A stretch of 64,000 nucleotides of DNA from Martelella endophytica (lineage in GTDB: Bacteria > Pseudomonadota > Alphaproteobacteria > Rhizobiales > Rhizobiaceae): positions 3,086,273 through 3,150,272 of the forward strand of contig NZ_CP010803.1 of NCBI RefSeq assembly GCF_000960975.1, written 5' to 3'. The notes beneath the pieces are model-generated. The model was not told where the DNA came from, made no database searches, and was given only the letters and a program-made list of their open reading frames with translations. Position numbers and translations under genes: made by a program. How positions within the stretch are numbered: the stretch's first letter is position 1; the number at the start of each line of letters is the position of its first letter. Shown piece by piece: positions 1 to 64,000 of the stretch.

Positions 1-313
1 CGAAGATCGGCTTCAAGCCGGTGGCGAGATGAGCATCGTCCTCGAAGAAGGAGGCCACCTTCGCATCGCTGGCGAGAAAGCGCTTCCAGGCCTCCATATG
101 GCTCAGATAGCAGGCGATCTGCGCCGCGTTCAGCTCCTGGCTTCCCGCCTGCGGATAGGCGGAGAGCGCCTTCACGCGCTCCTGCGAGAGCGTCGCGCCA
201 TCCACGGCGGGGATCCGCTCGAAGGATATGCCGTTCTGCTCGAACTGGTCGGCCATGTGCGCCAGCCTGTCAGGGCGCCGTTCGAGATTGATAAGATATG
301 CCTGCAAATGCAT
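1..313 (-). CDS. GT25-family glycosyltransferase, N-terminal part (runs off left edge)
   Basis: The reverse strand encodes about 104 residues that open with MHLQAYLINLERRPDRL and continue with HMADQFEQNGISFERIPAVDG, the hallmark start of family 25 glycosyltransferases (LPS/lipooligosaccharide sugar transferases). AAQIACYLSHMEAW and the acidic FFEDDA motif follow at about residues 62-98, which is the expected place for the metal/nucleotide-sugar site. The C-terminal half lies outside the window. The start is the ATG at 311-313; a purine-rich AGGGGG lies almost directly in front of it, so the ribosome site is not ideal. A second, diverged GT25 gene lies at 5832. The family assignment is firm; the acceptor sugar cannot be told. 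Confidence 0.85.
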   Translation of the reverse strand, partial: MHLQAYLINLERRPDRLAHMADQFEQNGISFERIPAVDGATLSQERVKALSAYPQAGSQELNAAQIACYLSHMEAWKRFLASDAKVASFFEDDAHLATGLKPIF

Positions 314-405
314 GCCCCCTGCATTTGATGGCAGCACTCTCCCTTCCGGAAAAGATGCTGCCGCCCCACATTGTCAAACATCGACAGGAAGAAGCTCTGC
401 CTGCC

Positions 406-1383
406 TCAGTCGACGGTTTCGGCCGACATGTCCTGGTCGTCGACATTGGCCGCATCCTCGCTGATCAGCAGTTCGACATGCTGCGTCTGCCCCGGCGAGA
501 CCGAGAAGCTCTTTTCATAGACATCCTGCTTGTTGCGGGCAACGACGGTATAATTGCCCTCGGCGAGGATCATCGTCGGATAGACGCTGCCACTTTCGGT
601 GAGCACATCGCCGGAAGCACCGAGCACCGTCCATGCCGTATCGGCGAGTGCTTCGCCGCCGGCCTCGGCGACGAGTTTCAGCGTCACTACGGCGGCGTGC
701 TGCTTCAGCGTCGCTTCGGTGATTTCACCGGCCCGGACCTTCAGCCGCGCCTGGGTTTCGGCATTGAGATCGCCATAGGTGGAGACGATTTCATAGGTTC
801 CTTCGCGCAGCCGCACGATCGTCTGGGGGGAAATGTCATCAATCACGAGTTCGCGCTGCCGGCCGCTGTCGTTGTATATGGCGAAGCGCAGCTTGTCGGC
901 GTCGGCGGGCAGGGTATCGCCGAGCGTGGCATTGAGCACCAACCCGCCCGCATTGAGCACGAAGGTGAGCGTGTCGTCGCCGCCGGTGCGCTCGACGGAA
1001 ACCCGGCGCGTCGTCGAGGCCCGGCCAAAGGCGCAATTGATGAAGTAGTCGCCGACGGGCAGCGTCAGCGTCTGGATGCCGCCCTCGGCCGAGGCCACGA
1101 GCTGGAGCTGGCCGCGGGCGTCGGGAACGGTGGTGAACACTCGCCAGGTGAGGCCGTCCTGCATCAGTCCGCCGCCTTCGGTGAGGCTCGCCTGAAGCGT
1201 GATCGCCCGCTTGTCGCCGGGCGTCGCTGTCCCGCGCATCGGCGCGAACGGATCGGCCTGCGCCATGGCCTGCCCGGTGACGAGGCAGAGGGCGAGCGTT
1301 AGGAGGACAAGCAGTCTTGCAAAGGGCAGCGCGTGGACGCGGTTTCGATACATGCGGGTCGCCGGTTGACTTGCGAGAGGCAA
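406..1383 (-). CDS. Exported conserved protein of unknown function
   Basis: This 325-residue frame has a clear Sec-type N terminus: basic residues, then the hydrophobic LLVLLTLALCLVTG and a signal-peptidase-like AMAQA near residue 40. The mature part is rich in short beta-strand-like segments (for example LTFVLNAGGLVLNATLGD, LREGTYEIVSTYGD, LAEGNYTVVARN), a repeated pattern like a string of carboxypeptidase-regulatory or Ig-like beta modules. It ends in a short acidic tail. No catalytic motif is visible. MYRNRVHALPF at residue 11 is an alternative start. Similar exported proteins are, to my knowledge, conserved hypotheticals in rhizobia. A periplasmic location is inferred from the signal peptide only. 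Confidence 0.7.
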   Translation of the reverse strand: MPLASQPATRMYRNRVHALPFARLLVLLTLALCLVTGQAMAQADPFAPMRGTATPGDKRAITLQASLTEGGGLMQDGLTWRVFTTVPDARGQLQLVASAEGGIQTLTLPVGDYFINCAFGRASTTRRVSVERTGGDDTLTFVLNAGGLVLNATLGDTLPADADKLRFAIYNDSGRQRELVIDDISPQTIVRLREGTYEIVSTYGDLNAETQARLKVRAGEITEATLKQHAAVVTLKLVAEAGGEALADTAWTVLGASGDVLTESGSVYPTMILAEGNYTVVARNKQDVYEKSFSVSPGQTQHVELLISEDAANVDDQDMSAETVD

Positions 1384-1475
1384 GCGTTCACTTCAGTTCA
1401 GGAAAGAGTTCTGACCCGATTATGATGGCGTTTTCAAGAGCGTCACGTGAGTTTTTGATCCGAAAGAGGTTTGCC

Positions 1476-2054
1476 TTGAAGAATGATGCCGTCATCGATT
1501 TTCTGAAGACCCGCCGCTCCACCCCTGTGCTGCAGCTGGCCGAACCGGGCCCAGGCAAGGCCGAGCTGGAAGAGATGCTGACGATCGCGTCACGCGTGCC
1601 CGACCACGGCAAGCTCGCGCCCTGGCGTTTCATCGTTTATGCCGGCGAGGCGCGCGCGGAGGTGGGTGATGCGCTCGCCGCCATTGTGGCCGCCGATGAT
1701 CCCACGGCAAGCGCGGAGCGCCTCGACCTTGAGCGCAAGCGCCTCAGCCTCGCGCCGGTCGTCGTCGGTGTGGTCTCGACGGCATCCATCCATCCGAAGA
1801 TCCCGGAGTGGGAGCAGATCATGTCGGCGGGGGCCGCGAGCTACAATCTCCTCGCCGCTGCCAACGCCTTCGGCTACGGCGCCACCTGGCTGACTCAGTG
1901 GTACGCCTTCGACGAGCGCGCCTTTGCTGCACTCGGCGTGGCCGATGGCGAGAAGGTCGCGGGGTTCGTGCATATCGGGACCCGCAAGGAGGCGCCGTTC
2001 GAGCGGCCGCGCCCCGCGCTTGCCGATGTCGTGACGTGGCGAGGCGCGCTCTGA
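1476..2054 (+). CDS. Nitroreductase family protein (YdjA-like)
   Basis: The protein is an FMN-dependent oxidoreductase of the nitroreductase fold, about 192 residues long. VIDFLKTRRSTP near the N terminus (the RRS that holds FMN phosphate), ASRVPDHGKLAPWRF at about 39-53 and GYGATWLTQW near 138 match the short YdjA/NfnB branch. The likely start is the TTG at 1476, preceded by AGAGG with a 6-base spacer; the same frame stays open upstream to in-frame ATGs at 1422 and 1425, so a longer start is possible. The gene ends one base before the next flavin-reductase gene, so the two are probably cotranscribed. The physiological substrate is unknown. Confidence 0.85.
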   Translation: MKNDAVIDFLKTRRSTPVLQLAEPGPGKAELEEMLTIASRVPDHGKLAPWRFIVYAGEARAEVGDALAAIVAADDPTASAERLDLERKRLSLAPVVVGVVSTASIHPKIPEWEQIMSAGAASYNLLAAANAFGYGATWLTQWYAFDERAFAALGVADGEKVAGFVHIGTRKEAPFERPRPALADVVTWRGAL

Positions 2055-2055
2055 T

Positions 2056-2658
2056 ATGTTCTACACCACCGACACCAATGCCCATGGCCTGCCGCACGAT
2101 CCGTTCAAGGCGATCGTCTCGCCGCGTCCGATCGGCTGGATCGGCTCGCGCAGCAGCGCCGGTCAAGACAATCTCGGGCCATATTCCTACTTCAACGCCG
2201 TTTCCGATCGGCCGAAGGTGGTGATGTTTTCGTCGAGCGGCATCAAGGACAGTGCCCGCAACATTCAGGAAACCGGTGTCTTCACCGTCAGCCTGGCGGG
2301 GCTTGCTCTGGCGCAGCAGATGAATACGTCGTCGGCGCCGCTGCAGTCGGGCGAGAGCGAGTTCGTGGCTGCGGGCCTGACGGCTGTGCAGGGGCGGCTG
2401 GTCGATGCGCCCTTCGTCGGCGAGGCCTATGCCGCACTCGAATGCCGCATGACCGCGATCATGGACGTTCCGACGCTTGACGGGGTGCCGTCATCCAACA
2501 CCATGATCTTCGGTCAGGTGGTCGGCATCCATATCCGTGAGGACGCGATCACCGAGGCCGGGCGCCTCGATATGGCAAAGGTCCGACCGCTCGGCCGCAT
2601 GGGCTACATGGACTACTGCGCATCAGGCGATATATTCGAGATGAAGCGACCGTCATAA
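2056..2658 (+). CDS. Flavin reductase family / FMN-binding split-barrel protein
   Basis: This 200-residue protein starts MFYTTDTNAHGLPHDPFKAI and carries SPRPIGWIGS, NLGPYSYFNAVS and ARNIQETGVFTVSLA, the characteristic order of the flavin reductase-like split-barrel family (FMN bound at a dimer interface). Residues after about 120 (ALECRMTAIMD, NTMIFGQVVGIHI) complete the barrel. The ATG follows the nitroreductase stop by one base, and GAGG within the end of that gene probably serves as the ribosome site, so translation is likely coupled. Such proteins either reduce FMN for a partner monooxygenase or bind flavin as oxidoreductases; the sequence does not decide which. Confidence 0.85.
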   Translation: MFYTTDTNAHGLPHDPFKAIVSPRPIGWIGSRSSAGQDNLGPYSYFNAVSDRPKVVMFSSSGIKDSARNIQETGVFTVSLAGLALAQQMNTSSAPLQSGESEFVAAGLTAVQGRLVDAPFVGEAYAALECRMTAIMDVPTLDGVPSSNTMIFGQVVGIHIREDAITEAGRLDMAKVRPLGRMGYMDYCASGDIFEMKRPS

Positions 2659-2826
2659 AATACTGTTATTACAATTCTTTCTGTTTTACGGGTGGGTTGG
2701 ATTCGTGGGCGTGGAGCGGCATGCCTTGTTTCACCGCAATGCCGTGAACGAGGATCGAGCCGACGGCGACGGCATACCAGACGAAATAGTTGTCGGTCCG
2801 CTCGATGCTCCGTGCAGTTGTCGCGC

Positions 2827-3507
2827 TCAGGCGGCGCCGAAGGCGTTCTTGATGATGCCGATGTGGGCCGGATGGGCGGCGAGCTTGCCGGCAAAGCCGT
2901 TGCGGGCGGCGCGATGGCACGACGTCTCGAAGGCGCCCGAGGCGCTCTCCGCACCGGTGAAATCGATTGCCGGAATACCGAGATTGCGGGCGGCAAGCAT
3001 GGTCGTCACCGCGCCGTGACGCGCGACGTCGTTGCCGGCATGACCACCATCGAGCGGCCCGGCGTCATAGCCGAGTGCGATCAGCCGTCCGGGCTTGTGG
3101 ACGAAATGGCGGGCGTTCAGCAGGCCGCCGCCATTGTCGCCGATCATCGCGATCAGCGCGATCGCGCCTTCCTCCAGCCCCTCGCGGGCTTCGACCACCC
3201 GCAGCAGCGTTTCGGCCATCTGGATGCGTGCGGCACTTTCAACGCCGCGCAGGATGATGCCGTCGGGGGCAGCCCGCGCCGCCTCGGTGAAGCCGGCGAC
3301 GTTGTAGGCCTGCGAAATCGGCTCGCAGATGAGGAAGATGGGCAGCGATGGCAGGATGCCACGGAGACTTTCGACCCGATCGCCGAGGTCGCCGTCGCCC
3401 GTTGCCGGAAGGCAGAGACAGTCGGGATAGGATTGCGTCAGATCGAAGGGAAGAGGGGTGTCGGCGGCCGGTCCCAGCATCCAGACCTTCATGCGGCGAA
3501 TGTCCAT
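2827..3507 (-). CDS. HpcH/HpaI aldolase / CitE-like protein
   Basis: The protein is about 226 residues, near the short end for citrate-lyase-beta-like (CitE) proteins. The C terminus GKLAAHPAHIGIIKNAFGA is the family signature in which HP.Q/H..IIN..F closes the barrel. GVESAARIQMAETLLRVVEA and ALIAMIGDNGGGLLNAR resemble the middle strands, where CoA-lyase homologues bind Mg2+ through Glu and Asp. The first 60 residues are atypical, so the substrate (for example a malyl-CoA-type ester) cannot be inferred. ATG 3507 is preferred because GGAGG lies 9 bases upstream; ATG 3513 has only 3. It stands alone on this strand between two unrelated genes. Confidence 0.7.
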   Translation of the reverse strand: MDIRRMKVWMLGPAADTPLPFDLTQSYPDCLCLPATGDGDLGDRVESLRGILPSLPIFLICEPISQAYNVAGFTEAARAAPDGIILRGVESAARIQMAETLLRVVEAREGLEEGAIALIAMIGDNGGGLLNARHFVHKPGRLIALGYDAGPLDGGHAGNDVARHGAVTTMLAARNLGIPAIDFTGAESASGAFETSCHRAARNGFAGKLAAHPAHIGIIKNAFGAA

Positions 3508-3676
3508 CGTCATTCTCCTCCATCTTGAGCGCGGCCCGATTCTCGGCGGCGGCTCGGTCTCACGCAAGGCAGGATGATCCGATTTGCGTCACATGCAAGC
3601 GGTGGCCGGGCCTTTCCACTTGATTTGTGACAGTTTTGCGTCCGCTGCCATTTTGGGTGGATTTTTCGGCATGGAA

Positions 3677-3701
3677 TCGAAACGGCCCCCGCAGGGGCCG
3701 T
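3677..3701 (-). terminator. Hairpin downstream of the FMN reductase gene
   Basis: ACGGCCCC at 3682-3689 pairs perfectly with GGGGCCGT at 3694-3701 across a 4-base loop. Read on the minus strand it follows the stop of the FMN reductase gene by about 30 bases and continues into a short TTTC. It is a plausible terminator with a weak U tract. Confidence 0.55.
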
Positions 3702-3732
3702 CCAGCTGTCGTCGGTGGCTTCGCCTGCAGAC

Positions 3733-4299
3733 TTAGCCTTCAGCGCGCATGCTGGCGAGCGGGCCCGCCCATTTGTAAAGCTCGTCCAGCAGACCGGTGG
3801 CACCGGCCTTCATCTCGTCATTCGCCGTGAACGCGCCGTTCTCATCGATGAATTTCGGGAAGAAGGGTACCGGCACGACCTGCGGCAGGGCGTGGGCATT
3901 CTGGGTGCCGATCAGCGAGCGCAGCTCCTGCGAGGCGCGCAGACCACCGGAGATGCCGCCATAGCTGACGATACCGGCGGGCTTGTAGGCCCATTCCTTC
4001 GACAGGGCCTGCAGCGCATTGATCAGCGAGGCCGGCGGGAAGTAGTCGTATTCGGGCGTCACGAAGATGAATGCGTCGGCCGAGGCAACGCTCGCGCTCC
4101 ACTTCTTTGTATGCTCGTGCGTATATTCCTGCATGCGCGGATGCTTGGGTTCGTCGAGAAGCGGCAGGCCGAAGGCTTCGAGATCGACGAGCTCGACTTC
4201 AAACTTGCCGTGCTCGCGGGCAAAGGCATCAACCCATTTGGCAATGGTGGGCCCGACCCGACCGGGGCGGGTGCTGCCGATAATGATATTAAGCTTCAT
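3733..4299 (-). CDS. NAD(P)H-dependent FMN reductase
   Basis: The 188-residue product begins MKLNIIIGSTRPGRVGP, the flavodoxin-like FMN phosphate loop of the NADPH-dependent FMN reductase family. VTPEYDYFPPASLINALQAL and GIVSYGGISGGLRA follow at the expected positions for isoalloxazine contacts. These cytoplasmic dimers reduce flavins, quinones or azo compounds. The start was chosen because AGGAGA lies 6 bases upstream of ATG 4297-4299; the frame is open further upstream but without a ribosome site. It is divergent from the HxlR regulator at 4471, and a palindrome in the shared region suggests control by that regulator. HxlR-reductase pairs of this kind commonly answer to quinone or aldehyde stress (inference). 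Confidence 0.88.
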   Translation of the reverse strand: MKLNIIIGSTRPGRVGPTIAKWVDAFAREHGKFEVELVDLEAFGLPLLDEPKHPRMQEYTHEHTKKWSASVASADAFIFVTPEYDYFPPASLINALQALSKEWAYKPAGIVSYGGISGGLRASQELRSLIGTQNAHALPQVVPVPFFPKFIDENGAFTANDEMKAGATGLLDELYKWAGPLASMRAEG

Positions 4300-4393
4300 G
4301 AATATCTCCTGTCGGGCCGCCCTGATGGCAACCCTGTCAGGCCTCTTGGTTGGACTGTTGCGTCGCCGCTGGTGGGAGGTCGCGGCCGCGGAT

Positions 4394-4471
4394 GTCACAG
4401 AATGTGACTTGCTCTAACTATGTGACCGACTATCGTGCTGCAAGGACGTAATTTGCAAGGACCAGGTCACA
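4394..4471. promoter_or_regulatory. Probable HxlR operator region
   Basis: The divergent region holds a perfect inverted repeat, GTCACA (4394-4399), GAA, TGTGAC (4403-4408). The same half-site recurs as TGTGAC at 4421-4426 and as GTCACA at 4466-4471, the latter overlapping the HxlR start codon. Clustered copies of one half-site between a regulator and its divergent neighbour are what an autoregulated HxlR operator would look like. Binding is inferred. Confidence 0.6.
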
Positions 4472-4866
4472 TGGATTTGACCACCAGCAATGACAGGATC
4501 AGGCATGTTTTCGGCGAATGCCGCCGGGTGGCGCCGGTTCTCGCGCGGGTCGGCGACAAGTGGTCGGTGCTGGTCATCATGGCGCTGATCGACGGCCCCT
4601 GCCGGTTCAATGCACTGAAGCGGCGAATCGACGGCATCTCGCAACAGATGCTCACCCGGGTTCTGAAGCTTTTGGAACGCGACGGCATGGTGACCCGAAC
4701 CACCTATCCAACCAATCCCCCACAGGTCGAATATGCCCTGACGGAGCTGGGCCTGTCGCTGAGCGAACCGGTGATGGCGCTGGGAAGCTGGGTGCGGGGA
4801 AATATCGACCGTATCGAGGATGCGCGGGAGCGCTATGACGGTCGGGTCGGCGCTGGACCGGCCTGA
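4471..4866 (+). CDS. HxlR-family transcriptional regulator
   Basis: The 131-residue product is a winged-helix DNA-binding protein. VLARVGDKWSVLVIMAL, RFNALKRRIDGISQQMLTRVLKLLERDGMV and PPQVEYALTELGLSL are the consecutive helices and wing of the HxlR/MarR-like fold. No cysteine lies near the N terminus in the position used by redox-sensing HxlR members such as YodB, apart from the Cys in FGECRRV, which lies where that sensor cysteine usually is. The start at 4471 has AGGA 9 bases upstream; an in-frame ATG at 4435 would add 12 residues. It is divergent from the FMN reductase gene, its probable target. Confidence 0.85.
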   Translation: MDLTTSNDRIRHVFGECRRVAPVLARVGDKWSVLVIMALIDGPCRFNALKRRIDGISQQMLTRVLKLLERDGMVTRTTYPTNPPQVEYALTELGLSLSEPVMALGSWVRGNIDRIEDARERYDGRVGAGPA

Positions 4867-4876
4867 AGAAGGCCGG
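4858..4876. terminator. Short bidirectional hairpin between convergent genes
   Basis: CCGGCC (4858-4863) pairs with GGCCGG (4871-4876) over a 7-base loop that contains the HxlR stop codon. It lies between the converging HxlR and L,D-transpeptidase genes. The stem is short and lacks a U run, so termination is only probable. Confidence 0.4.
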
Positions 4877-4886
4877 CCCCTGTCGA

Positions 4887-5597
4887 TTACTGAAGCACGA
4901 CGATCGGCGTCGGCAGGTTGTTCACACGGTTGTAAAGGTCGATGACATCCTGGTTCAGCATGCGGATGCAGCCTGAGGAAACGGCCTTGCCGATGGAGGT
5001 CCATTCCGGGTTGCCGTGAACGCGATAGAGCGTGTCCTTACCGTTCTCGAAGATATAGAGCGCGCGGGCGCCGAGCGGGTTCATCGGACCGCCTTCCATG
5101 CCGCCGTTCTTCTCCGAATAGATCTCGAGCTTCGGATCGCGCTCGATCATTTCCTTCGGCGGGAACCACTTCGGCCATTCCTGCTTCCACTTGATGACGC
5201 CATTGCCGCCCCAGGAGAAGCCGGCGCGGCCGATGCCGACACCGTAGCGCATGGCCTTGCCATTCTCGCCGACGAGGTAGAGGAAACGGTTGGGGGTATC
5301 GACCACGACGGTGCCGGGAGCCTTGCCGGTCGGGTCCTGCACTTCCTGGCGGTAGTACATCGGATCGATCTGGTTCCACGGCACGGCCGGAATGATGAAA
5401 CCGCCGTCTTCCTTCTGGCCATACATCTCGTTGAGTTCTGCAACAGTGTAGGGAGAGCCCTGAACACGCGGGGAAGGAGGAACCGCGGGCATGGACGGCG
5501 TTACGGTGCGGTCGCTTACGCAGCCCGCCAGAACGGCAGTGGTAGATACGGCGCCGAGGAGGAAAGTTCGGCGCGACATCGTGTTGGAAACGAGCAT
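4887..5597 (-). CDS. Exported L,D-transpeptidase (YkuD domain)
   Basis: The 236-residue protein has an N terminus SRRTFLLGAVSTTAVLAGC that combines a twin-arginine-like motif with a lipobox-like LAGC, so it is exported and perhaps lipidated. The YkuD domain spans about 85-235; its catalytic signature HGNPEW...SSGCIRM is intact, with His194 and nucleophile Cys210. These enzymes form 3-3 cross-links in peptidoglycan or attach outer-membrane proteins to it, a common wall-remodelling activity in rhizobia. ATG 5597 has GAGG about 6 bases upstream and is preferred over MSRRTF 18 bases downstream. It is monocistronic. Confidence 0.9.
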   Translation of the reverse strand: MLVSNTMSRRTFLLGAVSTTAVLAGCVSDRTVTPSMPAVPPSPRVQGSPYTVAELNEMYGQKEDGGFIIPAVPWNQIDPMYYRQEVQDPTGKAPGTVVVDTPNRFLYLVGENGKAMRYGVGIGRAGFSWGGNGVIKWKQEWPKWFPPKEMIERDPKLEIYSEKNGGMEGGPMNPLGARALYIFENGKDTLYRVHGNPEWTSIGKAVSSGCIRMLNQDVIDLYNRVNNLPTPIVVLQ

Positions 5598-5831
5598 TCA
5601 GGCCTCATATTTTGGTAGTAAGCTTATCTTTAACGGCTTGTAGCCGAGCGCGTTTGCGCTTCATAGCAATGTCTCTTCACAATCCCGGCATTTCGCAACT
5701 TGGTTGGAGAGTGTGACCAAATTCCATCATTTTTTCGCGGGCGAGCCGCCCCGCCGCGGCCGCCGGCGATTGCGCGAAGGGGCGCGTTGCAGTACCAAGC
5801 CACTGATTTCCACAAGCCCGCGACAGGTCCC

Positions 5832-6596
5832 ATGCCGCACATCAAGGCGTTCGTCATCAACGTTGCTTCCAACACCTACCGCCGCGACCATTTTATGGCG
5901 CAGGCGGAACGGCTCGGCATGCCCGTCACGGTCTTTGACGCGGTGACGCCGCAGACGATGGATATGTCGGAGCTTCGCTACGACGAGGGGCGGGCGCGCC
6001 GGTTCACCGGCCGGCCGATGATGGAGACAGAAAAGGCATGTGCCCTCAGCCATCTCAGCCTGTGGCGCGCGCTGCAGCGGGACGAGATCGCCGATTATTA
6101 CCTTATCCTTGAGGACGACGCTGTCATTGCCAGGGATATCGCGGCCGTGCTCGCGGAAATCGATCTGGCGCCTATCGATTTTCTCAAACTCAGTGGCAAG
6201 AAGGAGCGGCCGATGCGGGTCGTTTCCGAACTTGCGAGCGGCGCGCGGCTCGTCCGCTACGCCTTCGGGCCGCTCGATACGGCTGCCTACCTGGTTTCCA
6301 GGCGCGGGGCTGAGCGCCTTGCGGCCTATTGCACGCAACTGTTCACACCGCTCGACCTGATGATGGACCGGTCTTACGATCACGGCGTGCCGGTCTATGG
6401 CGTCATGCCTTATCCCGTCCATGCCGAGTTCTGCATGGACCCCGAGCATCCGCTGTTCAGCGATATCGGTACCCGCGGCAAGTTCGCTGACGATATCACC
6501 CTTCTGGAGCGCATCACGGTCCGCCTCCACAGGATCGTCGGCAGCGTGAAGCGCCAGCTTTCGGCGCTGATGCTGCGATTCAGTTCGGCTCCGTAA
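5832..6596 (+). CDS. GT25-family glycosyltransferase
   Basis: The 254-residue protein begins MPHIKAFVINVASNTYRRDHF, the family 25 strand-loop opening, followed by GMPVTVFDAVTP, KACALSHLSLWRAL and YLILEDDAVIARD, the acidic metal/nucleotide-sugar motif at about residue 98. TAAYLVSRRGAERL and PYPVHAEF in the second half also fit the family. The product probably adds a sugar to LPS or another envelope glycan at the cytoplasmic face. The upstream reading frame is open but ATG 5832 starts exactly at the family N terminus. It is a single gene, not part of an LPS cluster; a different GT25 gene is cut by the left edge of the window. Confidence 0.85.
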   Translation: MPHIKAFVINVASNTYRRDHFMAQAERLGMPVTVFDAVTPQTMDMSELRYDEGRARRFTGRPMMETEKACALSHLSLWRALQRDEIADYYLILEDDAVIARDIAAVLAEIDLAPIDFLKLSGKKERPMRVVSELASGARLVRYAFGPLDTAAYLVSRRGAERLAAYCTQLFTPLDLMMDRSYDHGVPVYGVMPYPVHAEFCMDPEHPLFSDIGTRGKFADDITLLERITVRLHRIVGSVKRQLSALMLRFSSAP

Positions 6597-6598
6597 CC

Positions 6599-6635
6599 TC
6601 CGGAAAAGGTGGCGTTTTCCGCCACCAATTCCGGA
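6599..6635. terminator. Bidirectional hairpin between convergent genes
   Basis: TCCGGAA (6599-6605) pairs with TTCCGGA (6629-6635), and inside it GGTGGC (6608-6613) pairs with GCCACC (6621-6626), with a symmetric AA/AA internal loop. It sits just after the GT25 stop and before the stop of the converging alpha/beta hydrolase gene, as expected for a shared terminator. Confidence 0.6.
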
Positions 6636-6647
6636 TGTTTTCGAACG

Positions 6648-8357
6648 TCAGGGCATCTTGCAGCCCGTATCCTTTCCAAGATTGCAGATCGCCTTCAAAG
6701 CTTCGGTTTGTTCCTGGCTCCAGTCCGGCGGGTTGGAGATGGCGACCCAGGCGTCGATATATTCGTGCGCCAGATAGTTGTGGCCGTAACCAGCCGGCAG
6801 GGCCTTTGAAAGCGCCATATCGAGGGCAAGCTGGAACTGGGTGACCACCGGCACGAATCGCAGGTCCGGCGAAACGTCGGGCGCCGGCTCCTCGCGCATC
6901 CATTCCGGCTCGCGGAACACCGATCCAGGCTCGAAGAACACGATCGGGTCGGAGGCATGCTGCAGGAAGACGATGCGGATTCGACCCCATGCGTCACCTT
7001 GTTCCTGCGGGGTCACGAACTGCGATGAAAAGCGTGCCACCTCGCCCTGGTCGACTTCCGGCAGAACGTAGGGCGAACCCGGATTGCGCGCCGCAACCGT
7101 GCGTCGCCAGATGTCCGAGGGGAAGGGCGGGCCGGTCCAGAGCGCACCGGCGACCGGCTCGTCCAGCATCTGGAAGACGTTGAACGAATACATCGATGAC
7201 CATGCGCCGAGGCTGATACCGTGCATGTAGAGCTGCGGCCGGCTGTCTTCCGGCAACGTCCGCCAGTAACGGTAAATCTCCTCCATCGTCGCACTCGCCT
7301 GCTCAAGCCCGGTCGTGGTCTCGAAGATCAGCGCCAGCGGCGACTGCAGGAACGAGTACTGCACGGCCACCGTCGCAACGTCGCCGTCCTGCATGAATTC
7401 GAGCGTGTCGTGGGCACCGGGATCGAGCCAGCCGGTGCCGGTGGGGCTTGCGACCAGCAGGATGCGGCGATCGAAAGCACCGAGGCGCTGCAGTTCCGCG
7501 AGCGCGATACGCGCCCGCTCATGCGGGTCGTCATCCTGCGAGCGGCCGACATAGACGCGGATCGGACGCTGGGCCGGGCGGCCGGTGAAGCGGGCGATAT
7601 CATCGGCGGACGGTGCACCGGTCACGAAGTTGCGGCCCGGCTGGCCCATGGCGGCCCAGTCAACGAGGGAGCCGGGGCCGCCGGCGATGAAGGAATCATC
7701 CGGGGCAGGCGGCGCCGTCTCGAACAGGTCCTGCGCGGTCTCGTAGCTTTCGTCGAGGAAATCGATGGCGGAGGGAAGCACCCAGTCGCGGGAAGCAACG
7801 AAGACGATGCCGAGCACGATCACAAGGCCGAGCAGATTGGCTGCCCGCGGCGCCATCACCCGGTAGAGCCGGACGCGAACGGCATCGAAGGCGAGCTGGA
7901 AGCCGGAACCGATGAGAAACAGAACGGCGAAGATGGCAAGGCCGATCGCCAGCACGCCGAGCACGGTCGCACCGTCTTCCGGATCCATGCCGACACGGAT
8001 GCGCACCGAGTTCTGCCAGTGCGCGGCCATGGCCAGACAGAAGACCAGCAGCGCCAGCGCCGCGCCGACCAGGAGGCCATGCAGCCACAAAGCCCGGCGG
8101 CCCCTTGCTTCAGGAAACTGCATGCCGCGCCAGAGCGAAACGCAGAAACGGCCAATCATGTAGCCAAGCGCCATCACCAGGCCGGCAAGTGCGCCCTGCA
8201 GCGGCCATGCCCGCGGAATGAGCGAGGGCGTCAGCGAGGCGGCGAAGAAGGCAAGCCCGAGTGCAAGCGCCACGTAGCTGATGAAATGACGACGTGGCCT
8301 TGAGGCGGCCGATGTGCTGGCCGATGCGCCAGTTGATTTCTGAAGGCTGGAGCGCAT
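6648..8357 (-). CDS. Membrane-anchored alpha/beta hydrolase (Abhydrolase_9 type)
   Basis: The 569-residue protein has five hydrophobic segments in its first 190 residues (about 24-43, 53-75, 91-112, 131-150, 172-190), then a soluble domain. That domain has SPTGTGWLDP at 304-313 and the nucleophile elbow HGISLGAWSS with GXSXG at 380-384, the pattern of the two-part alpha/beta-hydrolase family with an N-terminal membrane region. RIRIVFLQHASDPIVFFEP carries the likely Asp. The substrate is unknown; a lipid or cell-envelope ester is plausible from the membrane location. The ATG at 8357 starts 16 bases after the patatin gene, so the two probably form an operon. No good ribosome site is visible, which fits coupling. 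Confidence 0.82.
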   Translation of the reverse strand: MRSSLQKSTGASASTSAASRPRRHFISYVALALGLAFFAASLTPSLIPRAWPLQGALAGLVMALGYMIGRFCVSLWRGMQFPEARGRRALWLHGLLVGAALALLVFCLAMAAHWQNSVRIRVGMDPEDGATVLGVLAIGLAIFAVLFLIGSGFQLAFDAVRVRLYRVMAPRAANLLGLVIVLGIVFVASRDWVLPSAIDFLDESYETAQDLFETAPPAPDDSFIAGGPGSLVDWAAMGQPGRNFVTGAPSADDIARFTGRPAQRPIRVYVGRSQDDDPHERARIALAELQRLGAFDRRILLVASPTGTGWLDPGAHDTLEFMQDGDVATVAVQYSFLQSPLALIFETTTGLEQASATMEEIYRYWRTLPEDSRPQLYMHGISLGAWSSMYSFNVFQMLDEPVAGALWTGPPFPSDIWRRTVAARNPGSPYVLPEVDQGEVARFSSQFVTPQEQGDAWGRIRIVFLQHASDPIVFFEPGSVFREPEWMREEPAPDVSPDLRFVPVVTQFQLALDMALSKALPAGYGHNYLAHEYIDAWVAISNPPDWSQEQTEALKAICNLGKDTGCKMP

Positions 8358-8373
8358 CCTGCTGACCCGTTTC

Positions 8374-9303
8374 CTAGATTTTGTTGATATCGACAAGCGC
8401 GGCGACCCTGCGCTTGAAAGCGTCCTGTTCTCTGTCTGCCGCGACGAGAATGTCTTCGATCGCGAAAAAGTCCATCGGTGAGAAGCTGCCGACGGCCGGA
8501 GCGATGAACAGGTCCGGCCGCGCGTATTTGAGTTTTTCCATGACGATCGAGTGCTGGGTGATGGCAAGCGAACCAGCCCAGGTTTCGAACGAGCTAGGGA
8601 TGTCGTCGGATCTTTCCGTTGTTGTGCCGGTCACGTCGATGGCAATGGTGGCATAGGCGGCATTGTCGAGCAGGTCGAACGGCGTCGGGTTGACGAAGCC
8701 GCCGTCGATCAGCACCCGTCCGTCGCGCTGCACCGGCGTCAGCAGAACCGGCAGCGCCGAGGAGGCGGCGATCGCCGAGAGCAGCGGACCCGAGCGCATG
8801 ACATATTCGGCCTGATCGTAGAAATCGGTGGCGACGACCGTCAGCGGAATGCCGAGATCGGCAAAGTCCGCCGGAAAATCGAGAGGCAGCGCCGCAGCAA
8901 GCAGCACCTCCGGCTCGATGACAGCCGGGCGGAAAAGGTTGACGAGCGAACCCCAGGTGTCGCCGCTGTCGATCAGCAGTCGCTTGAAGAGCGACTGGCG
9001 CTCGGAAAAGAGATCGAGCGTGTACTCGCGGATCTGCTGCCCGCTCATGCCGGAACAATAGAGCGCGCCGAGGATCGAGCCCATCGATGTGCCGGCCACC
9101 TGCTTCGGTCGGATGCCGAGGCTGTCGAGGCTCTCAAGATAGGGGATATGGGCGAAGGCCTTGGCCGCGCCGCCGCCTAGCGCCAGCGCGAATCCATCGC
9201 CGGCGGACGCCGTTCCGCTGGTCGGTGCGGCTCCTTCGGCGAAGGCCTTTCCGGCGACCAGTGTGGCGCCGCTGGCCAGGAGGAAGTTTCGACGGGAAGC
9301 CAT
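8374..9303 (-). CDS. Patatin-like phospholipase, exported
   Basis: The 309-residue protein has a twin-arginine-type signal (SRRNFLLASGATLVAGKAFA). The mature enzyme has the full patatin set: oxyanion GGGAAK at 43-48, nucleophile elbow GTSMGS with Ser73, and the dyad DGG with Asp200 in RVLIDGGFVNP. Patatin-like enzymes hydrolyse acyl esters of phospholipids. The Tat-like signal points to the periplasm or membrane (inference). It is the upstream member of a two-gene unit with the membrane hydrolase, which suggests that both act on envelope lipids. Confidence 0.88.
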   Translation of the reverse strand: MASRRNFLLASGATLVAGKAFAEGAAPTSGTASAGDGFALALGGGAAKAFAHIPYLESLDSLGIRPKQVAGTSMGSILGALYCSGMSGQQIREYTLDLFSERQSLFKRLLIDSGDTWGSLVNLFRPAVIEPEVLLAAALPLDFPADFADLGIPLTVVATDFYDQAEYVMRSGPLLSAIAASSALPVLLTPVQRDGRVLIDGGFVNPTPFDLLDNAAYATIAIDVTGTTTERSDDIPSSFETWAGSLAITQHSIVMEKLKYARPDLFIAPAVGSFSPMDFFAIEDILVAADREQDAFKRRVAALVDINKI

Positions 9304-9474
9304 TGTTTCAGACCGATAATTTGTTTCTCTTCGATCTGACTATAGAGGGCGCGTTCGCCTGCGACAAGCCGGACAAGCGGGCTTCTGGACATGCAGTTAA
9401 CGTGGCGCATTAACCCGTTAATTGGGATTATCAATAAATATAACTAACGTATTGTAATTTATGGTTAACATGAT

Positions 9475-9507
9475 TGTGGCCACGCCAAACTTCGCCGGCG
9501 CGGCCAA
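9475..9507. other. Imperfect hairpin downstream of the phytase-like esterase gene
   Basis: TGGCCACGCC and GGCGCGGCCA flank a 10-base loop with one mismatch. It follows the stop of the minus-strand gene at 9515, but there is no U tract on either strand. It may protect or terminate the transcript; this is weak evidence. Confidence 0.3.
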
Positions 9508-9514
9508 CTGAGGC

Positions 9515-10648
9515 TCAATGGCTGGCAAGCGGCGCGGTCCCGATCGCGAAGGCGAGGAACTGGGTCTTCTGCTCGGCATTGAAGTTGTTGTCGGAGGCCA
9601 GCACGAGCAGGTCGTTGCCATCGGCATCCCTGCCCACGGTCATCGCCTCGATATTGTCCGGCTTGAGGCCGATCGCACCGAGGTCAAGGACCAGCGACTT
9701 CGCCACCGGCACGATGGTTTCTTCGCTTGTGGCAAGCGCCGGTACGGCGGAAACATCCGTCGCGCCGCGAAGGTCGACGAGGAACAGGCGGATGGTGAAG
9801 CCGGCATTCTCAGCAAAGCTGCGCTCGGCCACGAGAAGCCGGTGTTCGTCGAGCGCCATCATGTCCGAAACGCCGTTATCGTTCCATTGTCCGCCATCGA
9901 TCGGGGCATGCGGGATCGGGTCGATCATGTAGACATACTGACCGGCGGGCGTGCCGCTTTTGGCATCATAACGCACGATGCGGGTCGGGCTCGCCGTTGT
10001 CAGCGTCGAGATCGGGCCGTCCTGAGAGAGCGCAGATTCATTTGCGACGAGCACATCGCCGGAAGGCAGCAGGGCAATGCTTTCGAAGGCGTTGTTGTTG
10101 CGAATGCCGCTGGTCTTGTCCGTTGTCGGGGCGAAACCATCGGGCAGGGCGAATTCGCGGACGAAGGTGCCGTCGCGCGCGGTGATGCGAACGAAGGGCG
10201 CGATCATCGCGTTGGCATCGCCCTCGCTTGACCAGATAAGGCCCTCCGGGAGGACACGGATCTGTTCGGGATCGACGGCCTTTTCGGCGAAGGTGCTGCC
10301 GTCCTTGTCCTTCAGCGTCACCGTGCGGACCACGGTGACATCGCCGATGCCGTCCTTGCCGGCGGCGATGTCGAGTTTGTAGAAGCGTGCGGGTGCCTTT
10401 TGCGAGCGGTCATCCGAGATGGCGATGTAGTGGCCGGTTGCGGCATCATAGTCGAGCCCGGAGATGCCGCCGAATTCGACCTCGTCGAAGGCGGTCCCGG
10501 TTTCGATTGCCGCCTCGCTGACAAAGGTCAGGCTGATGGCATTCTCGCAATCGTTGATCGGGCAATCGACGGAGACCGTCTTGCCCGGTTCTGCCGCCGC
10601 GGCAGCGCCGGCGGAAAGCATCAGAAGGGTTGTGAGCAGGATTTTCAT
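9515..10648 (-). CDS. Esterase-like activity of phytase family protein, exported
   Basis: The 377-residue protein has a Sec signal (KILLTTLLMLSAGAAAAAEP). The mature part shows a beta-propeller style sequence: FGGISGLDYDAATGHYIAIS near residue 60, DPEQIRVLPEGLIWSSEGD, NNAFESIALLPSGDVLVANE, MMALDEHRLLVAERSF and LKPDNIEAMTVGRDADGND. These GIS.L, NAFE.I and NIEAM repeats define the periplasmic phytase-like/esterase-like family. A conserved Cys pair (CPINDC) near the mature N terminus may form a disulfide. ATG 10648 is preceded by GAGGT with an 8-base spacer. The substrate is unknown despite the family name. Confidence 0.85.
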   Translation of the reverse strand: MKILLTTLLMLSAGAAAAAEPGKTVSVDCPINDCENAISLTFVSEAAIETGTAFDEVEFGGISGLDYDAATGHYIAISDDRSQKAPARFYKLDIAAGKDGIGDVTVVRTVTLKDKDGSTFAEKAVDPEQIRVLPEGLIWSSEGDANAMIAPFVRITARDGTFVREFALPDGFAPTTDKTSGIRNNNAFESIALLPSGDVLVANESALSQDGPISTLTTASPTRIVRYDAKSGTPAGQYVYMIDPIPHAPIDGGQWNDNGVSDMMALDEHRLLVAERSFAENAGFTIRLFLVDLRGATDVSAVPALATSEETIVPVAKSLVLDLGAIGLKPDNIEAMTVGRDADGNDLLVLASDNNFNAEQKTQFLAFAIGTAPLASH

Positions 10649-10820
10649 GGCAGCGACCTCGTTGAAGGGGCGGCCATGGGTTCAAATCGGTGCCGCCGTC
10701 CGCAAGGTTAACTGCGCTCGTTCGGTATCACCCGTATGACGACGGGCCGCAATACGAAGCCAATTGTGCGGCGCCTGTGCGCAGCCGAAGCGCTTCTTGT
10801 AGTTAACGTGTCCCGAGGTG

Positions 10821-12878
10821 TCAGATATCGAGGTTTTCCGCGAAGGCGGCGTTGTCCTGGATGAAGCGGAACCGTGCCTCGGCCTTGGTGCCCATCAGGT
10901 CCTCCACCGCGGTCTTGGTGCCCTCGAAGTCGACCTCGTCGATATCGACCCTCAAAAGCGTGCGCTTCTTGGGGTCCATCGTGGTTTCCTTGAGCTGAGC
11001 CGGAAGCATCTCGCCAAGCCCCTTGAACCGGCTGATCTCGACCTTGCCGCGCCCGTTGAACATCGTCCGCATCAGTTCCTCGCGGTGAGCGTCGTCGCGG
11101 GCATAGGCGGTCTTGCCGCCCTGGGCCAGCTTGTAGAGTGGCGGGACGGCCAGATAGAGGTGCCCCTGCCGGATCAACTCCGGCATCTCCGTGTAGAAGA
11201 AGGTGATCAGAAGCGAGGCAATGTGGGCGCCGTCGACGTCGGCATCGGTCATGATGACGATGCGTTCGTAGCGCAGGTCCTCTTCACGGTACTTCGTCCG
11301 CGTGCCGCAGCCGAGCGCCTGGATGAGATCGGCAAGAAGCTGGTTGGCGGTGAATTTGTCGCGGCCGGCACTGGCCACGTTCAGGATCTTGCCTCTGAGC
11401 GGCAGGATCGCCTGATTGGTGCGGTTGCGCGCCTGCTTGGCCGAGCCGCCAGCCGAATCGCCCTCGACGAGGAAGAGCTCTGCGCCTGCAGCGGTGTTCT
11501 GCGAGCAGTCGGCAAGCTTGCCCGGAAGGCGCAGCTTTTTGACTGCGGTTTTGCGGTTGACCTCGCGCTCCTTGCGGCGGCGCAGCCGCTCCTCGGCGCG
11601 CTCGATCACCCAGTCGAGCAGCTTTTCCGCTTCCGCCGGATTGGCCGAGAGGTAGAGATCGAAGGGATCGCGTAGCGCGTTCTCGACGATGCGCTGGGCT
11701 TCAACGGTCGCCAGCCGGTCTTTGGTCTGGCCGACGAATTCCGGCTCGCGGATGAAAACCGACAGCATGCCGATCGCCGAAATCATCACGTCGTCGGTAG
11801 TGATCTGGGCGCCCCGCTTGTTGCCGATCATCTCGGCATAGTTTCTGAGCCCGCGCATCAGCGCCTGGCGCAGGCCGGCCTCATGCGTGCCGCCCTCGGG
11901 AGTCGGCACGGTGTTGCAGTAGGAATGGACATTGGGGTCGCCGCCATACCAGGCAACGGCCCATTCGACGGCGCCGTGGCCGCCGGTCTTTTCCGTCTTG
12001 CCGGCGAACATCTCGCGGGTGACGGTGAAATCCTTGCCGATGGTGGCGGCGAGATAGTCCTTCAGCCCGTCGGGGAAGTGGAACACGGCTTTTGCCGGAA
12101 CGTCCTCCTTGCCCTCGACCAGCGACGGTTCGCAGGACCAGCGGATTTCGACGCCGCCGAAGAGATAGGCCTTGGAGCGCGCCATGCGGAAGATGCGGGC
12201 CGGATCGAAGCGGGCGCGGGCGCCGAAGATCTCGGGATCGGGGTGAAACCGCGTGCGGGTGCCGCGACGGTTCTGGACAGGGCCGAGGTCTTCCAGCCCG
12301 CTCTGCGGCACGCCGCGTGAAAACGTCTGGCGCCAGAGCCGCCGGTCGCGGGCGACCTCGACTTCCAGCATGTCGGAAAGCGCGTTGACCACCGAGACAC
12401 CGACGCCATGCAGACCGCCCGAGGTCTCGTAGGCCTTGCCATCGAACTTGCCGCCGGCATGGAGCTTGGTCATGATCACTTCGAGTGTCGACTTGCCGGG
12501 GACCTGCGGATGGTTTTCCACCGGTATGCCGCGACCGTTGTCGGTGACGGTCAGCGTGCCGTCGGTGTCGAGATAGACGTCGATGAAATCGGCATGGCCG
12601 GCCACCGCTTCGTCCATCGAGTTGTCGATCACCTCGGCGAAGAGATGGTGCAGGGCCTTCTCGTCCGTGCCGCCGATATACATGCCGGGCCGCATGCGCA
12701 CGGGCTCGAGCCCCTCGAGCACGCGGATCGACGAGGCGCCATAATCACCGGAGGGCGCTTCCGCAGAAGCGCGCGCACGCGGCGGCTCGGGCGCAGGGCG
12801 CGAGGGCTCTTCCGGCGGCGTTCCGGCTTTCTTGTTCGTTCCGGACAGATCGGCGAAAAGATCTTTGCTGTTATCCAC
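10821..12878 (-). CDS. parE: DNA topoisomerase IV subunit B
   Basis: ParE is the ATPase subunit of topoisomerase IV, which with ParC decatenates replicated chromosomes. The 685-residue product has a proline-rich N-terminal extension (about 1-45), then the GHKL ATPase (RMRPGMYIGG at 61-70, IDNSMDEA, DNGRGIP at 113-119, GGLHGVG at 154-160). The transducer domain follows, then the TOPRIM domain with EGDSAGG at 472-478 and DADVDGAH at about 545-552. The length and the lack of a long GyrB insertion favour ParE over GyrB. It is a single gene on the minus strand. Its C terminus (FRFIQDNAAFAENLDI) is typical of alphaproteobacterial ParE. Confidence 0.95.
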   Translation of the reverse strand: MDNSKDLFADLSGTNKKAGTPPEEPSRPAPEPPRARASAEAPSGDYGASSIRVLEGLEPVRMRPGMYIGGTDEKALHHLFAEVIDNSMDEAVAGHADFIDVYLDTDGTLTVTDNGRGIPVENHPQVPGKSTLEVIMTKLHAGGKFDGKAYETSGGLHGVGVSVVNALSDMLEVEVARDRRLWRQTFSRGVPQSGLEDLGPVQNRRGTRTRFHPDPEIFGARARFDPARIFRMARSKAYLFGGVEIRWSCEPSLVEGKEDVPAKAVFHFPDGLKDYLAATIGKDFTVTREMFAGKTEKTGGHGAVEWAVAWYGGDPNVHSYCNTVPTPEGGTHEAGLRQALMRGLRNYAEMIGNKRGAQITTDDVMISAIGMLSVFIREPEFVGQTKDRLATVEAQRIVENALRDPFDLYLSANPAEAEKLLDWVIERAEERLRRRKEREVNRKTAVKKLRLPGKLADCSQNTAAGAELFLVEGDSAGGSAKQARNRTNQAILPLRGKILNVASAGRDKFTANQLLADLIQALGCGTRTKYREEDLRYERIVIMTDADVDGAHIASLLITFFYTEMPELIRQGHLYLAVPPLYKLAQGGKTAYARDDAHREELMRTMFNGRGKVEISRFKGLGEMLPAQLKETTMDPKKRTLLRVDIDEVDFEGTKTAVEDLMGTKAEARFRFIQDNAAFAENLDI

Positions 12879-13214
12879 GGCGGGCTGCTCTTCAGATTCA
12901 GGTTTGCTCGCGCCTTAGCGCGAATCATTCTTCTATTTTGACAAATATTGCCGGTTTAAGCGATGCTGCGGCAAATTGTCGCGGAAAGGGTGTGGAAAGG
13001 TTCTCGTTTCTTCAGCGGCCAACACAGGGGAATGCGACACTTGCGGATGCCGGCCGCCATTTAAATCGAAATCAAACCGATTTGCATCCGGGCTAACCAT
13101 ATTTGGGCGCAACTTGTTCTAGCGCAAAGTATTTTCCCCTCAGCGGGCGCAACTGAGCCTCCCGGCAAGGCTCTCATTTGCGTATCCTGAGTGAATAACG
13201 GATGAAGGTGGTTG
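12879..13214. other. Non-coding gap between parE and the tpiA region
   Basis: This 336-base divergent gap must contain the promoters of parE (minus) and of the tpiA unit (plus). I found no convincing -35/-10 pair, RNA gene or repeat. It contains a locally AT-rich patch around 13060-13140. Confidence 0.4.
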
Positions 13215-13352
13215 GTGAAGGAGAAGCTTTGGTTTGCCGTGCACGTGTTCAAGAGCCGGCACGACCGGGAATCTAGATTGGCGCACCGTTTCCACACCGG
13301 CAGGCCTGCCCGTCGGGATGGCGGCGCCAAAGGGGAGTATGAGAATAGATGA
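13215..13352 (+). CDS. Possible 45-residue leader ORF coupled to tpiA
   Basis: A GTG at 13215 with AAGG 6 bases upstream opens a frame of 45 codons beginning [20 protein letters not shown] and ending [10 protein letters not shown]. Its TGA stop (13350-13352) overlaps the tpiA ATG (13349-13351) as ATGA, the usual arrangement for translational coupling. The peptide is very basic and resembles nothing I know. tpiA itself has only a poor ribosome site, which makes a coupling role attractive. It could equally be a chance frame in GC-rich DNA; conservation in relatives would decide. Confidence 0.25.
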
Positions 13353-14134
13353 CGTCCGATATCCGCCCGCTCGTGGCCGGCAACTGGAAAATGAACGGAA
13401 CGCGGTCCTCGCTTGACCAGATTCGCGCGATTGCGCACGGGGTCAGCGGTCCGCTTTCGCGCAAACTCGACGCCCTGATCTGCCCGCCGGCGACGCTTCT
13501 CTACGTGGCGACGACGCTGACGGTGGACACGCGCCTGATGATCGGCGCCCAGGATTGCCACCAGAAGGCACGCACCGGCGCCCATACCGGCGATATCTCC
13601 GCCGAGATGATCCGCGATTGCTTTGCCACCCATGTCATCGTCGGCCATTCCGAGCGGCGCCAGGAATATGGCGAGAGCAATCATCGCGTATTGCTGAAGG
13701 CCCGCGCCGCCTACGACCAGGGGCTGACCGCGATCATCTGCATCGGCGAGACCCGCGAAGAGCGGGCCGAGGGCCGGACGATGGAGGTGCTCCACCGCCA
13801 GCTCCGTGGTTCGCTGCCCGATGATGCGACGGCGGCCAACACGATCATCGCCTATGAGCCGGTCTGGGCCATCGGCACCGGTCAGACGCCGCGGGCCGAT
13901 GAAGTGGCGAAGGTGCATGCGCGCATCAGGGCCGACCTTGTCGCGCGTTTCGGCGAGGGCGGGGAGACGATACGCCTGCTCTATGGCGGCTCGGTCAATC
14001 CGGGCAATGCGAAGGAGCTTCTCGGCATCCCGCATGTCAACGGCGCCCTCATTGGCGGTGCCAGCTTGAAGGCGGCCGACTTCCTCTCCATCTATCACGC
14101 ATACGAGGATATCCTGTCGTCCGTCGAGGCCTGA
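13349..14134 (+). CDS. tpiA: Triosephosphate isomerase
   Basis: TpiA interconverts dihydroxyacetone phosphate and glyceraldehyde 3-phosphate in glycolysis and gluconeogenesis. The 261-residue barrel has all catalytic residues: Lys14 in AGNWKMNG, His100 in VIVGHSERR, Glu170 in [14 protein letters not shown]. The phosphate-binding loops [12 protein letters not shown] and GALIGGASL are near the C terminus. It is the first of the conserved rhizobial block tpiA-secG-pyrG on the plus strand. The start [17 protein letters not shown] matches the family start. Confidence 0.96.
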
Positions 14135-14206
14135 GGAGCGTCTGCAAAAAGGGGTTTCATTGCGCGCGCGGCTCATGTAGAGAAGCGCCAGATATTCCCA
14201 GCTTTC

Positions 14207-14231
14207 GCCCCGCAGGCTTCTTTTGCGGGGC
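14207..14231 (+). terminator. Hairpin between tpiA and secG
   Basis: GCCCCGCA (14207-14214) pairs with TGCGGGGC (14224-14231) over a 9-base loop that is T-rich. It lies 75 bases after the tpiA stop and 15 bases before secG. No U run follows, so it may be an attenuator or an mRNA-stability element rather than a full stop. Confidence 0.45.
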
Positions 14232-14245
14232 CGGATTGGACAATC

Positions 14246-14686
14246 ATGCAGACGGTACTGATCGTAATTCATCTGATAATTGTCGTGGCGCTCGCCGGTG
14301 TCATCCTCATCCAGAGGTCGGAAGGCGGCGGTCTCGGCATCGGCGGTGGCTCCGGTTTCATGACGGCGCGCGGCACGGCGAATGCGTTGACGCGCACGAC
14401 CGCCATTCTCGCGGCGCTGTTCTTCGTGACCTCGCTCGGGCTCGGCATCCTCGCCCGTTATCAGGACAACCCCTCCGACATTCTCGACCGGATCGAGCAG
14501 AACGCGTCGACCGACGAGCAGGGCATCCTTGACCAGCTTGGCGGCTCGATCACTTCCGAGACACCGGCAACCGACGGCTCGGCGGTTCCGACCTCCGGCG
14601 ACAGCGCGGCACCCGCGACGGACGCTCCGGCGGTCAGCACGCCGGCGCAGGATTCGAACGCCACCGGCGTTCCCACCGGCGACTGA
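14246..14686 (+). CDS. secG: Preprotein translocase subunit SecG
   Basis: SecG is the small membrane subunit of the SecYEG protein-export channel. The 146-residue protein has two membrane helices (about 2-20 and 50-70) around the cytoplasmic loop LIQRSEGGGLGIGGGSGFMTARG, which carries the conserved QRSEGGGLG...F motif. After residue 75 it has a long Ser/Thr/Ala/Pro-rich tail, a known feature of alphaproteobacterial SecG. Its place between tpiA and pyrG is conserved in rhizobia. The start ATG 14246 begins MQTVLIVIHLIIVVALAGVI, the expected first helix. Confidence 0.93.
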   Translation: MQTVLIVIHLIIVVALAGVILIQRSEGGGLGIGGGSGFMTARGTANALTRTTAILAALFFVTSLGLGILARYQDNPSDILDRIEQNASTDEQGILDQLGGSITSETPATDGSAVPTSGDSAAPATDAPAVSTPAQDSNATGVPTGD

Positions 14687-14710
14687 GCGCCGACATATGA
14701 CCAGACCCTG

Positions 14711-14745
14711 ATCCGGCGGACCGAAAAGCCCGCCGGATTTTCTTT
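14711..14745 (+). terminator. Rho-independent terminator after secG
   Basis: ATCCGGCGG (14711-14719) pairs perfectly with CCGCCGGAT (14730-14738) and is followed by TTTTCTTT. It lies 25 bases after the secG stop and 135 bases before pyrG, so pyrG probably also has its own promoter. Confidence 0.8.
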
Positions 14746-14831
14746 GAGCCAACCACCGGCGCGCGCTGCGGCACGAGCCGGCGGGTTAGCGTTGTTTTGA
14801 CAATGGACCGGGGATGCCACGGCTTTTTTGA

Positions 14832-16511
<1,680 letters not shown>

Positions 16512-16530
16512 GCGGCGAAGGACGTTTCCA

Positions 16531-16552
16531 TCTCCCCCCTTGTTGGGGGAAG
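16531..16552. repeat. Short 'CTCCCCC' palindrome after pyrG
   Basis: TCCCCC (16533-16538) and GGGGGA (16545-16550) form a hairpin closely resembling the end arms of the larger repeat at 36248-36390. It sits between pyrG and the next gene, 20 bases after the pyrG stop, and could also act as its transcript end. I read it as a single-arm copy of the same intergenic palindrome family. Confidence 0.5.
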
Positions 16553-16579
16553 GCGATATCGGGAGCCTGGAGGATCGGG

Positions 16580-17332
16580 ATGAGGGACATCAACGCATTC
16601 TGGTACGGCCCCCGTCTTGGCCCGGTCCATGCGGCCTGCCTCCGCTCGTTCCTGAAATTCGGCTATCGCGTCCGCCTGCATGTCTATGACCCGCCGGAGG
16701 ATGTGCCGGAAGGGGTCGAGCTGTTCGATGCCGAGACGCTTCTGCCGCGTGCCGATGCCCGTCCGCACAAGCGCAGCGGCAGCTATGCCTTTGCCTCCGA
16801 CATCTACCGCTATCGCATCCTGCAGGCCGGGCTCGGCGTGTACGTCGATTGCGATGTTTTTTGCGTCAAGCCGCTTCCCGACACATCTTATCTTTTCGGT
16901 TTCGAGAAGGAGGGGCGGCTGAACGGCGCCGTTCTCGGCGCGCCGGCGGACAGCGAATTCGTTTCCTATCTGAATGGCGTCACCAGGCTCCGGGCCTTCG
17001 TCCCGCCGTGGGAGAAGAAGAAGAAGCGGATGAAGCTCGGCATCAGGGCGAAGCTCGGTCTATCCATCGACCCGTCCAGCCTGCCCTGGGGCGCCTTCGG
17101 CCCGGCGCTGGTGACCCACGCGGCGCAGACGCTCGGGCTGATGGGAGAGGCTCAACCGATCGATGTCTTCTATCCGCTGCACTATGACCATCTGTCGCTT
17201 CTGACTGAGCCGGATCTCTCCCTCTCAGATATTGTCACCGCGCGCACGACCGCGATCCATCTCTACAATCACAAGATGAGCGCCGCGGATATTCCAGAGA
17301 ACAGTCCGCTGGGCGAAATTCTGAGGGCCTAG
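16580..17332 (+). CDS. Glycosyltransferase with DXD sugar-binding motif (GT32-like)
   Basis: The 250-residue protein begins MRDINAFWYGPRLGPVHAAC and contains KRSGSYAFASDIYRYRILQA followed by GVYVDCDVF with the D90-C-D92 motif. This is the arrangement of the glycosyltransferase sugar-binding region containing DXD motif (capsular polysaccharide or mannosyltransferase-like enzymes). HLYNHKM near the C terminus supplies the conserved His. The start has GGAGG 6 bases upstream. A basic stretch EKKKKRMKLG near residue 140 may contact membrane or acceptor. It probably glycosylates an envelope polymer. It stands between pyrG and a convergent signalling gene, with no other polysaccharide gene nearby. 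Confidence 0.8.
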   Translation: MRDINAFWYGPRLGPVHAACLRSFLKFGYRVRLHVYDPPEDVPEGVELFDAETLLPRADARPHKRSGSYAFASDIYRYRILQAGLGVYVDCDVFCVKPLPDTSYLFGFEKEGRLNGAVLGAPADSEFVSYLNGVTRLRAFVPPWEKKKKRMKLGIRAKLGLSIDPSSLPWGAFGPALVTHAAQTLGLMGEAQPIDVFYPLHYDHLSLLTEPDLSLSDIVTARTTAIHLYNHKMSAADIPENSPLGEILRA

Positions 17333-17347
17333 AGCCGCCGGGGTGGA

Positions 17348-19930
17348 TCAGCGTTTGCGGGCGGTCGTGCGCGGCGGCGGCGCCGGCTTTGCGTTCTCGT
17401 CCACGAGCAGGGCGGAGAGCGCCTCGTACGGCATCGGCCTCGCGAGCCAGAACCCCTGGAGCGTGTCGCAGCCAAGCTCGGTCAGGATATCGGCGTGCTG
17501 CTCCGTCTCCACACCTTCCGCGATGACCCTGATATCGAGCGCGCGGCCGATATCGACGATCGACTTGATAATGGCGCGCTGCTCGCGTGAAAGCACCAGC
17601 GGCAGCACCAGTTCCCGCGCGATCTTCAGACCGTTCGGCATGACCTTGAGAAGGCCCGATATCGAGGTATAGCCGGTACCGAAATCGTCGACGTCGATAT
17701 CGATGCCGAGACGGCGTATTTCACGCAGATTGTAGGCGCTGACATCGTCCTGATCGTCGAGGAAGATCGATTCCAGCAGTTCGAAGGCAAGCCGTCCCTC
17801 CGGCAGGAGATCGATCTCCTGCAGCGAGGCGATGAGGGCAGGGTCGCTCAGGCGTCGCGGTGACAGGTTGAGCGACAGCCGCGGCGGCGCAATGCCGAGT
17901 TGCGATAGCCGGCCGTAATCGTTCAGCGCCTGACGCAGGATGCTGGTGTCAATCAAGGTCATCAGGTTCAGCGTCTCGGCAAGCGGAATGAAGCTTCCGG
18001 GTTCACCGAAGGTCCCATCCGGGCGGCGCCAGCGGGCAAGCGTTTCGACCCCGGCGAGCGTTCGTGTGCGAGCATCATATTGCGGCTGATAGAACGGCAC
18101 GAAGGCGTCGTTTTCGACGGCTTCGATCAGCGCGTCTGCCGGGGCGCGGCTGGCAACGGCCGCAGCCTGCAATCCCCGCTCGAAGAACACGATCCGGTTC
18201 GGGCCTTCGGACTTCGCCCGTCTGACGGCGATGTCGCTTTCCTTCAGGAGGCCGCTTGCCGTTTTCTCTACGGATTGCTCCACCGTGGCAACGCCGATGC
18301 AGGCGCTGATCTTGCAACGCGTCCCGTCAATCTCGAAGTGTTTGGATATTTCGAGCAGGATCCGTCGCGCCGTGCTTTCCAGGGCGTCAGTGCCGCATTC
18401 ATAGCTCGAAACCAGCACGAACTCGTCGGCGCCGATCCGCGCGACGAAGTCATTGTGCTTGCTGACATGCAGCAGCACCTGGGCGACATGGTTGAGCACG
18501 CTGTCGCCGCCGGAAAGGCCATAGGTGTTGTTCACCAACTTGAACGCGTCGATATCCACCAGCATCAGGGCGAAACCACTGGTCGATTCGATTTCGATGC
18601 GCCGAGCGAGTTCTTCCTCCAGAAAGCGCCTGTTGGGCAAGGCGGTCAAATAATCGTGAAGTGCTGCATTCTCGACGTCGTAGCGGGCGCGTTCGAGTTC
18701 GAAATTGCGCGCTTCTGCGAGTTGCTTGGCGGTCACGAGGTCCTGGCGCAGCCGCGTCTCCTCGGTGACGTCCCAGTTGATGCCGACGAGGTATTCGATA
18801 CCCTCTGCGTTTTTCTGGCTGGTGACGAGATGGCGGACGTGGCGGAGGGCACCGTCGCTCTCGCGGAAAATCCGGAACTCGTCTTCCACCGGAATGTCAT
18901 CGCCACCAGCAGCGAGGCGCTTTTCAAGGGCGCGGTGGCGGTCATCCGGATGGATCAGCGCGGTGAAGCGGCTGAACGGGACGGTTTCCGGGTGATCCGT
19001 GAAACCCCAGATTTCGCTTAGCCGATCATCGACGGAGACATCGCCAGTCGACCGGTTGTGTTCGAACACGCCGATCTGCGATGTCTTGAGTGCAAGCTCC
19101 AGTCGCTGTCGCGTTCGCGTGAGAAGGGCTTCGCTCGTCTTGCGGTCGCTGATGTCGCGGTCCGTACCGACAACCCGCGCCGGTCTGTTGTCGTCGAAGA
19201 ACTCGACGGCATCGCCCCTGCATTCGATCCACATCCAGTGGCCGTCGGCATGTTTTTCCCGGTATTCAAAATTCATGAAGCGCGGATCGCCGAGCTTCTG
19301 CTTTTCGATGGCCTCAGCAACGAAGTCGCGGTCGTCCGGGTGAATCGATTGCAACCATTCAGTCGTCGAGGAAAAATGCAGGTCGCCGTTGACTGGCAAG
19401 CCGCGAATCGTTCGCCATGTCGGCGAATAGAAATAGGCGCCGGCACGGTAGTCATGATCCCACACGCCGAGGCCGGAACTGACGAGCGCGTAGTTCCAAA
19501 GCCGTTCGCGGGCTGCCGTGCGGGTTTCCTTTTCCTTCCAGTGGACGATGTCGATGATGGACAGCAGGATCCTCGCCGGCATGCCTTCGGCGCTGGCTGA
19601 AAGCAGGGTCGCGGCGATGAACATGCGGGGATACTCAACCTGGCCGTCCGGGCCGAACCGAAGCTCCAGGGCGCCCCCCGCATCATCACCTGCAGCGACG
19701 ACTTGCAGATAGTCGCGTAGCCGGCTGCGTTCATCAGGATGGACACAGTCGATGACGCCCTTGCCGCTGACCGACTGGCTCGTGCAGCTTTTACGGAAAT
19801 TGGCGTTCGTGGAGACGATCTCGAATGTGCTGGAATCGATCAACGCGACAGCGACAGGGATATCCTCAAGCGCCAGCAAGGCAACTTCGGCATCGTCCGG
19901 AATAATCGCACTTGTCGTGTCCCTCGCCAA
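17348..19930 (-). CDS. PAS-PAS-PAS-GGDEF-EAL cyclic-di-GMP signalling protein
   Basis: The 860-residue cytoplasmic protein has three PAS-like sensor modules (about 20-130, 145-265, 280-395; DRDISDRK and VGINWDVTEE mark PAC ends). A GGDEF domain (about 425-585) and an EAL domain (about 600-850) follow. The cyclase signature reads GADEF at 500-504 instead of GGDEF, and the usual RXXD inhibitory site is KHND, so cyclase activity is doubtful. The phosphodiesterase side keeps E629 (ETL), the NLSP Asn, DDFGTG at 748-753, the Lys of LKIA and AEGVET, so it may be active although the following KID is KIA. The start is a TTG with GGAAGG upstream. It likely lowers c-di-GMP in response to a PAS-bound signal. 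Confidence 0.88.
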   Translation of the reverse strand: MARDTTSAIIPDDAEVALLALEDIPVAVALIDSSTFEIVSTNANFRKSCTSQSVSGKGVIDCVHPDERSRLRDYLQVVAAGDDAGGALELRFGPDGQVEYPRMFIAATLLSASAEGMPARILLSIIDIVHWKEKETRTAARERLWNYALVSSGLGVWDHDYRAGAYFYSPTWRTIRGLPVNGDLHFSSTTEWLQSIHPDDRDFVAEAIEKQKLGDPRFMNFEYREKHADGHWMWIECRGDAVEFFDDNRPARVVGTDRDISDRKTSEALLTRTRQRLELALKTSQIGVFEHNRSTGDVSVDDRLSEIWGFTDHPETVPFSRFTALIHPDDRHRALEKRLAAGGDDIPVEDEFRIFRESDGALRHVRHLVTSQKNAEGIEYLVGINWDVTEETRLRQDLVTAKQLAEARNFELERARYDVENAALHDYLTALPNRRFLEEELARRIEIESTSGFALMLVDIDAFKLVNNTYGLSGGDSVLNHVAQVLLHVSKHNDFVARIGADEFVLVSSYECGTDALESTARRILLEISKHFEIDGTRCKISACIGVATVEQSVEKTASGLLKESDIAVRRAKSEGPNRIVFFERGLQAAAVASRAPADALIEAVENDAFVPFYQPQYDARTRTLAGVETLARWRRPDGTFGEPGSFIPLAETLNLMTLIDTSILRQALNDYGRLSQLGIAPPRLSLNLSPRRLSDPALIASLQEIDLLPEGRLAFELLESIFLDDQDDVSAYNLREIRRLGIDIDVDDFGTGYTSISGLLKVMPNGLKIARELVLPLVLSREQRAIIKSIVDIGRALDIRVIAEGVETEQHADILTELGCDTLQGFWLARPMPYEALSALLVDENAKPAPPPRTTARKR

Positions 19931-20154
19931 ACGCTTGGCCTTCCAGCATTTTGCGGATTCTCGGCGCGTTTTCCGACGTTCAGCACCTTATGCATATAAC
20001 GGCCGCACTTGGCGAACATCACGGCAGAAACACGTCCCTCGAACGAGAAACCGCACGTCATTTCGTGTCTTCTAATTCAACTAATGTGATGGATGTGAGC
20101 CGGATGTCAATTGGAGCGTTTGGCGAAAGACCTGTCAGGCCCTCGGCAGATACG

Positions 20155-20706
20155 CTATTTCAGGCGTGCGAGGAAGCGGCCGAACATCAAGATGCCCTCG
20201 GGCCAGGGACCGAAACCGGTGTCTGGACTGATATGTCCGGCCTCGCCGAGATCGAAGAATTCCGAGCCCCAGGCATTGGCGACATCGCCCGCATGCTCGA
20301 ACGAACCGAAGCTGTCATTGCGACTGGCGATGACGATGCTCGGGAAGGGAAGCGGTTCGCGCGGGTAGGGGCCGAAGCTCATCAGGTGTTTCGGCCGGAT
20401 CTTCGGATTGTCAACCTCCGGTGGTGCCACCAGGAAGGCCCCCGCGATCGGCTTGCGGAACTGCGAAATGGCGAGAATGGTCGTCGGCACGCCCAGCGAG
20501 TGGGCGACTAGCACGACCGGCCGCTCCGCAGTATTCACGGTTTCGGCGATCCGGTTTACCCAGGGCTCGCGCTCGGGCTTGGCAAAGTCATCCTGCACGA
20601 CGCGGCGCGCGGTGGAGAGTTTCTTCTCCCAGCGGCTCTGCCAGTGTTCGGGCCCGGAATCCTTCAGGCCCGTAACGATGATGATATCTGCTTCGGATGC
20701 TCTCAT
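20155..20706 (-). CDS. RBBP9/YdeN-family serine hydrolase
   Basis: The 183-residue alpha/beta hydrolase starts ADIIIVTGLKDSGPEHWQSRW, the family's glycine loop and HWQ.RW motif. The triad is visible: Ser70 in VLVAHSLG, Asp in ASRNDSFGS (about 131) and His in GEAGHISPDTGFGPWPEG (about 156). This group (RBBP9, YdeN) are small esterases of unknown natural substrate. It lies 13 bases downstream of purB on the same strand, probably in one transcript. Confidence 0.88.
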   Translation of the reverse strand: MRASEADIIIVTGLKDSGPEHWQSRWEKKLSTARRVVQDDFAKPEREPWVNRIAETVNTAERPVVLVAHSLGVPTTILAISQFRKPIAGAFLVAPPEVDNPKIRPKHLMSFGPYPREPLPFPSIVIASRNDSFGSFEHAGDVANAWGSEFFDLGEAGHISPDTGFGPWPEGILMFGRFLARLK

Positions 20707-20719
20707 GGCGCTTCAGCAA

Positions 20720-22027
20720 TCAGGCTTCGCCGAAGACGCGCCGGAAGATCGTGTCGGCGTGCTTGGTGTGGTAGCCAAGGTCGAATTTCTCGCGGATGAT
20801 TTCTTCGGACAACGCCGCGCGGACCTCTTCGTCGGCGAGAAGCTCTTCCTGGAAGTCCTTGCCCTGTTCCCAGACCTTCATCGCGTTGCGCTGGACGAGG
20901 CGATAGGCATCCTCGCGCGAGACGCCGGCCTGGGTCAGCGCCAGAAGTACGCGCTGCGAATGAACAAGGCCGCGGAACTTGTTGAGGTTGTTCATCATAT
21001 GCTCGGGGTAGACGAGCAGCTTGTCGATCACGCCGGTGAGCCGTGCGAGCGCGAAATCGAGCGTCACCGTCGCATCCGGGCCGATCATGCGTTCGACCGA
21101 AGAGTGCGAGATGTCGCGTTCGTGCCAGAGTGCCACGTTTTCCATGGCCGGCAGGGCGTAGCCACGGACCATGCGGGCAAGCCCGGTCAGGTTCTCGGTC
21201 AGCACCGGATTGCGCTTGTGCGGCATGGCGGACGAGCCCTTCTGTCCCGGCGAGAAGTACTCCTCCGCTTCCAGCACCTCGGTGCGCTGCAGGTGGCGGA
21301 TCTCAACCGAGAGACGCTCGACCGAGGAGGCGATCACGCCAAGCGTCGCGAAATACATCGCATGCCGGTCGCGCGGAATGACTTGGGTCGAAACCGGTTC
21401 CGGTTTCAGGCCCATGGCTTCGGCGACGTGCTCTTCGACGCGCGGATCGATATTGGCGAAGGTGCCGACGGCGCCCGAGATCGCGCAGGTGGCGATTTCC
21501 TCGCGCGCGGCGACAAGGCGGTCACGGCAGCGGGCAAACTCGGCATAGGCCTGCGCCAGCTTGATGCCGAAGGTGGTCGGCTCGGCGTGGATGCCATGCG
21601 AACGGCCGATGGTGATCGTGTCCTTGTGCTCGAAGGCGCGGCGTTTCAAAGCTTCGAGAAGCTTGTCGAGGTCGGCGAGCAGCAGGTCGCTTGCCCGCAC
21701 GAGCTGCACGTTGAAGCAGGTGTCGAGCACGTCGGAAGAGGTCATGCCCTGGTGCACGAAGCGGGCGTCCGGGCCGACGATTTCCGCAAGATGGGTCAGG
21801 AAGGCGATGACGTCGTGCTTGGTGACGGCCTCGATTTCATCGATGCGGTCGACATCGAAGGTGGCTGCGCTTCCCTTTTCCCAAATGGTCTTCGCTGCGC
21901 TTTCAGGAATGACGCCGATTTCGGCGAGCGCGTTGCAGGCGTGGGCCTCGATCTCGAACCAGATGCGGAACTTGGTTTCCGGCGACCAGATGGCCGTCAT
22001 CTCGGGGCGGGAATAACGCGGTATCAT
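20720..22027 (-). CDS. purB: Adenylosuccinate lyase
   Basis: PurB splits SAICAR and adenylosuccinate, releasing fumarate, in purine synthesis. The 435-residue product has MIPRYSRPEMTAIWSPE at the start, TSSDVLDT, GRSHGIHAEPTTFG (catalytic His), and the fumarase/aspartase superfamily signature SSAMPHKRNP on the mobile loop with its Ser nucleophile. The C terminus (FDLGYHTKHADTIFRRVFG) is typical of the short bacterial PurB type. ATG 22027 has AGGA about 10 bases upstream; a longer upstream frame lacks conserved sequence. The neighbours downstream are the RBBP9-like hydrolase and upstream, 89 bases away, the DUF2259 gene. Confidence 0.96.
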   Translation of the reverse strand: MIPRYSRPEMTAIWSPETKFRIWFEIEAHACNALAEIGVIPESAAKTIWEKGSAATFDVDRIDEIEAVTKHDVIAFLTHLAEIVGPDARFVHQGMTSSDVLDTCFNVQLVRASDLLLADLDKLLEALKRRAFEHKDTITIGRSHGIHAEPTTFGIKLAQAYAEFARCRDRLVAAREEIATCAISGAVGTFANIDPRVEEHVAEAMGLKPEPVSTQVIPRDRHAMYFATLGVIASSVERLSVEIRHLQRTEVLEAEEYFSPGQKGSSAMPHKRNPVLTENLTGLARMVRGYALPAMENVALWHERDISHSSVERMIGPDATVTLDFALARLTGVIDKLLVYPEHMMNNLNKFRGLVHSQRVLLALTQAGVSREDAYRLVQRNAMKVWEQGKDFQEELLADEEVRAALSEEIIREKFDLGYHTKHADTIFRRVFGEA

Positions 22028-22115
22028 CGAGGGCTCGTCCTTCAGGATTGTCTTTGCGCATGCGCATAGAACATTTCCGTCACAAATGAAATCTTTTCGG
22101 CCGGATAAATCGCCC

Positions 22116-22826
22116 TCAGGGCTTGAAGGGGAGGGCGAGCCAGCGTCCATCCGGGCCTTCGAAGCCCTGCGTCAGCACATTGACGAGCGCCACATGGACG
22201 GGCGAACCGGCGTCGAGATAGGTCATCACGCCGCCGAGTCGGTAGCCAAGCGGGCAGCCGCGACTGGCGGGAATGCGGTCGTCCGCGTGAAGTACGCGGC
22301 TTTCGCCCTCCGGTGGGGTGAAGGTGAGGCGATAGCCGCGGCCATCCTCGGTCACTGCGGCGCAGGCCGATCGCGCCGGAAGCGGAAAGTCCTCCAGCGA
22401 AAGCTGATAGACCGGCGAAAGATTGGGGTGGCTGCGGTAGTCCAGCGTGTCTCCGGTATCCTCCTCCGTCACCGGATTGAAGGCGGCGAGCCAGCCGGGA
22501 TGATCAAGCAGGCTATACTGCTGGATGAGACCGATGGCCTCGCCGACGGCTGCGGCACGCGCTCCTCCGACCGTCGCAGCCTCATCGTCGAGACGCACCC
22601 GATAGGGCGTGCCGTCGAGGAAGGAATCATTCTCCGTGTCGATGAAGAAGATGTTGGAATAGGGGAAGCCGGACCCGTCCTGAACACCGTATTCCTCGAA
22701 GGCGAATACCTTGCCGTCGTCGGAGAATCCGATCGGAACGAAGGTCGCGAAATCGCCGGCTGACGCGGTGCCGGCCGCAAGGCCGGCAATGAGGGACAGG
22801 GTGGCAAACAGGGGCGCTCCGGCCAT
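22116..22826 (-). CDS. Exported DUF2259 protein
   Basis: The 236-residue protein has a Sec signal (LFATLSLIAGLAAGTASAG) and a mature part starting DFATFVPIGFSDDGKVFAFEEYGVQDGSGFPY, the signature of the predicted secreted DUF2259 family. NIFFIDTENDSF and PSRGCPLGYR-like segments follow. The function of the family is not established. A good ribosome site (AAGGAG) precedes the ATG. Same-strand neighbours are rpe upstream and purB downstream. Two cysteines in the mature protein (near 154 and 190) could pair in the periplasm. Confidence 0.8.
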   Translation of the reverse strand: MAGAPLFATLSLIAGLAAGTASAGDFATFVPIGFSDDGKVFAFEEYGVQDGSGFPYSNIFFIDTENDSFLDGTPYRVRLDDEAATVGGARAAAVGEAIGLIQQYSLLDHPGWLAAFNPVTEEDTGDTLDYRSHPNLSPVYQLSLEDFPLPARSACAAVTEDGRGYRLTFTPPEGESRVLHADDRIPASRGCPLGYRLGGVMTYLDAGSPVHVALVNVLTQGFEGPDGRWLALPFKP

Positions 22827-22868
22827 TCTTCTCTCCTTCTCGTCACCGCATTGCGGCGCTGTGCAGAA

Positions 22869-23534
22869 CTATTTTTCGGCGGCCCTCAGAGCCTCGATCG
22901 CGGCCGAGTAGCGGCCGCCCTCGGCCTTGCCGAAGATGGCGGAACCCGCGACAAGTACATTGGCGCCGGCCTCGGTGACCGCCCCGACCGTATCGGGGGC
23001 GATGCCGCCATCGACCTGCAGTTCGATCGGCCGATCGCCGATGAGGGCATTTGCCTGACGGATCTTTTCCAGTGTTGCGGGAATGAAGGCCTGGCCGCCG
23101 AAACCGGGGTTCACGGTCATGATCAGGATGAGGTCGACATCGTCGATGACGTGTTCGATCATCGAGACCGGGGTTGCCGGATTGAGCGCCACACCGGACT
23201 TCTTGCCGAGATTGCGGATCGTCTGCAGCGAGCGGTGCAGATGCGGGCCGGCCTCTTCATGCACGGTAATGCGGTCGCAACCAGCCTTGGCGAAGTCTTC
23301 CAGGAACGGATCGGCCGGCGCGATCATCAGGTGGCAGTCGAACACGGCATCGGTATGCCGGCGCAGCTTGCTGATGATCGGCGGGCCGAAGGTGATGTTG
23401 GGCACGAAATGGCCGTCCATGACATCGAGATGGACCCAGTCGGCGCCGTCGTCGACAACGGCCTTCACCTCTTCGCCGAGGCGCGAGAAGTCAGCCGAGA
23501 GAATGGAGGGCGCGATGCGCAGGGGACGTTTCAC
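22869..23534 (-). CDS. rpe: Ribulose-phosphate 3-epimerase
   Basis: Rpe interconverts ribulose 5-phosphate and xylulose 5-phosphate in the pentose phosphate and Calvin pathways. The 221-residue TIM barrel has [34 protein letters not shown] (catalytic Asp and metal His), [16 protein letters not shown] (phosphate loop) and [10 protein letters not shown] (second Asp). The start is the GTG at 23534, which begins [12 protein letters not shown] and has AAGGA about 8 bases upstream; the more upstream ATG at 23576 adds unconserved residues. It lies 44 bases after the periplasmic binding protein gene on the same strand. Confidence 0.95.
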
Positions 23535-23578
23535 TGCCGTATTCCTTGAGTTTCGCCCGTCAGGGCGGTGTTGCATGC

Positions 23579-24676
23579 TCAGTCCGCCTGGCGCTCCGAA
23601 TCGAACATCGGTACGAACTGCCCGTTCTGCCAGCGGAGCAGCATGAACGGGTTTTCGGTAAGTTCGTGGTTCTCCGCGAAGGTGAGGGGACCCATGAAAG
23701 TGTCAAACGTTTTACCGGAAAGCGATGCCGGGTTACCTGCTGCCACCGCCTGTGCACCAAGTTCAACGGCCGATGCTGCAGGAACGAAATAGCCTTCGGC
23801 AACAATGCCGGCCTGCTCGGCGCGCGCCACCAGGTCAGCGGCCGGGGGAAATTCGCCGTATTCGGGCAGGCCGATCGCGAGAACCCCGTCCCTCAGCGGC
23901 ACTTCGGTTTCGGCGGCGATCAGCGCATCCCCACCAAGAATGGTGAGCGCGCTATCCTGGTCGGCCGCGTCGCGGGCGATGATGGCAATGTCGCCGCGCG
24001 TGCCGCCGATGAGCACGCGCCGGGCTCCCGCCTGGGCGAGGCGGCGCACCAGCGATAATTGCTGTTCCTGGGCCGGGCGGAAGGTATCGACGAACACGGG
24101 TTTCAGCCCACGCTGTTCGATGGCGTTGCGTACGGCATTGACCAGCTCGCGGTAATAGATCGTACCGTCATCGACGAGCGCAACCGGATCGTCCGCCCAT
24201 TCCGACATGATGAAGTCGACGATGGCCGTGGTCTGCTCGGTTTCGTTCGGGGCCATGCGCCAGAGCGGCCAGTCATTGGCAAGCGCGTCGTTCATCAGCG
24301 GCATCGAGCGGACCGAGAGCGTGATCGCCGGAATGCCGGCGGTTTTCAGCACCGGAAGAGCACCGGTTAGCGTTTCGGAGCAGAGGAAGCCGATGGCCAC
24401 GTCGACATCCGCTTCGGCAAGAGCTTCGCCGATGTCGGTGCCGCTTCCTTCCTCGCAGGTTTCCTCGACCACGGTGATATCAGCATTCGACGGGCCTGCC
24501 TGCAACTCGGCGCCGTTCAGGATCTGCTGACCGAGCACGGCATATTCCCCCGATGCCGGGGCGACGACGCCGATTCTGGCATTGGCGGCCTCTGCCGGAA
24601 GCGGGGCTGCAAGCAAGATCACGGCGAGGGTGGCGGCGCGCTGAAACGTCATCAAAGTCCGTTGAGGCTGGAGCAT
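23579..24676 (-). CDS. Type-1 periplasmic binding protein (branched-chain amino acid ABC type)
   Basis: The 365-residue protein has a Sec signal ending [13 protein letters not shown], then [22 protein letters not shown], the LivJ/LivK-like opening of Peripla_BP_6 proteins. [26 protein letters not shown] and [18 protein letters not shown] follow, with the second lobe ending [33 protein letters not shown]. No ABC permease or ATPase genes are nearby, so it is an orphan receptor. It probably binds a small amino-acid-like or amide ligand in the periplasm. MTFQRAATL eight residues in is an alternative start. Confidence 0.85.
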
Positions 24677-24921
24677 TTTCGTCCTCTTCTATCTCCGATA
24701 ATGCTCTATCTCCTTGATTTCCCGCAATTGTATCGCGGGGTGACGGCCGGCCCCGGTGGCGACTAACGTCTTCGATCCGTGCTTCGTTCCGCGCGGTTCG
24801 GCATAGGGTTTGCTGGCCGTCGCGCTAGTCATACCCCTTGCAATGGGAGGGGGCAACGCCGTAAGTAGCCGGGCAAGCGCTCAGGATTGCGCTTTTTCAG
24901 GATTTTCGGGGCCGATACAGC

Positions 24922-25413
24922 ATGCATGACGAGAATTCATCTCCCAAGACCTACCGTGACGCGATGGCGCGCTACGCCGGCCATGTGCAGATCGTCACGA
25001 CGGCGGCCGGGGGGATGATGCGCGGCGTCACGGCGACCGCCTGCACATCCGTGTCGGATGCGCCCCCGACGGTGCTTGCCTGCGTCAACCGCCACAATCC
25101 GCGCAACGGCCTGTTTGCGGAAGCCGGCAACTTCGCCATCAACACGCTCGGAACCCGCCATCGCGCCCTTGCCGATGCCTTTTCCGGCCTTGGAGGGCTT
25201 TCAACCGAACAGCGCTTTGCCGAAGCGACGTGGGATCTTTCAGGCAGCGGTGCGCCGGTGCTTGTCGGTGCGCTTGCCAGTTTCGACTGCCGGCTGATCG
25301 AGGCCAGGGAGGTGGCATCGCACTGGATCCTCATCGGGGAGGTTATCGGCGTGCGTCTTGGCGATGCCGATAAGCCGCTGATCTATTTCGATCGCGGCTA
25401 CTGCTCGATGTAG
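24922..25413 (+). CDS. Flavin reductase (RutF/HpaC-like)
   Basis: The 163-residue protein has YAGHVQIVTTAAGGMMRGVTATACTSVSDAPPTVLACVNRHN, the typical N-terminal strand order of NADH:FMN oxidoreductases that feed two-component monooxygenases. NFAINTLGTRHRALADAFSG and IGEVIGVRLGDADKPLIYFDRGY complete the family pattern (the final Y after the R/G is usual). It would supply reduced FMN to a monooxygenase, but no monooxygenase gene is near it. The ribosome site is weak. A start at MARYAGHV (residue 15) is also possible. The gene is followed by the non-coding AT-rich region described separately. Confidence 0.85.
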   Translation: MHDENSSPKTYRDAMARYAGHVQIVTTAAGGMMRGVTATACTSVSDAPPTVLACVNRHNPRNGLFAEAGNFAINTLGTRHRALADAFSGLGGLSTEQRFAEATWDLSGSGAPVLVGALASFDCRLIEAREVASHWILIGEVIGVRLGDADKPLIYFDRGYCSM

Positions 25414-25453
25414 CCCTGCGTCAGGCGAATATCAATTTGTTCGAAAACAAGGC

Positions 25454-25483
25454 TTGACTAAAAAAGCATCATCACATTAGAAT
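25454..25483 (+). promoter_or_regulatory. Sigma-70-like promoter of a candidate small RNA
   Basis: TTGACT (25454-25459) and TAGAAT (25478-25483) are separated by 18 bases. This is one of the closest matches to a housekeeping promoter in the window, and no reading frame follows it. The start of transcription would fall near 25490. Confidence 0.5.
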
Positions 25484-25489
25484 GATCGC

Positions 25490-25640
25490 ATATTGAATAT
25501 ATGCTCAAAGATTTTTCAGAGTGCATTTTCATTCAAGGTCACGCTATTATCTGCGTATTCTGATCTTATCAAACGACCGATTTGAAAATCCAATTAGAGC
25601 CGCATTTCACTCCCAGGAAATGCGGCTCTTTCTCATTTTG
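25490..25640 (+). ncRNA. Candidate trans-acting small RNA, about 140-150 nt
   Basis: Between a promoter-like pair ending at 25483 and a very strong terminator at 25596-25640 lies about 105 bases of AT-rich DNA with no open frame of note. The GC content is clearly below that of the surrounding genes. Downstream of the terminator comes the end of a convergent helicase gene, which has its own terminator, so this one must serve a plus-strand transcript. The flavin reductase stop is 40 bases before the promoter, so read-through from it is an alternative. The terminator loop ACTCCCAG contains CTCCC, complementary to a GGGAG Shine-Dalgarno, a common trait of rhizobial regulatory RNAs. I cannot assign it to a named family. 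Confidence 0.5.
25596..25640 (+). terminator. Strong Rho-independent terminator
   Basis: AGAGCCGCATTTC (25596-25608) pairs over 13 perfect base pairs with GAAATGCGGCTCT (25617-25629), loop ACTCCCAG, followed by TTCTCATTTT. It is the best terminator in the window. Confidence 0.85.
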
Positions 25641-25722
25641 TTCAGACTTAATCGCGGCGCTATGCACTAAGTGCATGGCTTTGTGTTTCCGGACCGCCGT
25701 TCGTCTCCGGCACCCCAACCAT

Positions 25723-25754
25723 AAAAAAACGCCCCGCCTTCAAGAGGAGGGGCG
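25723..25754 (-). terminator. Rho-independent terminator of the DEAD-box helicase gene
   Basis: CGCCCCGCC (25730-25738) and GGAGGGGCG (25746-25754) pair with one mismatch; on the minus strand the stem is followed by seven T residues (25723-25729). It lies 55 bases after the helicase stop. Confidence 0.8.
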
Positions 25755-25807
25755 CGGACGGCAGGGCCGTTGATCAGATCGAGATCAGCCTTGCGCGGTG
25801 CCGAGGC

Positions 25808-27253
25808 TCAGGCCTTGGCACCGATCAGCATGAAAGCCGGTATATCGTCGCCGAAACCGACGGGCGTCGGCTCGTCGTCGCGGTCGCGATAGCGGCGGCG
25901 GTCGTCGTTGGCGGGCCTGTTGCCCTTGCGTGACGACCCGTTGTTTGCGGCGGTGCGGGGTTCCGCCGTTTCCGCCTTCCTTGCCGTATTCTGCCTCACC
26001 GGTTGCTCCTTCGGCTTTTCGGTCGACTCTTCCTTGCTGGACGCCTGCTGGCGGCCGGATGCCGGCTTGCCGCGGCGGCCGCGCGCGGGCTTTTCGGCTT
26101 CCTCTTCCTGGCCAAGCGACGATAGTTCGCTGCCTTCAAGCCAGTCGATCTTCCGGTCGATCAGCTTTTCGATCGCATCGACAAACTTGGTGTCTTTCGA
26201 GGTGACGATCGTATAGGCCTTGCCGGAACGCCCGGCGCGGCCGGTACGGCCGATGCGGTGGACATAGTCCTCGGCGTGGATCGGCACATCGTAGTTGAAG
26301 ACGTGGCTGACGTCGGGAATGTCGAGGCCGCGGGCGGCGACATCGGATGCGACGAGAAGCGGCAGCTTGCCGTCGCGGAAGTTCTGCAGGATGGTCGTGC
26401 GCGAATGCTGGTCCATGTCGCCATGGAGCGCGCCGCAGGGATATTCATGACGCTGCAGCGAGCGCAGCAGTTCCGCGACCGATTTCTTGCGGTTGCAGAA
26501 GATGATCGCGTTCTTGAGATCATCCTGCTTGTCGATGATCGACCGCAGGGTCGCGCGCTTGTCGTAGTCCTTGCCCTTGGAAGCGACGAGCTTCTGTTCG
26601 ACGGTTGCCGCGGTTGAAGACGGCGGGGCAACCTCGACGCGGGCCGGGTTCTGCAGGAAGCGGTCGGCCAGCTTCTGGATTTCCGGCGGCATCGTCGCCG
26701 AGAAGAACAGTGTCTGACGGGTAAAGGGAATAAGCTTGGCGATGCGCTCGATGTCGGGAATGAAGCCCATGTCGAGCATGCGGTCGGCTTCGTCGATCAC
26801 GAGGATCTCGACGCCGGTCATCAGAAGCTTGCCGCGCTCTGTGTGGTCGAGCAGGCGGCCCGGCGTTGCGATCAGAACATCGGCGCCGCGCTCGAGCTTG
26901 CGGTCCTGCTCGTCGAACGAGACGCCGCCGATCAGAAGCGCGACGTTCAGCTTGTGATTCTTGCCGTACTTGTCGAAGTTTTCCGCGACCTGCGCAGCGA
27001 GTTCGCGCGTCGGTTCGAGAATGAGGGTGCGCGGCATGCGCGCCCGGGCCCGCCCGCGCTCCAGAAGCGTCAGCATCGGCAGGACAAAGGATGCCGTCTT
27101 GCCCGTTCCGGTCTGCGCGATACCGCAAACATCGCGGCGCTCAAGCGCAAACGGAATGGCACCAGCCTGGATCGGCGTGGGTTCACTGTAGCCAGCTTCG
27201 GTGACGGCCGAGAGTACTTTCGGGCTAAGCCCGAGTTCTGTAAATGAGGTCAA
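25808..27253 (-). CDS. DEAD-box ATP-dependent RNA helicase (RhlE-like)
   Basis: RNA helicase of about 481 residues that unwinds RNA during ribosome assembly and decay, probably important in the cold. It has the Q motif (FTELGLSPKVLSAVTEAGYSEPTPIQ), AQTGTGKT, PTRELAAQ, TPGRLLDH, DEADRMLDMGF, SAT, and the second RecA domain with LVASDVAARGLDIP and HRIGRTGRAG. After about residue 375 comes a low-complexity, Lys/Arg/Glu-rich tail typical of RNA-binding extensions. The start is set at TTG 27253, where family homology begins; ATG 27298 and an ATG at 27352 are in frame upstream. It is a single gene with its own terminator. Confidence 0.92.
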   Translation of the reverse strand: MTSFTELGLSPKVLSAVTEAGYSEPTPIQAGAIPFALERRDVCGIAQTGTGKTASFVLPMLTLLERGRARARMPRTLILEPTRELAAQVAENFDKYGKNHKLNVALLIGGVSFDEQDRKLERGADVLIATPGRLLDHTERGKLLMTGVEILVIDEADRMLDMGFIPDIERIAKLIPFTRQTLFFSATMPPEIQKLADRFLQNPARVEVAPPSSTAATVEQKLVASKGKDYDKRATLRSIIDKQDDLKNAIIFCNRKKSVAELLRSLQRHEYPCGALHGDMDQHSRTTILQNFRDGKLPLLVASDVAARGLDIPDVSHVFNYDVPIHAEDYVHRIGRTGRAGRSGKAYTIVTSKDTKFVDAIEKLIDRKIDWLEGSELSSLGQEEEAEKPARGRRGKPASGRQQASSKEESTEKPKEQPVRQNTARKAETAEPRTAANNGSSRKGNRPANDDRRRYRDRDDEPTPVGFGDDIPAFMLIGAKA

Positions 27254-27439
27254 AGGGAAACGTGTTCCGTGTTGTGGGTCACAAACTCGACGGTCCATCG
27301 CCGCCGACGTATTCACGGAAGGCGGGATAGTCTCAAATGCCCGAAGAGTCAAGGAAACCCGGCGCCGGAAGGCTTCAGATGGGCCTTCAGCATGTTTTTT
27401 CGATCGTGAATGCCGCCATATGACAGCACAATGACAGCT

Positions 27440-27907
27440 TTATTGCAGAGCGGCCAGCACAGCTTCCGCATGGCCCGCGACCTTCACCTTGGGCCAGACG
27501 GCGATCACTGTGCCATCTTCGCCGATGAGGAAGGTGGAGCGAACAATGCCCATGAATTTGCGCCCGTACATGCTTTTTTCCTGCCACACACCGAAAGCTT
27601 CGGCCGCCTTGTGGTCCTCGTCGGCGGCGAGCAGCACGGAGAGTTCGTGCTTGTCGCGGAACTTTGCATGGCTTTGCAGGCTGTCGGGCGAAATGCCGAC
27701 AACAATTGCACCCGCCTTCTCGAAATCGCCCGAAAGTCTTGTAAAGTCGAGCGCTTCGGTGGTGCAGCCCTTGGTGTTGTCCTTCGGATAGAAATAGAGA
27801 ACCAGCTTCTTTCCGGCAGCGTCGGCGAGCGTGAATGTCTTGCCGTCAAGGAGCGACAGTTCGAAATCGGGAGCCTTGTCGCCGGGGGCGGGAATTGCCA
27901 TCGCCAT
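27440..27907 (-). CDS. bcp: Thioredoxin-dependent peroxiredoxin (Bcp/PrxQ), single-cysteine
   Basis: The 155-residue protein reduces hydrogen and organic peroxides. GDKAPDFELSLLDGKTFTL and LVLYFYPKDNTKGCTTEALDF carry the peroxidatic Cys48 with its Pro/Thr environment, and GRKFMGIVRSTFLIGEDG holds the conserved Arg. The resolving cysteine usual in Bcp (five residues after the first) is Leu53 here, and there is no other cysteine in the protein, so it must use an external thiol. The C terminus (GHAEAVLAAL) is typical. It is divergent from the AsmA-like gene. Confidence 0.93.
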   Translation of the reverse strand: MAMAIPAPGDKAPDFELSLLDGKTFTLADAAGKKLVLYFYPKDNTKGCTTEALDFTRLSGDFEKAGAIVVGISPDSLQSHAKFRDKHELSVLLAADEDHKAAEAFGVWQEKSMYGRKFMGIVRSTFLIGEDGTVIAVWPKVKVAGHAEAVLAALQ

Positions 27908-28079
27908 GTCCTCTGTTCATCTCGTGTTCAAGCGTTGCGGGCGAGGTTAGCGGCGGCACGGGGCATCGGCAAGACGGCGGCTTGCCATGCCGGCCTTTCT
28001 TCACCGATAGTGGCGACAGGACCAAGGGATTCGCCCCGGATGCACATTGGTCCGAGACATATTCTCTGGAAGAGCGGAT

Positions 28080-31000
28080 TTGAGCGGGAAGCGGCAGAAA
28101 CAGCCACATATTCGGGGCGAACGGACACGGTTCAGCAGGCGCGAGCGGGCGGCATTCCACACGTTTCCCTCTGCGCAGGCGCATGAACCGCTGCTCGTCC
28201 ACAGCCGGCCTCACCGCTCGCTCTCCCATCTCTGCGTCCGGGCCCTGATTTTCTTTGCCCTGATCGCAGCGATCGTGTTCTCGCTGATATTCTATGTGAT
28301 CGAGAGCGGCTCGCTCGACCGCTTTCTCGCCGCCAAGGCGAACGAACAGATCCGCGCCGCGATGCCGGAAGGCTATCATGCGCGCATCAGTGCGGCGACG
28401 CTGCGCCTCGGCCCCAGTCTGAAGCTCGAGCTAAACGTCAGCGGCGTCACGGTCGCGAACCCCGACGACAAGCAGATGGCGGCGATCGGCACATTGGCCT
28501 TCGCTGTCGATCCGGTGGCGCTCGCGCGCGGCCAGATCGCGGTCAATTCGGTCTCCGCCGATGACATACGCTTTGATTCGTCCGCACTGCCGTCTACCGG
28601 AACCTTCCGGCTGACCGAGCATCGCGTTGACACGCTTCCGGTGCTGGTCGAGACGATTTTCCAGCAGACCGATTTTGTCCGCGGCATTCTCGCCGCCGCC
28701 GATACGCAGTCCATCGAGCTGAGCGATATCGCCTTTCCGGTCGGTAGCGCATCGCCGGGCCAGACTGTTGCCGTGGATGTCCGTTCGCTCAGCCTGAACC
28801 TGCTGCCGGACGGGATCCTGCGCGCCGATGGCGAGGTCTCGCTGGATGGAACCGTCGCCGGCGTCTCGATCGAGGCCAGCGGAAAGGACGGGCGGACAGA
28901 AAGCCTGCAGGCGGAGGTCGGCAACATCGTGCTGACGCCCTTCCTGCTGCGCACCAACAATGACGGTGAACCGGCGCTCGGCGTCGAGGGCACGACCGAT
29001 GTCGCCCTGCAGATGACCCGTGCGGAGGAGGGGGGCGATCCCGAGGTCTATGCCGCCTTCGATCTCGCCACGGGCAGTTTCATTGCCGATACCATTGCCC
29101 GGCCGTTCACCGATGCGCGGCTGAACCTTTCCTACGACAACGACAAGCATTCGATCGAGCTCACTGATTCGTCGATCGATTTCGATGGCAGCCAGTTTCC
29201 GTTTACCGGCGGCATCATCGACCTCGATCGTGTCGATTCGGATGCAAATGACGGCTACGGCCTTGATTTTCTGGTGCGCGGTGGCCGGTTCAAGTCCCGC
29301 GAGCCCGGCTTGCCGCCGCTGATCTTCGATGCCAAGGCAACCGGTGAGTTCCGCCCTGCCGAACCCCACCTCCTGCTCGACAACATCACGGTGTCCAGCC
29401 CGCAGGGGATGATGGCCGCATCGTTCAAGGCGGTGTTCGGCGAGGCCAGTCCGGAGCTGAGCTTCGGCGCCCGCATCGAGAGAATGGACACCGAGGCGAT
29501 CAAGCAGCTCTGGCCGTTCTGGATTGCCCGCAAGCCGCGTGAATGGGTGAGCAACAATCTCCATGGCGGCGTCGTGACCAATGGCGATATCGCGGTGTTC
29601 CTGCCGGCCGGCCGGCTTCAGGGCGTCGGTATTCCGATCAATCTGGATAATAACGAACTGCGCATCGGCTTCGACATCGACGATACCCGGATCACCCTCA
29701 ATGATACCTTTCCCGACGTCAACCGCTCCGACGCCCATGTGCGCATCGAAGGCGGCGCCGTGTCTGTCGATATCGCCGATGGCAGCTTCTCGGTCGGCAA
29801 GGGGCGCACGATCAAGCTGGAGAACGGCGATTTCACCATCGCGGATGCCTATAGCAGGCCGGTGACCGGCGCCGTCGACGTTACACTGTCCGGACGGGTG
29901 CAGGACGTTCTGACCTTTGCCGATGCGCCGCCGATCAACGCTCTCAAGGGCACCGACTTCACGCCTGACGATTTTTCCGGTGACGGGGTGGTGCATGTGC
30001 AGGCTTCGTTCCCGCTGGAGGCCGGGCAGTCGTCGGTGCCGGAAAACTGGCACGTGGCCGCCGATGTTCAAAACGGCGCGATCGCCAAGCCGATCAGCGG
30101 CTATGCGGTTAGCGACCTCAACGGCCACATCGAGGTCGCGCCGCAGCAGATCGTCTACAAGGGCAAGGGTGGCGTCGACGGCATTCCGATCGACATCGAC
30201 TGGACCCAGCCGCTTGGAAAGGCAGCGGGGGGCAGCACGCTTGTCGTCGCCGGCGCGCTGGATGATGCCCAGCGCGACAAGCTGGTCCCGGGGCTTGGCA
30301 ATTATGTCTCCGGCCCGATGACAATGACCCTGAACGGTGCCGACAACGTCAACACGATCTCGCTGGACCTGACCCGGACGCGCCTGTCTCTGCCCTGGAT
30401 CGGTTGGTCGAAACCGGCTGGCGTCGCCGCCAGGCTGAGCTTCGAAAGCACAGCAAAGGACGGTGTTACGACTCTGAAAAACCTCAATCTTTCAGGGGAG
30501 GGACTTGCGGCGACCGGCGAAGTCACCCTGGACAAGGGCGGCCTCAGCGCCGCAACGCTCAACGGTGTTCAGCTCGGCCCCGGCGACGACTTCAACGTCG
30601 CGCTGCAGCGGAACGGCTCCGGTCTCGATGTCGCCGTGACCGGTCGCTCCTTTGCGGCGGCAAGCCTCCTCGACAAGCTCACCAAGGACGGCAGCACCGG
30701 TGGCGGCACGAGCGGCAGCGGCGGCGAGAACGTCAACCTGCACCTCGATCTAGCGCGTGTTGGCGGTGAGGGCGACCGCTATCTCGCGAATGTGGTCGGC
30801 GACCTTTCTGTGGTGAACGGGGCGGTCGGCAATGGCGCTTTCACGGCCGTGACGGCCACCGGCCAGCCGCTTTCCATCGAGGTCGGGCCCGATAACGGCG
30901 CGACCGCGGTTCATGTCAAGACCTCCGGTACCGGCGCGCTGTTGCGGTTCCTCGGCATCTACCAGAAGATGTCGGGCGGGGCGCTGACCTTCGACATGAT

Positions 31001-31496
31001 CCAGACGCCACAGGGCTGGCGCGGCATGCTGACGCTTAACGATTTCGACCTCATCAACGACGAGCAGCTGAAGCGCCTTCTGTCCACACCGACGGGCAAG
31101 AACGGCAAGAGCCTCAATGCCACCGTCAGCAACAAGATCAATGCTTCGAGCCAGCATTTCCAGCGCGCCCAGGCGATCGTCGATCTTTCCGACGGCGTGC
31201 TGCGGGTGTCCGATGCCTTCGTGCGCGGCGACCAGGTGGGCGCCACGTTCAAGGGCGTGGTGCGCGACGCGGCCGGCAATATCGACATGACCGGCACCTT
31301 CATGCCGGCCTACGGCCTGAACCGGATCTTCGCCGAAATCCCGCTGATCGGGCCCATCCTCGGCAATGGCCAGGACAAGGGCCTGTTCGGCATCACCTTC
31401 AAGCTGACGGGCAAGACGGAGAAGCCGGAACTGGTCATCAACCCGCTCTCGGCGATCGCACCGGGGGTTTTCCGGCGTATCTTCGAGTTCCAGTAG
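28080..31496 (+). CDS. Large AsmA/YhdP-like protein (DUF3971)
   Basis: The protein has about 1138 residues. One membrane anchor (about 50-75 in this numbering, ALIFFALIAAIVFSLIFYVI) is followed by a very long beta-rich periplasmic region. PREWVSNNLHGGVVTNGDIAVFL (about 485-505) is the DUF3971 hallmark and the C terminus FMPAYGLNRIFAEIPLIGPILG...GITFKLTGKTEKPELVINPLS is the AsmA_2 end. These proteins bridge the periplasm and are implicated in phospholipid transport to the outer membrane (known for YhdP, TamB and AsmA). The start is TTG 28080 with GGAAGAG upstream; a TTG at 28047 would extend it. It is monocistronic, ending at a shared terminator with tyrS. Confidence 0.85.
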   Translation: MSGKRQKQPHIRGERTRFSRRERAAFHTFPSAQAHEPLLVHSRPHRSLSHLCVRALIFFALIAAIVFSLIFYVIESGSLDRFLAAKANEQIRAAMPEGYHARISAATLRLGPSLKLELNVSGVTVANPDDKQMAAIGTLAFAVDPVALARGQIAVNSVSADDIRFDSSALPSTGTFRLTEHRVDTLPVLVETIFQQTDFVRGILAAADTQSIELSDIAFPVGSASPGQTVAVDVRSLSLNLLPDGILRADGEVSLDGTVAGVSIEASGKDGRTESLQAEVGNIVLTPFLLRTNNDGEPALGVEGTTDVALQMTRAEEGGDPEVYAAFDLATGSFIADTIARPFTDARLNLSYDNDKHSIELTDSSIDFDGSQFPFTGGIIDLDRVDSDANDGYGLDFLVRGGRFKSREPGLPPLIFDAKATGEFRPAEPHLLLDNITVSSPQGMMAASFKAVFGEASPELSFGARIERMDTEAIKQLWPFWIARKPREWVSNNLHGGVVTNGDIAVFLPAGRLQGVGIPINLDNNELRIGFDIDDTRITLNDTFPDVNRSDAHVRIEGGAVSVDIADGSFSVGKGRTIKLENGDFTIADAYSRPVTGAVDVTLSGRVQDVLTFADAPPINALKGTDFTPDDFSGDGVVHVQASFPLEAGQSSVPENWHVAADVQNGAIAKPISGYAVSDLNGHIEVAPQQIVYKGKGGVDGIPIDIDWTQPLGKAAGGSTLVVAGALDDAQRDKLVPGLGNYVSGPMTMTLNGADNVNTISLDLTRTRLSLPWIGWSKPAGVAARLSFESTAKDGVTTLKNLNLSGEGLAATGEVTLDKGGLSAATLNGVQLGPGDDFNVALQRNGSGLDVAVTGRSFAAASLLDKLTKDGSTGGGTSGSGGENVNLHLDLARVGGEGDRYLANVVGDLSVVNGAVGNGAFTAVTATGQPLSIEVGPDNGATAVHVKTSGTGALLRFLGIYQKMSGGALTFDMIQTPQGWRGMLTLNDFDLINDEQLKRLLSTPTGKNGKSLNATVSNKINASSQHFQRAQAIVDLSDGVLRVSDAFVRGDQVGATFKGVVRDAAGNIDMTGTFMPAYGLNRIFAEIPLIGPILGNGQDKGLFGITFKLTGKTEKPELVINPLSAIAPGVFRRIFEFQ

Positions 31497-31497
31497 C

Positions 31498-31524
31498 AAA
31501 AGAGGCGGGCCTGTGGCCCGCCTC
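31498..31524. terminator. Strong hairpin between the AsmA-like gene and tyrS
   Basis: GAGGCGGGCC (31502-31511) pairs perfectly with GGCCCGCCTC (31515-31524) over TGT. On the minus strand it is followed by TTTT, so it best serves tyrS, but it lies between two converging genes and can stop both. Confidence 0.8.
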
Positions 31525-31550
31525 GGACGGTTTTGACTTGGGGCGTGTCG

Positions 31551-32804
31551 TCAGACGGGCCGCACCAGAATGTGCTTCTTCTTGCCGACGGAAAGCTTGA
31601 CGACGCCTTCGCCGGAAACTTCGCCGGAGCCCACGGTGAGGCGGTCATCGGCAACGGCCTCGTCGTTGAGCTTCACAGCACCACCCTTGATGTGCCGTCG
31701 CGCCTCGCCGTTGGAGCCGGCAAGGCCAGCCTGCACCAGAAGCGTCAGGATGCCGAGGCCGGCGTCGAGATCGGCCTTCGGGACCTCAATCGTCGGCAGG
31801 TTTTCGGCAAGCGCACCTTCCTCGAAGGTCTTGCGGGCGGTTTCGGCCGCCTCTTCGGCCGAAGCCCGGCCATGCAGCATCGCCGTTACTTCGGTTGCGA
31901 GGATTTTCTTGACCTCATTGAGCTCCGCCCCGCCGAGGGCCGAGAGCCGCGCCACTTCGTCCATTGGCAGCGTCGTGTAAAGCCTCAGGAAGCGCGGAAC
32001 GTCGGCGTCCTCGGTGTTGCGCCAGAACTGCCAGAAGTCATAGGCCGAGAGCATGTCCGGGTTAAGCCAGATCGCGCCGGAAGCGGACTTGCCCATCTTG
32101 GCGCCCGACGAGGTCGTCAGCAGTGGAGCCGTCAGCGCGTAGAGCTGCGGGGTTCCCATGCGGTGGCCGAGATCGATGCCGTTGACGATGTTGCCCCACT
32201 GGTCGGAGCCGCCCATCTGCATCCGGCAGCCGGTCTGCTTGTAGAGCTCGACGAAGTCGTAGGCCTGCAGGATCATGTAGTTGAATTCGAGGAAGGACAG
32301 CGATTGCTCGCGGTCGAGCCGGGTCTTGACGCTTTCGAACGACAGCATCCGGTTGACCGAGAAGTACTGGCCGACATCGCGCAGGAATTCGAGGTAGTTG
32401 ATTTTGCGTAGCCAGTCGGCATTGTTGATCATCAATGCCGGGGCGTTGCCGCTTTCGTAGTTGATGTAGTTGGCGAAGACGCGCTGGATCGAGGCAATGT
32501 TTTCCTCGATCGTATCGAGCGTCATCAGCTTGCGGGCCTCGTCCTTGAACGACGGGTCGCCGACCATGCCGGTGCCGCCGCCCATCAGCGAGATCGGCCG
32601 GTGGCCGGTCTTCTGGAACCAGTGCAGCATCATGATCTGGATCAGCGACCCGGCATGAAGGCTCGGCGCCGTTGGGTCGAAGCCGATATAGGCCGTCACC
32701 TGCTCCTTGACCAAAAGGTCATCGAGGCCCGATTCATCGGAAATCTGATGAATGAAGCCGCGCTCGGAGAGCGTGTGCAGGAATTCGGATTTGAACTTCG
32801 ACAT
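31551..32804 (-). CDS. tyrS: Tyrosine--tRNA ligase
   Basis: TyrS charges tRNA-Tyr. The 417-residue class I synthetase has the HIGH-like [11 protein letters not shown] (about residues 47-57), [13 protein letters not shown], the tyrosine/nucleotide motif [15 protein letters not shown], and the KMSKS-like loop [14 protein letters not shown]. After residue 335 the S4 RNA-binding domain ([22 protein letters not shown]) follows. The length is normal for the bacterial TyrRS type 1. It is a single gene with the terminator at 31498-31524. Confidence 0.96.
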
Positions 32805-32869
32805 GAGCTTATCTTCGATTGCTGGAACTTGGACGCGCGCGCTTTAGCACGGTTTTCCGCTCCTGTGCA

Positions 32870-32898
32870 GCCGTTTTGCGCGTGGTGGGCAAAACGGC
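32870..32898 (-). terminator. Perfect 10-bp hairpin downstream of the GNAT gene
   Basis: GCCGTTTTGC (32870-32879) pairs exactly with GCAAAACGGC (32889-32898) over a 9-base loop. It lies 7 bases after the stop of the minus-strand GNAT gene and upstream of tyrS. No U run follows, so it could be a terminator or an mRNA-end stabiliser for the importer/racemase transcript. Confidence 0.5.
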
Positions 32899-32904
32899 CG
32901 GCGG

Positions 32905-33726
32905 TCAGCCGAGTTCAAGGCTCGTCACGGCGAAGACGTCCGATAGCCGCAGGTCGGGTTTCGGCCCGCGATACATGCGCGCCGTCTCGAACCCGCGGGT
33001 CAGGCCCGACGCCTCGAGAACCGCAATGAAATCGGTCTGTAGCAGCGGCACGTCGATGTCGATGCGGGAAGGGCCGATATCGGCGACAAGATCGGCGAGA
33101 AGCCTCACGGCATCTTCGGCTGTCTCGGCGAAAAGAGGTCCGACCTTGACGCCGTCCAGACATTTTCGCGCCGCGCCGAAGGCGACGATGGAGCCGTCGG
33201 TCTCTATCACCCGGGCGCTCTCGGCGGCCTTCAGCCATTTTGCGAGAAACATATGCCGGATTGCGGGAAAGCGATCGAAGGCTGCAAGCGCCGGCAGGTC
33301 GGCGAAGCCCGCGCGGCGGGATGCGCCGCTGCGCGACAGTCCGGCCGGCTTGCCGCTCCAGCGGGCGGTCCCGTAATCGGCGGCGAAACCCATGCGGGCA
33401 TAGTTTGCCTGTTGTTCCGGGACGCCATCGAGCCCGATGGTGCGGTTGCCGAGATAGTCGATCGCGTGGTCCCACAGGCGTCGGCCATAGCCATTGCCGC
33501 GCATGTCGGGGCGGGTGATGTAGAGACCGACGAAGCCGAAGCGGTCGTCATAGGCGACTGCGGAAATGCCCGAGACCATTTCACCGTCGAGGAAACCGCC
33601 GAAATAGCCCTGTGGGTCTGCCGCCTGGAAGGCACTGGCGTCGGCAAGGCCGGGATTCCAGCCCTCGGCCCCCGCCCATCGAACCAGGATCTCGATCTGC
33701 TGAAGGGAGAGGGTACGGATTTCCAT
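32905..33726 (-). CDS. GNAT-family N-acetyltransferase (two-domain)
   Basis: The 273-residue protein has an N-terminal GNAT domain (about 1-125). VGLYITRPDMRGNGYGRRLWDHAIDYL carries the acetyl-CoA loop RGNGYG near residue 78, and GLDGVPEQQANYARMGF follows, a set typical of YitH/HolE-like two-domain acetyltransferases. The C-terminal half (about 130-273) is the second, degenerate domain that shapes the acceptor site. The start lies 2 bases after the racemase stop (GTAAGAATG), so it is translationally coupled to it and probably the last gene of the importer operon. An amine or amino-acid substrate would fit that context (inference). Confidence 0.82.
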   Translation of the reverse strand: MEIRTLSLQQIEILVRWAGAEGWNPGLADASAFQAADPQGYFGGFLDGEMVSGISAVAYDDRFGFVGLYITRPDMRGNGYGRRLWDHAIDYLGNRTIGLDGVPEQQANYARMGFAADYGTARWSGKPAGLSRSGASRRAGFADLPALAAFDRFPAIRHMFLAKWLKAAESARVIETDGSIVAFGAARKCLDGVKVGPLFAETAEDAVRLLADLVADIGPSRIDIDVPLLQTDFIAVLEASGLTRGFETARMYRGPKPDLRLSDVFAVTSLELG

Positions 33727-33728
33727 TC

Positions 33729-34475
33729 TTACGTTCCGGAAAGAAGCTGTGGTGCGAAGTCGGCTAGCATCCCATCATAGCGCTTGGCATAGGGGCGGGC
33801 ATAGGGGCCACGCTTGGCTGTTGACAGGCCGAGGCCGACCAGCGCTTCGGCCTGCTTCACCGCCGCCGAGACGCCGTCGATCACCGGAAGGCCGAATTCT
33901 CGAGTCAGGTCGTCGGCAAGGTCCGCCATGCCGGCGCAGCCGAGCACGATCGCCTCCGCGCTATCTTTCGCTATGGCCGAGGTGATTTCCGAGCGCAGCC
34001 GGTCGCGGGCGTTCGATTGCGGGTCCTCAAGCGAGAGCACCGGTATGTCGGCGGCGCGCACCCGGACATCGCCGGCTGCGCCATAGCGCTTGACGAGTTC
34101 CTCGATCGGGATGCGCGACCGTTCGGTGGTGGTGACGATGGTGAAACGGCGCGCGATAAAGCTTGCCATCCTGACGGCGGCCTCGCAGATGCCGATGACA
34201 GGAATGCCGGCGAGCGCCCGGGCGGCGTCGAGGCCGGTATCGTCGAAGCAGGCGATGATCGCCGCTTCGGCGCCGGCCTGCTCGCCTCGAGCGATTTCGA
34301 TGAGGAGGCCGGGGACGGCCAGTGCCTCGTCGTAATAGCCCTCGATCGAGACGGGCCCCATGGAGGAGGTGACGGCGGTGATCGCCGTTCCCGCATTGGC
34401 GGCCTTGCGCGCGGCCTGGCCGATGGTCTCGGTCATCGAGCAGGTGGTGTTCGGGTTGACGACGAGGATGTTCAT
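33729..34475 (-). CDS. Hydantoin racemase-like Asp/Glu racemase family protein
   Basis: The 248-residue protein starts MNILVVNPNTTCSMTE, the conserved opening of hydantoin/aspartate racemases. The two catalytic cysteines are present: Cys76 in IIACFDDTGLDAAR and Cys180 in IVLGCAGMADL, the same spacing as in characterised hydantoin racemases. RTIVTT-like FTIVTTTERS and GLPVIDGVSAAVKQAEALVGLGLSTAK complete the family. It would interconvert D- and L-forms of a hydantoin or a similar cyclic ureide/amino acid. It lies 6 bases downstream of an ABC permease gene, so its substrate is probably the cargo of that importer. No hydantoinase or carbamoylase is in the window. Confidence 0.88.
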   Translation of the reverse strand: MNILVVNPNTTCSMTETIGQAARKAANAGTAITAVTSSMGPVSIEGYYDEALAVPGLLIEIARGEQAGAEAAIIACFDDTGLDAARALAGIPVIGICEAAVRMASFIARRFTIVTTTERSRIPIEELVKRYGAAGDVRVRAADIPVLSLEDPQSNARDRLRSEITSAIAKDSAEAIVLGCAGMADLADDLTREFGLPVIDGVSAAVKQAEALVGLGLSTAKRGPYARPYAKRYDGMLADFAPQLLSGT

Positions 34476-34481
34476 GCGCTT

Positions 34482-35300
34482 TCAGCCCTTCGCGCGGCCG
34501 CGGTTCAGCGCCCGGATGAGGCCGAGCGCGATGCCGATGACGATGAAGGAGAACACCGTCGTCACCGTGCCGAGCGCATAGAGCACCGGCGTGGTGACAT
34601 TGGTGGTCATCGCCATGATTTCGAGCGGCAGCGTGTTGTAGGTGCCAGCCGTCAGCAGCGTGCGGGCGAATTCGTCATAGGAGAGCGTGAAGCCGAAGAG
34701 GGCGACGCCGATCAGGCTGGGGGCGATCATCGGCAGCACGACATAGCGGAAGGTCTGCCACGAGGTGGCGCCGAGGTCGCGGGCGGCTTCCTCGTAGGAG
34801 GGCGAGAAACGGTTGAACACGGCGAACATGATCAGCACGCCGAAGGGCAGCGTCCAGGTGAGCTGAGCGCCGAATGCGGAGGTGAACCAGGCGGGCGCGA
34901 TACCCGATTGCTGGAACATCACGCCGATGCCGAGCGAGACGATGATCGAGGGCACCACGAGGCTCGCGATCGCCAGATAGAACAGCACCGTTGCACCGAG
35001 GAAACGGCGGCGGAAGGCGAGGCCCGCCATCAGCGAGACGACGACCGTGACGATCATCACCATCAGCCCGAGCGTCAGCGAACGGCGCATGCTGCCGCCG
35101 AAATCGCCGACCGCCTGTGTCTCGAACAGGTTGAAGAACCAGTGCAGCGAAACGCCGTTCAGCGGAAAGGTGAGGCCGCCGCGCGGGCCCTGGAAGGAGA
35201 GGATCAGGATCGCCGAGAGCGGCCCGTAGAGGAACAGCACGAACAGCGTGAAGAAGATCGCCAGGATATAGAATTCGCGGGTTCGTTTTTCGCCGTGCAT
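34482..35300 (-). CDS. ABC importer permease (PotC/YdcV-like)
   Basis: The 272-residue membrane protein has six hydrophobic helices: EFYILAIFFTLFVLFLYGPL at the start, then about 75-95, 105-125, 140-160, 190-212 and 240-260. It carries the ATPase-contacting EAA loop SYEEAARDLGATSWQTFRYVVLPM at about 155-178. It pairs with the permease encoded 3 bases upstream to form the channel for the polyamine-type importer. It is the fourth gene of the operon. Confidence 0.9.
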   Translation of the reverse strand: MHGEKRTREFYILAIFFTLFVLFLYGPLSAILILSFQGPRGGLTFPLNGVSLHWFFNLFETQAVGDFGGSMRRSLTLGLMVMIVTVVVSLMAGLAFRRRFLGATVLFYLAIASLVVPSIIVSLGIGVMFQQSGIAPAWFTSAFGAQLTWTLPFGVLIMFAVFNRFSPSYEEAARDLGATSWQTFRYVVLPMIAPSLIGVALFGFTLSYDEFARTLLTAGTYNTLPLEIMAMTTNVTTPVLYALGTVTTVFSFIVIGIALGLIRALNRGRAKG

Positions 35301-35303
35301 GGT

Positions 35304-36206
35304 TCAGAGCTCCTTGCGGATATCGACGATGCGGAGGATGCCCGCGACCATCATCAGGACGACGATCAAAAGCACGACCGCGTTGGCGGCGGCACCAGGA
35401 TATTGCAGCAACGACATCTGGTTCCGCATCATCAGCGCCACAGATGCGCTCTGACCGCCGGACATGACGAGCACGGTGATGAAATCCGCCATCACCAGCG
35501 TGACCACGAAGATCGTGCCGATCGCCATGCCGGGCTTTGCCAGCGGGATAATGACATTGGTGAGGATCTGCGTGCTCGATGCGCCGGCATCGCGGGCGGC
35601 CTCGATCAGGGCGCGATCGATACGGATCAGCGAGTTGAAGATCGGCGTCACCATGAACAGGGTGTAGAGATGGACCATGGCGAGAATGACGGCAAAGTCC
35701 GAATAGAGCAGCCATTCGACCGGCTCGCGCACGATGCCCATGCTGACCAGCGCCGAATTGACGATGCCGTTGCGGCCGAGAACCGGGATCCACGAGATCA
35801 TGCGGATAATGTTGGAGGTCAGGAACGGCACAGTGCAGATCAGGAACATCACGGTCTGCATGGCGGCGGAGCGGATGTGGAAGGCGAGGAAGTAGGCGAC
35901 CCAGAAGCCGATGACGAGGGTCAGCGCCCAGACGATGGCCGCATATTTCAGCGTGTTGAGATAGGTCTTCCACGTCACCCAGGAGCCGAAGGTCTCGGCA
36001 TAGTTGAAGGTGTAGAAACCCGGATACATCATCGCGAAATCGTAGTCCCAGAAGCTGACCACAACGATCAGCAGCAGCGGGATCACCAGGAACACGCCGA
36101 GAATGACAGCAAGCGGCGCGGCCTGCAGCCACGATACCACGGCCAGAGGCAGCCTGAGGCCCGGACGGGCGCGCTTTTGCGGTTCGGCATTCGCGGTGGT
36201 GCTCAT
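35304..36206 (-). CDS. ABC importer permease (PotB/YdcU-like)
   Basis: The 300-residue protein has six membrane helices, beginning LPLAVVSWLQAAPLAVILGVFLVIPLLLIVVVSFWDY, and the EAA loop LIEAARDAGASSTQILTNVIIPLAKPG at about 208-234. Its family is the first permease of spermidine/putrescine-type (PotB, YdcU) ABC importers. It follows the binding-protein gene after a 232-base gap filled by a multi-hairpin repeat, which may set a lower expression level than that of the binding protein. Confidence 0.9.
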   Translation of the reverse strand: MSTTANAEPQKRARPGLRLPLAVVSWLQAAPLAVILGVFLVIPLLLIVVVSFWDYDFAMMYPGFYTFNYAETFGSWVTWKTYLNTLKYAAIVWALTLVIGFWVAYFLAFHIRSAAMQTVMFLICTVPFLTSNIIRMISWIPVLGRNGIVNSALVSMGIVREPVEWLLYSDFAVILAMVHLYTLFMVTPIFNSLIRIDRALIEAARDAGASSTQILTNVIIPLAKPGMAIGTIFVVTLVMADFITVLVMSGGQSASVALMMRNQMSLLQYPGAAANAVVLLIVVLMMVAGILRIVDIRKEL

Positions 36207-36247
36207 GGGGCGTTCCCTTTATTCTCACGGTAGGCCGGCGTCATTCA

Positions 36248-36390
36248 ATCTCCCCCTTGAGGGGGAGATGTCGCGAAAGCGACAGAGAGGGGTAGAGGGC
36301 GTAAGCCCTGGAAGCCGCAATCTCCGTGCGCTCGGATAGGGTTCACCCCTCTCTGCCCCTGTCGGGGCATCTCCCCCTCAAGGGGGGGAT
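36248..36390. repeat. Multi-hairpin intergenic repeat (rhizobial palindromic type)
   Basis: The 143-bp element begins and ends with the same kind of palindrome: ATCTCCCCC/GGGGGAGAT (36248-36256, 36261-36269) and ATCTCCCCC/GGGGGGGAT (36369-36377, 36382-36390). Inside are GTCGC-GAAA-GCGAC (36270-36283), AGGGC-GTAA-GCCCT (36296-36309) and CCCC-TGTC-GGGG (36357-36368). CAGAGAGGGGT (36283-36293) pairs at long range with ACCCCTCTCTG (36345-36355). It resembles the short interspersed palindromes scattered through rhizobial genomes; a single arm occurs after pyrG. It lies inside the importer operon between binding protein and permeases. Confidence 0.8.
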
Positions 36391-36438
36391 CGATTGGAAT
36401 GCAACCGCGAGGGGAGCGGCGAACCGCTCCCATGGTCA

Positions 36439-37731
36439 TCACGAAGCGATGAACTCGTTCCAGCGGCGGACCATGTAGCGGTCTTCGTCCATCACCGAGT
36501 TCCAGCAGGCGACGTGGCCCATGCGTTCCTCGAACGAGCCGCCGTCGCGCACCGCGCCGGTCTTTTCCATGACCTGGCCTTCCGGCGAGAGGATATCCTC
36601 GGTCGCGGGCTTGCCCTCGATCCAGTAGCCCCACTCGTTGTCGGACATGAACTTCTTGGCGGTGTCCATGCAGGCGGAGTAGTAGCCCTGGCGGTTGAGG
36701 TAGGCACCGACCCAGCCGGAGAGGTACCAGTTGATGTATTCGTAAGCCGCATCCAGCTGGGCGCCTTCCAGATGCGAGGCGAGGCCGAGGCCGCCGCCCC
36801 AGGCACGATAGCCTTCCTTCAGCGGCTGATACTTGCACGGAATGCCCTTGGCGCGAACGGCCGCGACGGCCGGCGACCACATCGACTGGATGACGACTTC
36901 GCCGGACGACATCAGGTTGACGCTCTCGTCGAAGGTCTTCCAGAAGGCACGGAACTGGCCGTCCTTCTTGGTTTTCATCAGGAATTCGATCGTCTTGTCG
37001 ATCTCTTCCTTGGTCATGTTGCCCTTGTCGCCATATTTGATCTGGCCATCGGCTTCCATGATCATCGCGGCATCCATGATGCCGATCGACGGGATGTTGA
37101 GGATCGAGGTCTTGCCCTTGAAGGCCGGGTCGAGAATATCGGCCCAGGAATTGATCTCGCGGCCGACGAGATCGGGGCGGATGCCGAGCGTGTCGGCGTT
37201 GTAGATGGTCGGAACCATCGTCATGTAGCCGGTTGGCGCGTCGGCGAAGGTCTTGTCGCCGGGGGCGTTGACGAAGCCGACGGTGTGCGGGGCCGTGCCC
37301 TGGGCGATTTCGCTGTCGGGCGTCAGCTTGCCGGTTTTGAACAGCGGCACGATGTCATCGTAATAGGTGAGCTTGGAGACATCCATCGGCTGGATGACGC
37401 CGGTGGCCCAGATCTTCTTCAGGATCCAGTATTCGATGTCGGCGATGTCGTAGGAGTTCGGCTGGGTTGCCGCGCGCTGGGCGGCGGCGTCCGAATCCAT
37501 CGCTGTCATTTCGAGCGTGATGCCGAGATCTTCCTTACATTTCTGCGCCACCGCATTGATGTTCGAAACGCCGGTGCCGAACTGGCGCAGCGTGATCGGA
37601 TTCTGCGCCCAGATGGTCGGGAAGCCGGTGATCACGCCGGAGCCGATGGCAGCACCCGTGGCGGCGGCGGTCGTCTTCAGAAGCTTGCGGCGCGTGAGGC
37701 CGCCCTTGGTCTTTTTCGTAGCATCAGTCAC
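36439..37731 (-). CDS. Periplasmic binding protein of a polyamine-type ABC importer
   Basis: The 430-residue protein begins with a twin-arginine signal (LTRRKLLKTTAAATGAAIGSG; RR at residues 14-15) and matures near IWAQNP. The mature part is a type II periplasmic binding fold: SYDIADIEYWILKKIWATGVIQPMDVSKL, TYYDDIVPLF, PTIYNADTLGIRPDLVG, NSWADILDPAFKGKTSI, VVIQSMWSPAVAAVRAKG and DAAYEYINWYLSGWVGAYLNRQGYYS. This is the PotD/YdcS-like arrangement for polyamines and related cations. It is the second gene of the importer operon, 41 bases after the ATPase. The exact ligand is unknown; association with a hydantoin racemase hints at a cyclic ureide or amino-acid-derived compound. Confidence 0.9.
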   Translation of the reverse strand: MTDATKKTKGGLTRRKLLKTTAAATGAAIGSGVITGFPTIWAQNPITLRQFGTGVSNINAVAQKCKEDLGITLEMTAMDSDAAAQRAATQPNSYDIADIEYWILKKIWATGVIQPMDVSKLTYYDDIVPLFKTGKLTPDSEIAQGTAPHTVGFVNAPGDKTFADAPTGYMTMVPTIYNADTLGIRPDLVGREINSWADILDPAFKGKTSILNIPSIGIMDAAMIMEADGQIKYGDKGNMTKEEIDKTIEFLMKTKKDGQFRAFWKTFDESVNLMSSGEVVIQSMWSPAVAAVRAKGIPCKYQPLKEGYRAWGGGLGLASHLEGAQLDAAYEYINWYLSGWVGAYLNRQGYYSACMDTAKKFMSDNEWGYWIEGKPATEDILSPEGQVMEKTGAVRDGGSFEERMGHVACWNSVMDEDRYMVRRWNEFIAS

Positions 37732-37772
37732 GTCTGTTCTCCTTGCTAGAGGTAACCGGTTGAATTCGATTA

Positions 37773-38858
37773 TTATTTTTGTTGTCCGAGGATGATCGCG
37801 TCATACGGGTTCCAGTGCACGGAAACCGCTTCCCCGACGCGAACGGGGGTCTCGAAGAAACGGCTGTCGGAGAGGATCACAGTAAAACCCTCCACGCCGG
37901 CGCCGTTCATGATCAGCTTGACCGTCGAGCCGAGATATTCGACCGTGGCCACGATGCCGGTGAAGCCGAGGCCCGGTTCTTCGGTCTTGCCGATGCGGAT
38001 ATGGTCGTTGCGCACCGCGACATCGGCCTTTTCTCCGACCTCCGGCGCGCGGCCGATGGCCGCGAACGTGCCGCCTTCGGCCGCCTCGAGCATGATCCCG
38101 GCGCCGGTCTTCTCCTTGACCTTGCCGGAAATCACATTGTGGTCGCCCATGAACCGGGCGACGAAGGCGGTCGCCGGCTTCTCGAAGACTTCGCGTGGCG
38201 TTGCCGCCTGCTCGATCCGGCCGTCGTTCATGACGACGATCAGGTCGGCGAGCGCCATCGCCTCTTCCTGGCTATGGGTCACGTGGACGAAGGTGATGCC
38301 AAGCGAGGTCTGCAGCTTCTTCAGTTCGGCGCGCATCTGCACCTTGAGGAAAGGATCGAGCGCAGAGAGCGGTTCGTCGAGCAGCAGCGCTTCCGGATCG
38401 GTTATCAGCGCGCGGGCAAGCGCCACACGCTGCTGCTGGCCACCGGAGAGCTGTGCCGGCCGGCGTTCGGCATAAGGCTCAAGCTGCATCAGCTTCAGCA
38501 TGTCGAGCGCCTGCTTGCGGCGCTCTTCCTTGCCGACGCCTTTCATCTTCAGGCTGAAGGCGACGTTTTCGACAAGGTCGAGATGCGGGAACAGGGCGTA
38601 GGACTGGAACATCATCGCGGTGCCGCGTCGCGCCGGGGGCAGGTCCGTGACGTTCTTGTCGCCGAGCAGCACATCGCCCTTGGAGATGCTTTCGTGGCCG
38701 GCCAGCATGCGCAGCGTCGAGGTCTTGCCGCAGCCGGACGGGCCAAGCAGGCAGCAATAGGTGCCGGCGGGTATCTTCAGGTCGATGGCATCGACAGCGG
38801 TCGTATGGCCGTAAATCTTCGATACGGCAATGATCTCGATCGCGGCGGCTTTGGTCAT
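37773..38858 (-). CDS. ABC importer ATPase (PotA-like)
   Basis: The 361-residue ATPase energises the importer. Walker A is GPSGCGKTST (about 38-47), the signature is LSGGQQQRVALARAL, Walker B is ALLLDEPLSALD, and the switch His lies in THSQEEAMALADL. After about residue 240 it has the OB-like TOBE domain (VAVRNDHIRIG, VATVEYLGSTVKLIM) typical of PotA/UgpC-type ATPases. ATG 38858 has AGGGG 8 bases upstream; the frame extends further but without family similarity. It is the first gene of the operon and starts next to the GntR operator sites. Confidence 0.93.
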   Translation of the reverse strand: MTKAAAIEIIAVSKIYGHTTAVDAIDLKIPAGTYCCLLGPSGCGKTSTLRMLAGHESISKGDVLLGDKNVTDLPPARRGTAMMFQSYALFPHLDLVENVAFSLKMKGVGKEERRKQALDMLKLMQLEPYAERRPAQLSGGQQQRVALARALITDPEALLLDEPLSALDPFLKVQMRAELKKLQTSLGITFVHVTHSQEEAMALADLIVVMNDGRIEQAATPREVFEKPATAFVARFMGDHNVISGKVKEKTGAGIMLEAAEGGTFAAIGRAPEVGEKADVAVRNDHIRIGKTEEPGLGFTGIVATVEYLGSTVKLIMNGAGVEGFTVILSDSRFFETPVRVGEAVSVHWNPYDAIILGQQK

Positions 38859-38983
38859 GCGCGGTCCCCTGTTCGTTGCAATAAGCCATGCATCAACCGT
38901 GCCAAATTGACGCGATGACGGTAGGCGATTGTTTTTGAAAACGAATTTCTCACGGATGTATCGCACGCCAGTGTCGCGATATT

Positions 38984-39039
38984 TTGCATGCATAAAAAAT
39001 CAGCATTGCATGCAATCAAAAGGTCGTATTGTGTGCACG
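38984..39039. promoter_or_regulatory. Three phased palindromes, probable GntR operator
   Basis: A perfect 12-bp palindrome ATTGCATGCAAT (39005-39016) lies between a TTTGCATGCATA copy (core TGCATGCA 38985-38992) and a weaker ATTGTGTGCACG copy (39028-39039). The centres are 22 and 23 bp apart, about two helical turns, so protein bound to them would lie on one face of the DNA. They lie between the divergent importer operon and GntR gene. Binding by that GntR protein is inferred. Confidence 0.65.
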
Positions 39040-39098
39040 GATATCGGTAGAGGGTTTGCAGCCTTTTCAAATCGCCGCGGCCGGAGTACAAGAGCCCC

Positions 39099-39812
39099 AT
39101 GGAACAGAACATTTCTATCGGCCCCTCAATCGACTCCAATCATGAAGACCGCGCGCGCGCCATTCGCGATTCGCTGCGCGATGCGATCGTCGATCGCAGG
39201 CTTGCTCCCGGCACGCGCCTGCCGGAGGCCGAGGTCGGAACCCTGTTCAGCGTCTCGCGCACGGTGGTACGCTATGCGCTGCAGATGCTGGCTTTCGAAG
39301 GCTTGGTTCAGAGTGAGCGAAACAAGGGTGCTTTTGTATCCAATCCATCGCCGGAAGATGCTCGCCAGGTGTTTGCCGCGCGGCGGATGATCGAGCCGGG
39401 GATCGTTGCCGCCGCCATCAAGCGCATCACGCCGGCCGACATCGCCAACTTCCGCGAACAGCTCGCCGAAGAGGATCGCCACAAGAGCCGGCGCGGGGTC
39501 GAGGCCAAGCGCGCCGAGATCAAGGCCTCCGGCGATTTTCATCTGCTGCTGGCCTCCGTTGCCGACAACGCGATCCTGCAGAAGTTCATGAGCGAGCTCG
39601 TTGCGCGTTCGTCCCTGGTGATCGCGCTCTACGGCCGCTCGGGCGTCTCGAGCTGCGGCCATTCGGAGCACGAGGATATTCTCGACGCCGTGGAAGCCGG
39701 AGACCGCGAACGCGCTACGACGATGATGCTCCACCACCTCGACCTGATGGAAAGCGATCTCGACCTCAGGCCCCGCGAAGGGCTGACCCTGAAGGACGCG
39801 CTGGCGATCTGA
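39099..39812 (+). CDS. GntR-family regulator with FCD ligand domain
   Basis: The 237-residue protein has a GntR winged helix at about 18-85 (RARAIRDSLRDAIVDRRLAPGTRLPEAEVGTLFSVSRTVVRYALQMLAFEGLV). The all-helical FCD domain spans about 95-215: ARRMIEPGIVAAAI, DFHLLLASVADNAIL, HSEHEDILDAVEAGDRERATTMMLHHL. FCD regulators bind small acids or amines through a metal site made from Asp and His residues, which are seen here in DFH and HSEHED. It is divergent from the ABC importer/racemase operon, which it most likely controls. The end lies next to the stop of convergent recQ. Confidence 0.9.
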   Translation: MEQNISIGPSIDSNHEDRARAIRDSLRDAIVDRRLAPGTRLPEAEVGTLFSVSRTVVRYALQMLAFEGLVQSERNKGAFVSNPSPEDARQVFAARRMIEPGIVAAAIKRITPADIANFREQLAEEDRHKSRRGVEAKRAEIKASGDFHLLLASVADNAILQKFMSELVARSSLVIALYGRSGVSSCGHSEHEDILDAVEAGDRERATTMMLHHLDLMESDLDLRPREGLTLKDALAI

Positions 39813-39816
39813 CGTC

Positions 39817-41658
39817 CTAGCCGTGGCTGCGGATCACCGCCAGAAAATCCTCGCCGAAGCGGGCGAGCTTGCTGTTGCCGACGCCGGAGACCTGCAGCAT
39901 GTCTTCCGGCGTTTCGGGACGCTCGGTCGCGAGCGCAATCAGCGTCGTATCGGGGAAGATCACATAGGGCGGGACCGACAGGTCCTTCGCCAGCGCCGTG
40001 CGGGTCGCGCGCAGTGCCTCAAACAGTGACTGGTTTTCGGCCGAAAGTGCGGCCTTGGCCTCGCGCGAACGGGCAGAGGAGGCCGATTTCGCCGCCTTGC
40101 CGCGGGTCGGCCGGTCTGAGCGGAAGCGGATGGTGCGTTCATGCCGGAACACGGCGCGCGCTTCCGCTTCCAGTTTCATCGCGCCATAGGCCTCGTGGTC
40201 GACGCGGATGAGCCCCATGGCCAGAAGCTGGCGGTAGACCGATTGCCAGGTCTTGACCGGCAGGTCGCGGCCGGCGCCGAAGACGGGCATGGAATTGTGG
40301 CCGAAGCGTTCGGTCCGTTCGGTCTCGTTACCGGTGAGCACATCAATGACGTGCCCGGCACCGAAGCGTTCGCCGGTGCGGTAGATCGCCGCAAGCGCCT
40401 TGATCGCGGCTTCCGTGCCCTCCCAGGTGTCGACCGGCTTCAGGCAGGTGTCGCAATTGCCGCACCCGCCGGGATGGGCCTCTCCGAAATGGGCAAGCAG
40501 CGCCTGCCGCCGGCATCCTGCTGTCTCGCAGATGCCGAGCAGGGCGTTCAGCTTGGCGCGTTCGACGCGCTTGATTTCCTCGCCTGCGGTACCCCGCTCG
40601 ATCATCTTGCCGCGCTGGACGACATCGGCCATGCCATAGGCCATCCAGGCTTCAGACGGCAGGCCGTCGCGGCCGGCGCGGCCGGTTTCCTGATAGTAGG
40701 CTTCCACCGACCCTGGCAGGTCGAGATGAGCGACATAGCGGACATTCGGCTTGTCGATGCCCATGCCGAAGGCGACCGTGGCGACAAGGCAGAGTTCTTC
40801 TTCCTTGAGGAAGGCATCCTGGTTGGCGTCGCGGTCTTCGCGGGTCATGCCCGCATGATAGGGCAGGGACGGGATGCCTTGCCCATTCAGCCACTCCGAC
40901 GTTTCATCCACCTTGGCGCGGGAAAGGCAATAGACGATGCCGCTTGCGCCCTTGTGGCGGTTGAGGAATTCGAGAAGCTGGCGGCGGGGCTGGTCGCGCT
41001 CTACGATCTCGTAGGTGATGTTTGGCCGGTCGAAGGAGGTGGTGAAGACGGCAGCGTCCTCAAGCCCGAGCCGCGCGATGATGTCCTCGCGGGTGTGCGG
41101 GTCGGCGGTTGCCGTCAGCGCCATGCGCGGCACGCCGGGAAAGGTCTCGCGCAGCGCGTCGAGCGCGCGGTATTCCGGCCGGAAGTCATGGCCCCACTGC
41201 GAGACGCAATGGGCCTCGTCGATGGCGAACAGAGCGATCTCGACATTTGCCATCATCTCGCGGAAACCGGGGGTGGCGACCCGCTCGGGCGTCACATAGA
41301 GAAGATCGAGCGTGCCGGCGTCAAGCGCGCGGCGGACAGCGCCGTAATCTTCCCGCGAGATCGACGAGTTCAGTGCCGCTGCATTGACGCCGAGCTGCTT
41401 CAGCGCCTCGACCTGGTCTCGCATCAGCGCGATCAGCGGCGAGATCACCACGCCGACGCCAGGGCGGCAGAGCGAGGGCACCTGATAGCAGAGCGATTTG
41501 CCCGCACCCGTCGGAAACAGCACCACCGCATCACCGCCGGCAACCACCTGTTCGACCACCGCCTGCTGCTTGCCGCGAAAGGCCGGGTAGCCATAGACGG
41601 ACTTGAGCACGGCGAGCGGTTCGCTGGGAGCGGTGAAAAGCGGATCGGTGAGGGACAT
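39817..41658 (-). CDS. recQ: ATP-dependent DNA helicase RecQ
   Basis: RecQ unwinds DNA 3'-5' in recombination repair. The 613-residue protein has Walker A GAGKSLCYQ (about 53-61), DEAHCVSQWGHDFRPEY (about 146-162), the helicase C domain with HAGMTREDRDANQ and QETGRAGRDG. The RecQ zinc site is CETAGC...CGNCDTC (about 375-400). A winged helix is next and the C-terminal HRDC domain is at about 540-610. ATG 41658 has AAGGAG 6 bases upstream. The domain set is complete and bacterial in type. Confidence 0.95.
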   Translation of the reverse strand: MSLTDPLFTAPSEPLAVLKSVYGYPAFRGKQQAVVEQVVAGGDAVVLFPTGAGKSLCYQVPSLCRPGVGVVISPLIALMRDQVEALKQLGVNAAALNSSISREDYGAVRRALDAGTLDLLYVTPERVATPGFREMMANVEIALFAIDEAHCVSQWGHDFRPEYRALDALRETFPGVPRMALTATADPHTREDIIARLGLEDAAVFTTSFDRPNITYEIVERDQPRRQLLEFLNRHKGASGIVYCLSRAKVDETSEWLNGQGIPSLPYHAGMTREDRDANQDAFLKEEELCLVATVAFGMGIDKPNVRYVAHLDLPGSVEAYYQETGRAGRDGLPSEAWMAYGMADVVQRGKMIERGTAGEEIKRVERAKLNALLGICETAGCRRQALLAHFGEAHPGGCGNCDTCLKPVDTWEGTEAAIKALAAIYRTGERFGAGHVIDVLTGNETERTERFGHNSMPVFGAGRDLPVKTWQSVYRQLLAMGLIRVDHEAYGAMKLEAEARAVFRHERTIRFRSDRPTRGKAAKSASSARSREAKAALSAENQSLFEALRATRTALAKDLSVPPYVIFPDTTLIALATERPETPEDMLQVSGVGNSKLARFGEDFLAVIRSHG

Positions 41659-41789
41659 CGGGACTCCTTGCTGGGCATCCCATTATGGCAAATGCCGCCC
41701 GTGCAGGCGAGAGCGCCGGGCCGATTTTGCGGGGAAAGACGATCCACGCCGGCATGGGCTGCGTTGAGAAGGAAAACACAGGAGGTCAC

Positions 41790-42584
41790 ATGTCCCTTGC
41801 CATTCTTCTCATCCTGTTTGTCGGTCTTTGTGCCGGCATGGCGATTGCCTGGGCGGTTCAGCGCTCGACGGGAAACAGCGGCTGGATCGACACGATCTGG
41901 GCGGCGCTCTGCGGTATTGCCGGGCTTTTCGTCATCATCGCTGCGGAGGATGGCAATCCGGGACGCAAGTGGTTCGCGGGGCTCATTGTCGGGATCTGGG
42001 CCGTGCGCCTTGCGGGCCATATCGCGATGCGCTCCTCCGGCAAGAAGGACGACCCGCGCTATGCGGCGCTGATCGAAAGCTGGGGCGACAAGGCATCAAT
42101 CAGGCTGTTGTGGTTCCTCGAGATCCAGGCCTTTGCCGCCTTCGTGCTGGCGCTCTCGATCTATGCGGCGATCCTCAATCCGGCGCCGTTCCCCGGCGTG
42201 CTCGATCTTCTGGCGCTGATCGTCGCGCTCGTCGCGATTGCCGGCGAGGGGACGGCCGACTATCAGCTTTCGAAGTTCAAGAAGGAAAAGCCGGTCGGCA
42301 AATCCGTTTGCGACATCGGTCTGTGGAGCTGGTCGCGGCACCCGAACTACTTCTTCGAGTGGTTGTGGTGGTGCGCTTGGCCGCTGGTCGCCTACGCCGG
42401 CTTCGAACGCGGTTGGATCGGCTTCCTCGCCTTTCTGGCGCCGGTGATGATGTACTGGCTGCTCAACCATGTCTCGGGCATCCCCTATCTTGAGGAGCAC
42501 ATGGAAAAGACCCGCGGCGAGGCGTTTGCCGCCTACAAGCGCCGCGTCAGCGCCTTCTTCCCCCGACCGCCGCGGCAGGAGTGA
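41790..42584 (+). CDS. DUF1295 membrane protein
   Basis: The 264-residue protein has about six membrane helices and the conserved C-terminal block DIGLWSWSRHPNYFFEWLWWCAWPLVAY (about 177-204) with GIPYLEEHMEKTRGEAFAAYKRRVSAFFPR at the end. This is the DUF1295 family, related to steroid 5-alpha-reductase and isoprenylcysteine methyltransferase folds, so a membrane reductase or methyltransferase is plausible. A perfect ribosome site GGAGGTCAC precedes ATG 41790. DUF1295 proteins are often found with the ChrR/RpoE-linked cyclopropane synthase genes, and this one is beside such a cluster. Confidence 0.88.
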   Translation: MSLAILLILFVGLCAGMAIAWAVQRSTGNSGWIDTIWAALCGIAGLFVIIAAEDGNPGRKWFAGLIVGIWAVRLAGHIAMRSSGKKDDPRYAALIESWGDKASIRLLWFLEIQAFAAFVLALSIYAAILNPAPFPGVLDLLALIVALVAIAGEGTADYQLSKFKKEKPVGKSVCDIGLWSWSRHPNYFFEWLWWCAWPLVAYAGFERGWIGFLAFLAPVMMYWLLNHVSGIPYLEEHMEKTRGEAFAAYKRRVSAFFPRPPRQE

Positions 42585-42587
42585 TCG

Positions 42588-43106
42588 ATGAGCGGTAGCG
42601 AAGACAGGCTCACATCGGCGGCGGGGTCCGTGGCTCTGCTGATGGTGCTGAACAAGCCGGTCTACCCGATCTATGTCTGGTTCCTGGCGAACAGCATGTT
42701 CCATGCATCGCTGATTTCGCTGGCATCGCTCTGGCTTTACATTGCCGTCTGGCTGATGGCGCGAGGCGGGATCGGTCTGAAAGCGCGGGCAGGGCTGGTG
42801 ATCACCGGCACGTTGGACACGATCGTGATTGCCATCGGGCTCGGTCCGGGCAGCGGCGCGCTGTGGTTCCTGTTTCCGTGCCTGATGCTGGCCGCGAGCC
42901 TGTTCTACGCGGAAGAGAAATGGCTGTCGCGGACCATGGTCGCCGCCGTGTTCGTGGCCTTCATCGCGTTGCTCGGCCGCTATGGCAACCCGCCGGTGGA
43001 TGACGCCGCGTTGCGCAATCTCTTCGCGCTCAACGTCTCCGGTGCGGCGGCACTTGCGGCCTTCATCGCGCTGCGGTTTCCGCGCATTGCCGCAAACAGA
43101 CGCTAG
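42588..43106 (+). CDS. Small membrane protein of unknown function
   Basis: The 172-residue protein has five predicted membrane helices (about 12-32, 38-58, 68-86, 90-106, 150-168). I do not recognise the family. KPVYPIYVWFLAN at residue 23 is the most distinctive segment. It starts 3 bases after the DUF1295 stop, so it is certainly cotranscribed with it. Its stop codon shares the tetranucleotide CTAG with the stop of the converging methyltransferase gene. Confidence 0.7.
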   Translation: MSGSEDRLTSAAGSVALLMVLNKPVYPIYVWFLANSMFHASLISLASLWLYIAVWLMARGGIGLKARAGLVITGTLDTIVIAIGLGPGSGALWFLFPCLMLAASLFYAEEKWLSRTMVAAVFVAFIALLGRYGNPPVDDAALRNLFALNVSGAAALAAFIALRFPRIAANRR

Positions 43107-44314
43107 ACTGCCGGCTTGTGCAGGTGAAACTGGGCAACATCGATATTGCCGGCGTTGAAGCCGCTCGCGCAATAATGCAGGTAATAGCGCCACATCCGCC
43201 GGAAACGATCATCGAAGCCGAGCGGCCGGATTGCCTCCCATTCGGCAAGGAAGCGTTCTTCCCATTCGAGCAGTGTGCGGGCGTAGTCGCGACCGAAGGC
43301 GAAGAGTTCGCGCACCTTCAGCCCGGCCTCGCCAGCGCATTTCGAAAAACTCTCGAAGGAGGGCAGCATGCCGCCGGGGAAGATGTAGGCCTGGATGAAA
43401 TCCGGGTTTCGGCGGTAATGGTCCAGGCGATGGTCCTCGATCGCGATCGACTGGATGACCGCGGTGCCACCGGGGGCGAGCCTGTCATGGACGGCATCGA
43501 AGAAGGTCGGCCAGTTCTCCTCGCCGACGGCTTCGAACATCTCGATCGAGACGATCTTGTCATAGGTGCCGGTGCAGTCGCGATAATCCTCAAGACGGAT
43601 GTCGGCGCGATCGGACAGGCCCTTTTTCGCCAGCCGCTCGCGGGCATACTTCGCCTGTTCTTTGGAAAGCGTCAGTCCGGTGACATGACAGCCGGTGACG
43701 GCCGCAGCCCTTTCCGCAAAGCCGCCCCAGCCGCAGCCGATCTCCAGCACCCGGTCCTCGGGCCCGATCTGCAGCCGGGCGATAATCCGGTCGTACTTCG
43801 CAAGCTGGGCTTCCGAGAGCGAGCGCTCGCGCCCCTCGTAGAGCGCGGATGAATAGGTCATCGTCTCATCCAGCCAGCGTTCGTAGAAGGCGTTTCCGAG
43901 ATCGTAATGGAAGGCGATGTTGCGCTTGCTGCCGGACTTGGTGTTACGGCGCAGGCGGTGACGGAAGCGGGAGAGGGCGGTGAACACGGTCGAGGACGAG
44001 AGCACCGCGTCGAGGTGGTCCTCATTGACGATGGCAAGTTCCAGCAGCGCCGAAAGATCAGGGCTCTCCCAGTCGCCGTCGATATAGGAGCGGGCAAAGC
44101 CCAGGTCGCCATCGGTCATCAGCCGGAACAATGGTCGGGCGTTGCGGAGCGTGATCTCTGCCGTCGGGCCGTCCGCACTGCCGGTCACGGTCGCACTGCG
44201 GCCGCCGGGGAAGTGGAGCGTCAGCGTACCGATCCGGATGCGGCTCGCCATGCGCACGACCATGCGCTGCCAGAAATTGAGATCACGCTTGGGTTCGTTC
44301 TTCGATCCGTTCAT
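43103..44314 (-). CDS. Cyclopropane-fatty-acid-synthase-like SAM methyltransferase
   Basis: The protein of about 403 residues transfers a methyl or methylene unit from S-adenosylmethionine to an unsaturated acyl chain of a phospholipid. NIAFHYDLGNAFYERWLDETMTYSSALY, VLEIGCGWGGFAERAA (the SAM glycine loop, about 190-206) and QSIAIEDHRLDHYRRNPDFIQAYIFPGGMLPS are the CfaS family motifs, including the conserved bicarbonate/catalytic-region residues. ATG 44314 has GAGG just upstream; an earlier ATG at 44332 overlaps the DUF1365 gene more. It overlaps that gene by about 30 bases and is third in the FAD oxidoreductase-DUF1365-Cfa operon. Furan or branched fatty-acid formation is an alternative to simple cyclopropanation. 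Confidence 0.9.
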   Translation of the reverse strand: MNGSKNEPKRDLNFWQRMVVRMASRIRIGTLTLHFPGGRSATVTGSADGPTAEITLRNARPLFRLMTDGDLGFARSYIDGDWESPDLSALLELAIVNEDHLDAVLSSSTVFTALSRFRHRLRRNTKSGSKRNIAFHYDLGNAFYERWLDETMTYSSALYEGRERSLSEAQLAKYDRIIARLQIGPEDRVLEIGCGWGGFAERAAAVTGCHVTGLTLSKEQAKYARERLAKKGLSDRADIRLEDYRDCTGTYDKIVSIEMFEAVGEENWPTFFDAVHDRLAPGGTAVIQSIAIEDHRLDHYRRNPDFIQAYIFPGGMLPSFESFSKCAGEAGLKVRELFAFGRDYARTLLEWEERFLAEWEAIRPLGFDDRFRRMWRYYLHYCASGFNAGNIDVAQFHLHKPAV

Positions 44315-45095
44315 AGGCCTCGTCTTCCGCATGTCTGCCGCCGGCTACGACGCTCCGCACACGCGCCGCCGCCGGCGTGTGTCTGAAAAACGGAGCGCCC
44401 TTCAGCACAAGCCGGAGCGCTTCAAAATGAATACCCGCAAAAATCTTCAGCGTCATCAGCGGGTAACGCAGAAAAGCGTGGAGCAGGGTCCGGTCGGTCA
44501 GCGCCTGCCGCTTGCCGGCAAAGCCTGCATAGAGCAGCGGCCCCTCAGGATCGGTCTCGTTGATGCGCACGGAGACGGCGTCTTCAGGCGGGCTGATCGC
44601 GAAATGATAGACGCAATCCATCGGCATGAAGGGCGAGACATAGAACTGCTTTTCGGCCGACTGCCGCACCGGCCGGATATCGTCCTTCACCGGGATGATA
44701 TAGGTGAATCGCTCCTTGAAGGTGTTGCAGACCTCATAGAGGATGCCGACCAACCGGCCATCGTCGCCATAGCAAAAGAAGACCGTCAGCGGATTGAAGA
44801 CATAGCCGAGAATGCGTGGATAGCAGAGCATCTCGACGCGAACTGCTTCAAGACCGGCGCTTTCCAGTTCGCCGAGCGCCCAGGCCTTGAGATCGCCGCC
44901 GGTGAGACTGCCGTGGTCGCGGTCGAACAGGCTGAACAGCGCGAAGCGGTTGTGTGCAAAGAGCTTCAGCCGCCGGTCAAGCGCCGGCAGTTCGTCGAGG
45001 TCGATCAGCAGCGAAAACACCCGGTAGGAAAGCCGGTGCTTTTTTGGTCGGTGGCGCTGATGGATGACCTCGCCTCTGAAGATTCCTGATCTCAT
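44283..45095 (-). CDS. DUF1365 protein
   Basis: The 270-residue protein begins IFRGEVIHQRHRPKKHRLSYRVFSLLIDLDELPAL and carries YPRILGYVFNPLTVFFCYGDDGRLVGILYEVCNTFKER and KQFYVSPFMPMDCVYHFAISPP, all hallmarks of DUF1365. The family almost always sits between a flavin amine-oxidase-like gene and a cfa-like gene. In Rhodobacter, homologous clusters are under RpoE control and linked to unusual fatty acids; the biochemical role of DUF1365 itself is not settled. It overlaps the FAD oxidoreductase gene by 4 bases and the methyltransferase gene by 32, so translation is coupled. Confidence 0.9.
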   Translation of the reverse strand: MRSGIFRGEVIHQRHRPKKHRLSYRVFSLLIDLDELPALDRRLKLFAHNRFALFSLFDRDHGSLTGGDLKAWALGELESAGLEAVRVEMLCYPRILGYVFNPLTVFFCYGDDGRLVGILYEVCNTFKERFTYIIPVKDDIRPVRQSAEKQFYVSPFMPMDCVYHFAISPPEDAVSVRINETDPEGPLLYAGFAGKRQALTDRTLLHAFLRYPLMTLKIFAGIHFEALRLVLKGAPFFRHTPAAARVRSVVAGGRHAEDEAYERIEERTQA

Positions 45096-46456
45096 TCGGC
45101 CGCCAAACGTTTGGTTGCGGGAATGAATATCCTGCCCGATTCGTTTTCGACCTGCCAGGGACGGCGCACGCCGGCGATCGCTTCCGCCACCGCCAGGCCG
45201 GATTGCAGGCCATCCTCATGGAAGCCGCTGCCGAAATGGGCGCCGCAATACCAGACATTGCCGCGGCCCTGGATATGCCAGAGCGCGCGCTGCGCCTCGA
45301 TCGCTTGCCGGTCGAACAGCGGGTGGGTGTAGCAGAAGCAATCGTGGATCTTGCCGGGATCGATCGCACGGGCCGGATTGAGCGTGACGAACAGCGGGTA
45401 GCGCTCGTCGATCGATTGCAGCCGGTTCATCCAGTAGGTCACGCAGAGTTGCGGCTGGCCTGAGCTTCTGTCCTCCAGGTAGTTCCAGCTCGACCAGACC
45501 TTCCGCCGTTTCGGCATCAGCGACGCGTCGCTGTGCAAAATCGCGTCATTGTAGCTGTAGCGGAAGGAAGAGAGCAGGTTGCGCTCCTCGTCGTCGGCGT
45601 GGGCGAGCATCGACAGGGCCTGGTCGGCATGGGTGGCGATGACGACATCATCGAATCGCTGCCGTTCGCCGTTCTCCAGGGTGAGCCAGACGCCGTCCTC
45701 GCGACGGTCGACGGCCTTTACGGGCGTGGAAAGGCGCAAGGGACCGCTGAGGTCGAGCAGGGCCCGCTTCACATATTCGCGGCTTCCGCCGGTGACCGTG
45801 CGCCATTCCGGCCGATCGGCAAGAGTCAGCAGACCGTGGCTTTCGAAGAAGCGGGTGAAGGCGAGGAGAGGGTAGGCCCGCATCTTGTCGGCCGTCGTCG
45901 ACCAGATCGCAGCCCCCATCGGCAGGATATGGTCCTCGACAAAGCGCCGCGAATAGCCGCGCGCGTCGAGATAGTCGCCAAGCGTCAGCGCATCGGCCGC
46001 GCTGTGGTTGGCGACAAGCGGTGCCTCGCGGTAGAAACGGAAGATGTCGTAGACCATCCGCCAGAAGCTGAACCGCAGGATATTGGACTTCTGCGCCAGC
46101 ATCGTCGCGATATTGGTGCCGCCATATTCGAAGGCGCCATCGTCGAGCGAGGCCGAGAACGACATTTCCGAGGGCTGCGTCTTGACGCCGAGATAATCGA
46201 GGAAGGCTGTCAGGTTCGGATAGTTGCGCTCGTTAAAGACAATGAAGCCGGTATCGACCGGGACGCTTCTGTCGGCGAATGTCGCAACGGCCGTATTGGA
46301 GTGACCGCCCGGCCGGCTGTCGGCCTCGAAGAGGGTCACCCTGGCCGTCTTGCTCAGCAGCCAGGCCGCTGAGAGCCCGGAAATCCCCGAGCCGATGACG
46401 GCGATTTCGGCCGAAGCCCGGTGGCGTCTGAATGAACGATCTGGCCTGAATTGCAT
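45092..46456 (-). CDS. FAD-dependent amine-oxidase-like oxidoreductase
   Basis: The protein of about 454 residues has the Rossmann FAD motif AVIGSGISGLSAAWLLSKTARVTLFEADSRPGGHSNT (about 18-54) and a central domain with TGFIVFNERNYPN. The C-terminal FAD loop YCGAHFGSGFHEDGLQSGLAVAEAI is near residue 420. It belongs to the NAD(P)/FAD amine-oxidase-like group that accompanies DUF1365 and Cfa proteins and probably dehydrogenates or oxidises acyl chains. ATG 46456 has GGGAG about 11 bases upstream; the TTG at 46480 would coincide with the predicted transcription start. It is the first gene of the operon and is divergent from rpoE. Confidence 0.88.
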   Translation of the reverse strand: MQFRPDRSFRRHRASAEIAVIGSGISGLSAAWLLSKTARVTLFEADSRPGGHSNTAVATFADRSVPVDTGFIVFNERNYPNLTAFLDYLGVKTQPSEMSFSASLDDGAFEYGGTNIATMLAQKSNILRFSFWRMVYDIFRFYREAPLVANHSAADALTLGDYLDARGYSRRFVEDHILPMGAAIWSTTADKMRAYPLLAFTRFFESHGLLTLADRPEWRTVTGGSREYVKRALLDLSGPLRLSTPVKAVDRREDGVWLTLENGERQRFDDVVIATHADQALSMLAHADDEERNLLSSFRYSYNDAILHSDASLMPKRRKVWSSWNYLEDRSSGQPQLCVTYWMNRLQSIDERYPLFVTLNPARAIDPGKIHDCFCYTHPLFDRQAIEAQRALWHIQGRGNVWYCGAHFGSGFHEDGLQSGLAVAEAIAGVRRPWQVENESGRIFIPATKRLAAE

Positions 46457-46484
46457 GCCTTTGAGCTCTCCCTGTTTCAAGTCA

Positions 46485-46514
46485 CTCTACGCTTTGGCTG
46501 AAAGCGCGGATTGA
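46485..46514 (-). promoter_or_regulatory. Candidate ECF (RpoE) promoter for the FAD oxidoreductase-DUF1365-cfa operon
   Basis: On the minus strand TCAATCC (46514-46508), 16 bases, then CGTAGA (46491-46486). The same TCAATCC-N16-CGTA pattern occurs on the plus strand in front of rpoE. The ATCC core resembles the TGATCC-type -35 described for Rhodobacter RpoE. Transcription would begin near 46480, leaving a 24-base leader to ATG 46456. Confidence 0.6.
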
Positions 46515-46538
46515 AAAGCGGAAAAATTTGTTAGAACC

Positions 46539-46568
46539 TCAATCCGGAGGGCGGCCTGGCGCGTAACG
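46539..46568 (+). promoter_or_regulatory. Candidate ECF (RpoE) autoregulatory promoter
   Basis: TCAATCC (46539-46545) and CGTAACG (46562-46568) are separated by 16 bases. The identical layout on the other strand, 25 bases away, makes chance unlikely. Transcription would start near 46573, upstream of the internal rpoE start codons at 46659 and 46683 and practically on top of the ATG at 46575. Confidence 0.6.
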
Positions 46569-46682
46569 TTCATCATGTTCGAGCTTGTCCAACCCTCACG
46601 ACCCCGCGTCGCACGCCTGCGTCCTTCCGGACGCATGCCGCGTGTGACGCCCATTGGAATGAAAACCGCGAAGGGCGGACGC

Positions 46683-47240
46683 TTGGACGAAGTGACATCA
46701 TCGGAAATGACCCGATGCCTCATCCGTGTGGGTGAGGCGCGGGACCGCGCGGCCTTCGAGGCGCTCTTCCGTCACTTCGGGCCGCGCGTCCGAGCCTATA
46801 TGCTGAAGCGCGCTTTCGACGTCGCGCTTGCCGACGAATTGATGCAGGAAACGATGATGACCGTCTGGCGCAAGGCCGGACAGTTCGATGCCGGCCGCGG
46901 CAATGCCTCGGCCTGGATCTTCACCGTCGCCCGCAACATCCGCATCGACAGCCTGCGCCGATCGCGCCGGCCGGAATTCGATCCCGAGGATCCGGCACTG
47001 GTGCCCGAGGCGCCGGCGGCGCCCGACCAGAATTTCGAGGACGGCCAGGATGCCGAGCGCATCCGCGTCGCACTCGCCACGCTGCCGAGCGAACAGGCCG
47101 AACTTCTCAGAATGTCGTTTTTCGAGGAAATACCGCACAGCATGATTGCAGAAAGGATGTCGCTGCCGCTTGGAACCGTGAAATCGCGTATCCGGGCAGC
47201 GTTTTCAAAATTGAGATATGCGCTTGGAGACGAACGATGA
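46683..47240 (+). CDS. rpoE: ECF sigma factor RpoE (ChrR-linked, ECF11 type)
   Basis: The protein of about 185 residues has sigma region 2 (AFEALFRHFGPRVRAYMLKR, ADELMQETMMTVWRKAGQFD, ASAWIFTVARNIRIDSLRRS). Region 4 follows (LATLPSEQAELLRMSFFEEIPHSMIAERMSLPLGTVKSRIRAAFSKLR). The overlap with chrR (ATGA) and the nature of chrR place it in the singlet-oxygen group known from Rhodobacter sphaeroides. The start is uncertain: TTG 46683 has AAGGGCGG 4-5 bases upstream and gives the usual family length, ATG 46659 adds 8 residues, and ATG 46575 sits at the predicted transcription start. It likely drives both divergent units. Confidence 0.92.
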   Translation: MDEVTSSEMTRCLIRVGEARDRAAFEALFRHFGPRVRAYMLKRAFDVALADELMQETMMTVWRKAGQFDAGRGNASAWIFTVARNIRIDSLRRSRRPEFDPEDPALVPEAPAAPDQNFEDGQDAERIRVALATLPSEQAELLRMSFFEEIPHSMIAERMSLPLGTVKSRIRAAFSKLRYALGDER

Positions 47241-47905
47241 CCGTTTCCGCAAGACACCACGTCAGCGACGACCTGTTGCTCGAATATGCCGCGGGCAGCC
47301 TCAGCGAAGGCTGGAGCCTCGCTGTTGCCACCCATCTTGCCTATTGCCCGGACTGCCGCAAGCGGCTTTCGATGATGGAGGCGGCAGGCGGCGCTCTGCT
47401 GGAAGACATCAAGACCGATGAAGCCGATGTCGATGATGCCTGGGCCACCATGCTCGGCCGGCTCGACAGCGATGATACGGAGGATCGCGAGCCGGTTGCG
47501 GCGGTGCCGGCTGATGCAAAGGCCGATGTCCCCGAACCGCTGCGTTCCTATCTCGGCGGGGCACTTTCTGATGTCCGGTGGAAGCGGCTCGGGGTCGGCG
47601 CCCATCAGTATCTCGTGCCCACCGGCGACACGGCCGTGACCGCAAGGCTTTTGCGGGTGCCAGCCGGAAGTCCCCTGCCGGAGCACAGTCATGGCGGCCG
47701 CGAACTTACGCTGGTGCTGACCGGAAGCTTCGTGTCGGAAGGCGAGACCTATGCGCCGGGTGATCTAGAGGAGGAGGATGACGAAACCCTGCATCAGCCG
47801 GTGGTGACGCCCGATGCGGAATGCATCTGCCTCACCGTCACCGACGCCCCGCTGCGCTTCAGTAGCCGGCTGATGCGCATCGTCCAGCCGTTTCTCGGGA
47901 TCTGA
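47237..47905 (+). CDS. chrR: ChrR-family zinc anti-sigma factor
   Basis: The 222-residue protein is the specific antagonist of RpoE. The N-terminal zinc anti-sigma domain has His8, His33, Cys37 and Cys40 (HHVSDD, THLAYCPDC), the same spacing as the H-H-C-C site of Rhodobacter ChrR. The C-terminal cupin (about 120-215) carries the second metal site: PEHSHGGRE (two His and Glu) and TLHQP (His), the part needed for release by singlet oxygen in the known system. Its start overlaps the rpoE stop by 4 bases (ATGA), so the pair is translationally coupled. Confidence 0.94.
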   Translation: MTVSARHHVSDDLLLEYAAGSLSEGWSLAVATHLAYCPDCRKRLSMMEAAGGALLEDIKTDEADVDDAWATMLGRLDSDDTEDREPVAAVPADAKADVPEPLRSYLGGALSDVRWKRLGVGAHQYLVPTGDTAVTARLLRVPAGSPLPEHSHGGRELTLVLTGSFVSEGETYAPGDLEEEDDETLHQPVVTPDAECICLTVTDAPLRFSSRLMRIVQPFLGI

Positions 47906-47914
47906 GGAAAGATC

Positions 47915-48331
47915 ATGCGCGCGCGCCTCATCGCCGTCATTGCCACGGTTGCGGTCTTTTCGCTCTGCGATTTCATCTGGCTCGGGACCGTCGCCTTCAG
48001 CTTCTATGAAGCCGAAATCGGTGGACTTCTGCTTGCCGAGCCGAACTGGACGGCGGGCCTTGCGTTTTACGGCATGTATATGATCGGGATTTACTATTTC
48101 GGCGTGCTGCCTGGAATCCGCCGGCGTTCGCGACTGCGGGCGCTGTTCAACGGTGCCCTGTTCGGTCTGATGGCCTACGGAACCTACGACCTGACCAACA
48201 TGGCGACGCTTGAAGGCTGGTCATGGAATGTCGTGGCACTCGACATGGCGTGGGGCCTGTTCGCTTCGGGGCTGACGGCGTTTCTTGCCACCTGGGCAGG
48301 CATCAGGTTCTCGGCAAGCCGCCAAGGTTAA
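47915..48331 (+). CDS. DUF2177 membrane protein
   Basis: The 138-residue protein has four membrane helices (about 4-22, 43-63, 76-95, 106-128). It has the family markers DFIWLGTVAFSFYEAEIG, AFYGMYMIGIYYFGVLPG and GLMAYGTYDLTNMATLEGWSW. DUF2177 proteins are regular members of RpoE/ChrR and cfa neighbourhoods, but their role is unknown. The gene starts 9 bases after chrR and is cotranscribed. Its stop codon shares TTAA with the stop of the converging EAL gene. Confidence 0.88.
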   Translation: MRARLIAVIATVAVFSLCDFIWLGTVAFSFYEAEIGGLLLAEPNWTAGLAFYGMYMIGIYYFGVLPGIRRRSRLRALFNGALFGLMAYGTYDLTNMATLEGWSWNVVALDMAWGLFASGLTAFLATWAGIRFSASRQG

Positions 48332-50520
48332 ACCTCGACCAGACCATTTTCCATTGCAAAGCGCTCAGGCGGAGCCGGCCGGCCGAAAAGATAGCCCTGG
48401 CCGGTCCTGCAACCGATCAGAAGCAGCGCCCGGAGCTGTCCTTCCGTCTCAATCCCCTCGGCGACGCAATCGACACCGAGCCTCTCGGTCATCGCCACGA
48501 TGACGGAGGACAGGTTCCGGGGGGCGGTCTCGACCGAGAGGCCGTTGATGAAGCTCCGGTCGATCTTCAGAGTCGAGATCGGCAGCCGGTGGAAATGGCT
48601 GAGCGATGCATAGCCTACGCCAAAGTCATCAAGCGAAATCCTGTAGCCCTCTGCGGAAAGCGCGCGCACCTGCTCGGCAGCAACGCCTTCGCGCATGGCA
48701 ACGGCCTCGGTGATCTCGAATTCGAGCGTTTCGGGTGTCAGGCCCAGCGCTTTAGCGCGTTCGGAAAGCCAGGTGGAAAAGCCCGGCATGTTGAGATCGG
48801 CCATCGACAGGTTGATGGCGACCGGTAGTGTGCGACCGTCGGCGGTGCGGTGGTTCGCCGACCAGCGGGCGACATGGGTGAGAACCGTCTCGGTGATGTG
48901 ACGGGTGAGGCCGCTGCGCTCGGCGATCGGGATGAACTCGGCCGGCGAAACCATTTCACCATTGAGCGTCCAGCGCACCAGCGCCTCTGCGCCGCAAAGC
49001 CGCCGGTCGCTCAGATTGACCTTGCCCTGGAGATAGATCTCGAAGCTGTCGGCAATGTCGGTCGACTGCTTGAGGGCGGCCTGCAGCATGCCTTCGCGTT
49101 CGACGGAGCGGCGCTGGCCGTCGTCATAGCGGACATGCTCGCCGGAGCGTTGGCGCGTGATGTGGAGCAACGCACCGGCGGCGGTTCGGGCGATCTGCGT
49201 CGGGTCGGCGGGAAGACCGCGCAGTTCGAGCAGGACCGACGTCGACTGCATCGCCAGGTCGACGCCGTTGATGGCGTAGTGTCGACTGAGGGTCTCGGCC
49301 AGCAGTTCGGGTGTGAGGCGGCAATCCCGGTCGATGATGCCGAACGTGCCTTCCGCGACCTTCGCGATGGGACAGCGGTGACCGCAGAGCCCGTCGAGGC
49401 GGGAATAGGCCTCCTGCATCAGCTGGATGGCCACCGGCCGTCCGTAGGCCGCGATCAGCCCCTGGAAATCGCAGACGCGCACTTTGACGATCTGGCCATG
49501 CATGCCGGCGTTGACGGCCTCCTCCAGTGACTTCTCGAAGGCATTGAGATTGGGCAGGCCGAGAATGGCGTCTTGGAAGGCCAGGCGGTCCAACGCCTCG
49601 ATCAGGGAAAGGTTGCGGAAGCCGACCGAGATGTTGCTGGAGAACAGGCGAAGCAGGCTGAGGTCGTCACGCGAGAGTGTGGCGGGTGATTCCAGCACCA
49701 CGAAAAGTGCGTGACCTGAATCGCTGTCGAATCGGAGTCCCATATAGGGCGGCGCGAAGACCGGTTCGTCGGTCTCCCGGCAGGCCTCGAGCAGGGCGGT
49801 GATCTCGTCATCGGCGGTAGAAATCGACTTTCCGATCAAACCCGCGAGTGGCCCGACCCCGGTGATCACCTGAACGTCGTCATCCTCGGGCAATTGGACG
49901 GAGACGAAACCGTTGGCCTCGAGGCTGAGCAGGGCGGCGATCTGCGTCAGGATGCCCTGCGCGAAAAGCTGCAGGCTGGTGCGCTTGAAGATCTGGCGCG
50001 CGCTTTCGATGATAAGCTCGAGCCCCTTGCGGCTTTTCGACATCGCCCGGATGCGCTCATAGGCACGGACGGAGGTGGTGAGGATGGAGATAAGGCGGGT
50101 GCGGGTCAGTTCCTCCTTGGTGTGGTAATCATCGATCTCGTATTGGGTTGCGACGGCAAGTTCGGGCGCATAGCCGGGATAGCCGGTGCGCAGGACGATC
50201 CGGGTCTCGGCGAAGCCCGCGGAGCGCAGGTCCTCGACGAGTTTCAGTCCGGCATCCGGCGTTTCCATCACCACATCGACCAGAGCGACCGCGATGTCGC
50301 TCTCGCGCGTCATCTTTTTCAGCGCCTCGTTTCGCGACAGAGCCGTGATCAGTTCGATGGGGCGGTCGAGGATGGTCACGCCGCGAAGCGCAAAGGCTGT
50401 TGCCTTCTGCACATCCTCGTCGTCATCGACAACCAGGACCCGCCAGGCCCGGTAGAGTTCCCATTCTTCGTCGAAACCGGAAAAATCAATGATTTCAATC
50501 GGATTATCCTGGTGGTTCAT
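48328..50520 (-). CDS. Response regulator with REC, DUF3369, degenerate GGDEF and EAL domains
   Basis: The 730-residue protein has a REC domain (about 28-150; acidic VVDDDEDV, phospho-acceptor Asp in VALVDVVMET, Lys in YHTKEEL) and a DUF3369 domain (about 165-310). A GGDEF-like domain follows (about 325-450) whose signature site reads AEGTFG, so it is catalytically dead. The EAL domain (about 490-720) has EALVRW, NLSMAD, FEITE, DDFGVG, LKIDRSF and AEGIET intact. It should be a phosphorylation-controlled c-di-GMP phosphodiesterase. Its start overlaps the end of the sensor kinase gene by 17 bases, a strong sign that the two form one two-component system. Confidence 0.92.
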   Translation of the reverse strand: MNHQDNPIEIIDFSGFDEEWELYRAWRVLVVDDDEDVQKATAFALRGVTILDRPIELITALSRNEALKKMTRESDIAVALVDVVMETPDAGLKLVEDLRSAGFAETRIVLRTGYPGYAPELAVATQYEIDDYHTKEELTRTRLISILTTSVRAYERIRAMSKSRKGLELIIESARQIFKRTSLQLFAQGILTQIAALLSLEANGFVSVQLPEDDDVQVITGVGPLAGLIGKSISTADDEITALLEACRETDEPVFAPPYMGLRFDSDSGHALFVVLESPATLSRDDLSLLRLFSSNISVGFRNLSLIEALDRLAFQDAILGLPNLNAFEKSLEEAVNAGMHGQIVKVRVCDFQGLIAAYGRPVAIQLMQEAYSRLDGLCGHRCPIAKVAEGTFGIIDRDCRLTPELLAETLSRHYAINGVDLAMQSTSVLLELRGLPADPTQIARTAAGALLHITRQRSGEHVRYDDGQRRSVEREGMLQAALKQSTDIADSFEIYLQGKVNLSDRRLCGAEALVRWTLNGEMVSPAEFIPIAERSGLTRHITETVLTHVARWSANHRTADGRTLPVAINLSMADLNMPGFSTWLSERAKALGLTPETLEFEITEAVAMREGVAAEQVRALSAEGYRISLDDFGVGYASLSHFHRLPISTLKIDRSFINGLSVETAPRNLSSVIVAMTERLGVDCVAEGIETEGQLRALLLIGCRTGQGYLFGRPAPPERFAMENGLVEV

Positions 50521-52375
50521 GAAGTTCTCCAGATCCGGTTGCGGGCGCTGAAAGCGGGATTGTCACCGTCACGGTCGTGCCATGGCCGCTCCTGCTTTCA
50601 ACCTCGATTGTGCCGCCCAAGATGTCGACGACGATGCTGTGGACGATGCTCATGCCAAGCCCGCTGCCGCCGGCGTTGAGCCTCGTGGTGAAGAACGGGT
50701 CGAAGATCCTCTGCCTGACCGCGTCCGTCATGCCCTTGCCGTCATCGCTGACGACGATGGCTCCGTTGTTTTTGCTTGCTGCATGCGTGCTGATGGTGAC
50801 TGTGCCGCTTTCACCTTCGTCGAAACCGTGCATCATCGCGTTGGAAACGAGGTTGGCGATCACCTGTCCAAGCGGTCCCGGATAGCCGTTGACCCTTACC
50901 GGGTGCAGTTTTCCCAGCACGAGCCGGACCGGTCGGCTCCTGAACTGCGTTTCGATCAGCCGCACCGTGTCGCCTAGATAGGCGTTGAGATCGAAACGGC
51001 GGCGGCGGTCGCTCGTCTGGTCGACCGCGATCTGCTTGAAGTTGCGGATGATCTCCGTAGACCGGGACAGGGCGCTGACGACCATCCGCGCACCATCGGA
51101 AATCTCAGCCAGCAGCCTTTCGAGATGCGCCCGTCCGATCTTTCCGTCTTCGACCGCGCGGCGCAGTTCGCCGGCGTGGGCGTCGAGCGTCGTCGATATC
51201 GTCAGCGCATTGCCGAGGGGCGTGTTGAGCTCGTGGGCGACGCCAGCGACGAGGCTGCCGAGGTGGGCCATGCGCTCGGTGCGCAGGAGTTGGTGCTCGG
51301 CGCGTTCAGCACGGCGTTCGGCATCCTTCCGGGCGCTGATGAGCCGGGTGCCAAGGACTGCGGCCGCTGCGCAGAGGAGGGCAAGGAGAAGGAAGCGAGG
51401 AATGTTTTCGACCCGCCAGAGTGGCGGGACGTCCGCATATTCGACAATGAGGTACCAGGAACGGTCGCCGGAAACGCCGACTGCGGGATGGAGCCTTTCG
51501 AGAAGCCGGGCGATCGGCGAGAATTGCTGGAAAACGAAATGGCGGCCGTCTGCGCTGAAGGAGCCGGACGGTGCAGAGGACACCTGCTCCCAGACCTCCG
51601 GTCTCAGTTTTTGGAGGCTGCGACCATTGTCGAACATGAAGCCCCAGAGATCTTCCTTCGGCGCTCCGGCAAGCCAATATCCCTCGTTGTTGAGAAGCTG
51701 CAGCGTCTCGAACGGCCTGTTGGCGATCTGTCTCAGTTTCGCGATGACCTCGCTCGCATCGAGATTGATCACGAGCACGCCGCCGGCAATATCGCCGCTA
51801 AAACGGACCGGCCGGGCCAGGCGGATCATCGGGCGCCACGGCTCTTCCACCACGCCCCGTTCGACATTGAGGTCGAAGGGGGAGAGATAGACGCCATTCG
51901 GTGGCAGGCCGATCGTTTCCTGGAAATAATAGCGGTCGGACTTGTCCTGCAACTGGTCGTTCTGAACAATCGAGATTGCGCTGTCATTCTGATCAACCCT
52001 GATGCGTTCCTGACCGGTCGCGTCCAGCAGACGCAACTGCGCCAGTTCCCTGCGGCTGGAGGCCCAGGCGACGAAATCATGGGTCAGCCTTGCGCTGGCC
52101 TCGGAGCTCGCGTCGAACGAAATCAGTGTGTAGCTTTTCGAGAGCCCGGCGAGGTCGGCGGCATAACCGTCGATGAAGCTGTCGAGCCACAGCCGCGCCT
52201 CTTCGAGCGTTCCGAGCGCGGCGACCTCGGCGCTGCGGGCGCGCAGTCGGCTGTCGAAGAAATGCAGCATCTGCCAGGCTGCCAGCGAGCCCAGGAACAG
52301 AAGAGAAAACAGGATGACGAGGAGGCGGATTTCGAGCGGCGTCGGGCGTCGGACGAGATGTCCGATTCTTGTCAT
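50504..52375 (-). CDS. Sensor histidine kinase with Cache/PDC-type periplasmic domain
   Basis: The 623-residue protein has a first membrane helix (about 15-35, IRLLVILFSLLFLGSLAAW) and a large periplasmic region of about 270 residues that looks like a PDC/Cache sensor (YYFQETIGLPPNGVYLSPFDLN, GDIAGGVLVINLDASEV). A second helix lies at about 310-330. The cytoplasmic kinase has H-box VAGVAHELNTPLGNA, N-box ANLVSNAMMHGF, G1 DDGKGM and G2 GSGLGMSI. ATG 52375 has GGGAGG 4-5 bases upstream. The downstream overlapping gene is its probable response regulator. A small-molecule ligand would set c-di-GMP levels through that regulator (inference). Confidence 0.92.
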   Translation of the reverse strand: MTRIGHLVRRPTPLEIRLLVILFSLLFLGSLAAWQMLHFFDSRLRARSAEVAALGTLEEARLWLDSFIDGYAADLAGLSKSYTLISFDASSEASARLTHDFVAWASSRRELAQLRLLDATGQERIRVDQNDSAISIVQNDQLQDKSDRYYFQETIGLPPNGVYLSPFDLNVERGVVEEPWRPMIRLARPVRFSGDIAGGVLVINLDASEVIAKLRQIANRPFETLQLLNNEGYWLAGAPKEDLWGFMFDNGRSLQKLRPEVWEQVSSAPSGSFSADGRHFVFQQFSPIARLLERLHPAVGVSGDRSWYLIVEYADVPPLWRVENIPRFLLLALLCAAAAVLGTRLISARKDAERRAERAEHQLLRTERMAHLGSLVAGVAHELNTPLGNALTISTTLDAHAGELRRAVEDGKIGRAHLERLLAEISDGARMVVSALSRSTEIIRNFKQIAVDQTSDRRRRFDLNAYLGDTVRLIETQFRSRPVRLVLGKLHPVRVNGYPGPLGQVIANLVSNAMMHGFDEGESGTVTISTHAASKNNGAIVVSDDGKGMTDAVRQRIFDPFFTTRLNAGGSGLGMSIVHSIVVDILGGTIEVESRSGHGTTVTVTIPLSAPATGSGELHEPPG

Positions 52376-52877
52376 TGTCCCTCCCAAAACACGCTCGCTT
52401 GGCACCGTCGTGACCCAATTCGGCTTCCATGCTTTTGGATAGACTAACATGGAATCAGCGGTTGTTAAGTCCAAGTCGGTAACTGTTGCGTGTAGACCCG
52501 GCCTAGAAGCAAAGCAAAATCATCGTTTTGCGTGTGACATTTGCAAAGTGTTCCGTCAGTCCCAAAGGGAAAGCTTTGCCTTTCGTAAGTGTTCGGCTGC
52601 GCAGAGGTTTTTGAAAAAATTATGACAAAACAGAACCTTTGTGTCGCGCGGCCGTGTCTTTTGGGCGGTAGCAGCCAATACCAATCAAATGCAATCCATG
52701 TTTGCAGACGGTAGACTATTTGTTCCGGAAACACGAAATTGCCAGACCGGATTATTGACGATAGGTTCTCACCCAGTCGCGCCTTTGGGGCTGTCACCAG
52801 TGCCCTGAAAGGGTCCCGCTTCGCCTGTTTCCACCAGGTCTCGCCATATTTCGACAATTTCTTCCGGGAGGACCACT
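52376..52877. other. Non-coding gap between the sensor kinase and grxB
   Basis: This 502-base divergent gap is less GC-rich than its neighbours, with an A-rich patch near 52610-52630. It must hold the promoters of the kinase operon and of grxB. I found no RNA gene, repeat or convincing operator. A 130-codon frame on the minus strand looks non-coding. Confidence 0.4.
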
Positions 52878-53519
52878 ATGAAGCTACACGTCTATGATCA
52901 TTGCCCATTCTGCCTGCGGGCGAGGGTGGCGCTCGGCCTTAAGGGGCTTCCGTTCGAACTCGTCTTTCAGGCAAACGACGACGAGGCGACGCCGATCGGG
53001 ATGATCGGCAAGAAGATGCTCCCGATTCTCGAGGACGAGGACGGCTACATGGGTGAGAGCCTCGATATCGTGGCGAAGGTCGACGGCCTCTCGGGCGCCC
53101 GGGTCTTCGATGCCGCACCGCGCCAGGCCCTCGTGGACTGGATCGAACGCACCGGCGGACCAGTCGGAAAGCTCGTCACGCCGCGGACGCCGGATGCGGT
53201 CTATCCCGAGTTTCGCACCGAATCGGCGCGTGCCTATTTCACGCGCAAGAAGGAAGCCAATATCGGCCCGTTCGCGCCGCTGATCGCGAGAGCCGACGAA
53301 TATCGCGCCGAGATGGAGCAGGCGCTCGCCGAACTCGTGCCAATCCTGCCGGATGCCGAGGGGGCCTCGATGGAGGACGTCCTGCTGTTTCCGGTGCTGC
53401 GGTCGCTTTCGATCGTCCCGGACCTGAAACTGCCGCCGGCGGTCGAAGCCTATCGCGATCGCATTGCCGAGCGCGCCGGCATCCCGCTGGTCAATGATTT
53501 GCGTAGTCAGGCCGCCTGA
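52878..53519 (+). CDS. grxB: Glutaredoxin 2 (GrxB)
   Basis: The 213-residue protein combines an N-terminal thioredoxin fold with MKLHVYDHCPFCLRARVALGLKGLPFE, active site Cys9-Pro-Phe-Cys12, and KKMLPILEDEDGYMGESLDIV (glutathione-binding cis-Pro and Glu-Ser). A C-terminal all-helical GST-like domain follows (about 85-210), as in Escherichia coli Grx2, which it also matches in length. It reduces protein disulfides with glutathione. GGGAGG precedes the ATG. The next gene starts 22 bases later and is probably cotranscribed. Confidence 0.93.
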   Translation: MKLHVYDHCPFCLRARVALGLKGLPFELVFQANDDEATPIGMIGKKMLPILEDEDGYMGESLDIVAKVDGLSGARVFDAAPRQALVDWIERTGGPVGKLVTPRTPDAVYPEFRTESARAYFTRKKEANIGPFAPLIARADEYRAEMEQALAELVPILPDAEGASMEDVLLFPVLRSLSIVPDLKLPPAVEAYRDRIAERAGIPLVNDLRSQAA

Positions 53520-53541
53520 GCGGTCCAAGAAAGGAATGAAC

Positions 53542-54531
53542 ATGGTCGACAAACTTCGCTGGGGCATCCTTGCCACGGGCGGCATCGCCGGACGTTTCGT
53601 CACAGATCTCATCGCGTCGGGGCTTGATGTCCGTGCGGTGGGTTCGAGATCGCAGGAGAAGGCAAACGCCTTCGCCGAACGCTTCGGCATCGCCAATGCG
53701 CATGCGAGCTACGAGGCGCTCGTTGCCGATCCCGAGGTCGATATCATCTATGTCGCAACGCCCCATCCGCAACATGCAGCCTGCGCGGCGATGGCGCTCG
53801 AGGCCGGCAAGCATGTGCTTGTCGAGAAACCGTTCACCCTGAACGCCACCGAGGCCGAAGCGATTGCCACACTGGCGCAGGAGAAGAACCTTGTCCTGCT
53901 CGAGGCCATGTGGACGCGCTTCCTGCCGAATATGCGGCGCATCCATGAGATCATCGATGCCGGCACCATCGGCGAACTGCGCTCGCTTCACGCCGAGCAT
54001 CGTCAGTTCCTTCCGTCCGACCCGCTGCATCGGCTGAATGCGATCGACCTCGGCGGTGGCGCGCTGCTCGACCTCGGCATCTATCCGGTCTCCTTCGCCT
54101 TCGACCTCTTCGGGGCGCCGGAGAAGGTGACGGCCACCGCGCGGTTCCGCGATACCGGTGTCGATGCCGAGATCGCCGTCGTCATGCAGCATGGCGGCAA
54201 TGTCATGTCGACGAGCGTCTCGGCCCTCGACTGCGCCGGCCCGAACACGGCTGTTATCTACGGCTCGAAGGCGCGTATCGAGATCGCAACCGTCTGGTAT
54301 ATCCCGACGACGTTCCGGGTGGTCGACTACACCGGCAACGTGCTCGAGGAGTATACCGAACGCGTCGAAGGCCGCGGCATGCAATTCCAGGCTTTCGAGA
54401 TGGAGCGACTGGTGCGCGCCGGCGAACGCGAAACCGCGCTGATGCCAATCGATCAGACGGTGGCGATCATGCGCACGCTTGACGACATCCGCCGCCAGAT
54501 CGGCCTCGTCTATCCCTCCGAGCGATCCTGA
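53542..54531 (+). CDS. Gfo/Idh/MocA-family oxidoreductase
   Basis: The 329-residue protein has the NAD(P)-binding motif LRWGILATGGIAGRFVTDL, DIIYVATPHPQHAACAAMALEAGKHVLVEKPFTLNATEAEAI (the family EKP signature with catalytic Lys, about 75-115), and a C-terminal alpha/beta domain with GGGALLDLGIYPVSFAF carrying the conserved substrate Asp/Gly-Ile-Tyr. It resembles sugar or trans-dihydrodiol dehydrogenases of this family. ATG 53542 is chosen because AAGGA sits 6 bases upstream. The substrate is unknown; the preceding gene is grxB. Confidence 0.9.
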   Translation: MVDKLRWGILATGGIAGRFVTDLIASGLDVRAVGSRSQEKANAFAERFGIANAHASYEALVADPEVDIIYVATPHPQHAACAAMALEAGKHVLVEKPFTLNATEAEAIATLAQEKNLVLLEAMWTRFLPNMRRIHEIIDAGTIGELRSLHAEHRQFLPSDPLHRLNAIDLGGGALLDLGIYPVSFAFDLFGAPEKVTATARFRDTGVDAEIAVVMQHGGNVMSTSVSALDCAGPNTAVIYGSKARIEIATVWYIPTTFRVVDYTGNVLEEYTERVEGRGMQFQAFEMERLVRAGERETALMPIDQTVAIMRTLDDIRRQIGLVYPSERS

Positions 54532-54615
54532 GGCGCTTCAGTCGAGCACCCGCTGTCGTGGCGCAAATGGCGGCGGGTATTGACGATTTCGGGATACGCC
54601 CCGTCGTGAAAAGCC

Positions 54616-55086
54616 TCAGCGGCCACGAAGCTCGATGATTGCGTCGACCTCGACCAGCGCATTGGCCGGCAGGCTTGAGACGCAGACGGCGGTGCGGGCG
54701 TGGCGGCCGGCATCGCCGAAGAGGTTGATGAACAGCTCCGAGGCGCCATCGGCGATCTTCGGGCCATCGGCGAAGCCGGACGGGGCGGAAACGAAGGCGC
54801 CGAGGCGGAGAACCGCAGCGACATCGTCGAGCGAACCTGCCGCCTCGCGCGTGTTGAACAAGAGGTTCAGCGCGCACATCTCCGCCGCCTTCTTCGCTGC
54901 GGCAAGGTCGTGATCTTCGCCGACGGGCCCGAAATATTGCGGCACGCCATTCCATTCGCAGATCTGCCCGGCGAGAAAGAGGAGATTGCCGGATTTCCTG
55001 TATGGCAGGAAATTGGCGCGCGAGGGCGAAGAGGAGGGGAGTGACAGGCCAAGTTCGGCGAGCCTGTCTTCTATCTTTGAGGGCAT
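54616..55086 (-). CDS. RidA/YjgF-family protein
   Basis: The 156-residue protein has the family core LLFLAGQICEWNG, CALNLLFNTREAAGSLDDVAAVLRLGAFV, DGASELFINLFGDAGRHARTAVCVSSLPANALVEVDAIIEL. The Arg in ARTAVCV and the Glu in VEVDAII correspond to the catalytic pair of RidA (imine/enamine deaminases that detoxify 2-aminoacrylate). Its 156-residue length and extended N terminus put it in the longer YjgF subgroup rather than classic 128-residue RidA. It is the only gene between two convergent/divergent neighbours and has no obvious partner. Confidence 0.9.
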   Translation of the reverse strand: MPSKIEDRLAELGLSLPSSSPSRANFLPYRKSGNLLFLAGQICEWNGVPQYFGPVGEDHDLAAAKKAAEMCALNLLFNTREAAGSLDDVAAVLRLGAFVSAPSGFADGPKIADGASELFINLFGDAGRHARTAVCVSSLPANALVEVDAIIELRGR

Positions 55087-55150
55087 GATCTTTTCCTTCG
55101 GCCGGACACGTTCCCGGCTATAGACGCAAGAACCATGCCGGGTCTTTCGC

Positions 55151-56755
55151 TCAGCCTTTCGCCATCATCAGCTGGCAGGCCCGGTCGGCGATCGCCATCG
55201 CCGGGGCATTGGTGTTGCCCGACATTAGCTGCGGCACGACTGACATGTCGAAGATACGAAGCCCCTCGACGCCCCTGACCTTCAGCTCCGGCGTCACGAC
55301 CGCCATGGGATCGCTCTCGCCACCCATGCGGCAGGTGCCGACGGGATGGTAGTTGGTCTTCACCGTGCGGCGGGCGTGTTCGGCGAGTGCTTCGTCGCTG
55401 GTGACGCCGGGACCGGGAAAGATCTCGCGGACGACCTCGCGGGCGAGATGGCTGGTTGCGAGCACCTCGCGAGCGGCTCTGAGGCCAGCGACCTGGTAGC
55501 GCAGGTCGCGCTCGGTCCCGAGAAAATTGTTGTCGATGACGGGATCGGCCAGCGGATCGGCGGAGGCGAGCCGGACGCTGCCGCGCGATGACGGGCGCAG
55601 AAGGCAGGCATTCAGCACGAAGCCGTCGACATCGGGCACGCCCGTCACATCGGGGTCCTTGTAGGCGGTGGTCGGCACGCAGTAGAGCTTGATGACCGGA
55701 TCGCCGGTTTCGTCGTCGGGCACCAGATAGGAGCAGGCTTCCGTGCCGCTGGAAGAGGCTCGGCCGCGGTGGGTCAGCACGTATTCGAGGCCGTTCTTCA
55801 GCATGTTGAAGCCGGAATCCTGGCCGTAATAGCCGAGATGCCGCTTCGTCTGGGCCATGATCGGCGCCTCGTGATGATCCTGCAGATTGGCGCCGACGCC
55901 GGGGGTGTCGACCACGGTCGCGATGCCGTGGCGCTTCAGCTCGTCTGTCGGACCAATGCCAGAAAGCATCAGCAGTTTCGGGGTAACGAAGGTGCCGGCG
56001 GTGAGGATCACCTCGTTTGCCGCGGTGACGCGATGCGTTTCGCCCTTGCGAAGATATTCGATGCCGGTGGCGCGGCCGTTTTCGAGGAGAATGCGGGTTG
56101 CTGTCGCGCCGGTTACCACTGTCAGGCGCTTGTCCTTGATGATCGAGCGGATGAAGCCATCGACCGTGCTCCAGCGGCGCCCGCGTGTCGCGGTCACCTG
56201 CATGAAGCCGACGCCGCGCGGATTGCCGTCGTTGAAATCCGGGTTGAAGGGCAGGCCGAGTTCCTGAACCGCGCGCACATAAAGATGCGACATCTCACTG
56301 ATATAGTTGATGTCTCCCACCTTCTGAGGACCATCAACGCCATGGAATTCATTGTTGAACTTGGCATTGGCCTCGAGTCGGGTGAAGTGCGGCAGGATGG
56401 TTTCCCATGACCAGAGGTCATTGCCGGCGTAATCGCGCCAGGCGTCCCAGTCGGCGGCGCGGCCGCGCTGGTAGACCTGGGCATTGACGCTGCTGCCGCC
56501 GCCGAGGACATTGCCTTGCGGAACGACCTGCACCCGCCCGAAGAGCTGCTTTTGCGGCACGGATTTGTAGAATTTCAGAAACCGGCTGCCATTCAGGAAT
56601 TTGATGAAGCCCGAGGGAAAGCGCAGCAGCGGGTGCCAGTCGTTGGGGCCTGCCTCAAGCAGCAGGACGCGCGCATCGTGCTTTGTCACGAGATTCCACG
56701 CCGTCACGCATCCGGACGTTCCTCCGCCGACGATGATGTAGTCGAATTCCGGCAT
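55151..56755 (-). CDS. GMC-family FAD oxidoreductase (choline dehydrogenase-like)
   Basis: The 534-residue flavoprotein starts MPEFDYIIVGGGTSGCVTAWNL, with GGSSVNAQVYQRGRAADWDAW, TGATATRILLENGRATGIEY, EVILTAGTFVTPKLLMLSGIGP (GMC signature 2) and the C-terminal NYHPVGTCRMG with the active-site His. The final loop SGNTNAPAMAIADRACQLM holds FAD. It would oxidise a primary or secondary alcohol such as choline or a sugar alcohol to the aldehyde or acid. ATG 56755 has GGAGG 5 bases upstream; the longer frame is unconserved. Neighbours give no hint of substrate. Confidence 0.92.
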   Translation of the reverse strand: MPEFDYIIVGGGTSGCVTAWNLVTKHDARVLLLEAGPNDWHPLLRFPSGFIKFLNGSRFLKFYKSVPQKQLFGRVQVVPQGNVLGGGSSVNAQVYQRGRAADWDAWRDYAGNDLWSWETILPHFTRLEANAKFNNEFHGVDGPQKVGDINYISEMSHLYVRAVQELGLPFNPDFNDGNPRGVGFMQVTATRGRRWSTVDGFIRSIIKDKRLTVVTGATATRILLENGRATGIEYLRKGETHRVTAANEVILTAGTFVTPKLLMLSGIGPTDELKRHGIATVVDTPGVGANLQDHHEAPIMAQTKRHLGYYGQDSGFNMLKNGLEYVLTHRGRASSSGTEACSYLVPDDETGDPVIKLYCVPTTAYKDPDVTGVPDVDGFVLNACLLRPSSRGSVRLASADPLADPVIDNNFLGTERDLRYQVAGLRAAREVLATSHLAREVVREIFPGPGVTSDEALAEHARRTVKTNYHPVGTCRMGGESDPMAVVTPELKVRGVEGLRIFDMSVVPQLMSGNTNAPAMAIADRACQLMMAKG

Positions 56756-57060
56756 GTGCTCCTCCGTTCCGGTCCCTGACCAGGAAGACCTATCAGAATT
56801 CGCCAATGAGGCCAGTGGCCGCGATTGGCTTCTGTCAAAAAAATCGATGCGGAAAGCACAGAATTTTGCCCCTGTACGGCGACATCGCCGCAAAACTGTA
56901 CTAAGTTAAATCCGACTCGGAATGGGTGAGGCGACGGCGGAGGAGGCTGGGCGTCTTTTTTTGACCCGCGGCGCCGGTTCCGAGTGTTCCCGCTGCATGA
57001 CCATATCCTTCCCTCGGCAGCCTTCCGGAACATTTCAACCGAACAATCGGACGCAGAACC
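56756..57060. other. Divergent gap between the GMC oxidoreductase and ABC exporter genes
   Basis: The 305-base gap contains the promoters of both units. I saw a T7 run at about 56955-56962 after a weak stem and a 23-codon frame (56997-57068) whose stop overlaps the exporter start codon, but no clear promoter or RNA gene. Confidence 0.4.
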
Positions 57061-58929
57061 TTGTCTAGCGAAGTCGCCAGCGACACCTTGAAACCCCGGG
57101 AGAACTTCTTCTCGGCAAAGCCCTCTGATCTGTCCGAGGGCATCGGCATTCTCACCCGCATCACCAGGATGACCTTCGAATATCGCTGGCAGGTGGCGCT
57201 TGCCGTCATCGGCACGGTCGCCGCCGTTGCGATGCAGCTTTCGATCCCCGTCCTTCTGGGGCGCGCGGTGGACGAGACGCAGCGGGTGATGAGCGGCGGC
57301 GATGATGGTCTCGCGGCGCAGCAGGCGCTGTGGGTCACGGCGGTGGCGCTGTTTGCGGTCTCGGTCGCGCGCGGCCTGTTCACGCTGGTGCAGAACTATT
57401 ACGCGGAATCGGTCGGCCACCACGTCGCCTATCGCATCCGGCTGATGTGCTACGAGAAGATCCAGAACCTGAGCTTCAGCTTCCACGGCAAGGTGCATTC
57501 CGGCGATCTCATCACCGTCGGCCTCCTCGACGTCGAGGGCGTCAGGATGTTCTTCTCCACCGCGCTGATCCGCATGCTGCTGCTGACGCTGCTGATCGGC
57601 ATCGGCGCCTTCATGTTGCTGTCGACCGATCTTCTGCTGGGGCTGCTGGCACTGAGCTTCGCGCCTTTTGTCGCCTGGCGTTCCTCCGTCTCGCAGCTTG
57701 CGCTCAGAGCTGCCTGGTTGAGGTTGCAGGAATGGCTCGCCGTGCTGACGCAGGTGATGGACGAGAACCTCGGCGGCATCCGCGTCGTGCGCGCCTTTGC
57801 CTCGCAGGCCTATGAGCTCGCCAAGTTCGACAAGGTCTCCAAGGTCACGCTCGGCCTTCAGCATGAACGTGTCGATATCCGCGTGCGCAATTCGAGCGCC
57901 ATGACCTTCTCATTCTTCGTCTCGATGGCGCTGGTGCTGATCGTCGGCGGCTATCAGGTGATGAACGGCCATATCAGTGTCGGCACGCTGACCTCGTTCC
58001 TGACCTTCATGACCATCCTGCAGATGCCGGTGCGCCAGATCGGGCTGATGGTGAATGCCTTTGCGCGCGCCTCCACCTGCGGCGCCCGGCTGTTCCAGCT
58101 TCTCGATCTCGAGCCGGACATCCGCGATGCCGATGATGCGAAGGCGCTGGCGGTGAAGGAGGGCGTGCTGCGTTTCGATCATGTCAATTTCGCCTATCCG
58201 AACGCTCCCGACCGTCCGGTGCTGAAGGACGTCTCCTTCGAGGCGCATCGAGGCCAGACCATCGGCATCGTCGGCCCGCCGGGCAGCGGCAAGTCGACGA
58301 TCGCAAGCCTCATCCCGCGCTTCTATGATGTGACCGGTGGCGCGATCACCATCGACGGCGAGGATGTGCGCAAGGTCACCCTGGACACGCTGCGCAACAG
58401 CGTCGGCGTCGTGCAGCAGGACTCCTTCCTGTTCACCACGACGATCGAGAACAACATTGCCTATGGCGATCCCTGGGCGACCGGCCAGCGCATCGAACGC
58501 GCCGCCGAATCCGCGCAGCTGCACAACTATGTCCTGGGGCTGCCGGAGAATTACGGCACCATCGTCGGCGAACGCGGCGTGTCGCTTTCGGGCGGTCAGC
58601 GCCAGCGGCTTTCGATCGCCCGCGTGCTGATGTTGCGTCCACCGATCATCATCTTCGACGATTCGACCGCGGCCATCGATGCCGGCACGGAACAGCGCAT
58701 CCGCTCGGCAATGAAGAAGCTTGCGGGCGAGGCGATCACCATTGTGATTGCCCACCGCCTGTCCTCGCTGATGCATGCCGACCAGATCCTGTTCCTTGAA
58801 GAGGGCGAGATCGTCGAGCGCGGCACGCACGACGAATTGCTGGCGCTTGGCGGTCGCTACCGTGCGCTTTACGAACTGCAGGTTCGGCCGGGCGATGAAA
58901 TGCTGGAGGAGGGCGCCACCCATGGATAA
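57061..58929 (+). CDS. ABC exporter subunit 1 (degenerate Walker B)
   Basis: The 622-residue half-transporter has six membrane helices (about 40-345) and a nucleotide-binding domain (about 370-610). Walker A is GPPGSGKST (405-413), the signature LSGGQ (509-513) is canonical, but Walker B is IIIFDD (529-534), so the catalytic Glu is Asp534 and only the partner site can be fully active. This is the normal asymmetry of heterodimeric exporters such as BmrC/BmrD and TM287/288. The start is a TTG at 57061 without a good ribosome site. Its stop overlaps the second subunit by 8 bases. Substrate unknown; multidrug or lipid export are the usual roles. Confidence 0.9.
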   Translation: MSSEVASDTLKPRENFFSAKPSDLSEGIGILTRITRMTFEYRWQVALAVIGTVAAVAMQLSIPVLLGRAVDETQRVMSGGDDGLAAQQALWVTAVALFAVSVARGLFTLVQNYYAESVGHHVAYRIRLMCYEKIQNLSFSFHGKVHSGDLITVGLLDVEGVRMFFSTALIRMLLLTLLIGIGAFMLLSTDLLLGLLALSFAPFVAWRSSVSQLALRAAWLRLQEWLAVLTQVMDENLGGIRVVRAFASQAYELAKFDKVSKVTLGLQHERVDIRVRNSSAMTFSFFVSMALVLIVGGYQVMNGHISVGTLTSFLTFMTILQMPVRQIGLMVNAFARASTCGARLFQLLDLEPDIRDADDAKALAVKEGVLRFDHVNFAYPNAPDRPVLKDVSFEAHRGQTIGIVGPPGSGKSTIASLIPRFYDVTGGAITIDGEDVRKVTLDTLRNSVGVVQQDSFLFTTTIENNIAYGDPWATGQRIERAAESAQLHNYVLGLPENYGTIVGERGVSLSGGQRQRLSIARVLMLRPPIIIFDDSTAAIDAGTEQRIRSAMKKLAGEAITIVIAHRLSSLMHADQILFLEEGEIVERGTHDELLALGGRYRALYELQVRPGDEMLEEGATHG

Positions 58930-60817
58930 GACCTATCAGGGCACTGAGCACGCGCCGGCGAAGGACAAGAACCGGCCCCCCAAGGCGGTCGTCGGCTCGC
59001 ACCTCGATCAGGAAGAGGTGATGTTCGGCAAGGTGTTCGACGGCAAGGTCGTCGGGCGCATCTGGAGCTTCGTGCGGCCCTATCGTCGCAACATCATGAT
59101 CTCGGTCGCCGCCGTTCTGGTGTTCACCGCGACGCAGCTCCTCCTGCCGCTGATCATCGGTTTTGCGATCGACACCGGCATGAACCCCGAAGCGCCGAGC
59201 GTCAACGCGCTGATCGTAGCCGGCGTTGCCTTCATCGCCCTCATTCTGGTCAATTACGGCGCGAGCTTCGTTCAGGAGAGCGTGGTCGGCAAGACGGCGG
59301 AGAATGTGCTGTTCGATCTGCGCCGGGCGATGTTTGCCCATCTGCAGCGGGTGTCGCTGTCCTTCATGGACAAGACCGAAGTCGGGCGGCTGATGTCGCG
59401 GCTTCAGGGCGACGTCAACTCGATGCAGGAGTTTCTGGAAACCTCGGTGCTGGCCGTGGGTGACCTGGCGCTGTTGTTCGGCATTATCTTCGTCATGCTC
59501 TGGCTCGATCCGCGGCTCGGCCTGCTGACGATGGCGGTGATGCCGATCCTGTTCGTCGTCCGGATATTCTGGCTGCCGCGCGCCCGCAAGGCCTTCATGG
59601 CGGCGCATGAGACCAACTCGGTGACGAACGGCGCTCTGGCCGAAGCGATCAACGGTGTGCGCGCGGTGCAGAGCATGGCTCGGCAGAAGACCAACTTCAT
59701 GCTGTTCGACGACAAGGCCAATGCCAATCTCCAGACCCATCTGACGGCGGCGCGCTATGCCCAGGTGATGGTGCCGATCGTTGATACGCTGACCGGCTTC
59801 GCCATGGCCGTCGTCATCGTCGGCGGTGGTTCGCTGGTGCTGAACGGCGCGCTCGATGTCGGCGTCATGGTCGCGTTCCTCTTCTATATCCAGCGCTTCT
59901 TCGACCCGATCCGCTCGCTGACCATGCAGTATTCGGTGATGCAACGGGCCATGGCATCGGGGCAGCGCATCATCGAGGTGCTTGATGTCGATGTCGCTGT
60001 GAGCGACAAGCCGGATGCCGAACCGCTGCCGCGCGACAATGACGGCTCCGTCGTCTTCGACAACGTCGTGTTCGGCTACAATCCCAAATACCCGGTGCTC
60101 AAGAATGTCAGCTTCACGGTGAAGCCGGGCGAGACGGTGGCGCTGGTCGGGCCGACGGGCTCCGGCAAGTCGAGCGCCATGGCGCTGGCGCACCGGTTCT
60201 ACGACGTCCAGCAGGGCGCCGTGATCGTCGGCGGGCGCGATGTGCGCGATGTCACCCAGGAATCGCTCGGCCGCAACATCGCCATGGTGCTGCAGGAGCC
60301 CTTCCTGTTCACCGGCACCGTCTTGGAAAACGTCCGTTACAACAAGACCGAAGCCACCCGCGAGGCGGTGATCGAGGCGTGCAAGACGGTCGGCGCTCAC
60401 GATTTCATCATGAAACTCGAAAAGGGTTACGACACCGAGCTTGGCCAGCGCGGCGAGAATCTGTCGCTTGGCCAGCGCCAGCTCCTGAGCTTTGCCCGCG
60501 CGCTGATCGCCGACGCGAAGATCCTGGTGCTCGACGAAGCGACGGCAAACATCGACTCCTATACCGAGATGCTGATCCAGAAGGCGCTGGTGAAGCTTCT
60601 GCAGGGGCGTACCGGCCTCGTTATCGCCCATCGGCTTGCCACCATCCGCGGTGCTGACCGCATCGTGGTGCTGCAGGACGGCGGTATCGTCGAAACCGGC
60701 AATCATGACGAGCTGATGCAGCGCGGCGGTCTCTACTCCAAGCTCTATAACCTCAACTATTCGTCCTTCGATGATCTGGCCGAGGCGGAGAGCGCTGGCG
60801 TTGAAACGACCACCTGA
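58922..60817 (+). CDS. ABC exporter subunit 2 (canonical Walker B, degenerate signature)
   Basis: The 631-residue partner has six membrane helices (about 55-370) and a nucleotide-binding domain with Walker A GPTGSGKSS, canonical Walker B ILVLDE (Asp538, Glu539), and a degenerate signature LSLGQ (514-518). Together with subunit 1 it makes one site with both degenerate elements and one with both canonical elements (Walker A/B of this subunit plus LSGGQ of the other). Its start ATG 58922 overlaps the first gene by 8 bases. A terminator follows 70 bases after the stop. It works only as part of the pair. Confidence 0.92.
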   Translation: MDKTYQGTEHAPAKDKNRPPKAVVGSHLDQEEVMFGKVFDGKVVGRIWSFVRPYRRNIMISVAAVLVFTATQLLLPLIIGFAIDTGMNPEAPSVNALIVAGVAFIALILVNYGASFVQESVVGKTAENVLFDLRRAMFAHLQRVSLSFMDKTEVGRLMSRLQGDVNSMQEFLETSVLAVGDLALLFGIIFVMLWLDPRLGLLTMAVMPILFVVRIFWLPRARKAFMAAHETNSVTNGALAEAINGVRAVQSMARQKTNFMLFDDKANANLQTHLTAARYAQVMVPIVDTLTGFAMAVVIVGGGSLVLNGALDVGVMVAFLFYIQRFFDPIRSLTMQYSVMQRAMASGQRIIEVLDVDVAVSDKPDAEPLPRDNDGSVVFDNVVFGYNPKYPVLKNVSFTVKPGETVALVGPTGSGKSSAMALAHRFYDVQQGAVIVGGRDVRDVTQESLGRNIAMVLQEPFLFTGTVLENVRYNKTEATREAVIEACKTVGAHDFIMKLEKGYDTELGQRGENLSLGQRQLLSFARALIADAKILVLDEATANIDSYTEMLIQKALVKLLQGRTGLVIAHRLATIRGADRIVVLQDGGIVETGNHDELMQRGGLYSKLYNLNYSSFDDLAEAESAGVETTT

Positions 60818-60887
60818 GATGCGTTGCGGTTTTCGGCGCTGAAGGCGGCCCGTTGATCGGGCAGCCACGCTCAGGTCTTTCGAAATC

Positions 60888-60918
60888 AAGGTCACCGGCG
60901 ATGCCGGTGGCCTTTCTG
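60888..60918 (+). terminator. Terminator of the ABC exporter operon
   Basis: AAGGTCACCGGC (60888-60899) pairs with GCCGGTGGCCTT (60903-60914) over GAT, with one T-G wobble, followed by TCTG. The stem is 12 bp and GC-rich; the U tract is short. Confidence 0.7.
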
Positions 60919-61446
60919 ATTCGAAGTCGAGGCTTGGCGGACGGCCGAGAGCGTACTAGACTACCGCTCAAGGCGCGTGGTGGCAGAACGTTCAAGAAAT
61001 CCGGCCACTTTTGATCGAGGTCAACGTATGGCCTTTCATGATGTGTTCTAATTCTTGACTTTCATCAATATAGCTTTGTTTTTACTTAAAAAAATAAGTA
61101 AAAAAGTCAATTTTCGATGGACTTTCTACACCTTTGGTCCCATATAGAGGTCGTCAAAAGCAAGAGTGTTGACGGTTTGGCGTCAACAATCGACGCGCTG
61201 CGGCAACCGCCACAGATCAGCGCCAGGCGCCAAAGTCAGCCACAGATGCGACGGGCCTTCCCCGTCGCGGGAATTGGTGAAGTGAAAATGCCCCGGATTT
61301 GCCCCGTTCTCGTCGGTTTCAAGCGACAGGATACTCGTGCGTCCCGGCTTTCCGTTTTGCCGAACGAAGGGTCAGTTTTCCGTTCTTCTCCCAATCACGG
61401 ACACTGACACCACACTGTTCCTCTTATTATGGTGAGGGCCTAGATT
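60919..61446. other. Long upstream region of pflB
   Basis: About 530 bases between the exporter terminator and pflB. The first half is AT-rich, with TTTACTTA/TAAGTAAA (61081-61088, 61095-61102) around an A6 loop and an FNR-like box at 61055. The second half is GC-rich and holds GTTGAC-N8-GTCAAC (61168-61173, 61182-61187) and an 8-bp hairpin GCGACGGG/CCCGTCGC (61248-61255, 61261-61268). There is no coding frame of note; a long, structured 5' leader is likely. Confidence 0.5.
61055..61068 (+). promoter_or_regulatory. FNR/FixK-like box upstream of pflB
   Basis: TTGACTTTCATCAA differs from the consensus TTGAT-N4-ATCAA at a single position. It is centred at 61061.5; a class II promoter would start transcription near 61103, leaving a leader of about 340 bases before pflB. 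Confidence 0.5.
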
Positions 61447-63717
<2,271 letters not shown>

Positions 63718-63730
63718 GCGAGACTGAAAA

Positions 63731-64000
63731 ATGCACCAGCGCGTTTCCGCTCCGAAAAAACTCCCCGGCGTCCATGTGGACCTCGACCATGGATTTCTCC
63801 ACTCGGTCGAGAGCGGGGGAGCCGTTGACGGCCCGGGAATGCGCTTCGTGTTCTTCATGGCCGGCTGCCAGTTCCGTTGTGTCTATTGCCACAATCCGGA
63901 TACCTGGAAGCTCCACAATGGCCGCAGGGTCGATGTGGATGCCATGCTTGCGGAAGTCCGCCCCTATGCGGGCTTCCTCAAATTCGCCGGCGGGGTGACC
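63731..64000 (+). CDS. pflA: Pyruvate formate-lyase activating enzyme, N-terminal part (runs off right edge)
   Basis: PflA is a radical SAM iron-sulfur enzyme that makes the glycyl radical on PflB. The visible 90 residues include GFLHSVESGGAVDGPGMRFV and the cluster motif GCQFRCVYCHNPDTW, with Cys46, Cys50 and Cys53 (CX3CX2C). The start ATG 63731 is 13 bases after the pflB stop. The remainder is beyond the window edge, so completeness cannot be judged. Confidence 0.95.
   Translation, partial: MHQRVSAPKKLPGVHVDLDHGFLHSVESGGAVDGPGMRFVFFMAGCQFRCVYCHNPDTWKLHNGRRVDVDAMLAEVRPYAGFLKFAGGVT

Follow-up and report, generated by a model that had tools for sequence, protein, structure and literature searches.

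The closest described counterpart of the locus analysed here is the rpoE-chrR / RSP1091-1087 region of R. sphaeroides, which likewise combines an ECF sigma factor and ChrR with a neighbouring ufaD/ufaO operon, and in which each of the two operons likewise has its own sigma-E promoter, both promoters being sigma-E-dependent and forming part of a positive feedback loop (PMC3818230, PMC6852236; here and below, statements from the literature refer to the available portions of the cited papers). In that organism, the turnover of ChrR under singlet oxygen requires UfaD and UfaO (PMC3818230, PMC6852236, PMC7380195), which correspond to RSP1091 and RSP1090 (DUF1365), respectively, and belong to furan fatty acid synthesis (PMC7380195). 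The ufaM gene of R. sphaeroides is RSP2144, outside the RSP1091-1087 operon, whereas in the locus described here it adjoins ufaO. The same three kinds of genes, numbered in the same order, are found in R. palustris as RPA2571-2569 (ufaD-ufaO-ufaM), and there the furan fatty acid 9M5-FuFA was shown to need these genes, which also suffice for it (PMC7380195); the available text does not describe their regulation.

In Streptomyces SigR/SigR', a self-activated ECF promoter likewise yields a transcript for an N-terminally extended sigma factor, but the sigma and anti-sigma factors are different ones and the extension stems from two promoters of one gene (PMC4921905); unlike in that system, no second, shorter RpoE product is evident here. 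The leaderless mRNAs of S. meliloti and B. japonicum likewise have the first base of the start codon as +1, with AUG in all those of S. meliloti, but they were found gene by gene by RNA-seq, and the available text of these reports makes no class-wide link to self-activated ECF promoters (PMC3616915, PMC4842269). Neither a leaderless start nor a shared A/T tract is mentioned for R. sphaeroides in the portions at hand of PMC3818230 and PMC6852236, and the corresponding portions of PMC4842269, PMC5756330 and PMC6180224 hold nothing on a leaderless start of rpoE. The literature searched yielded no earlier account of an rpoE with such a leaderless start; work on the core regulon may contain one.

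The locus is a further member of the sigma-E/ChrR (ECF11) feedback module of R. sphaeroides, a system that is itself already known. The new part is the recurrent leaderless start predicted for the self-activated sigma gene, mostly on one arm of a mirror promoter, together with a recurring A/T tract.

Gene content of the locus

The features of the locus are collected in Table 1. The window referred to throughout is the whole 64-kb stretch of DNA that was analysed.

Table 1. Genes, promoters and associated elements of the divergent rpoE and ufaD operons (window coordinates).
Feature	Positions	Strand	Remarks
ufaM-like SAM-dependent fatty-acyl methyltransferase (CMAS family)	43103..44332	-	gene order as in R. 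palustris RPA2571-2569
ufaO-like DUF1365 protein	44283..45095	-	candidate fatty-acyl monooxygenase, function according to the available text of PMC7380195
ufaD-like FAD/amine oxidase	45092..46456	-	putative fatty-acyl desaturase in furan fatty acid synthesis; start codon ATG 46456
ufaD-ward sigma-E-type promoter	46486..46514	-	TCAATCC 46514-46508, N16, CGTAGA 46491-46486; conserved in relatives
A/T tract AAAAATTT	46522..46529		halfway from one -35 box to the other; may be a UP element common to both promoters
rpoE-ward sigma-E-type promoter	46539..46567	+	TCAATCC 46539-46545, N16, CGTAAC 46562-46567; conserved in relatives
rpoE start codon ATG	46575..46577	+	predicted transcription start (+1); leaderless mRNA predicted
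rpoE	46575..47240	+	ECF sigma factor of the sigma-E/ChrR (ECF11) type, 221 aa, long N-terminal extension
chrR	47237..47905	+	zinc anti-sigma factor; ATG overlaps the rpoE stop codon
DUF2177 membrane protein gene	47915..48331	+	9 nt after chrR

When compared with solved structures only, RpoE has R. sphaeroides sigma-E as its best relative (2q1z_A, E 1.3e-37), and its closest named relatives are those of Martelella, with 61-71% identity. ChrR reaches 219.8 bits with TIGR02451, whose curated cut-off is 124.5, and it shows a Cupin_7 domain above the cut-off and a zf-HC2 domain slightly below it (21.1 against 22.2 bits); in an alignment to 2z2s_B, the zinc ligands of both domains (His, Cys/Glu positions according to PMC6852236) are kept. 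The element in front of rpoE, CAATCC-N16-CGTA, is of the TGATCC-N16-CGTA type of sigma-E/ChrR systems, with the spacer and the -10 core kept and two departures in the -35 hexamer. The sigma factor, the adjacent ChrR, its zinc ligands and the promoter type place the locus, as judged from its sequence, among the sigma-E/ChrR (ECF11) systems. By analogy with these, the rpoE promoter would be autoregulated by its RpoE, and singlet oxygen or organic peroxide would be expected to induce the system by way of ChrR turnover, as predicted for an ECF11 locus. The N-terminal extension of RpoE ahead of region 2 is long and variable, and it comprises about 48 residues here (46575-46720).

On the opposite strand, the FAD/amine oxidase, DUF1365 and CMAS genes are consecutive, so that the three enzymes of the Ufa pathway are encoded together, the Ufa names being assigned from family and gene order rather than from a side-by-side comparison with the Ufa sequences themselves. 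The first-pass annotation had described an operon of FAD oxidoreductase, DUF1365 and cfa; the first two families were recovered, but the third gene is ufaM-like rather than cfa. The methyltransferase stays below the curated Cfa models (282.6 of 600 and 282.5 of 400 bits), and in an alignment to 6bqc QYSCAYW becomes TYSSALY and LHTIG becomes IQSIA. It carries Ser and Gln in place of the Cys and His of E. coli Cfa, which we take to be ligands of the bicarbonate site. Because of these scores and of the two differing residues at the bicarbonate site, UfaM appears to be a better name than Cfa; the methyltransferase is more likely of the UfaM type, and the operon would be better named ufaD-ufaO-ufaM, after furan fatty acids, than cfa. 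By analogy with R. palustris, such an operon may also direct the production of 9M5-FuFA.

A DUF2177 gene replaces rpoE opposite ufaD in four loci without rpoE (L103, L113, L115 and L130), which makes DUF2177 a probable member of the regulon. The one in the window is probably also part of the rpoE-chrR operon. Its likely start codon under the mirror promoter of these four loci lies recurrently 19-29 nt past CGTA. In a further locus (L102), a mirror pair separates the DUF2177 gene from another open reading frame, and both ufaD and rpoE are absent.

A mirror pair of promoters and its conservation

Two copies of TCAATCC-N16-CGTA lie back to back in the intergenic region between rpoE-chrR and the ufaD operon, at 46539-46565 on the plus strand and at 46514-46488 on the minus strand, and 24 bases separate their TCAATCC boxes when the sequence is read directly. 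The first-pass annotation had noticed the same motif and spacing on both strands, about 25 bases apart, and had considered such a mirror pair hard to obtain by chance. The reading given above, with N16 on both sides, agrees with the former observation, and the latter was borne out by shuffling: TCAATCC-N14..18-CGTA has two matches in the whole window, both of them in the mirror pair, against a mean of 0.07, and never two, in 100 dinucleotide-preserving shuffles of the window. The exact N16 form occurs five times in the whole genome (4.81 Mb), and the three copies beyond the pair overlap long open reading frames. Allowing one mismatch gives 33 genome matches, of which few loci were inspected, and YRATCC-N16-CGTA gives 15. 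In a homologue search, none of the matches of this looser form other than the pair showed a relative of rpoE, chrR or ufa, so no wider regulon was shown. A consensus scan found no terminator between the divergent genes.

In 70 loci found by RpoE similarity, NNATCC-N15..17-CGTA was present near rpoE in both directions in 48, in one direction in 15 and in none in 7. According to the first-pass annotation, absence of the pattern from close relatives would speak against the pair; all of the nine closest loci (L001-L008 and L064) turned out to have both promoters with N16. The RATCC/CGTA core is exact both ways in five of them, and the other four show one-base departures, on both sides in L003 and L006 and on the rpoE side in L005 and L064. 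A search of DNA only, with the pattern TACG-N16-GGATY-N14..44-RATCC-N16-CGTA, was run on 397 genomes of the order; 33 of them, this one among them, contain the mirror pair, and the reversed control gave 0. Thirty pattern loci were inspected, including the window and leaving out 3 of the 33 pattern genomes; ufaD was found in 26, rpoE-chrR in 22 and at least one of them in 27, and one of the three loci with neither has a weak ufaM-like match. Outside the window's clade, the rpoE side mostly reads TGATCC and the ufaD side often CAATCC. On this comparison, the part that stays conserved is RATCC-N16-CGTA, and the exact TCAATCC shared by the two directions partly reflects clade drift. The proposal that RpoE drives both its own operon and the divergent one is supported by the gene identities and by the promoters of relatives, which suggest that RpoE would use both sites here as well.

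The description of the pair as one compact region holds for the window, with its 24 bases, but compactness varies across the class, and the gap between the RATCC cores, 28 in the window, ranges from 14 to 113 across 99 loci. Helical phasing of the two promoters was considered and rejected. The core gaps cluster at 28-29 and 38-41, resembling one turn, and when one gap value was taken per cluster and the 28/29 mode was included, none of 5000 jittered sets gave a 10.5-bp signal as high as the one found (R 0.37, n=71). Periods of 11-15.5 match or slightly exceed the 10.5-bp score, and the signal is lost without the 28/29 mode (R 0.19, n=53, P 0.15).

Start codons of ufaD and rpoE

Both promoters had also been said to lie at the right distance from a start codon. 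On the ufaD side this stands: 31 nt separate CGTA from the ATG at 46456, which fits a leader of 22 nt with the predicted +1 near 46478. The most likely ufaD start is ATG 46456 and not TTG 46480, because the latter would precede the predicted +1. On the rpoE side, CGTA is only 9 nt from ATG 46575, whose A is the tenth base after CGTA, which leaves no room for a leader. The earlier suggestion that the promoters help to pick the start codons nevertheless proved useful here, since they suggest that rpoE starts at +1. With an in-frame ATG 8-9 nt past CGTA, at the predicted +1, the rpoE mRNA should be leaderless.

This spacing recurs in relatives. The nine closest loci, like the window, have an ATG 9 nt after the rpoE-ward box (CGTT in L003 and L006). 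An in-frame ATG at 8 or 9 nt was found at 50 of 55 rpoE sites in the similarity-found set (70 loci and the window) and at 19 of 21 in the pattern loci, two sets that are biased towards the mirror architecture, and at 45 of 92 in a class-wide set for which chrR was the sole criterion. The corresponding values for the ufaD sites are 5 of 56, 0 of 25 and 0 of 37. The class-wide loci are the chrR matches above the cut-off among the matches listed; 18 of 150 without a recognisable rpoE were left out, and the pattern used finds a promoter site in 92 of the 131 rpoE loci. Two copies of the window (L126 and L156) were omitted from these counts, and the window itself was used; L104 was also left aside in the study. 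Class-wide, the offsets from 3 to 60 other than 8 and 9 hold 1.05 loci each on average, and among the 47 of 92 rpoE sites without ATG at 8 or 9 there are four with GTG at these offsets, four with the first in-frame ATG at 10 and two with it at 7. When all of the 168 rpoE sites were taken, which are 168 distinct sequences, 114 had ATG at 8 or 9 and 5 others GTG; of the 115 ATGs found there, 114 share an open frame with rpoE.

Clustering of RpoE at 80% identity left 68 of 115 clusters with all members of the leaderless type and 2 mixed, against 1 of 68 (1 mixed) for the ufaD sites (Fisher 1e-17), and at 70% identity the values were 43 of 87 clusters (3 mixed) for rpoE against 0 of 42 (2 mixed) for ufaD. 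On a quick FastTree tree of the 168 RpoE sequences, with branches not weighed, at least 18 changes between the leaderless type and other states were counted, and a single inherited accident is therefore unlikely. Further matches supplied an extra set, with 31 non-alphaproteobacterial places above the cut-off among the matches listed and 13 alphaproteobacterial loci used; the latter have ATG at 8 or 9 at 10 of 12 sites, some repeating genomes already counted. Outside the class, 26 of 41 loci have no promoter site by the pattern, and none of the 15 sites has ATG at 8 or 9, one having it at 10. A universal leaderless start across the class is ruled out by the 45 of 92, and outside the class by the 0 of 15.

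The likely transcription start was also approached through the pyrimidine-purine initiator signature. At 113 ufaD promoters without ATG at 8 or 9, it peaks at offset 10 with 0.52, the next best of 16 offsets reaching 0.29, and C accounts for 0.39 at position 9 and A for 0.53 at position 10. The signature also peaks at offset 10, less sharply (0.39), at 54 other rpoE promoters. This offset is the position of the A of the rpoE ATG, and in 112 of 114 cases a pyrimidine precedes the leaderless-type ATG. The rpoE frame from the ATG at 8 or 9 to the homologous region contains a stop in 0 of 111 loci, the other frames in 104 and 85. A Shine-Dalgarno-like (SD-like) 4-mer stands ahead of the rpoE ATGs at 7-10 nt in 6 of 120 cases, and ahead of distant ATGs in 42 of 103 (ufaD) and 13 of 48 (rpoE); the rpoE start has the features of a leaderless one, an AUG without Shine-Dalgarno. 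In S. meliloti, the RpoE9 element TGTCACA-N16-CGTC lies 9 nt upstream of the mapped start (PMC3616915), and transcription from the orthologous promoters of Shewanella starts at an A downstream of TGATCC/CGTA (PMC4336711). The initiator signature, the pyrimidine before the ATG, the starts in these two organisms and the rarity of SD-like sequences all indicate that the rpoE transcript should begin at the AUG, and the rpoE mRNA from its own promoter is predicted to be leaderless, with the A of its start codon as the first base. A GTG start lying 8 bp past an ECF -10 box in B. japonicum has been regarded as possibly misannotated (PMC3420878). The codon-position entropy over codons 2-8 is flat and gives no support for translation of the first codons, which suggests that these are under no protein-level constraint of their own.

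The A/T tract between the promoters

At 26 non-redundant loci with a core gap of 28 or 29, most of them Rhizobiaceae-like and hence related, the A/T content of gap positions 12-19 is 0.73-1.00, with 11 of 16 values of at least 0.9, and most of the flanking gap positions lie below 0.55. When loci of every gap length are taken together, the longest A/T run exceeds that in shuffled versions of the gap in 70 of 83 loci, and in many long-gap loci the tract holds its distance from the ufaD -35 box. A rise in A/T content 13-20 nt upstream of the core was also observed at unpaired promoters, reaching 0.69-0.71 at 18 ufaD promoters without an rpoE site and being weak (0.52-0.57) at 67 rpoE promoters that have no ufaD site facing the other way. 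Such enrichment at unpaired promoters is as expected of a promoter element, and the tract may be a UP element that serves both directions of the mirror pair.

Proposed mechanism and alternative explanations

We propose, with a probability of about 0.8, that the locus is an autoregulatory hub of the ECF11 response to singlet oxygen and organic peroxides, with two sigma-E promoters, a leaderless rpoE and a leadered ufaD. When ChrR is lost, both of the back-to-back sigma-E promoters would fire, one towards rpoE-chrR-DUF2177 and the other towards ufaD-ufaO-ufaM, with one central A/T (UP-like) tract that is probably common to both. The ufaD mRNA would be translated with its predicted 22-nt leader, and the rpoE transcript from its own promoter as a leaderless mRNA. 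UfaD and UfaO would promote the turnover of ChrR under singlet oxygen, as in R. sphaeroides, and, being needed for this turnover, they would close a positive loop.

Recognition of both sites by another ECF sigma factor, or activity of just one of the sites, appears most improbable: although the -35 element reads CAATCC here and usually TGATCC in relatives, RATCC-N16-CGTA is kept at both promoters in relatives, and the orthologous sigma factor uses TGATCC/CGTA in R. sphaeroides (PMC5036791) and Shewanella (PMC4336711). The function of the A/T tract admits a different reading, as the site of a separate regulator or as a curvature element instead of a UP element. It would agree with a tract that is compact, single and at one fixed place in the loci with a gap of 28-29, and we hold it to be a real possibility while inclining against it, because the A/T-rich position 13-20 nt upstream is also found at unpaired ufaD promoters and, weakly, at unpaired rpoE promoters.

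An ordinary leadered rpoE, with the true start downstream, preceded by a ribosome-binding site of its own, and with an ATG at +9 that is incidental or adds just a dispensable extension, would be compatible with first codons that lack codon-position constraint and with an alignment to R. sphaeroides sigma-E that begins at its residue 17 and at residue 49 here. Internal in-frame start codons are indeed present in 112 of 114 leaderless-type loci, and an internal ATG, GTG or TTG is accompanied by an SD-like 4-mer in 28 of the 114. Such a start is nevertheless quite improbable, since offsets 8 and 9 carry an ATG in an open rpoE frame at 114 of 168 sites, far above the other offsets, the reading frame is open in 111 of 111 loci, and an internal ATG is accompanied by an SD-like 4-mer in only 6 of 114. 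The last figure, together with that of 28 of 114 for any start, with scattered positions, likewise speaks against two isoforms of the SigR/SigR' kind, in which the self-activated promoter would provide an extended, perhaps unstable RpoE and another promoter with a downstream start the shorter form. The self-dependent sigRp2 of S. coelicolor, whose product is unstable and 55 residues longer at the N terminus (PMC4921905), is a precedent for this arrangement, and the leaderless ATG does give a long extension of variable length: a median of 68 residues precedes the FRHF reference, compared with 58.5 in the remaining loci. No sigma-70-like promoter, however, was found when 46300-46900 was scanned for the consensus, and we regard the two-isoform explanation as unlikely.

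The promoter pair is wired as expected for a stress hub that is already known, and the added result is the fixed coupling of the -10 box to the rpoE AUG, found mostly on one arm of the symmetric pair. This coupling informs the choice of the start codons of rpoE and ufaD, and it offers an evolutionary way into the question of why leaderless starts occur in some stress regulators. A wider and rather doubtful proposition is that selection would have made the transcript by which the singlet-oxygen sigma factor amplifies itself leaderless in many Alphaproteobacteria, and not that of the mirror target operon. If this were true, stress-modified ribosomes would favour the synthesis of sigma-E just when ChrR is destroyed, and a translational layer would be built into the shared promoter region.

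Two minor observations concern individual loci. In L034, L035, L040, L069 and L055, ufaD also has an in-frame ATG 9 nt past CGTA, and both arms may be leaderless there. In the rpoE promoter of L065 (Skermanella), the ATG at 9 nt is out of frame and an in-frame ATG is found at 20 nt.
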